This document shows, one piece after another, positions 1 to 32,640 of a DNA stretch of 32,640 bases. This DNA is from Desulfovibrio sp. (GTDB lineage: Bacteria; Desulfobacterota; Desulfovibrionia; Desulfovibrionales; Desulfovibrionaceae): positions 1 through 32,640 of the forward strand of contig JAISOT010000092.1 of the NCBI GenBank assembly GCA_031275465.1. Reading direction: 5' to 3'. Made by a program: the position numbers and the translations under genes. Positions within the stretch are counted from its first letter, which is position 1. Each line of letters opens with the position of its first letter. The notes beneath the pieces are model-generated. The model was not told the DNA's origin. It did not search any database and worked only from the letters and a program-made list of their open reading frames with translations.

Positions 1-11
1 AGTTTCCATCT

Positions 12-78
12 GTAGCCCTCCCTTGTCGGTCTGGTGGTTGTTTGGCTATGACCAAACCTAACCGACTTGGCGGGCTAC
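12..78. other. Long segmented inverted repeat / candidate structured RNA or terminator
   Basis: Three nested perfect stems: gtagccc 12-18/gggctac 72-78, gtcggt 25-30/accgac 61-66, gtttgg 40-45/ccaaac 52-57, in intergenic DNA. Confidence 0.5.
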
Positions 79-186
79 TTCCATTTTTTCAAATGTGCGA
101 AAAATACCGTACGTTATCCCACGTGACGGGCCTGCGGAGGACTTACACCTCCAAGTTCGTGCGCCCTGCCGGGCGCACCAAGACAG

Positions 187-211
187 AAAAGGCGCCCCAA
201 GGGCGCCTTTT
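187..211. terminator. Rho-independent (bidirectional) terminator downstream of sat
   Basis: Perfect 11-bp stem aaaaggcgccc/gggcgcctttt with 3-nt loop, 23 bp past the sat stop; T-runs on both strands. Confidence 0.8.
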
Positions 212-233
212 CGTTCGGATGAAAACAGATGTG

Positions 234-1505
234 CTACATGCCTTTGCCGGCGGCAAAACCCTGCATTTTCACTTCAACTTTTTCAGTCAGGCCCTCGTAG
301 TACCTGCGCAGAACGGCGAGCACCTCGTCGCGCCCGAAGTGATCGGGCACTTCCTGCCCTTCGGAAAGCATCTTGCGCAGTTTGGTGCCGGAGAGGATGA
401 CGCGATCTTCCTTGGCATGCGGGCAGGTGCGCAACGAGGCCATGCCGTCGCATTTGAAGCAATAGAAGGTCCAGTCAATCTTCATGGGCTGGCAGAGCAG
501 GGCTTTGCCGGGGCTGGAGGGTCTGGGCATCACGTCGAAAATTTCCTGGGCTTCGAAAAGGCCGTAGAAATCGCCTACACCCGCATGATCGCGGCCGACA
601 AGCAGGTTGTTGATGCCGTAGTTCTGGCGGAAGGTGGCGTGAAGCAGTGCCTCGCGCGGGCCCGCGTAACGCATGTCAAGCGGATAGCCGGCCTGAATCA
701 CGTGTTCTTTGACAAAGTATTTTTCCACCAGCGTGTTGATGCACTCCATGCGCACTTCGGCGGGGATGTCGCCGGGCTTCAACGAGCCGACCAAGGAATG
801 GATGACCACGCCGTCACACACTTCAACGGCGATTTTGGCCAGATACTCATGCGATCGGTGCATGGGGTTGCGCAGTTGCAGCGCGGCGACTTTGCCCCAG
901 TTTTTGGCGTCCATTTCGGCGCGAAGCTGCGCGGGAGTCTTGTAAATGCCGGGGAATTTCTCGGGGAAGTCGCCTTCGGAGAGCACTTTCACCGGGCCTG
1001 CGATGTTGTATTCTTTCTGGGCCAGCACCATTTTGACCCCCGGGTGGTCACTGGGAGCGACTTCCCAGAATTTTTGGGAATCCGGGCCTGATCCCTTGAA
1101 GACCTTCTCGCACTCCCAATTCTTGTCCGCCTCGGTCATTTCATAAATTTCCTCCACCTTCATGGTGGCCATGACTTCGCCGTTGCGCACAAGGGCTATT
1201 TCTTCGCCAACCTTGGCAGCCTTGGCGTCCGCGGCTGAAATGTCAAGCGTTACCGGCACGGGCCAGAAGGTGCCGTCGGAAAGAAGCATTTTTTCACACA
1301 CGCTTTTCCAGTCGGCTTTGTTCATGAAGCCGTTGAGCGGCGAAAAACCGCCAATGCCCATCATTATCAGGTCGCCTCTGGCGCGGGAAGAAATTTCGAT
1401 CCGTTTCAGGCCGGCGGCCTTTTTCTTTTCGCTTTCCAGGGCGCTGCCTTCAAGCAGGCAACATACCAGACCTTTGCCTCCGTGCGGGGGGACGAGTTTG
1501 GACAT
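234..1505 (-). CDS. sat: Sulfate adenylyltransferase (ATP sulfurylase)
   Basis: [20 protein letters not shown]...[19 protein letters not shown]...[17 protein letters not shown]...[12 protein letters not shown]; HxxH-type nucleotide motif and GRDHAG signature. The internal ATG (MSKL) is preferred over the longer ORF start. Confidence 0.95.
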
Positions 1506-1645
1506 TGTGGATCCTCCATCTGTTGCATTGTTTAGGGTTGTCTTGTCGCCCGGGCCTCCAGAACGGCCCTGCGGCAAGAGTGCAGGTCACGGCTATCTTG
1601 TGAATAATTGAACAAAAAGTCAACCACCTCGGAAAATTTTTTTGA

Positions 1646-2161
1646 CTAAAACGGCACTTCGTCCATGCTTGCCGCTTCGGAAGGAAATGCGGGCCCCAAA
1701 TCCTCCTGGGGAGAACGGCCCTGCTTGTCCTGCTGGGGTTGCTGGCCTCCCCCCGCGCGTCCGCCCTGTCCGGCGGCAGCAGGGCGTGCCGGGTTTTCAT
1801 AATCCTCATCCATGCCGCGCGCGCGCGCGCCGTCATTTCTGCGATCCAGAAACAAGACGCGCTGCGCCCTTATCTCTGTGGAATACTTGTCCTGCCCGCT
1901 CTGATCCTGCCATTTGCGCGTGGTGAGGCTGCCCTCAACGTAGACGAGGCTGCCCTTGCCCAGATAGTTGGCGCAGCTCTCGGCCTGGCGCTGAAAAACA
2001 GAGACGCGATGCCATTCCGTGCGTTCAACCTTGTTGCCGTCACGGTCGGTATACGACTCGTCTGTTGCCACATTCAGGCTGGCAACGGGCGCTCCGCTCT
2101 GCGTGTAGCGCAATTCCGGGTCGCGGCCAAGGCGGCCGATGATGGTGACTTTATTCAGCAT
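1646..2161 (-). CDS. ssb: Single-stranded DNA-binding protein
   Basis: MLNKVTIIGRLGRDPELRYTQSGAPVASLNVATDESY... OB fold, Q/G-rich linker and acidic tip MDEVPF. Confidence 0.95.
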   Translation of the reverse strand: MLNKVTIIGRLGRDPELRYTQSGAPVASLNVATDESYTDRDGNKVERTEWHRVSVFQRQAESCANYLGKGSLVYVEGSLTTRKWQDQSGQDKYSTEIRAQRVLFLDRRNDGARARGMDEDYENPARPAAAGQGGRAGGGQQPQQDKQGRSPQEDLGPAFPSEAASMDEVPF

Positions 2162-2262
2162 GATTGTTCTCCTCAAAGTCGAAGCAGGTTGATTATGTGG
2201 CATCCATGATGGTTGACGATCGGATGACTCGTCGGCGACGTCCGGCTTTTTGCAATGTCCCG

Positions 2263-2604
2263 TCAGCAGGCTACAATGGCGCTTTCCATGCGGTCAAGCA
2301 CATTCTCAAGTTCGTCGCTCAGAATATTGGCCCGCCTGGGCCGCCAGTCGGCCAGGGCGTTTTCAATGGCCTTCCCGAGAGCCGCGGCCTTGCGAATGTC
2401 ATCGCCAATGGCCGTTTTTCTGGCTTCGGGCCATCCCATAAACCTGAGCCCCTCATCAAGCGCCCGGACCATTTCCAGGACGCCGCGTTTTTCATGCTTT
2501 ATGGGAACGCTGAAAGCAAGCTCCGTGAGATCCGGCCAGAATTTTTCCAAAAGGTCCTCGTTCCAGGTGACGGCACTTACACGAATCTGCAGCGCTTTTC
2601 CCAT
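2263..2604 (-). CDS. Conserved hypothetical protein
   Basis: ORF collinear with neighbouring genes; MGKALQIRVSAVTWNEDLLEKFWPDLTELA... no recognised domain. Confidence 0.6.
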   Translation of the reverse strand: MGKALQIRVSAVTWNEDLLEKFWPDLTELAFSVPIKHEKRGVLEMVRALDEGLRFMGWPEARKTAIGDDIRKAAALGKAIENALADWRPRRANILSDELENVLDRMESAIVAC

Positions 2605-2658
2605 AAACACATCCTGGCAGGTTTTCCAACTGCGATGAGCGGCATCCCGTCGGCAATA

Positions 2659-3306
2659 TTATGTTTCTGTCCATTCCGTCTGCACGCGCATGACTAAATT
2701 CTGAATGATGTGCAGATGATCTTGGGGGCAGATGCCGACAAGAGGGGAACCCGCATCCAGATTTTTGTTGTATTTGAAATACACCTCGTAAATGACGCCG
2801 TCAGGGCCGGTATAGTTCAGAGGAACTTCACGTTTCATGCGCGACATGATGAAAAGCTCCATGCCGTTGTGCACTGTGACGGAGCGCGCGTCCGAAGCGC
2901 GAATTTTTTTGTCCGCCTCGGGGGTGAAGTAGTATTTTGCCCGTTCCGGGGCGGGGAAAAGATACAGGGTCTTCTGCAGAATGATTCGCTGTACCTCATC
3001 CCGCGTGAGCATGTGGCGCAGCACCACAAGCGGGGTGCCGGCCTCAACGAAATGTCCGTCCAGTTCTCTGTGAACCTGGCATATTTCGCCATTTTCCGGC
3101 GCGCAGACCGGTTTTGGATTGCACTCGCGCTCCAGCGTGCAGAGTTTGGTGCCCGGCGTTTCCTTCCATCGGCCTTGCGGACCGTGCACGCGAGCGCCGA
3201 TTTCGACTCCCGCAAAGGCAATTTTGCCGGTATGCGGCGCGGCGACAATAATTTCCCGGTAAGGAGAAGACTTGATCTCGTCAAGCAATTTTGAAATATT
3301 AAACAT
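2659..3306 (-). CDS. Biotin/lipoyl-attachment-like protein (putative biotin carboxyl carrier of the carboxylase cluster)
   Basis: Two barrel-sandwich-like segments: APHTGKIAFAG...LCTLERECNPKPVCAPENGEI...GTPLVVLRH, and LFIMSRMKREVPLNYTGPDGVIYEVYF...GSPLVGI. Directly downstream of the carboxyltransferase gene. Confidence 0.7.
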   Translation of the reverse strand: MFNISKLLDEIKSSPYREIIVAAPHTGKIAFAGVEIGARVHGPQGRWKETPGTKLCTLERECNPKPVCAPENGEICQVHRELDGHFVEAGTPLVVLRHMLTRDEVQRIILQKTLYLFPAPERAKYYFTPEADKKIRASDARSVTVHNGMELFIMSRMKREVPLNYTGPDGVIYEVYFKYNKNLDAGSPLVGICPQDHLHIIQNLVMRVQTEWTET

Positions 3307-3313
3307 AGTCAGG

Positions 3314-5563
3314 CTACCTGTAATACAGGTTGCGTCCGCCGATGGTCAGCAGGGCTTGTTTGATGTTTGCCCGTATCTGGCGCCTGTCCCATATGCCCTG
3401 GATGTGCCCGCGCGAAAGCGCGCGGTAGGAACGATGGTATTTGGGAGGAATGTCCATACCGGTAGTTTCCTTTATGACGCCGGGGCCTGCGAAGCCGATG
3501 TTGGAAGAGCGCACGGCAAACTGATACGGCGAGCAACCGAGAAAGCTTGCCACAGGACCGGCGAAGGAATTGGTATCATACAGAACCATGTAGAGCCCCC
3601 CTGCCTCAATATAGCGGCGTACGGCCACCGTGCAGCGGGGCATCTGTATGACGCCGTGAGTTCCCTCCTGTATGCGGATGCCGGCTGTCCCGTGTACGTA
3701 GGCCAGGAACGGATAACGTTTTTTGGCGGCTCTTGCCGCGGCTTCCACGAATTTGTAACCCTCCGCAGCCCCTACGGAACCTCCCCGAAATGTGCCCATA
3801 AGCATGGCCACAACCATTTTTATGTTGTCAATGCGGGCTTCAAAGGTCATACAGCCGCTTTTTGCGCCCGTCTTTTCCTTGGCCCGGGCCACCAGTTCGG
3901 AAAAACCGGGAAAGCCAAGCGGGTTGCCGGCCTCAATCTCACTGTTGAACTCAAATACCGAGCCCGCGTCAAAAACATTGTTGACGTACCATTCCGGCTC
4001 CATGGGGAAATGGTAGCCGCAATGACTGCATACCCCGGCGAATTCGGCAAAAAGATCCGGCCCCCAGAGGTCAAGGCAGCCGTATGATTCGCTGTTGGGG
4101 CACGTCAGGGTTCGGTCGATTTTGTAACGCGGCGAGATGTAGTTCCACCTGTGGCTGCGGCCGTCCTCCTTCCATGAGGAAAGTGCCGTCAGCTCTCTGG
4201 CCTTGTTGTCCGTGCGGCTGGGCAGGCGGCGGCTGAGCTTGCGCCAAGGGGCGAGCAGGCGATATTTGAGCATGTCGATTTCATTGTTGATTTCTTCCAT
4301 GAGGGTGCTGATTTGACGCTGATGCTTGTGGTAGAAGTCGTATTTGACAATGACCCAAGGTTTGGAAATCCAGTCAAAAAAGGCGGTTGCCGTTTTCGTT
4401 ACAAAGGGGCGCCTGTCACGGGCGGCCTGACGCGAAAGGCGCAGAAATTTTTGTTGCCGCCGGCGGACCAGGCGCGCTTTTGCCGCAGCGGAAAGGCCCC
4501 AGCGGATATAAAGGTTGTCAATATCGCTTTCAGGGCTGCGGTGGCGGGCGAGGGCAAGGCCGCGCAAGACCGGTATCTTTCTGGTGGAAATGACGACTTC
4601 GTCCGTGGCGCGGATAACCTCCTGGCGCAGGGAGCGGAAAAAGTCAAAATGCCAGGGACGCGCGCCGAGCGGTGGTTCCTGGACAATTCGGTCAATATAA
4701 CCGAATTTCAGATTGTCCTCGGCCAGAATGTTAAGATTTGCCGCGCAGTGCTCAATGAGTTCCGGAGTGGCGCGCTCCCCGTTTTTGAGCCTTCCTTCGA
4801 TGGCTGCGGCTCCTTCGGGCGAAATGACGGAATAATAACCGTGAGAGAGCATCAGGCGCCTGTCCGCAAGGCCTATGGCTTCAGCCCCGCCTGAACCTCC
4901 TTCAGAAATCACGACTACGACCGGCACACGCAATCCCGCCATATTGTAAATATTTCTGGCTATTTGTTGTGCCGCTCCCGGATAGTCTTCAATGGGATAA
5001 GAACCCGGAGTGAATATATAGGCATGGATGGGAATGCCCTCTGTTTCCGCCACGCTCATATACTGAAGCGCTTTGGCATTGCCCCAGGGTTTGACGGAAC
5101 CGCCGTTGCGGTATTCCGCGCCGTGCCCCTTTTCCTGTCCGATGACCATGACGGATTGCATGTAGGTTTTTTTGCCGCGGCGACGGGTAATTATCGCGCG
5201 GGCGATGAGCATGCTCGGATCGAGGCTGTGCTCGTCCTGCCCGCCCACTTCCGTAAAATTGTCGTAGACGTTTTCCAGAATGTCGCGCAGGCAGACGCGC
5301 TGCGGATGACGCACAACACGCACGCGATCCATGGGCGTCAGTGTTTTTTCGAGACGCCGCTCCACGTAGGCGACAAGATCCTCCACAGTGGAAAGTTCAG
5401 CATATACGTCCTCACAGTTGCCGGATCGCACGCGCACGGCGAACGCCGTCAGCTTCTCTTCAAGCAGGGCAGCGCTGTCTCCGTGTTTGCCGGCAAAAAT
5501 ATCAGTCAGATAGATGAGTCTTTCGCGCAGGTTTTGCAGGTATTTTTCAATATTGTTGTCCAT
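3314..5563 (-). CDS. Acetyl-CoA/acyl-CoA carboxylase carboxyltransferase, fused alpha-beta
   Basis: N-terminal AccA-like half (GQEKGHGAEYRNGGSVKPWGNAKALQYMSVAE...GGSGGAEAIGLADR) and C-terminal AccD-like half with a zinc-ribbon-like Cys set (CPNSESYGC...CSHCGYH). Confidence 0.85.
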   Translation of the reverse strand: MDNNIEKYLQNLRERLIYLTDIFAGKHGDSAALLEEKLTAFAVRVRSGNCEDVYAELSTVEDLVAYVERRLEKTLTPMDRVRVVRHPQRVCLRDILENVYDNFTEVGGQDEHSLDPSMLIARAIITRRRGKKTYMQSVMVIGQEKGHGAEYRNGGSVKPWGNAKALQYMSVAETEGIPIHAYIFTPGSYPIEDYPGAAQQIARNIYNMAGLRVPVVVVISEGGSGGAEAIGLADRRLMLSHGYYSVISPEGAAAIEGRLKNGERATPELIEHCAANLNILAEDNLKFGYIDRIVQEPPLGARPWHFDFFRSLRQEVIRATDEVVISTRKIPVLRGLALARHRSPESDIDNLYIRWGLSAAAKARLVRRRQQKFLRLSRQAARDRRPFVTKTATAFFDWISKPWVIVKYDFYHKHQRQISTLMEEINNEIDMLKYRLLAPWRKLSRRLPSRTDNKARELTALSSWKEDGRSHRWNYISPRYKIDRTLTCPNSESYGCLDLWGPDLFAEFAGVCSHCGYHFPMEPEWYVNNVFDAGSVFEFNSEIEAGNPLGFPGFSELVARAKEKTGAKSGCMTFEARIDNIKMVVAMLMGTFRGGSVGAAEGYKFVEAAARAAKKRYPFLAYVHGTAGIRIQEGTHGVIQMPRCTVAVRRYIEAGGLYMVLYDTNSFAGPVASFLGCSPYQFAVRSSNIGFAGPGVIKETTGMDIPPKYHRSYRALSRGHIQGIWDRRQIRANIKQALLTIGGRNLYYR

Positions 5564-5620
5564 GGGCTGTCTTTGGATATTCCGGGATATGTTATCGCAC
5601 GGTCATGACTGTAAAGAAGG

Positions 5621-7060
5621 CTAGAAACACAGGATACGCCCGGTGTTGTCTTTCAGAAAGGCCACATTGGACTTCAGGGGTTCGCCGGCGCTGTCTCTGC
5701 CTGTCAGGCGCAGGGAGTTGAGGAAGACCGCGCCGCGTTCCCTGGCTTCCTGAATGTCCTTGCCGTAGATAATGGCCAAAGCCAGATTGGGGTCAAATTC
5801 TGTGGGGATCTCATAGGGCAGCCTGTCCGGAACATGGGTCAGCATGGTCAGCCAGGGGGCGTCTTTCCAGGAGAAGCCCTCAATCCGCCCGACCCAGGGA
5901 GTGAAATTGTTTTCAGGATCTTCGGCTATCAGGCGATATTCAATGCTTACCCCTTCAAAGCCGATGTCTTCCTGCCTGTAGCCGAGAGGTTCCCCGAGCC
6001 CGGTGCGTATTTGTTCGGCAATGAGGTCAACCCCCCCCTGGCCGCGTATCTGGGCGATGCGCGCGGAGACGCCGTTTTCCACCTGAATGCGCGTGTTGAC
6101 TTCCATAAGGTAGGGGTTCCCTTTGCGCGTGACAATCCATTCCCAGGTGCCGACGTTGTCGTATCCCACGGTACGGGCCATTTTCAGGGAGTAGGCGACA
6201 ATATCGTCAAGCACCCTCCGGGCGTCGAAAGAATATTCCAGGGCTTCCGGCACGAAACCCGGCGCGACCTCAATGCGTTTTTGCAGGCCGGTTGACTGAA
6301 TGGAGCAATTGCGGGTGCCGAAATGCACGGGATTCATTCTCGTTCTGTCCGAGACGATCTGGACTTCCAAGTGATTGAAATTCATGACTCTCTGCTCAAT
6401 GAGAACGCCCTCGTCCTTGAACTGCCTGAGGGCATAATTGCGTATGCGGCGGTAAACGGAGCGGAACTGGTCCGGGTCGTACACCTCTTCGATGCCCATG
6501 CCGCCGCCGCCCGCGGAAGCCTTGACGAGCACGAGGGGGTGGCTGATTCCCTGTTGTTCCTGAAACTCAAAAATGGTCTTGGCGATGCGCTCGGCTTCCA
6601 TTTCGTCATAAATGGGCCTGTCCGAGCCGGGCACTGTGGGGACGCCGAGACTGCGGGCCAGACGTTTGGTGTTGATTTTGTCGCCCAGCTCGCGAATGAT
6701 TTTCCAGGACGGGCCGATAAAAATCATTTTGCGGTCGCGTTTTGTGACGCGGCGGGCAAAGCGAAAATCTTCCGCAAAAAAGCCGTAGCCGGGATGCACG
6801 GCCGTGCAGCCGGCTTCGTCGGCCACCGACATCAGCTCGTTGGCGTCATGATAGGAGGAAACGCGAAAGAGGCTTTTTGCGCCGCCTTCCCCGCGGGCCG
6901 CGGACACATGACCGGAAGCGGCGTCTTCAGCGGTGTATACGGCGGCGAAGGGAATGCCGAGTCTCCCGCATGCGCCCATGATGCGCATGGCGATTTCACC
7001 GCGGTTGGCCACAAGAATTTTATGATTGCGCAAGATGCCGTCTGGCTGTGCGTCGCTCAA
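5621..7060 (-). CDS. accC: Biotin carboxylase
   Basis: KILVANRGEIAMRIMGACGRLGI...GYGFFAED...GDKINTKRLARSLGVPTVPGS...KASAGGGGMGIEEV...MEVNTRIQVENGVSARI. Confidence 0.9.
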   Translation of the reverse strand: MSDAQPDGILRNHKILVANRGEIAMRIMGACGRLGIPFAAVYTAEDAASGHVSAARGEGGAKSLFRVSSYHDANELMSVADEAGCTAVHPGYGFFAEDFRFARRVTKRDRKMIFIGPSWKIIRELGDKINTKRLARSLGVPTVPGSDRPIYDEMEAERIAKTIFEFQEQQGISHPLVLVKASAGGGGMGIEEVYDPDQFRSVYRRIRNYALRQFKDEGVLIEQRVMNFNHLEVQIVSDRTRMNPVHFGTRNCSIQSTGLQKRIEVAPGFVPEALEYSFDARRVLDDIVAYSLKMARTVGYDNVGTWEWIVTRKGNPYLMEVNTRIQVENGVSARIAQIRGQGGVDLIAEQIRTGLGEPLGYRQEDIGFEGVSIEYRLIAEDPENNFTPWVGRIEGFSWKDAPWLTMLTHVPDRLPYEIPTEFDPNLALAIIYGKDIQEARERGAVFLNSLRLTGRDSAGEPLKSNVAFLKDNTGRILCF

Positions 7061-7186
7061 AGGCTTTTCCTGTTCAGGGCTTTCGTGTCATGCGCTTCCG
7101 TCGCCGCTGGCGTTCCGGCGCTTCCGTCCTGTTATCACGGCGGCCGATATTATGCAAACGCCACAGGAAGCTCAATCAGCGCATGA

Positions 7187-7726
7187 TCACGCGAAGTCGT
7201 ATCCCGCCTCCAGGGCGGCGGCATTGACCGGTATCAGCCCGGCATGGCGCGCGCTTACCACGCGGCGCAGGGCGTCCTGCACCGCCTGGAGAGGCAGCGC
7301 CTCCGTGGCTCTGAGCCAGGCCCCCAGGGCCACCATGTTTGCCAGTTTTACGTTGCCGAGCTTGTGCGCCATGTCGTTGGCCGGGATGTAAACGGTGCGT
7401 ATCGCCGTATCCACCAGATCTTCGGCAATCAGGGAGGCGTTGACGATCTGCGCGCCGTTCTTGCACAGACGCGGCTGGAATTTGGCGAGCGAAGGCTCGT
7501 TGAGCACAATGGTGGACAGCGGTTCGCGCACCAGGGGCGAGCCTATGGGCAGATTGTCCAGCACCACGGTGCAGTTGGCCGTTCCGCCGCGCATCTCCGC
7601 CCCGTAGACGGGAATGAAGGTCACATTGAAGCCTTGCTCCATGCCGGCCTGGGCCAGCAGGTTGCCGATGAGCATGACCCCCTGCCCGCCGAAGCCGGCC
7701 ATGATAACATCCTGATATCCGGGCAT
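7187..7726 (-). CDS. 2-oxoacid:ferredoxin oxidoreductase, gamma subunit
   Basis: MPGYQDVIMAGFGGQGVMLIGNLLAQAGMEQGFNVTFIPVYGAEMRGGTANC; in the OFOR operon. Confidence 0.9.
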   Translation of the reverse strand: MPGYQDVIMAGFGGQGVMLIGNLLAQAGMEQGFNVTFIPVYGAEMRGGTANCTVVLDNLPIGSPLVREPLSTIVLNEPSLAKFQPRLCKNGAQIVNASLIAEDLVDTAIRTVYIPANDMAHKLGNVKLANMVALGAWLRATEALPLQAVQDALRRVVSARHAGLIPVNAAALEAGYDFA

Positions 7727-7728
7727 TG

Positions 7729-8508
7729 TCACTCTCCTTCCACATCCCTGAACACGCCCAGGGGAAAAACGGGGATCATGTCCGTCGCTATGCGCTTGTT
7801 GGCCGCCACAGGATCCATATGCCAGTTGGTCGGACAGCCGGAGAGCAGTTCCACAAAGCCGAAGCCCAGGCCGGCGATCTGCACGTCAAAAGCCCGGCGA
7901 ACGGCTTTTTTCGCCGCCTTTACGTGTTTTACCGAGTCCAGGGCGCAACGGGCCGCATAGGCCACTCCCTGCAACTGGGCCATGATTTCCGCGAGGCGTA
8001 TGGGGCCGCCCTCACTATGGAAGTTTCTGCCCTGCAGGGTAGTGGTGGTTTTTTGTCCGACAAGGGTGGTGGGCGCCATCTGGCCGCCGGTCATGCCGTA
8101 AACGGTGTTGTTGATAAAAACGGCCGTGATCTTTTCGCCCCTGTTGGCCGCATGCAGGGATTCGGCGGTGCCGATGGCCGCCATGTCCCCGTCGCCCTGA
8201 TAGGTGAAGACCACAGCCTCCGGCCGCGCGCGGCGCACGCCGGTGGCCACGGCGCAGGCCCGGCCGTGGGGGGCTTCCAGACAGTCCACGTTAAAATAGT
8301 CATAGGCGAAGGCGGCGCACCCCACAGAGGTCACAAGGATGGCCTTGTCCGCCGCGCCGAGCTCGTGCAGCACTTCGCTTACCAGCCGATGGGCGATGCC
8401 GTGATGACAGCCCGGGCAATAGTGGGTGACGCGCTCGCTGAGCACGGGATTTATGTCAAAAACCGGCTTTTCGGCTCCTTGCGGGCGAAGATTCTTTGCG
8501 GATGCCAT
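7729..8508 (-). CDS. 2-oxoacid:ferredoxin oxidoreductase, beta (TPP-binding) subunit
   Basis: THYCPGCHHGIAHRLVSEVL...GDGDMAAIGTAESLHAANRGEKITAVFINNTVYGMTGGQMAPTT. Confidence 0.92.
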   Translation of the reverse strand: MASAKNLRPQGAEKPVFDINPVLSERVTHYCPGCHHGIAHRLVSEVLHELGAADKAILVTSVGCAAFAYDYFNVDCLEAPHGRACAVATGVRRARPEAVVFTYQGDGDMAAIGTAESLHAANRGEKITAVFINNTVYGMTGGQMAPTTLVGQKTTTTLQGRNFHSEGGPIRLAEIMAQLQGVAYAARCALDSVKHVKAAKKAVRRAFDVQIAGLGFGFVELLSGCPTNWHMDPVAANKRIATDMIPVFPLGVFRDVEGE

Positions 8509-8551
8509 GACTGTTTCCTCTGATTTTTCGGCGGACAGCGCCGGAACAAAG

Positions 8552-9643
8552 TTATCCCAAAGCCCGGAGAATGGGCTCGACAAGCTCGTCGGCCCCGATA
8601 AACAGGCCCGGCATGACGCCGTGCCAGTATACGGGGCTTGCGCCGTTCACGGCCAGGCGCACGTCCTCCACCATCTGCCCGATGTTCTGCTCCACCACAA
8701 GGAAACGCCGCGACGGCGCAAGTTTCCGCAGTGCCTCCTCGGGGAAGGGATAGAGGGTGATCGGCCTGAAAAGGCCGACCTTGCGGCCTGTCCCGGGCAG
8801 CCGGCGGATGGCGCTCCGCGCTATGCGCCCTATGGAACCGAAGGCAATCACCACGAGATCCGCGTCGTCAACGTCCTCGCACTCAAACAGCGCTTCCCCG
8901 CGCATCTCGGCGTATTTTTTCTGCAAAAGGCGGTTGCGCCCGGCGAGCTCCCCCTCGGCCAGATAGACGGATTTGAGCAGACGCGGCGCGGCGGCTTTGC
9001 CGCGCGCCCCATAGCCTTCTATGCGCTGGTCCCGCACAAGGGACTCCAGGTATTCCGGCGTGTCCGCCCCGGCGGGCGGCACGCGCCGCACGGGTTCCTT
9101 GAGCTGGGCCACAACGGCGTCGCCCAGGATCATGACGGGATTCCGGTAAACAAAGGCAAGGGTAAGGGCCTTGAACATGAAATCATAACATTCCTGCGCC
9201 GTGGCGGGAGCAAGCACCAGATTGCGGTGATCGCCGTGCCCGCCTCCCTTGACGGCCTGAAAATAATCGCCCTGCGAGGGGCCCAGGTCTCCAAGCCCCG
9301 GCCCGCCGCGCGCCATGTTGACGATAACTCCGGGGATATGGCTGCCGGCCATATAGGAAATGCCTTCCTGCATCAGGGAAATGCCGCAGCTCGAGGAGGA
9401 AACCATGGCCGGCACGCCGCAGGCGCCGGCGCCGATCAGCATGTTGACGGCCCCGACCTCGCTTTCGGCCTGCACGAAGGAGCCGCCGCATTCGGGCAGC
9501 AGGGCGGAAAGCATTTCCGGTATTTCATTTTGCGGGGTGATGGGATAGCCGAAGTAGCATTTCAGGCCGGCGTCCACAGCGCCGTAAGCCAGGGCTTCAT
9601 TACCCTTGGCAAGTATGCGGTCGGGCATCCGTCCGGTATTCAT
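8552..9643 (-). CDS. 2-oxoacid:ferredoxin oxidoreductase, alpha subunit (Kor/VorB-like)
   Basis: LAKGNEALAYGAVDAGLKCYFGYPITPQNEIPEMLSALLPECGGSFVQAESEVGAVNMLIGAGACG. Confidence 0.92.
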   Translation of the reverse strand: MNTGRMPDRILAKGNEALAYGAVDAGLKCYFGYPITPQNEIPEMLSALLPECGGSFVQAESEVGAVNMLIGAGACGVPAMVSSSSCGISLMQEGISYMAGSHIPGVIVNMARGGPGLGDLGPSQGDYFQAVKGGGHGDHRNLVLAPATAQECYDFMFKALTLAFVYRNPVMILGDAVVAQLKEPVRRVPPAGADTPEYLESLVRDQRIEGYGARGKAAAPRLLKSVYLAEGELAGRNRLLQKKYAEMRGEALFECEDVDDADLVVIAFGSIGRIARSAIRRLPGTGRKVGLFRPITLYPFPEEALRKLAPSRRFLVVEQNIGQMVEDVRLAVNGASPVYWHGVMPGLFIGADELVEPILRALG

Positions 9644-9858
9644 GCGGTGGCCCCCCCGGCGTTTCTGAACACCCGTATGGCCGTATCCGGGCACATGATT
9701 GCGCACGAGGCGCAGCCGGTACATCTGCCGTCCGCTTCCACCACTTCATATCCTTGGCGGTTGAAACGGCCGGAAGGGCGCAAAATGCCCGCAGGGCAAG
9801 CATCCGCGCAAAGGCGGCAGCCCTTGCATCGTTCTTCCAGAATTTGAACTCGTGACAT
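9640..9858 (-). CDS. 2-oxoacid:ferredoxin oxidoreductase, delta (2[4Fe-4S] ferredoxin) subunit
   Basis: Two CxxCxxCxxxC clusters: CKGCRLCADACPAGIL and CTGCASCAIMCPDTAI; 4-bp overlap with the alpha subunit. Confidence 0.92.
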   Translation of the reverse strand: MSRVQILEERCKGCRLCADACPAGILRPSGRFNRQGYEVVEADGRCTGCASCAIMCPDTAIRVFRNAGGATA

Positions 9859-9937
9859 GATTTTTTCTCCGAAAAATCCGCATTGATTGCAGTTTGCCCG
9901 GCGCAATGCTCTCCGGCACGGAAACCGGGGGAAATTT

Positions 9938-11080
9938 TCAGTGTATCAGCATGGCGTCGCCATAGGAAAAGAAACGATAGCCACTTTTTACGGCTTCCTC
10001 ATAGGCCGCCAGAACGCGCTTGCGTCCGGCAAAGGCGGAAACCAGCATGAGCAGCGAGGACCGCGGCAGATGAAAATTGGTCAGCAGGGCGTCCACAACG
10101 CGGAATTCGCGGCCGGGATGGAGAAAAATGTCCGTCATGCCGGCGTAGGGCCGCGCCTTTCCGCAGAGATCCGCCACGCCTTCAAGCGCGCGCGCGCTTG
10201 TGGTTCCTATGGCCAGTACCGGACGTCCTTCGGCTTTGGCCCGGGATACGGCATGCGCCGCCTTTTCCGGAATTTCCAGATATTCGCGGTGAAGCCTGTG
10301 GCCGCGAATGTCCTCGCTGCGCACGGGGCTGAATGTGCCGTAGCCCACATAGAGCGTTATTTCAACCCATTCAAAATCAGCCGCGAGTCTTTCACGCATC
10401 GCGGGGGTAAAATGCAGCCCGGCCGTGGGGGCCGCCACAGCCCCGGTTTTGTCGCGGGCGGCATAGACGGTCTGATAGCGCTCGGCGTCTTCTTCGCCGT
10501 CAGGCCGTTTGATGTAAGGCGGCAGAGGGATGCGCCCGGCCGCCGCGAAAGAGCCCGCCAAATCGTCCCGCCAGCCGAGGAGCGCCCGCCACGCCCCGAA
10601 GGATGCCGGCTCAAGGGCGGTGACGCTCAGACCGGCGCCGAAATGCAGGGTTTCGCCTTCGCGTATCCGCCCGCCGGCGCGTATGAGGCCGCTGACTTCG
10701 GCGTAGCGGGCCTTGTCCGCGGCCTTGCGGGAAGCGTCCCGGCGGGCGCGCTCCAGCACCAGCGGCAGCGGCGTCAGCAGCAAAAATTCCGCCTTGCCCC
10801 CGGTGTGGCGTTCGCCCATGAGGCGCGCCGGCAGAACGCGCGCGTTGTTGGCGACCAGCAGGGCGTTTTTGGGCAGACAGTCCGGCAACTCCTCAAAACG
10901 TCTGTGCTTGGGGCTGAATTCGCCCCTGCGGGGCATGACCAGCAGTCGCGAGGAGCCTCTGTTTTCCGGCGGAAATTGGGCTATCCGCTCCGGGGGCAGC
11001 TCAAAGCGATAACTCGCGAGAGAGAAATCCGCCTCGTCCGCGTCATTGCGGATTTGTCGCTGTCGCGCGTCTGAGTTCAT
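9938..11080 (-). CDS. queA: S-adenosylmethionine:tRNA ribosyltransferase-isomerase
   Basis: FSLASYRFELPPERIAQFPPENRGSSRLLVM...PTAGLHFTPAMRERL...VGYGTFSPVR...IGTTSARALEG...FLHPGREFRVVDALLTNFHLPRSSLLMLVSAFAG. Confidence 0.96.
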   Translation of the reverse strand: MNSDARQRQIRNDADEADFSLASYRFELPPERIAQFPPENRGSSRLLVMPRRGEFSPKHRRFEELPDCLPKNALLVANNARVLPARLMGERHTGGKAEFLLLTPLPLVLERARRDASRKAADKARYAEVSGLIRAGGRIREGETLHFGAGLSVTALEPASFGAWRALLGWRDDLAGSFAAAGRIPLPPYIKRPDGEEDAERYQTVYAARDKTGAVAAPTAGLHFTPAMRERLAADFEWVEITLYVGYGTFSPVRSEDIRGHRLHREYLEIPEKAAHAVSRAKAEGRPVLAIGTTSARALEGVADLCGKARPYAGMTDIFLHPGREFRVVDALLTNFHLPRSSLLMLVSAFAGRKRVLAAYEEAVKSGYRFFSYGDAMLIH

Positions 11081-12007
11081 TTATGCGAGTCCGAGATCCC
11101 TCAGCAGATTGTCCACCGCCATGGTTCCCATGGTTTCCGTCGCGCCGTTGGTGGACGCGGCGCAGTGCGAACCCAGCACCACGTTGTCCAGGTTGTACCA
11201 GCCCTGGTCCGGAGGGGGCTCCTTTGCAAAAACGTCAAGGCCAGCCCCGTATATGCGGCCTTCCCGCAGTGCGGCCAAAAGAGCGGCTTCGTCGATGAGC
11301 CCGCCGCGCGCGGTATTGACGAGAACGGCGGTGGTTTTCATCATGGCGAGACGTCGGCTGTTGATGAGATTGCGTGTCGCGTCGTCGAGCGGCGTATGCA
11401 GCGTGATGAAATCCGCCTCGCGGCAGATGGCGTCCACGTCGGCGCTCTCCGCGCCGAGCTCGGCGGCCGCCTGAGCGTCGAAAACAGGGTCGTGGACGAG
11501 CACGCGCATGGAAAAGCCCCGGGCGCGTTCGGCAACGCACTTTCCCACAGCGCCGAAACCGATAATCCCAAGGATTTTTCCATACATATCAATGCCGGTG
11601 ATTTTGCGCCAGTCCTTTTCCCGGCATCGGCGGTCCATGAGCGTCGTCTTGCGGGCGACGGCCAGCATGAGGCCGAAGGCGTAATCGGCCACGGCGTTGC
11701 TGTTGGCTCCGACAGTGCGTGATACCGCGATGCCGCGCGTTTTGCAGACGGCGAGATCCACATTGTCCAGGCCCACGCCGTATCTGGCGACGGCGCGCAA
11801 AAGCGGAGCGGCGGCCAGCACTTCGGCGTTCAGCGGGTCAACGCCCAGTATTATCCCTTCACAATCGGCGATTTTTTCCTTCATCCGCGCGGCGGATAAA
11901 ATACCGCCCGTGTCGTTGCGGACAACCTGCAGACCGGCCGCGCCCAGACGCTCGAAAAGCGCGGGATTTGTTGTGCCGAACGAGCGCGGCGTTACCAGAA
12001 TTTTCAC
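11081..12007 (-). CDS. D-isomer-specific 2-hydroxyacid / phosphoglycerate dehydrogenase family protein
   Basis: VARYGVGLDNVDLAVCKTRGIAVSRTVGANSNAVADYAFGLML...GIIGFGAVGKCVAERARGF...VLVNTARGGLIDEAALLAAL. Confidence 0.9.
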   Translation of the reverse strand: MKILVTPRSFGTTNPALFERLGAAGLQVVRNDTGGILSAARMKEKIADCEGIILGVDPLNAEVLAAAPLLRAVARYGVGLDNVDLAVCKTRGIAVSRTVGANSNAVADYAFGLMLAVARKTTLMDRRCREKDWRKITGIDMYGKILGIIGFGAVGKCVAERARGFSMRVLVHDPVFDAQAAAELGAESADVDAICREADFITLHTPLDDATRNLINSRRLAMMKTTAVLVNTARGGLIDEAALLAALREGRIYGAGLDVFAKEPPPDQGWYNLDNVVLGSHCAASTNGATETMGTMAVDNLLRDLGLA

Positions 12008-12045
12008 GTCTTTTCATCCTTCAAAGCATTTCGTATTTCAGACGC

Positions 12046-12148
12046 TCCCTTCGGCGTTTAACGGCGAAGGGACCTTCGCCGACGCCTACGGGGCGCACAG
12101 CGCTTCACTGCGTTACGCGCTGTGGAGCGTTCAAAAGCAAAACGCTCC
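12046..12148. repeat. Cluster of inverted repeats/hairpins upstream of the GAK-like operon
   Basis: tcccttcg 12046-12053/cgaaggga 12065-12072, competing with cggcgaagg 12062-12070/ccttcgccg 12073-12081; cacagcgc 12096-12103/gcgctgtg 12117-12124; ggagcgtt 12124-12131/aacgctcc 12141-12148. Confidence 0.7.
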
Positions 12149-12382
12149 AGTCATTGGTGACGGCCTTATGTACCATAGTTCCGTATTTTTTGCCAGCTTC
12201 CCTGCCGGCGCTGAAAAGTCGCCATAACAAGCTGATATTAAAAAGAATCGTAAGAATAATACCCTCCGCGCGCAAATGTCACAGAACTGACATTGTCCTG
12301 TCAAAAACGCCGGGTACACAAAACGGAAATGCGGTCGGCGGAAGTCTTCCGGCATCAACCCGCAACTAAACGGAGAATGACA

Positions 12383-12802
12383 ATGGAAAAGAAAAAAATC
12401 TCCACAGAGCAGAGGATGGAGTACAGCGCCGCTGTTTCTTATCTTGAAAATCTGCTTGAAGCGTTCAGGACCGGATGTATTGAAGTGCGCAAAAAGGGGA
12501 GCCGGATTGTCCTTGTTCCGTCGTCAGATATAACTGTGGAAATTGAAGCGAAGCAAAAACCTGAAAAGGAATCATTTTCCATCGGGATTTCATGGACTCC
12601 CTGCGCGGCATGCAAGGATGGGGAAGAGCAGATCCGCATCAAGGCGTTCATTGCCGGGCAAGACGAAAAGGACGGGAAGGCCGCGACGGATTCCTCCCCC
12701 GTTGCGGGACGGGCGGCCGATGCGGCAAGTCCGGTTGCGCCCGCCGGAGAAAAAAAGCTGCCGGACGAAATGAAATCCGCCGACGTGAAAAACAAGAAAT
12801 AA
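12383..12802 (+). CDS. Amphi-Trp domain-like protein with Ala/Pro/Lys-rich tail
   Basis: MEKKKISTEQRMEYSAAVSYLENLLEAFRTGCIEVRKKGSRIVLVPSSDITVEIEAKQKPEKESFSIGISW; RBS ggag 7 nt upstream of ATG 12383. Confidence 0.7.
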   Translation: MEKKKISTEQRMEYSAAVSYLENLLEAFRTGCIEVRKKGSRIVLVPSSDITVEIEAKQKPEKESFSIGISWTPCAACKDGEEQIRIKAFIAGQDEKDGKAATDSSPVAGRAADAASPVAPAGEKKLPDEMKSADVKNKK

Positions 12803-12847
12803 CGGCGCGTGGTCCGGCATTTCCTTCCTGCTGACGGAACAGACGCC

Positions 12848-14038
12848 ATGCTGGAACTGTGCGGAATATCGGCAAACAATCCTCTTTCCGAAGGACGCGG
12901 CCTGTTCGTGCCTCCCGAATCAATCGACCGCGAACCCGCCGCGGAAGACGTGGCGGACTTTCAGGCGATCGTCGGCACTGAACTGACCGCTGAACAGGAA
13001 GATCGGATACGGATTCCCGATGTCGTCCATCCGGAGCAGCGGCATATCCTGGCCGTGCACTGGCACCCGGAGTTCATCCCGGTTCCGCTTGTCCGGGAGC
13101 GCATGGGCGCCATGTTTCCGGCCGTGGAGGAGGAATTGTGCATTCCCACCCAGCACAACGAACTGCTTGCGCTCAACGGCTTTTCGGGGGTGGAAGTGGA
13201 CTGTTTTTCCAGTGAGTTTAACCAGAAAATACAACTTCTTGCCCACTTTCAGGCGGACAGGGTCGCGCAGGCGGCCACCTTCCGGGCCATGCTGGACCAC
13301 ACCAGGAACTACCGCCGCGCGCAGCTGGGCTTTCTGCTGGATGCCCTTGGGGCAGAGCGGAACGGCAGCGGAGAGATCGCGCGGCGGGCGGCCGGTCTGA
13401 GCGGCGCGGACGAGAGCGTTGTCGCCTTTGCCGCGGCCATCGCCCACAAGCTCCGTTCCCTGATCGAACGGCACAGGGGGCAAGTGGCCAGAGGCAGTCT
13501 GAAAAACAAGCTAGTCCGCAACTTTCTCAACCGCAAGCGCGGCGTATACGGCGACACGTTCATCAGCAGGGTGCAGGTGTACGTCAATGAGGTAAAGGTC
13601 GCCGTCAAGGCCGCGTTTTCACCGGAATACTACTATGAGACAAGAGAAATCATTGAGGAAATACGCGGTCTCGGCGGGTGCGTCGTCATTCCGCACCCCG
13701 AACAGTTCTGGCCTGTTCTGCTGGCCGGGTATGACGTGGACGGTTACGAAGTCTGGAATCCCCAATCCCGGCGGTACACTGAATTTCTTATCTCGGTGGT
13801 GGCGGAACAAAACAGGAACCGGCCGAAACATCGCCGGGAGCTTCTCGTCTTTATGGGGGATGATTGCCACATGAGCGAAAAAATCCTCACGCCGGCGGAG
13901 CGGGATCCGCTGAAGGCGGAGCGGGAGGTCGGCCTGCAGCCGGCCTGGGACGATCTGAACATCCGCAGGAAGCTCATGGCGAATCAGGCTTGCCGCGAAC
14001 TCGTCATCCGGCGATACAGGGAACGCCTGTCAGGCTGA
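12848..14038 (+). CDS. PHP-like metal-dependent phosphoesterase/hydrolase
   Basis: ILAVHWHPEF (HxH), VEVDCF, VVIPHPEQF, FMGDDCHMSEK (DxH): pattern of PHP metal ligands. An alternative GTG start at 12809 is possible. Confidence 0.65.
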   Translation: MLELCGISANNPLSEGRGLFVPPESIDREPAAEDVADFQAIVGTELTAEQEDRIRIPDVVHPEQRHILAVHWHPEFIPVPLVRERMGAMFPAVEEELCIPTQHNELLALNGFSGVEVDCFSSEFNQKIQLLAHFQADRVAQAATFRAMLDHTRNYRRAQLGFLLDALGAERNGSGEIARRAAGLSGADESVVAFAAAIAHKLRSLIERHRGQVARGSLKNKLVRNFLNRKRGVYGDTFISRVQVYVNEVKVAVKAAFSPEYYYETREIIEEIRGLGGCVVIPHPEQFWPVLLAGYDVDGYEVWNPQSRRYTEFLISVVAEQNRNRPKHRRELLVFMGDDCHMSEKILTPAERDPLKAEREVGLQPAWDDLNIRRKLMANQACRELVIRRYRERLSG

Positions 14039-14096
14039 AGGCGCGGCCCCGTTGTAACAGGTCAAGGCACATCAACATTCATTACGGAGATAGATC

Positions 14097-14363
14097 ATGG
14101 CTGCTGAAAAGAAATTCATCTTTGAGTCATTGCAAGACATAAAGAGCATATGCTCATTTCTTGACGCCATCACGAATGGGATGAAGACAGGTAAAGTAAT
14201 GCTGTCGTCAGCGGATGAATGTATAGAGATGCATCCAAGCGGGCTTTTGCACATGTCGATAAAAGCGAAAAAGAAAGGGGGCAACAACAAGATAGGCTTC
14301 AAAATACAATGGAAGGAAAGTTCTTCACAAGAGCAGAACATTACGCTGTCCGTGGGGAAATAG
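14097..14363 (+). CDS. Second amphi-Trp domain-like small protein
   Basis: 88 aa, KFIFESLQDIKSICSFLDAITNGMKTGKVMLSSADECIEMHPSGLLHMSIKAKKKGGNNKIGFKIQWKES; same layout as the 12383 ORF, ending in a conserved W. Confidence 0.65.
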   Translation: MAAEKKFIFESLQDIKSICSFLDAITNGMKTGKVMLSSADECIEMHPSGLLHMSIKAKKKGGNNKIGFKIQWKESSSQEQNITLSVGK

Positions 14364-14364
14364 C

Positions 14365-16026
14365 ATGGGGAACATTGACGGGATACGGGAAAATTTTAAA
14401 TTCATTGTATCGGAAACACAGATGCAGGTTCATCGGATATATGATTTTGTAAAACATCCGACGAGTGAGGCATATGAAAAGGCGGTCAATCGTGAATCGT
14501 ATATCAATAACCTGAAAATGATTATTGAAAACAAATGCTACGCCTGCATTCATGCGCACGGCGATATGGACACGCGCAGCCTGAACCGCGTCCGGGCCGT
14601 TCTGTCGATAACCGCCAATCTTGAGCGCATCTGCGACGTGTGCATCAATATCCTTGAGCAGATGGGCTACCTCGCCGAACGCCGTATCCTGCGCGACAGC
14701 GAATATTCCCCCATGTTCCAGGTTATTGAGGAAAGCCTTGATCTGGTGTCCCGGGCACTGGAAGAGTCCAGCTTGCCCAAGGCCCTTCGCATCTGCCGCT
14801 CCGAATACATTCTTGACGCCCTGTACCGCTCGTCTTTTGAACGTCTCACCTCCCTGATCAATTCCAGCCGGGAAGGGGCCGGCAACTGCATTACGGCCAT
14901 TTTCATTTACCGCTATCTTGAGCGCATCGGCGACATGCTGCTCAATGTGGGCGAGGCGATCCTTTTTGCCGTTCTTGGACAACGCATTAAAATAGAACAA
15001 TTTGACTCGTTGCGGCAGACGCTTGAAAATTCCGGCTATACCGGCGCTTTTGAAAATATCAATTTTCAGGCTATCTGGGGTTCGCGTTCCGGCTGCCGCA
15101 TCGGCAAGATCGAAAACGCGGGCGAGGGGCGCATGTCCGAACACGCCTCCCTGTATAAGGAGGGAGCGCCCAAAAAAATTTTGCGCGAAAAGGAAAACCT
15201 TGAAAAATGGGATGCCCTTTTTCCCGGCAGCGTCCCCCGCATTTACGGGTACAATGCAGACGAGGACCGTTCGTCCCTGCTGGTGGAGTTTTTAAGCGGC
15301 TGCGGCTTTGACGATCTCATCATCCTCCGGGATGGGGCAACCGTCGCCAACGCCTTTTTCGTGCTGGAAAAGACCATTCAGCATATATGGGAAAAAACGC
15401 TTGATCCCGGGCCGGTCGCCGTCAACTTCATACAACAGTTGCAGCAGCGCTATGACGAGGTGCGGCAGGTCCACCCGGAATTCGCCCAGCGCTCGCGTCT
15501 TTCCATAGGCAAAGCGCATGTGCCTTCCGTACAAAGCCTTATAGAACAATGCCGCGAATATGAAAAAAACCTTTGTGCTCCATTTTCCGTGCTGATTCAC
15601 GGAGATTTCAACACAAACAACATCATCTATGATCATGAAGAGCAAATTGTGCGGTTTATCGATCTCTACCGGTCAAAGCAGTATGACTATGTTCAGGACG
15701 TCTCCGTGTTTCTTGTTTCCAACTTCCGGCGGCCGATTTTTGACCCGCTGCTGCGTGGCAGACTGAACAGGGGAATCTCGGAATTCCACTCCTGGGCGCT
15801 GCAATTCGCGCGGGAAAAGGAAGACGAAACCATGCAGGCCCGCATGGCCTTTGCCCTGGCGCGGTCGTTTTTTACTTCAATCCGTTTCGAGATGAACCAG
15901 GCCTTTGCCGGCGAACTGTTTATGCGGGCGGCGTTTTTGCTGGAATCCATCAGCGCGCACGGACGGACGGGCGGCCCCTGGCAAACGTTCACCTTTCCCC
16001 CGGACATCCTGTATTACACCGCATAG
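14365..16026 (+). CDS. PhoU-domain / aminoglycoside-phosphotransferase-like kinase fusion
   Basis: N-terminus has two PhoU-type motifs (LERICDVCINILEQM, LERIGDMLLNVGEAI). C-terminus has an APH catalytic loop IHGDFNTNNIIYD and metal-binding segment FIDLYRSKQYDYVQDVSVFLV. Confidence 0.8.
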   Translation: MGNIDGIRENFKFIVSETQMQVHRIYDFVKHPTSEAYEKAVNRESYINNLKMIIENKCYACIHAHGDMDTRSLNRVRAVLSITANLERICDVCINILEQMGYLAERRILRDSEYSPMFQVIEESLDLVSRALEESSLPKALRICRSEYILDALYRSSFERLTSLINSSREGAGNCITAIFIYRYLERIGDMLLNVGEAILFAVLGQRIKIEQFDSLRQTLENSGYTGAFENINFQAIWGSRSGCRIGKIENAGEGRMSEHASLYKEGAPKKILREKENLEKWDALFPGSVPRIYGYNADEDRSSLLVEFLSGCGFDDLIILRDGATVANAFFVLEKTIQHIWEKTLDPGPVAVNFIQQLQQRYDEVRQVHPEFAQRSRLSIGKAHVPSVQSLIEQCREYEKNLCAPFSVLIHGDFNTNNIIYDHEEQIVRFIDLYRSKQYDYVQDVSVFLVSNFRRPIFDPLLRGRLNRGISEFHSWALQFAREKEDETMQARMAFALARSFFTSIRFEMNQAFAGELFMRAAFLLESISAHGRTGGPWQTFTFPPDILYYTA

Positions 16027-16063
16027 TGAAAATCCGCCCTGCGGGCAAAGTGAGGAAAAAACT

Positions 16064-16963
16064 GTGAAGATAGGCGTGATCGGCGTGCCGGGAGGCGAAT
16101 CTTCCGAAAAATTGGCGGATGCCGTGGCGGACGCCACAGGAACGCGCATTCTTGTTTCCATGGACGCCGTGCGGCTTGATCTGCCCTCCGGCCGCTGCTT
16201 TTACAACGGCATGGATATTTCCGCGCTGGACGCCCTGATTGTCAAAAAGATAGGGGCGCGTTATTCTCCGGACCTTCTGGACCGGCTGGAAATGCTCTGT
16301 TTTCTTGCGGACAGGGGCGTGCGCGTGTTTTCGGATCCGCACACCGTTATCCGCATGCTGGACCGTTTGGGCTGCACCCTCAGATTGCAGGCGGCGGGCG
16401 TTCCCATGCCGCCCACCACCATTACGGAAAGCCCGGAACAGGCCTTGCGGGCCATCAGGCGGTATGGCCGGGCGGTTCTCAAACCGCTGTACACGTCAAA
16501 GGCCAGGGGCATGCGGCTTGTCGACAGCCGGAACCCCGGACTGCCCGACCTCATCGCGGACTATGTGAAGGACAATACAGTGATATACGCGCAGAAAGCC
16601 CTGCGACTGGAAAACAATCTTGATCTCGGCGTCGTTTTTCTGGGCCAGGACTATCTGACCACCTATGCCCGGGTAAAAGCGGAAAACGCATGGAACACCA
16701 CCACCGCCAACGGGGGACGCTATGCGCCCTTTACGCCCGATGCGGCGATCCTGGCTGTGGCCCGCAAAGCGCGGGCCGTGTTTGACCTTGCCTTTACCTG
16801 CGTGGACGTGGCGGTAACGGACGACGGCCCGCTGGTCTTTGAAGTTTCGGCCTTCGGGGGCTTCCGGGGCGTGGAAAAGACAACCGATCTCAACCCGGCG
16901 GCCCTGCTGGCGGAGCATCTGCTTGCCCGCATGCGCGAGCCGGCCGCGGGAGGCAAGGCATGA
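16064..16963 (+). CDS. ATP-grasp enzyme (GAK-system type)
   Basis: GTG start behind gagg; KIGVIGVPGGESSEKLADAV...GVPMPPTTITESPEQALRAIRRYGRAVLKPLYTSKARGMRLV...DVAVTDDGPLVFEVSAFGGFRG. Confidence 0.8.
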   Translation: MKIGVIGVPGGESSEKLADAVADATGTRILVSMDAVRLDLPSGRCFYNGMDISALDALIVKKIGARYSPDLLDRLEMLCFLADRGVRVFSDPHTVIRMLDRLGCTLRLQAAGVPMPPTTITESPEQALRAIRRYGRAVLKPLYTSKARGMRLVDSRNPGLPDLIADYVKDNTVIYAQKALRLENNLDLGVVFLGQDYLTTYARVKAENAWNTTTANGGRYAPFTPDAAILAVARKARAVFDLAFTCVDVAVTDDGPLVFEVSAFGGFRGVEKTTDLNPAALLAEHLLARMREPAAGGKA

Positions 16964-18039
16964 CGGCATCGTGTACGGATATTATCCGCTCCGTGCGGAA
17001 AAAATATCCCGCGACGTTCGGGTTGCGGCTGAATTTTGACGGCATTGCGGTCTTTGTCTCCAGCAACGAGCGGGTTCTGCTCAATCTGCTGCGCAATTAT
17101 TTCGGGGAGTTTGTCGTCGGCCCGGAAGGCGGCTTTTCTCCGTCCATCGCCATCAGCGCGCATGAAGGGCCTGTGCCGGACATAGACGGACAGTTTACCG
17201 AAAAGCAGCCCGATCCCGGAAAAACGAAGATCAAGGAAGAGTATCTTGACTGCGGCGACGGAAGGCTGGTTCGCAAGCGTCTCACCGGCATGCTGTTCGC
17301 TTTTTCGGGCGCGGAGCATCTTGCCGTGGGGCCGTGCGCGCGCAACTGCAATCAGGTTGTCAACTTCATCAACAGCCGGCTGATCGCCCGCCACCTCGGC
17401 CGCGGCTGTTACCTGGGGCACGCGGCGGCTGTCGCCCGCCGGGGAAAGGGAATCGCCCTGTGCGGTTTTTCGGGCATGGGCAAATCAACCCTGGCCCTGT
17501 TTCTCATGAACGAAGGATGCGCCTTTGTCAGCAACGACAGGGTGCTGCTCTCCGCCGAAATTCCGGCCCGTTTGTACGGCGTTCCCAAGCATCCGCGCAT
17601 CAATCCGGGCACGGCCCTCAATAACGCCGTCCTGCGGGACATCCTGAATCCCGAGGACAGGGAGCGTTTTTCCGCCTTGCCGCCGGATCGTCTCTGGTCG
17701 CTGGAGCGCAAGTACGACGCCCCTATCGGGCAATGCTACGGGCCCGGCCGCTTTGCGCTGCAAGCGCCTTTCGCGGGGCTGGCGGCGCTCAACTGGCGCC
17801 GGACCGGCGGGGCGATGCGGGTTGCCGAGGTCCACCCCCCCGACCGGCCGGATCTTGTCGGCGCGTTCAGCAAAAACGCGGGATTGTTTTTTGCGCCCGA
17901 CGGGCCGGAAGCCTATGCCCCTCCTTCTCCGGAAGCGTACGCCGCCCGGCTCGCCCAGGCTCCGATGCTGGAAATAACGGGAGGGGTGGACTTTCCGGCG
18001 GCGGCGGGGATCTGCCTTGAGTTTTTTCGCCTCCGATAG
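16960..18039 (+). CDS. HprK-related kinase (HprK-related kinase B type)
   Basis: Walker A ALCGFSGMGKSTLALFLMNEGCAFVSNDRVLL, as in HPr kinase folds; HPRINPGTALNN; ATGA overlap with the ATP-grasp gene. Confidence 0.8.
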   Translation: MTASCTDIIRSVRKKYPATFGLRLNFDGIAVFVSSNERVLLNLLRNYFGEFVVGPEGGFSPSIAISAHEGPVPDIDGQFTEKQPDPGKTKIKEEYLDCGDGRLVRKRLTGMLFAFSGAEHLAVGPCARNCNQVVNFINSRLIARHLGRGCYLGHAAAVARRGKGIALCGFSGMGKSTLALFLMNEGCAFVSNDRVLLSAEIPARLYGVPKHPRINPGTALNNAVLRDILNPEDRERFSALPPDRLWSLERKYDAPIGQCYGPGRFALQAPFAGLAALNWRRTGGAMRVAEVHPPDRPDLVGAFSKNAGLFFAPDGPEAYAPPSPEAYAARLAQAPMLEITGGVDFPAAAGICLEFFRLR

Positions 18040-18053
18040 GCCGGAACACGCCC

Positions 18054-19256
18054 ATGCCGAACGCCCGCGACGTTGTTTCCATTGTTCTGCCCCGGCGCGC
18101 CGTCATTCCCGATGAGGTCAAAATGGAGCGTTTCCGGCGCGCGCCGGAACTGGGGCCGGCCCTGCTGTTTTTTTCAGGCGGCACGGCCATGCGGGATACG
18201 GCGCGGGCGCTGACGGAATATACGCACAACGCCATCCATATCATGACCCCCTTTGATTCCGGCGGCAGCTCGGCGGCCCTGCGCCGTTCGTTCAACATGC
18301 CCGCCGTGGGGGACATCCGCGCCCGCATCATGGCCCTCGCGGATCAGAGCGTGAAAGGCAATCCGGAAATCTACTCCCTGTTTTCCCACCGCCTTGCCGG
18401 GGATCAGCGGCGGGAGGCGCCGCTACGCGAGCTGGCGTCGCTGTGCGCGGGCAGACATCCGCTCATTCGGGCCGTGCCCGACCCCATGCGCAAGATCATC
18501 CGCACCACGCTCATGCAATTCGTGGAGCGCATGCCGGAGGATTTTGTTCTGGCAGGGGCCAGCATTGGCAACCTCGTGCTTGCCGGCGGCTACCTCACGC
18601 AGAGGAGACATCTTGACTCGGTTATTTTTCTCTATTCCAGGCTGGTGGAAGCGCGGGGCATTGTCCGGCCGGTGGCGAACGCCGTCGGCCATCTCGCCGT
18701 GCGGCTCGCCTCCGGCGAGGTCATTGTCGGGCAGCACGCCTTCACCGGCAAGGAAGGGAGACCCGTGTCCTCGCCCATAGAAGAAATATGGATCACCCGC
18801 TCCCTTGACGAGGCGGCGCCAATTACTGTCGGCATCCGTCCGAAACTGCGCGACCTCATCGTCAAGGCGGATCTTGTCTGCTATCCTTTCGGCAGCTTTT
18901 ACTCAAGCCTCATCGCCAACCTGCTGCCCCGGGGGGTGGGCAGGGCCGTGGCGGCGGCTCCCTGCCCCAAGATTTTCATGCCCAATCTGGGAGCGGATCC
19001 CGAACTCGCGGGGCATACCCTGCGCGACCAGACGGAGCGCCTGCTGCGCCATCTGGCGCGCGACGGCGTCCGCGAACGGGACGTGTTGCAGGCGCTTGTC
19101 GTTGACAGCGACGAGAGCGCCTATCCCGGCGGGATACCGTCCGCATGGCTGCGCGCAAGGGGCATCCGCGTTGTGCGGACGTCGCTGGTATCGCCGGAGT
19201 CTTTCCCCCACGCCTGCCCGAGGCTTGTTTGCCGGGCGCTCCTTTCCCTTGTCTGA
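18054..19256 (+). CDS. CofD-like (2-phospho-L-lactate transferase superfamily) protein
   Basis: ALLFFSGGTAMRDTARALTEYTHNAIHIMTPFDSGGSSAALRRSFNMPAVGDIRARIMALAD...GNLVLAGGYL. Confidence 0.85.
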   Translation: MPNARDVVSIVLPRRAVIPDEVKMERFRRAPELGPALLFFSGGTAMRDTARALTEYTHNAIHIMTPFDSGGSSAALRRSFNMPAVGDIRARIMALADQSVKGNPEIYSLFSHRLAGDQRREAPLRELASLCAGRHPLIRAVPDPMRKIIRTTLMQFVERMPEDFVLAGASIGNLVLAGGYLTQRRHLDSVIFLYSRLVEARGIVRPVANAVGHLAVRLASGEVIVGQHAFTGKEGRPVSSPIEEIWITRSLDEAAPITVGIRPKLRDLIVKADLVCYPFGSFYSSLIANLLPRGVGRAVAAAPCPKIFMPNLGADPELAGHTLRDQTERLLRHLARDGVRERDVLQALVVDSDESAYPGGIPSAWLRARGIRVVRTSLVSPESFPHACPRLVCRALLSLV

Positions 19257-19316
19257 CGGCGGATAAGACGGTTGCGGATGGGACCAGGCAAAGCACGGTT
19301 TTACCCCGGCGCGGAG

Positions 19317-20468
19317 TCAGTAGTGTTCCTCAAGCAGCGTTTCCAACTGGTCCGCGTTCCCCTGCCTGGGGTTGTTGTCCATCAGGCGGGCCGAAGCGGC
19401 GGCGCGTTCGGCTATTCCCCGCAAATCTTCGCGTTTGACTCCGTATGGCTGCAAACCCGGTTTGACGTTCACGTCCCGAAGCAGCGACGTAAAGCCCCGC
19501 ACCGCGCGCCTGGCCTGTTCACTGGCGCTCAGGCCGCGCGTGTCGCACCCCAGGATGCCGGCAATCCTGGCATACTTTTCAGGAGCGGCGATGCAGTTGA
19601 AGCCAATCCCCATGGGAGCGATGGCCGCCATAAGCAGCCCGTGCGGGAGATGGTACTTGGCTGGAACCGCCATGCCGAGGGCGTGGATCACGCCGTTCTG
19701 AGTGTTGGAAAAACCCATGCCCGCGATGGAGGAGGCATAGAGCATCTGCGCCCTGGCTTCCCTGTTCAGGCCGTTCGCATAGGCTTTGCGCAGGTTTCCG
19801 GCGATCATCCCCATGGCCTGCAGCGCATGCCCCTCGGTAAACGGAGTGGCGCTCAGGTTCACATATGACTCAAGGGCGTGCACGAAAGCGTCAAGCCCGG
19901 TGTAGGCGGTATACAGCGGCGGCAGGGAAAGCGTCAGGTCCGGGTCGAGCACGATCGTTTTCGCGTACAGATGCTTGCTGACGATTCCCTTCTTGGAATC
20001 CGTCGCAAGGTCCGCGAGGACGCTGATGGACGTCATCTCGCTCCCGGTTCCGGCGGTGGTGGGGACAAGGATCGTCGGCATGCAGGGGCCGGGAACACGG
20101 TGCATCCCGAAATATTGTTCCAGAGGACCCGGATGCGCTGCCAGGAGGGAAAGGGCCTTGGCGCTGTCCAGCGCGCTGCCGCCTCCGATGCCTATGATGA
20201 CGTCCGCTTTGAAGGATTTCAAGCCGGTTGCCGCCCTTTCTATGGAAGCGGGACTCGGGTCGAGTTCCACATCGCTGAAAATGTCCGTCGCGACGCCCGC
20301 CGCCGCCAAGGCTTCCGCGATGGGCGCATGAACGTCGTTTTTCAGTATTCCCTTGTCCATAACCAGGTATGCCCGGCCCAGGCCGAGGCGTCCGACCTCC
20401 GCGCCCAACTGGCTGGCGGCGCCGTGCCCGTAAACGGTCCGGGCGACAGTTTGGTAAGTATACAGCAT
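19317..20468 (-). CDS. Iron-containing alcohol dehydrogenase (candidate sulfoacetaldehyde reductase)
   Basis: IIGIGGGSALDSAKAL...VPTTAGTGSEMTSISVL...GLDAFVHALESY...GVIHALGMAVPAKYHLPHG; metal-ligand D and three H are present. Confidence 0.92.
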   Translation of the reverse strand: MLYTYQTVARTVYGHGAASQLGAEVGRLGLGRAYLVMDKGILKNDVHAPIAEALAAAGVATDIFSDVELDPSPASIERAATGLKSFKADVIIGIGGGSALDSAKALSLLAAHPGPLEQYFGMHRVPGPCMPTILVPTTAGTGSEMTSISVLADLATDSKKGIVSKHLYAKTIVLDPDLTLSLPPLYTAYTGLDAFVHALESYVNLSATPFTEGHALQAMGMIAGNLRKAYANGLNREARAQMLYASSIAGMGFSNTQNGVIHALGMAVPAKYHLPHGLLMAAIAPMGIGFNCIAAPEKYARIAGILGCDTRGLSASEQARRAVRGFTSLLRDVNVKPGLQPYGVKREDLRGIAERAAASARLMDNNPRQGNADQLETLLEEHY

Positions 20469-20537
20469 GGGGTTCTCCGTATGACGATTTATGAAGCCGC
20501 GCGGAATCTGACGCTCCGGCATGACGGAAGCGATTCC

Positions 20538-20825
20538 TCATAGCCCGCTCACGCCGCGTCGCGCCGAGGGCAGATCCTCAAAGAGAACCGCTGCCACATG
20601 TTCTTCAGGATGGTGCCCGGTGGTCAAAGTTACGCCGAACAGCCCGACGGCGCAACTGGCAAAGCCGAACAGCGTTTGATCGAATTTCATCCCCAGGTAA
20701 GGCCAGAGCAGTGTGGATATCAGCCCGGCGAACATTCCCGCCAAAACCCCGGCACGGGTAGTGCGCCGCACAAATTGTGTCGATTGTCCAGTAATGAAGC
20801 CAGCCATAACTGCAGCCCAATAGCT
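20538..20825 (-). pseudogene. C-terminal remnant of a sodium:solute symporter-like protein
   Basis: SYWAAVMAGFITGQSTQFVRRTTRAGVLAGMFAGLISTLLWPYLGMKFDQTLFGFASCAVGLFGVTLTT; symporter tail with no upstream body, abutting the M20 stop codon. Confidence 0.6.
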
Positions 20826-22043
20826 CTACCCCTCTGTTCCAGAAGAAAAGTGTAAACCGGCCTGCAGGGCGCTCAATGCAATAAGCTTGCAACGTGGTAC
20901 TAAACTTGAAAGAGCAAGATATTCATCCGCAGAGTGAATTTTGTCTCCTTCCGGCCCCATACTGCAAATGCTTGGGATTCCAAGGACACTTGAACAGAAG
21001 CCGGCGTCTGATGCACTTTCATAGTGATGTCCGCTGATGGGTATACCCAAGAGTTTACCTGATTGCTGAACGACAGCATAGAGGCAATCCCCTTTTTTGC
21101 TGCGCTCCATGGGATACAGGCGCAGCCCACCGCTTATTGTGCTATTGGTGCGGGGAACAACGCATTCTTTTGTGGCATTATGGATGTCCTCCACCACCTT
21201 TTTCCCATCTGACAGCGTACGGTACGTGATGTGGATGCGTGCTTCAGCAAAAGGGGCCACAGAGTTGGCCGAGTTCCCGCCGCTGATGAGTCCTGTATTG
21301 ACGGTTAGCCCTCTGTCGAGGTTGACTAACGTATTGTAGGCAAGAATTTTATGCGCAAGTTCCACAATGGCGGATGCTCCATCGGCATAGTGCCTGCCCG
21401 CGTGCGAACCGATTCCCCTCACCTGTAAATACATATGTCCAGAACCCTTGCGGGAAAGCGTGACTTTTCCGTTGAGTCCTCCGGGTTCAGAACAAATGAC
21501 TGCACGCCCCCCCGCAAGAGATGCCATCATTGCTTTACTGCTGGTAGGCGAACCTAATTCTTCGTCAGATGAGAAAAATAAGGTCAGTGGGCAAGGCATT
21601 ATATTCAACTTCCTGAGAGCCCTTGCCGCAAACATGTTGGCTACCAGTCCGGCTTTCATATCTGCAACGCCGGGGCCTCTGGCTATGTCCCCTTCCACGA
21701 TAAAAGGACGTTTCTTTGTAGTGCCCGCAGGAAAAACCGTGTCCATGTGTCCGACAAGGCAAACGCCGGGTTCAACTTCCTGACTGTGGCTTCTTGCGAT
21801 TACGGGGTCAGCAAGAAATTTTTGCCAAAGCTCATCCTCGGGGATAGGCGGCTTGTCGGCTGTAGCCACATTAAAGCCGGCATCGCGCATCCAATCGCCG
21901 ATGACATCTCCCACAGCTTTAACGTCAGCAGCATCAGTGGTGAAGGAATCCATATTTACCAGACGTTCCAGCAGGGAAAGCATTTCCTGGCGTTGTCCGT
22001 CAAGCACGTCATCCAATAGGCGCTTCCAGTCTGTTATGTCCAT
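20826..22043 (-). CDS. M20-family metallopeptidase/amidohydrolase (glutamate carboxypeptidase/ArgE-DapE-like)
   Basis: CLVGHMDTVFPAG...GPGVADMKAGLVANMFAARAL...FFSSDEELGSPTSS...GIGSHAGRHYADGASAIVELAHKI...NSVAPFAEARI. Confidence 0.92.
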   Translation of the reverse strand: MDITDWKRLLDDVLDGQRQEMLSLLERLVNMDSFTTDAADVKAVGDVIGDWMRDAGFNVATADKPPIPEDELWQKFLADPVIARSHSQEVEPGVCLVGHMDTVFPAGTTKKRPFIVEGDIARGPGVADMKAGLVANMFAARALRKLNIMPCPLTLFFSSDEELGSPTSSKAMMASLAGGRAVICSEPGGLNGKVTLSRKGSGHMYLQVRGIGSHAGRHYADGASAIVELAHKILAYNTLVNLDRGLTVNTGLISGGNSANSVAPFAEARIHITYRTLSDGKKVVEDIHNATKECVVPRTNSTISGGLRLYPMERSKKGDCLYAVVQQSGKLLGIPISGHHYESASDAGFCSSVLGIPSICSMGPEGDKIHSADEYLALSSLVPRCKLIALSALQAGLHFSSGTEG

Positions 22044-22138
22044 AAGTCTATTCAACCTGTAATTAAAAAGACAAAGTATCAAGACGTGATACAATATTTT
22101 GCAGAATAACAGCCGTAAAATATCAAATTGCTATCAAG

Positions 22139-23113
22139 TTAATTCACGATAGCGTATTTTTTCAGCATATCGCCGATGTCTTGCCATACTTTATTAATAA
22201 CTTCCTGAAATTCATCGGCTGGCAGATAGTCTGTAGTCAAACCGGCTTTTGCAAATTTTTCCTTAACGCTTGGGTCAGCCAAAGCTTCTTTTATGATGTT
22301 TTGCATAGCAACAACTTTATCAGTTGGAGTCTTTTGGGGGGCAATCAGGCCATGCGAAGAAGGAAAAACGTAATCTGGGCCAAACTGCTCGGCAAAGGTA
22401 GGAGAATCAGGAAATTCCGCCAAGCGTTGCGGGCTGGAAATGCCAATTATGCGGAAGTCGCCGGATTGTACATAAGGTTTTTGGTTGGTAGTAACGCCAA
22501 ATCCGCTAACGACATGGTGGCCCAGTAGTGCTGTGGAAACTTCATGACCGCTGATATAAGCAACATGGGGCAGTTTGATGTCAGGAGCTTTTTCGCCAAT
22601 GAGTTTCGCCATGAAAAGGCGTTGCGTGGAAAGCGCTCCATGCGTAGCAAAGTTAGTTTTTCCCGGATTGCCCTTTGCCGCGTCAAAAAGATCTCTTACC
22701 GTTTGGATCTTTGAATCTGCGTTTACAGCCAAACTTAACCACATAACGGAAATCTGGGCCACCGCCCTGAAATCGTTGATAGTGTATCCTGTGGGTTTGA
22801 CTTGCGGTGTGGTGGAAAATGTCGCTATCGCCGGGAAGCCAAATGTGTAGCCATCTGGTTTGGCTTTTGCCACGTCAAGCAATGCGGGAGCTCCGGCGCC
22901 GCCGCCCTTGCAGACAATATTAAAAGTAATTCCATGTTTGGTTTGTACATATTCAGCCAATATCCGTGCCGCGATGTCCACGGCACCGCCTGGTCCGAAT
23001 GGGATAATAATGGTTACCGGTCGATCGGGATAAGCGGCTTTGGCCAATGAAGGAGTGAATAACAGTATACAGATTGCCGCAAGAGAAAAAAGAATAGAGG
23101 TTATCCGTTGCAT
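22139..23113 (-). CDS. tctC: Tripartite tricarboxylate transporter substrate-binding protein (Bug/TctC family)
   Basis: AAYPDRPVTIIIPFGPGGAVDIAARILAEYVQTKHGITFNIVCKGGGAG; N-terminal signal peptide. Confidence 0.92.
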   Translation of the reverse strand: MQRITSILFSLAAICILLFTPSLAKAAYPDRPVTIIIPFGPGGAVDIAARILAEYVQTKHGITFNIVCKGGGAGAPALLDVAKAKPDGYTFGFPAIATFSTTPQVKPTGYTINDFRAVAQISVMWLSLAVNADSKIQTVRDLFDAAKGNPGKTNFATHGALSTQRLFMAKLIGEKAPDIKLPHVAYISGHEVSTALLGHHVVSGFGVTTNQKPYVQSGDFRIIGISSPQRLAEFPDSPTFAEQFGPDYVFPSSHGLIAPQKTPTDKVVAMQNIIKEALADPSVKEKFAKAGLTTDYLPADEFQEVINKVWQDIGDMLKKYAIVN

Positions 23114-23158
23114 AAAATCCTCCTTGGCAACGTCGCATGGTTTCTGGAGATATGAAAT

Positions 23159-24661
23159 TCACACAACAAAAGTTCTATCGCGTCTGAACCATCTCCATGC
23201 CGTTACATAGAGAGGTTGCAGCAGAATGAAAAAAGAAATGACCAGAATGGTCATCGCAATAGGGTTTACGTAAAATATGCTGAAATCATTTTGGGAGATT
23301 GACAGGGCGCGTCTGAAATTGGTTTCAGCAATAGGCGCCAGAATCATTGCCAGAAGCATAGGCGGGAGAGGGATGGCACACTTGTTCATCAGGTAACCGG
23401 CTGTCCCAAAAACGGCCACCAGCAACAAGTCAAAAGTAGAATTATTTACGGAAAATCCGCCAACCACACATAACGTAATGACGATCGGCATAAGGACAGA
23501 ATTTGGGACATGCAGAATTAGCCTTGCCATAGGTATCGTGATTAAGCCTATAACCAGCATGAGAATGTTGGAAACTATAAAAGCGGCGAATATACCATAA
23601 ACTGTCACGGGATGTTCGACAAAAAGCAAAGGCCCAGGCGTGAGGCCTTGAATCATCAAGGCACCAAGCATAATGGCCGTGACGATGTCGCCAGGGATAC
23701 CCAGCGTGAGCAATGGGATCAGTGCCCCCCCGCAGACGGCGTTATTGGACGATTCCGATGCGGCTATTCCCTCAAGCGTCCCTTTACCGAATTGCTCGGG
23801 TGTCTTGGAAAACCGTTTTGCCTCTGAATAGGCCATAAATGTTGCGGCGCTGACTCCGGTAGCCGGAATAATGCCTATAACGGTACCGATGAGGGAAGAG
23901 CGAACCAGATTGATGAAATTTTTTTGTAAATCCGACAGCGTAATTCTTTGTTTGGACATCGTGCCTTCCGTGAATTCCATCCCCTTTATCACGTTCTCTA
24001 TTGTCAGCAGAATTTGGGAGAGCGCGAACAGACCTATCAAAACCGGCACAAGAGGCACACCCGAAAACAGATTTGGATTTTCGAATGTGTTGCGCAAATC
24101 ACCTGTAATGGGATCAAGGCCAATTGTGGCGATAAATAGACCAAGAAGGCAGGAGATGAGTCCTTTCAGCGGCCGCTTGGAGGATAAGGAAGTGACTATA
24201 GTCAGGCCGAAAACCGCAACTGCGAAGTATTCAGACGCGCCAAAGCCCATCGCAATCTTCGCCAATAGCGGAGCAAGTGTGCAGAGAGCAACCGCGCTGA
24301 AAATTCCTCCAATAAATGAGGCTATCGTGGCCATTTCCAAAGCACGACGAGACTCTCCTTTGGCGGTAAGGGGCGGCCCTTCAAGCAAGGTAGCGGCAGC
24401 AGCAACCGTGCCGGGCGTGCCAACGAGGATTGCAGTGATGCATCCTCCATATATGGCCCCGACATACATGCCCAAAAGTGTCGAAAATGCCTCAACAGCG
24501 GGCATGCCGAATGTCAGCGGAATAAGCAGCGCCACTCCCATAGCTGCGGTCAATCCGGGCATGGCGCCAAAAATGATTCCGAGGAAAACGCCGAGCGCAT
24601 TGGCAAAAACGCATTTGGTGGAAAGAGCTGTCATCACGCCTTCGAAAATAGCAGCTTCCAC
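23159..24661 (-). CDS. tctA: Tripartite tricarboxylate transporter large permease (TctA family)
   Basis: GIIFGAMPGLTAAMGVALLIPLTFGMPAVEAFSTLLGMYVGAIYGGCITAILVGTPGTVAAAATLLEG. Confidence 0.95.
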   Translation of the reverse strand: MEAAIFEGVMTALSTKCVFANALGVFLGIIFGAMPGLTAAMGVALLIPLTFGMPAVEAFSTLLGMYVGAIYGGCITAILVGTPGTVAAAATLLEGPPLTAKGESRRALEMATIASFIGGIFSAVALCTLAPLLAKIAMGFGASEYFAVAVFGLTIVTSLSSKRPLKGLISCLLGLFIATIGLDPITGDLRNTFENPNLFSGVPLVPVLIGLFALSQILLTIENVIKGMEFTEGTMSKQRITLSDLQKNFINLVRSSLIGTVIGIIPATGVSAATFMAYSEAKRFSKTPEQFGKGTLEGIAASESSNNAVCGGALIPLLTLGIPGDIVTAIMLGALMIQGLTPGPLLFVEHPVTVYGIFAAFIVSNILMLVIGLITIPMARLILHVPNSVLMPIVITLCVVGGFSVNNSTFDLLLVAVFGTAGYLMNKCAIPLPPMLLAMILAPIAETNFRRALSISQNDFSIFYVNPIAMTILVISFFILLQPLYVTAWRWFRRDRTFVV

Positions 24662-24692
24662 AACGATCTCCTAAAAGTCTGCGGTATGCGTC

Positions 24693-25184
24693 TCAGGGCA
24701 ACTGCACTTGGAAAAAGAAACTAAAAATGCCGATCAGCATCCCGGTGGTGATTGACGCGATCAGCAGTGTTTCCCCCAGCCGGCGTTTCCCCAGATAAGG
24801 CAGCGCAACAAGAAGAAAGAGAAACGTGCTGATCCCAAAGCCGCCGTTAGCATGGAAAAGGGGCTTTTCCATCTCTGCAAACCAATTTCCCAACCAAACA
24901 AGAATAATGAGATAGAGGTAGATAATGAGAAGAAAGAAGAAAATTTTTTTTGTTATATAGAATTCGGGCCAGTATTTTTCATTCGCGTTACTGCAAAAAT
25001 TTTTGCCTAAAAGGACCGCGCTGCAAAGCGTGAGAAGTATAAGCACTGTCTTTGGAAATGTGGCCGGGCCAATTATATCAATTCCTGAGGCCCCGGGGAG
25101 TTCATTTACGCTTTTGGCTCCAATGCCGCAAAGGGCAAGGAGGATGATGGCTGTCACCGTATCTGTCGGATTTTTCATATGCAA
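24693..25184 (-). CDS. tctB: Tripartite tricarboxylate transporter small permease (TctB family)
   Basis: 163 aa with several hydrophobic segments, immediately upstream of tctA. Confidence 0.85.
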   Translation of the reverse strand: MHMKNPTDTVTAIILLALCGIGAKSVNELPGASGIDIIGPATFPKTVLILLTLCSAVLLGKNFCSNANEKYWPEFYITKKIFFFLLIIYLYLIILVWLGNWFAEMEKPLFHANGGFGISTFLFLLVALPYLGKRRLGETLLIASITTGMLIGIFSFFFQVQLP

Positions 25185-25305
25185 TCCTTCACCGCCAGCG
25201 GATGGGTCCCGTAACCTGATGTCGGATTTTCGTAAGTTTCATCCAGAAAGTTTTTCGGCCGGGGAGAGGCCTCCAAAAATTCGCTAAGTCGTTTTGCAGT
25301 GTCTC

Positions 25306-25321
25306 TGCACAAATTGTGCCG
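25306..25321 (-). promoter_or_regulatory. Sigma-54 (-24/-12) promoter-like site ahead of tctB
   Basis: Minus strand CGGCACAATTTGTGCA: GG-N10-GC spacing, GGCAC and TGCA boxes. Confidence 0.5.
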
Positions 25322-25664
25322 GTTACCCAAAGGGGAGGGACGGCCAAAAATTTTTCCTGTGAAATTCGGTGCGGCGGCGCAATAAAAATGACCGTTTTGT
25401 GGTTTTATTCCCTGGAAAGGGTGCCCGTCCGCGAAAAATACCTGTATGTTTTCCTTTTGTTGCGGATGCTCCCCGCAAAAATCAACGAATTTGCGATTGT
25501 TGTACGGCATAGTCCGTTCGCGCGGGTTCCGGCCGCCACAGATTTTTTCGCTTTACAACGCCGGGGGAGTGATGCAAAGATGACTTGCCCTGTGTTTCCC
25601 GCATTGCCGTGATGATGCGAAAAAAACTTGAGGGCTGCCCGCAATCAGGCGGAAGGGGGTCGCT

Positions 25665-27449
25665 ATGCCCGGCATGAACAAGGGCATACACCGTATCGCG
25701 CCGGCTCTGCCGGATAATGTCTGCGCCGGAATTTGCTCCGGTCCCGACTGGGTTTTGGAGGAAGCGAACGAGGCGCTTGCCGCCGTTCTGGCCCGCTCGG
25801 GCGACGGGGGGTTGGCCGGCCGGGGACGGCAGCCCTGCGGAAAATCATTTCTGCGCCTGCTTTCGCCGGGAGGGCAGGATGCCGCGGCTGACGGCATACG
25901 CCGCAGTAAGCCGGAAAATACCCTGTGCGTCCGCGCCTATGACAGGGATTTCGCCTTTTCCTGGACATGGATTTCGCCCGACGGGCAACGCCGCGCCAGA
26001 TCAGCGCGTCCCGATGACCGACGCTTTTTTCTGCTGCAGGAATTGTCGGTCTGCCTGGACTACAGGGAAATGCAGGCCATTCTGGACTCCATGTATGACG
26101 GCATATGGGTTATTGACGGCAACGGCATAACCAGACACGTCAACAGGGCACTCAAACGCATTGCCGGCATTGAGCCGCGGGAAATGATAGGCAACCATGT
26201 CGCGGAACTCGTGAGGCAGGGCAGGTTTTCGTCCGCCGTCACCCTGAACGCGTTGCAGGAGAAAAAGGTGGTAACCAGATTCGACGACTATCCGGGCGGG
26301 GTGCGCTGCCTGAACACGAGCACCCCCATTTTTGACGAAGCGGGCAAAATCTGGAGGGTTGTGGCCTGCATCAGGGACATGACGGAACTGGAACGCCTGC
26401 AAAAGCGCCTTGCCGACGCCGAGCGCGTGGCGCACAAGTATAAAAGCGAACTGGTGAGCCTGCGGCAGAACCAGAATCCCGGTTTTGTCGCCGGCAGCGA
26501 AAAAATGCTTGCCTGTCTGCGCGAGCTGGAAAAGGCCGCCAGGGCGCCTTCCGGCATTCTTCTGCTCGGGGAGACGGGAACTGGCAAAACTTTGGCTTCC
26601 GGTTATATCCACCGGAAAAGCCAGCGCGCCAGAGGGCCTTTTGTCTCCGTCAACTGCGCCGCCATATCTTCCTCCCTTATAGAATCAGAACTTTTCGGCT
26701 ACGAGAAGGGCGCGTTTACCGGCGCCAGTCAAAACGGCAAAAAAGGGTTTTTTGAGCTTGCCGACCAGGGAACCCTGCTGCTGGACGAAATCGGCGAACT
26801 GCCATTGGCCATGCAGGCGAAGCTTCTGCAGGTGCTGGACGATCACTCGTTCCACAGGGTTGGGGGGGAGAAGCGCGTAAACGTGGATGTGCGCGTAATC
26901 GCGGCCACCAACAGGCCGTTGGAGCAGATGGTCGGCGCCGGAGAATTCCGGGCGGATCTCTATTACCGGCTGCGGGTGCTCAGCGTGTCCATTCCGCCCC
27001 TGCGCGAGCACCCTTCCGACATTCCCGCGCTGGCGATGACGTTTCTGAACGACGCCTGCCAACGGTACGGCACGGCCAGGGCGTTCTCCCCCAAGGCTCT
27101 GGAATGCCTTTCCCTGTACTCCTGGCCGGGAAATGTGCGGGAGCTGCGGGCAGCGGTGGAACTTCTGACGGCGATGACGGAATCAAACATCATCAGGGTG
27201 AAGGACCTTCCGTCTTATCTTCTGGGGGCGAAGACGGATGTTCACGTTTTCGCGGAGGATGCTCCCGCCCGACATGATGCGGACGTTTCCGGAACGTTGC
27301 GCGAGGCGGTGGCATCCCTTGAGCGGTCCATGATCCGCGCGGCCCTGTCCGCCGCGGGAAGCACATACAAGGCCGCGGCCAGACTCGGCATCAGCCAGTC
27401 TTCGGTAGTGCGGAAGGCCAGGAAACTCGGCATAGGCGTTCCGGAATAG
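25665..27449 (+). CDS. Sigma-54-dependent transcriptional activator with PAS domain
   Basis: PAS-like MYDGIWVIDGNGITRHVNRALKRIAG; AAA+ GETGTGKTLASGYIH, FGYEKGAFTGA, GTLLLDEIGELPL; Fis-type C-terminal HTH (TYKAAARLGISQSSVVRKARKLGI). Confidence 0.95.
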   Translation: MPGMNKGIHRIAPALPDNVCAGICSGPDWVLEEANEALAAVLARSGDGGLAGRGRQPCGKSFLRLLSPGGQDAAADGIRRSKPENTLCVRAYDRDFAFSWTWISPDGQRRARSARPDDRRFFLLQELSVCLDYREMQAILDSMYDGIWVIDGNGITRHVNRALKRIAGIEPREMIGNHVAELVRQGRFSSAVTLNALQEKKVVTRFDDYPGGVRCLNTSTPIFDEAGKIWRVVACIRDMTELERLQKRLADAERVAHKYKSELVSLRQNQNPGFVAGSEKMLACLRELEKAARAPSGILLLGETGTGKTLASGYIHRKSQRARGPFVSVNCAAISSSLIESELFGYEKGAFTGASQNGKKGFFELADQGTLLLDEIGELPLAMQAKLLQVLDDHSFHRVGGEKRVNVDVRVIAATNRPLEQMVGAGEFRADLYYRLRVLSVSIPPLREHPSDIPALAMTFLNDACQRYGTARAFSPKALECLSLYSWPGNVRELRAAVELLTAMTESNIIRVKDLPSYLLGAKTDVHVFAEDAPARHDADVSGTLREAVASLERSMIRAALSAAGSTYKAAARLGISQSSVVRKARKLGIGVPE

Positions 27450-27559
27450 GCGCTGTTTTCCGGAGCCGGTGCCTTTCGCGCCGCCGCTTCCGCAGCGGCG
27501 CAAAAGACGCCCTGTGGCAGTTTGCGTTGTGAGATGCGCCTTTCAAGTATAAAATGCCC

Positions 27560-28918
27560 TCAGCCGAGCACAGAGGCGATGGATTGGCGCAGGGTGGCCA
27601 GCATGATGTCGACGTCGGCCCTTGTCGCCACGTAGGCGGGCGCGATATTGACGACATTGTTGAAACCCGGAAAACTGCGGTTTGTCCTGCCGAACAGCAC
27701 GCCGCGCGCCGCGGCCTCGCCGCAGATGGCCATAACCTTTTCTTCCGGCAGCGGCGTTTTGGACTTTTTGTCCTGCACAAATTCAATGCCGGCGAGCAGC
27801 CCTTTGCCGCGCACATCGCCGACATTGGGATGGGCAAGATTTTCCCGCAGCCCGGCGAGCAGATGTTCGCCCATGGCCGTCACATTTTTCAGGAGGTTCT
27901 CCCTTTCAATGATCCTGATGTTTTCCAGGGCCGCCGCGGCTGCCGCGGCGCAGCCCCCGAACGTGCTGATGTCCCGGAAATAGGCAAGCCTGTCCCCGGC
28001 ATCCTGCAGGGAATCGAATATCGTTTCCCTGGTGACCGTGCAGGAAATCGGCATGTAGGCGCTGGCGACGCCCTTGGCCATGGTCACGATGTCCGGAACA
28101 ACGCCGTAGTGCTGGTAGGCGAACATGACGCCGGTACGCCCCATGCCGCAGACGACCTCGTCCATGATGAACACGACATCGTATTTTTTGCAGATGCCGG
28201 CGGCTATCGTATAATATTCCTTGACCGGCGGAATGACGCCGCCGCCTGCCGTGACGGGTTCAAAAATAATTCCCCCCACGGTATCCGGCCCTTCGTTTTG
28301 GATAATGCCCTCTATGGCCCGCGCGCATTCCAGATTACAGCCGGGATAGCTTTTGCCGAAGGCGCAGCGGTAGCAACAGGCGTGCGGAATTTCCACAAAG
28401 CCGGGAACAAAGGGGCCGAAGCATTCTTTGCGTTCCGGCTGGCCGGTGGAACTGAGCGCGCCGATTGTCGTGCCGTGGTAATCGCGGTAACGGAACAGTA
28501 TTTTTCTTTTTTCCCCGTTGCCGCTGTTATGGGCCCGCAGGCGAACCATCTTGTAGGCCTTTTCATTGGCTTCGGAACCGCTGCTGGAGATATATACCCG
28601 CGACAGACCCGGCATATGCCCAAGCAGTTTTTCAGAAAAGTCTATGGCCGGGAGGTTTCCGCCCGATGCCGCGTAGTAGGCCATTTTTTTCATCTGGGCG
28701 CAGGCCGCGTCGGCGATTTCCTCCCGCCCGTAGCCGACATTGACGCACCACACGCCGCCCGAGGTGGCGTCGAGATATTCCCTGCCGTTGATGTCCTTGA
28801 TCCGCAAGCCCTTTCCTTCCACCGCAATCATGGGCGCCCTGCCCTGATGCAAGGTCAGATGGTGCCATACGTTTTTTACGTCGGCCGCGATATAGGCCTC
28901 CGTATTTTTCGGCGACAT
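27560..28918 (-). CDS. Class III PLP aminotransferase (candidate taurine:pyruvate aminotransferase)
   Basis: VWHHLTLHQGRAPMIAVEGKGLRIKDINGREYLDATSGGVWCVNVGYGREEI...SSGSEANEKAYKMVR...YHGTTIGALSSTG...FIMDEVVCGMGRTG...MAKGVASAYMPIS. Confidence 0.9.
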   Translation of the reverse strand: MSPKNTEAYIAADVKNVWHHLTLHQGRAPMIAVEGKGLRIKDINGREYLDATSGGVWCVNVGYGREEIADAACAQMKKMAYYAASGGNLPAIDFSEKLLGHMPGLSRVYISSSGSEANEKAYKMVRLRAHNSGNGEKRKILFRYRDYHGTTIGALSSTGQPERKECFGPFVPGFVEIPHACCYRCAFGKSYPGCNLECARAIEGIIQNEGPDTVGGIIFEPVTAGGGVIPPVKEYYTIAAGICKKYDVVFIMDEVVCGMGRTGVMFAYQHYGVVPDIVTMAKGVASAYMPISCTVTRETIFDSLQDAGDRLAYFRDISTFGGCAAAAAAALENIRIIERENLLKNVTAMGEHLLAGLRENLAHPNVGDVRGKGLLAGIEFVQDKKSKTPLPEEKVMAICGEAAARGVLFGRTNRSFPGFNNVVNIAPAYVATRADVDIMLATLRQSIASVLG

Positions 28919-28928
28919 GTCGACCTCC

Positions 28929-30041
28929 TTATTTCAAAACGGAATCCGCAGGGGTATACGGCTTTCCGAACGCCTCGGCGACGCCGGCGCAGGTGATCCT
29001 GCCCTTGTACATGTTGAGGCCCTGCCTCAGGCCGGGATTTTCCCTGCAAGCCTGTTCCGCGCCCCTGCCGGCCAGCATGAGGCCATAACTGACGGTTGCG
29101 TTGTTCAGGGCGAAGGTGGAGGTGCGCGCGTACGCGCCGGGCATGTTGGCGACGCAATAATGAAGTACGCCGTCAAGAACGTAAACGGGATCCGAATGCG
29201 TTGTGGGATGCGAAGTTTCGCAGCAGCCGCCCTGGTCAATGGCCACGTCCACCAGTACGGATCCCTGTTTCATCAGCTTCAGGTGTTTCCTCCCGATCAG
29301 TTTTGGCGCGCGCGCGCCGGGAACAAGAACCGCGCCGACGACGACATCCGCCTTTTTCAGGCCCGCTTCAAGGTTCATCGCGTCGTTGTACAGGGTTCGC
29401 ACGTTGGCGGGCATGATTGACTCAAGGTGCTCAAGGCGGTTCAGGTTAATGTCCAGAACCGTCACATCGCAGCCGATCCCCGCGGCAACGCGGGCGGCGT
29501 TCGCGCCGACCGTGCCGCCGCCGACAACCAGAACCTCGGCGGGGGCCACGCCTGTCGCGCCGCAGGGCAGAATACCACGCCCGCCCTGCGTTTTTCCCAG
29601 ATAAAAGGCCCCCATGACGGCGGCCATGCGTCCGGCCACTTCGCTCATGGGTTTGAGCAGAGGCAGGCAATCGCCCTCTTTTACGGTTTCATAGGCAAGG
29701 GCAATGATTTTTTGTTTCAGGCAGGCCTCGGTCAGGCCCCTGTCCGCGGCGAAGTGAAAATATGTGAACAGGAGCTGGTTTTCACGCATTTTGCCGTATT
29801 CTTCAGGCAGCGGTTCCTTGACCTTCACGATCATGTCCGCCGCGGCCCATATTTCGTCCGCCGCGGACAGAATTTTTCCCCCGGCCGCGGAATATTCCCT
29901 GTCGTCAATGGCGGAACCGGCGCCCGCGCCGGCCTGGACAAACACTTCATGCCCCGCGGCGACAAAGGCGTGCACGGCGTTGGGCGACAGGCCGACCCTG
30001 TTTTCATTGTTTTTTACCTCCGCAGGACAACCGATTTTCAT
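28929..30041 (-). CDS. ald: Alanine dehydrogenase
   Basis: MKIGCPAEVKNNENRVGLSPNAVHAFVAAGHEVFVQAGAGAGSAIDD...VKVKEPLPEEY...LFTYFHFAAD...PMSEVAGRMA...GGGTVGANAARVAAGIG...DVAIDQGGCCETSHPTTHSDPVY. Confidence 0.96.
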   Translation of the reverse strand: MKIGCPAEVKNNENRVGLSPNAVHAFVAAGHEVFVQAGAGAGSAIDDREYSAAGGKILSAADEIWAAADMIVKVKEPLPEEYGKMRENQLLFTYFHFAADRGLTEACLKQKIIALAYETVKEGDCLPLLKPMSEVAGRMAAVMGAFYLGKTQGGRGILPCGATGVAPAEVLVVGGGTVGANAARVAAGIGCDVTVLDINLNRLEHLESIMPANVRTLYNDAMNLEAGLKKADVVVGAVLVPGARAPKLIGRKHLKLMKQGSVLVDVAIDQGGCCETSHPTTHSDPVYVLDGVLHYCVANMPGAYARTSTFALNNATVSYGLMLAGRGAEQACRENPGLRQGLNMYKGRITCAGVAEAFGKPYTPADSVLK

Positions 30042-30125
30042 GATACGTCTCCTTTCTCCCGAAATATCGAATCAGGGCGCTTCCCGCTCCATCCGACGGG
30101 AGGCGCGTTCCCGCGCCCGCGCTTA

Positions 30126-30141
30126 TGCAGAAATCATGCCT
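30126..30141 (-). promoter_or_regulatory. Sigma-54 (-24/-12) promoter-like site ahead of ald
   Basis: Minus strand AGGCATGATTTCTGCA: GG-N10-GC spacing, GGCA and TGCA boxes, about 85 bp upstream of the ald start. Confidence 0.45.
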
Positions 30142-30487
30142 GAAGCCGGAAGCGGAGAGGCGGAAAAGGATTTACCGGAGCCTGCCCGTACACGCGATAC
30201 GCTTAATGCAAAAAAGACTTGGCGCGGTTTGGATTCGTAAAAAGTACCCTGAACATGACAAGCGCCGGATGCACTTTGAGGCCCGCAGCGGTCTCCTCAT
30301 TGCGGCACGGCTTCTTCTCGGGAAAGCGTTCGATTTTCGCTGTAAATTCAACATGCTGCGCAACAGGCTCCATTGCTCTCAGGGAGTAAACATTGATTGA
30401 ACAAATATATTGAAACGCATCGCGTTCTGGAATGGTCGTTTTGCATGCGCGGGGAGGACTTGAATTACTCTTTACTGAAAACGCGAA

Positions 30488-30973
30488 TTGATCCCGGCTT
30501 GCAGAAAACAATATCCGGGTGTATTCCTCCTTGAGGATACCAACAGACCGTTTGATTATGACCACATCTCCCCACGAAATCTTATTCACAACCAACGAGT
30601 TCGTGGTGAATTAAGAAGCTGGTACAATACAAATGGCAATATCAGAGCTTGGCCGTATGCCTGGAACAGAAGCGCTGGAGATACTAATGCGGCTGATAAA
30701 CTGACTATCACGAATGATGGTTTTTGCACAGATTGCGCCAAACTAAGGATAACATGCGAATACAACAGAGGCATACTGTATAATTGGTCGATTTGCGACA
30801 GCAGAGTATGGCGTGCAATCACATTCGATGATTTAAAAATAAGGAACGGTCATCACAATGAGAATGCAAAGGCTGTTATCTCTGCTAAGCCGCGCCATCC
30901 GCCGGAGCGGACAGAAGCTCTCAAGAACCATGCGGCCCCGGATTTTATTCCCCTGCCGCCATCGGAGGAAAAC
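30488..30973 (+). pseudogene. C-terminal remnant of a DUF262/HNH (GmrSD-like) protein reading into the ThiF gene
   Basis: LLEDTNRPFDYDHISPRNLIHNQ...SWYNTNGNIRAWPYAWNRSAGDTNAADKL resembles the HNH tail of DUF262 proteins; stop codon directly upstream, no N-terminal domain. Confidence 0.55.
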
Positions 30974-31900
30974 ATGCGCATGTGGGATGCCCTGATATCG
31001 CGTCAGGAAGGATACATAAATTTCAATCCGGAAACACACGCCGCGATAGCCTCAACAAAACTTGCCGTCATAGGCGCCGGCGGGAACGGGGCGGTGATTG
31101 ATCTGCTGGTGCGCGCGGGGTTTACGAAATTCGTCATTATTGACCCGGATACGATTGACCTCACTAATCTCAACAGATTGCCTTTTTATCCGGAACATGC
31201 CGATTTGCCGAAAGTGGAGTGCTGGAAAAAACACATTCTCGCCCTTAACCCCGAATGCGAGGTGACGGCGCATCAAAAAAAAGTCACCAGATATGACGGC
31301 TCCTGGCTTGCAAGAGAGCTGTCCGGGGTCAGTCTGGTTTTTCTGGGAACCACTGACTCCGAAGCCAATCTGGTAACCGGGCGTGTTGCGGCGCGTCTGG
31401 GCATTCGCATGATTATCGGGCCGGCTTCCTCGGGAAGCGCGGTTGTGAGCACCTTTCTCCATAGCAATGACCTGACTCTGGAGAATGTCGGGAAGTTGGG
31501 AACAGAGGGGATCCCTCTGGAGGAGATAGACTACGGGGCGTTGCGGACACGCCATTTCGCTGCCCTGGCCTATCCGGGGCGCGACAGGAATTATCGTCCG
31601 GAAATATGGGAAGGCATGCGCAACTGGACCGGCACCGCCCGTTCCTGTGGAATTTTCGTGCGTCTGACCAATGCCGTGATGGCCTTTGAAGGCGTAAAAA
31701 ACGCCATTTCCCTGAACGGGCTTCCGCTTTTGGGGACGCGGATCATTGCCATTCCGGAGGCGCAGATATTTGATCCGCGCACCGGCTGCGCTTATCTGCT
31801 GAATATTCTGACGGGGGAAATCGGCATACCGGACTGGCTGACAGGGCAGACCCGCTGGGAAAATATGCCCGCCGGGATGCAAACCGCGGAGCAACCGTGA
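30974..31900 (+). CDS. ThiF/HesA/MoeB-family (E1-like) adenylyltransferase
   Basis: ATG 30974 with ggaggaaaac RBS; KLAVIGAGGNGAVIDLLVRAGFTKFVIIDPDTIDLTNLNRLPFY...PKVEC...LGTTDSEAN. Confidence 0.85.
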   Translation: MRMWDALISRQEGYINFNPETHAAIASTKLAVIGAGGNGAVIDLLVRAGFTKFVIIDPDTIDLTNLNRLPFYPEHADLPKVECWKKHILALNPECEVTAHQKKVTRYDGSWLARELSGVSLVFLGTTDSEANLVTGRVAARLGIRMIIGPASSGSAVVSTFLHSNDLTLENVGKLGTEGIPLEEIDYGALRTRHFAALAYPGRDRNYRPEIWEGMRNWTGTARSCGIFVRLTNAVMAFEGVKNAISLNGLPLLGTRIIAIPEAQIFDPRTGCAYLLNILTGEIGIPDWLTGQTRWENMPAGMQTAEQP

Positions 31901-32370
31901 CAGATTACATGGAAGTGGCGGTGGGCATTGTCTGGCGGGGCGCTCGTTTTCTCGCCTCAAAACGTCCAAGGCAGATGCCGTTGGCGGGCTATTGGGAGTT
32001 CCCCGGCGGAAAAATCGAAGAGGGAGAAAGCCCCTATATGGCTCTGTGCCGGGAGCTGGAAGAAGAATTGGGCATTTTTGTCCAGAAGGCGGAGTTCTGG
32101 AGAATTTTCACGCATTTTTATGCCGGGCGCGGCGTGGAGGTTCGTCTGCATTTTTTTCACGTGCGGGCCTTCCTGAACGAACCGGCCCCGCTGGAAGGGC
32201 AAAATCTCCACTGGGTCAATCCGGCTGAGGCGAAAAATATGGATTTCCTGCCGGCTGACACTGTAGTGCTGGACGAATTGCGCGCGGGCGCCATCGCGCA
32301 AACGGACGCGCTGCGGAAAGCCGCATCTCCGGCGGTATTTCCGGAGAAACGCCGGGAGAAGGTACTCTGA
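31897..32370 (+). CDS. Nudix hydrolase, MutT-like (8-oxo-dGTP diphosphatase type)
   Basis: Nudix box GKIEEGESPYMALCRELEEELGI; GTGA overlap with the ThiF gene. Confidence 0.92.
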   Translation: MTDYMEVAVGIVWRGARFLASKRPRQMPLAGYWEFPGGKIEEGESPYMALCRELEEELGIFVQKAEFWRIFTHFYAGRGVEVRLHFFHVRAFLNEPAPLEGQNLHWVNPAEAKNMDFLPADTVVLDELRAGAIAQTDALRKAASPAVFPEKRREKVL

Positions 32371-32398
32371 ATGATTGGCGCAGCCTGTTTTCATGCTA

Positions 32399-32522
32399 AA
32401 GCAATTCAACTTTCAAATCATCTAAACATAGTTTAGACTGTGGGCCATGAAAACAGCGAGTAACGATGCTCGTGGCTGGTTTACATCCTGCGGTTATACA
32501 CAATTTGAAAGTTGAAACGCTC
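32399..32522. mobile_element. TA-flanked 124-bp inverted-repeat element (MITE-like)
   Basis: Terminal repeats AAGCAATTCAACTTTCAAAT and GAGCGTTTCAACTTTCAAAT (right end reverse-complemented) match at 17/20, with a 14-bp perfect core 32405-32418/32503-32516; TA at 32397-32398 and 32523-32524. Confidence 0.6.
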
Positions 32523-32538
32523 TAGTGCACTGACAAAG

Positions 32539-32640
32539 TTATATTTTATGATAAAGCCATTTCAGTTTGACCCTGGCATCATCCGTTGAGAACTGCCAAT
32601 CGACTGATTTCGTATCAGCGTTTCGTTTGCTTGCCCAAGC
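32539..32640 (-). mobile_element. C-terminal end of an IS630-like transposase (truncated by window edge)
   Basis: Minus-strand frame open to the edge: AWASKRNADTKSVDWQFSTDDARVKLKWLYHKI*. It resembles the tail of an IS630-type transposase. Confidence 0.45.

Follow-up and report, generated by a model that had tools for sequence, protein, structure and literature searches.

The GAK gene set bears a name that NCBI annotation already uses in genomes of several phyla. A literature search found no paper describing a function for the system, in keeping with the original prediction that it is named by neighbourhood only. The window, by which is meant the whole 32,640-nucleotide stretch of Desulfovibrio sp. 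DNA that was analysed, contains seven genes resembling this set. The analysis below considers whether they form a genuine copy and what such a module might be for; a link to phosphate makes this conserved system of no assigned role a testable question.

Gene content and family membership

Apart from the usual XXXCH gene, which is missing, the operon is a genuine GAK set with its members intact. Its seven co-directional open reading frames were all confirmed (Table 1), and five of the encoded proteins exceed the curated NCBIfam thresholds of GAK or amphi-Trp models (31 bits for TIGR04354, 300 for TIGR04356, 200 for TIGR04355 and 340 for TIGR04357). The original prediction, which had described a seven-gene GAK-like operon and proposed searching it with these models, is thus borne out, with the GAK ATP-grasp, HprK_rel_B, CofD_rel_GAK and amphi-Trp models all passed. 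The several start/stop overlaps that it listed reduce to one, of 4 bp, between the ATP-grasp and HprK genes; the remaining genes are separated by short gaps of about 1-60 bp, according to which starts are taken. The two amphi-Trp genes (TIGR04354) are the only two in the genome. Measured against the closest relative (L073), dN/dS lies between 0.12 and 0.24 in six operon genes, and for AT2 pN is 0.12 and pS is saturated.

The order PHP, amphi-Trp, PhoU/APH, ATP-grasp, HprK and CofD is kept across dozens of Desulfobacterota genomes. The original prediction had been made to depend on co-occurrence in other genomes, which is found in many, and the recurrence of identical families in identical order argues that the operon is not a chance grouping. 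It had also been called complete, a slight overstatement in view of the XXXCH gene (TIGR04358), for which there is no match in the operon, in the roughly 90% complete genome or in the two closest relatives, the positive control G041 being matched. An XXXCH gene is present in about half of GAK loci (44) and is therefore not required for GAK; its position in the operon is taken by an amphi-Trp gene. Likewise, HprK is not essential to the module, since it is missing from three GAK-positive near-complete genomes.

Table 1. Genes of the operon and the candidate regulatory site upstream (L073 is the closest relative)
Feature	Position	Strand	Evidence or remark
Candidate PhoB box, three tandem 11-bp repeats ATGTCACAGAA-CTGACATTGTC-CTGTCAA	12276..12304	+	about 79 bp upstream of first ATG
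AT1, amphi-Trp domain protein with charged tail	12383..12802	+	TIGR04354 57.1 bits; dN/dS 0.12 vs L073
PHP-superfamily metal-dependent phosphoesterase	12848..14038 (alternative start GTG 12809)	+	motifs, AlphaFold model, Foldseek
AT2, amphi-Trp domain protein, 88 aa	14097..14363	+	TIGR04354 54.2 bits; model pLDDT 88.5
PhoU domain + APH-type kinase domain fusion	14365..16026	+	PF01895, PF01636, PF02958
GAK ATP-grasp enzyme (RimK/MptN-like)	16064..16963, GTG start	+	TIGR04356 396 bits
HprK-related kinase B	16960..18039	+	TIGR04355 456 bits; P-loop structure 2qmh E=2e-6
GAK CofD-like protein, YvcK type	18054..19256	+	TIGR04357 511 bits

Enzymes and small proteins of the module

The PHP protein has no sequence match in Pfam, NCBIfam or PDB and had been called from its motifs. 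The call was right, as its AlphaFold model (pLDDT 91) matches the PHP phosphoesterase 3o0f (E=1.8e-5) and RNase AM (2.3e-4) in Foldseek; fold and metal-binding motifs both place it in the PHP superfamily, and the motifs HWHPE, TQHN, PHPE.FWP and GDD.H are invariant across the family. A phosphatase occurs within both forms of the operon, PHP in deltaproteobacteria and a histidine phosphatase plus a metallophosphoesterase in alpha/gammaproteobacteria.

The 553-residue PhoU-APH protein is encoded in a single uninterrupted frame and combines a PhoU domain (PF01895, 78 bits) with an APH-type kinase domain (PF01636/PF02958), the nearest PDB structures being PhoU 4q25 and APH(3') 4feu. Its HGDxNxxN motif and a later aspartate are invariant in 20 sequences, which covers the catalytic H412, G413, D414 and N419 and the metal-binding D433. 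The Walker A, His and NDR motifs of HprK-B are conserved in 13 sequences. Against the HprK/P family model TIGR00679 the protein scores 29.2 bits, far short of the cut-off of 240. The kinase and hydrolase motifs, which had looked intact in the single sequence, are invariant across the family. The fusion of a PhoU domain to a kinase was counted as support for a phosphate link. The ATP-grasp enzyme has RimK/LysX as its nearest structures and MptN (111 bits) and LysX (81 bits) as the closest characterised families; in its motif EVSAFGGF, Ser replaces the usual Asn.

Judged by its sequence, the 'CofD' of the operon is of the YvcK type, a point that the original prediction had overlooked: all five of its PDB sequence matches are UPF0052/YvcK-type, and its motifs DSGGSS and GD.R are nearly invariant. 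It matches CofD (PF01933) at 121 bits and misses the YvcK family cut-off TIGR01826 (103.6 bits vs 196). YvcK is a UDP-GlcNAc binder that is not known to have enzymatic activity.

The AT2 model consists of one helix and a four-stranded sheet, with no fold match in PDB; AT2 was rejected as an HPr-like acceptor because its fold differs. Its best candidate acceptor residue is the serine of the ESxQD motif. A few genomes have Ala, Cys or Asn at this position, and the serine is retained in genomes that lack HprK; the evidence for it as an obligatory phosphosite is not decisive. The tails of AT1 are Lys/Ala-rich in some cases, and a ParA-like ATPase is paired with the genes in some loci.

A candidate PhoB box and phosphate-acquisition neighbourhoods

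Two lines of evidence place GAK in phosphate starvation, a PhoB-type site upstream of the operon and the phosphate-acquisition genes among which GAK loci are found, neither of which the original prediction had noticed. The candidate box has the top three-repeat score within the window (19.6), and its half-sites match CTGTCAT-N4-CTGTCAT at 12/14 positions (at 12287) and 11/14 (at 12276). There are 13 sites in the genome with two mismatches or fewer, only one of which, that of the operon, is intergenic and upstream of a gene. The box is conserved in the closest relative, within an otherwise diverged leader.

Across the family, a three-repeat box is found in 41% of 51 GAK operons vs 14% of 306 control upstream regions (shuffle P<0.05), and GAK scores are higher than control scores (Mann-Whitney P=7e-6), with the qualification that GAK loci are related to each other, which makes these and the following P-values optimistic. 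Simple counts of E. coli Pho boxes (at least 10/14) give no clear enrichment (25% of GAK loci vs 16%), whereas enrichment arises with a three-repeat motif that permits the D. vulgaris variant, and the result was for this reason re-tested on held-out loci and with an unweighted motif. As the motif weights had been picked with some matches in view, the hold-out comprised 14 further loci, where the box was present in 50% vs 3% (P=3e-4); the unweighted literature-derived motif gave P=3.6e-5. Among phosphorus-limitation genes in GAK loci, used as positive controls, the box precedes OlsF in 5/5 cases and PstS in 2/2, and it is found upstream of none of eight stand-alone cofD genes. In roughly half of the GAK loci, several alpha/gammaproteobacterial ones among them, the box does not reach significance.

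In the same genome, phoB-phoR adjoins pstCA with a similar box in between; the phoB-like gene (252 bits, below the cut-off of 296), a histidine kinase and pstCA share a single contig. Homologues of pst, agt or olsF adjoin GAK in 19 of 84 loci, agt alone in 14 vs 0.3 expected, and one locus (L137) has a full pstSCAB-phoU upstream of GAK. As an obligatory partner agt was rejected, since the genome of the window has no agt, nor have many others with GAK. Where HprK genes are separate from the operon, their neighbours include pstSCAB (L219) and olsF-phnCDE (L220); of the split genes L213, L214 and L215, two are in phosphate clusters, and the upstream box is weak in L213 and absent in L214 and L215. 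In D. alaskensis G20, agt and olsF matter under phosphorus limitation and the 'phoU' gene Dde_2835 has a late phosphorus-starvation phenotype, as described in a fitness study (PMC5193443); among the 91 phosphorus-responsive genes of that study, none is named as a GAK-type product in the main text.

On sequence evidence with statistical support, the operon very probably belongs to the Pho (phosphate-starvation) regulon. This suggests Pho control for a named system that has no assigned function in the papers searched, and the proposal is new here.

Proposed role, alternatives and known systems

Taken as a whole, the locus is probably best explained as a PhoB-regulon GAK phosphoryl-transfer module. 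Low phosphate would cause PhoB to bind the triple box and switch the operon on; the PhoU-tethered kinase, the HprK-type P-loop kinase and the PHP phosphatase would then add and remove a phosphate group, and the ATP-grasp enzyme would link an amino acid or similar group onto a carboxylate. The most likely targets would be the small amphi-Trp proteins, the YvcK-like protein that binds UDP-sugars, or both. With such targets the module would tune carbon metabolism and the envelope to a shortage of phosphate, beside agt and olsF, the genes for phosphorus-free lipids. The individual steps are less secure than the whole: a reversible phosphorylation circuit has somewhat under an even chance, an output in envelope or sugar metabolism is more tentative, and it is doubtful that the amphi-Trp proteins serve as phospho-acceptors.

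The kinases, ligase and CofD-like protein could alternatively constitute a biosynthetic pathway, as originally predicted. The kinases would then supply activation, the ATP-grasp enzyme ligation and the CofD-like protein transfer of a phospho-group. The product would be a small molecule, for instance a cofactor-like compound or a head group free of phosphorus, that serves in phosphate starvation or more broadly. Two kinases with a ligase and a hydrolase do resemble a pathway, the similarities to MptN, LysX and PF01933 fit it, and lipid-remodelling genes lie nearby. However, the CofD-like protein is nearest YvcK rather than CofD among solved structures, the operon has no constant carrier, export or head-group gene, and the small amphi-Trp proteins are almost as constant as the enzymes, so that this pathway has perhaps a minority chance of being correct. 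Less likely still is a role in building, coating or mobilising a phosphate store, made of polyphosphate or of some related compound that is polyphosphorylated, in which amphi-Trp and XXXCH proteins would be associated with granules. In alpha/gammaproteobacteria the system is often accompanied by NUDIX, histidine-phosphatase and calcineurin-type hydrolases, the AT1 tails and the ParA-like ATPase might suit such a role, and polyphosphate granules of G20 vanish at limiting phosphate (PMC5193443), but no PPK, PPX or CHAD protein was recognised in a non-exhaustive survey of neighbours.

The phosphate link could itself be incidental, the boxes being background and the agt and pst neighbours reflecting a shared genomic island around a module of unrelated function. 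Half of the loci have no significant box, the controls mildly exceed shuffles (the 14% above), and phosphate genes are seldom neighbours of alpha/gammaproteobacterial loci; yet the enrichment replicates in the hold-out, stand-alone cofD loci are negative, split HprK genes sit in two different phosphate-acquisition clusters and PhoU is fused to the kinase, which makes coincidence improbable. The preferred reading, a PhoB-regulon phosphoryl-transfer module, can be extended further, with correspondingly slight probability: GAK would be a widespread, unrecognised branch of the phosphate-starvation response, induced by PhoB, in which the PhoU-tethered and HprK-type kinases reversibly modify amphi-Trp acceptors, through which a UDP-sugar sensor of the YvcK type is controlled. 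The amphi-Trp proteins would then, just as speculatively, represent a new small-protein class whose fold has no known structural relative. If the proposal is true, a phosphoryl-transfer layer tied to a UDP-sugar-binding protein joins the classical Pst-PhoU-PhoBR scheme and adjoins genes that swap phospholipids for glyco- and ornithine lipids.

Compared with the GAK system elsewhere (TIGR04354-TIGR04358), the operon has the same ATP-grasp, HprK-B, CofD-like and amphi-Trp families and the Desulfobacterota gene order, but lacks the XXXCH gene and carries an amphi-Trp gene upstream of PHP, whereas the usual position is downstream of cofD. Its PHP protein shares the fold and metal-site motifs of 3o0f and RNase AM, and differs in having large helical additions and no sequence-level family match. 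The CofD-like protein has the GGT, DSGGSS and GD.R motifs of YvcK/UPF0052, but a long insert separates its two matched regions and it sits in an operon with kinases. HprK-B has the P-loop, upstream His and DR motif of HPr kinase/phosphorylase and a kinase domain related to 2qmh/1jb1; by eye, a conserved KxPRxNPGT stretch occupies the position of the HprK/P family signature, and, unlike the HprK/P system, no HPr-like fold is found among its operon partners, AT2 being different. With the Pst-PhoU-PhoBR system the operon has in common a PhoU domain and a PhoB-type box, and pst genes are often adjacent; in contrast to that system, GAK joins its PhoU domain to an APH-type kinase in one protein and comes without transporter genes of its own.

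Candidate PhoB sites and phosphate genes

The first gene of the GAK operon, which encodes the amphi-Trp protein AT1, is preceded by ATGTCACAGAA-CTGACATTGTC-CTGTCAA, three 11-bp repeats of a candidate PhoB half-site (E. coli reference CTGTCAT-N4-CTGTCAT; D. vulgaris PhoB-type repeats are (c/t)GT(n)AC (PMC3333781)). This box has the top three-repeat score within the window, is kept inside a diverged leader in the closest relative (L073) and, among 13 sites in the genome with two mismatches or fewer, is the only one both intergenic and upstream of a gene. One contig of the same genome carries both phoB-phoR and pstCA, and a comparable box lies in the stretch that separates the two.

Across the family, a box at shuffle P<0.05 was found in 41% of 51 GAK operons versus 14% of 306 control upstream regions from the same loci (P=7e-6) and, because motif weights had been set with some hits in view, the test was repeated on 14 new loci (50% versus 3% in controls, P=3e-4; P=3.6e-5 with the unweighted literature motif), all these P-values being optimistic since GAK loci are related. 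The positive controls olsF (5/5) and pstS (2/2) carried the box, and stand-alone cofD genes had it upstream in 0/8.

Of 84 loci, 19 have homologues of phosphate transport (pst) or phosphorus-free lipid genes (agt, olsF) next to GAK. For agt by itself the count is 14, where ~0.3 would be expected at one copy per 4-Mb genome; pstS-pstC-pstA-pstB-phoU lies immediately upstream of GAK in L137, and partial phosphate-transport sets occur in L111, L119, L141 and L047. Mutants of D. alaskensis G20 in agt (Dde_3613) or olsF (Dde_3661) show a defect that is specific to low phosphate (PMC5193443). The HprK gene lies elsewhere in genomes G037, G040 and G050, adjoining pstSCAB in G050 (L219) and olsF with phnCDE in G037 (L220); none was found in three near-complete GAK-positive genomes (G038, G042, G054). 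The Agt-type glycosyltransferase beside GAK has, by motif (RIDLHVHSKFS...GSDDHSG), a fused N-terminal PHP-like domain.

Gene content and conservation

All seven ORFs lie where the original prediction placed them, five of them score above the curated NCBIfam thresholds of GAK or amphi-Trp families, and comparison with L073 indicates purifying selection. The operon had also been called complete, which needs correcting in one respect: the XXXCH gene, the start of the canonical operon, was not found in the window genome or its two nearest relatives. The proposed PHP hydrolase, with no sequence-level match in Pfam, NCBIfam or PDB, is borne out by a confident structure model (pLDDT 91) matching PHP phosphoesterase 3o0f and RNase AM. 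A 553-aa protein fuses a PhoU domain to an APH-type kinase, every catalytic residue being invariant in 20 homologues, and the last gene is related to YvcK rather than CofD. The ATP-grasp motif EVSAFGGF has Ser, invariant in 16/16 aligned sequences (alignment A1), where RimK-type enzymes usually have Asn, a change that may alter metal use or activity.

A genome contig scan identified 511 ATP-grasp relatives, and the analysis retained the best 80. The Desulfobacterota order, XXXCH-PHP-amphi-Trp-PhoU/APH-ATP-grasp-HprK-CofD-amphi-Trp, recurred in further loci, whereas alpha- and gammaproteobacteria have a histidine phosphatase and a calcineurin-type phosphoesterase in place of PHP, often with added NUDIX proteins. 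The constant core is therefore PhoU-APH, ATP-grasp, HprK, CofD-like and amphi-Trp proteins plus some phosphatase, a slot filled by unrelated enzymes in different groups. The alpha- and gammaproteobacterial loci often also have SixA-like/NUDIX fusions or NUDIX genes, and some of these systems are plasmid-borne.

Most genomes of the window's own genus retain the cofD-like gene alone; in several it sits, by eye, in a conserved yidC-jag-mnmE-exonuclease-cofD-pseudouridine synthase-DUF47-PiT cluster, without a Pho box.

The XXXCH proteins of GAK, encoded upstream of PHP (L036, L034, L041 and other loci), have an N-terminal part that resembles amphi-Trp and in L041 exceeds the TIGR04354 cut-off. Against PDB sequences, their C-terminal domain matches cytochromes c' best, though weakly (E=0.01 upwards), and most of these proteins end in CH..YK. 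In some loci, AT1-type genes are paired with a gene for a ParA-like ATPase (by motif), and such pairs could position some cellular cargo.

Locations of features in the window and compared loci
Feature	Locus	Positions
GAK operon (+)	window	12383-19256
Candidate PhoB box (+), ~79 bp upstream of first ATG	window	12276..12304
ATP-grasp gene with EVSAFGGF	window	16064-16963
Agt with PHP-like fusion	L136	873-3350
Agt with PHP-like fusion	L041	3692-6130
Agt with PHP-like fusion	12 more loci	
AT1-type/ParA-like pair	L081	12191-13875
AT1-type/ParA-like pair	L082, L093, L114	
Alpha-/gammaproteobacterial GAK with PHP replacement	L115, L139, L144, L147, L148, L152, L206-L208	
Lone cofD cluster	L045, L048, L049, L050, L052	

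Proposed function and known systems

The computed features are the box, the neighbourhoods, intact catalytic motifs, the PhoU fusion, the PHP fold and the YvcK-type last gene. In the proposed mechanism, the operon would be induced by PhoB, its pair of kinases would work with a phosphatase in a reversible phosphorylation, and the ATP-grasp enzyme would ligate an amino acid or something similar. That HprK/P is responsive to ATP, Pi and PPi suggests why an HprK-type kinase would suit such a role, although HprK-B (TIGR04355) falls outside that family by cut-off. The second amphi-Trp protein, AT2, was ruled out as an HPr-fold protein, its fold differing from that of HPr. Our confidence is graded accordingly: judged from sequence, the operon very probably belongs to the Pho regulon; the phosphorylation circuit is plausible at somewhat less than even chances; and amphi-Trp proteins as the phospho-acceptors are a less likely possibility.

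The GAK name and families are already in NCBIfam and used by NCBI annotation; a search of the open-access literature turned up no paper about it, most subscription papers lying outside this coverage. The window operon is a further instance of this named system, and the assignment of GAK to phosphate appears to be new.
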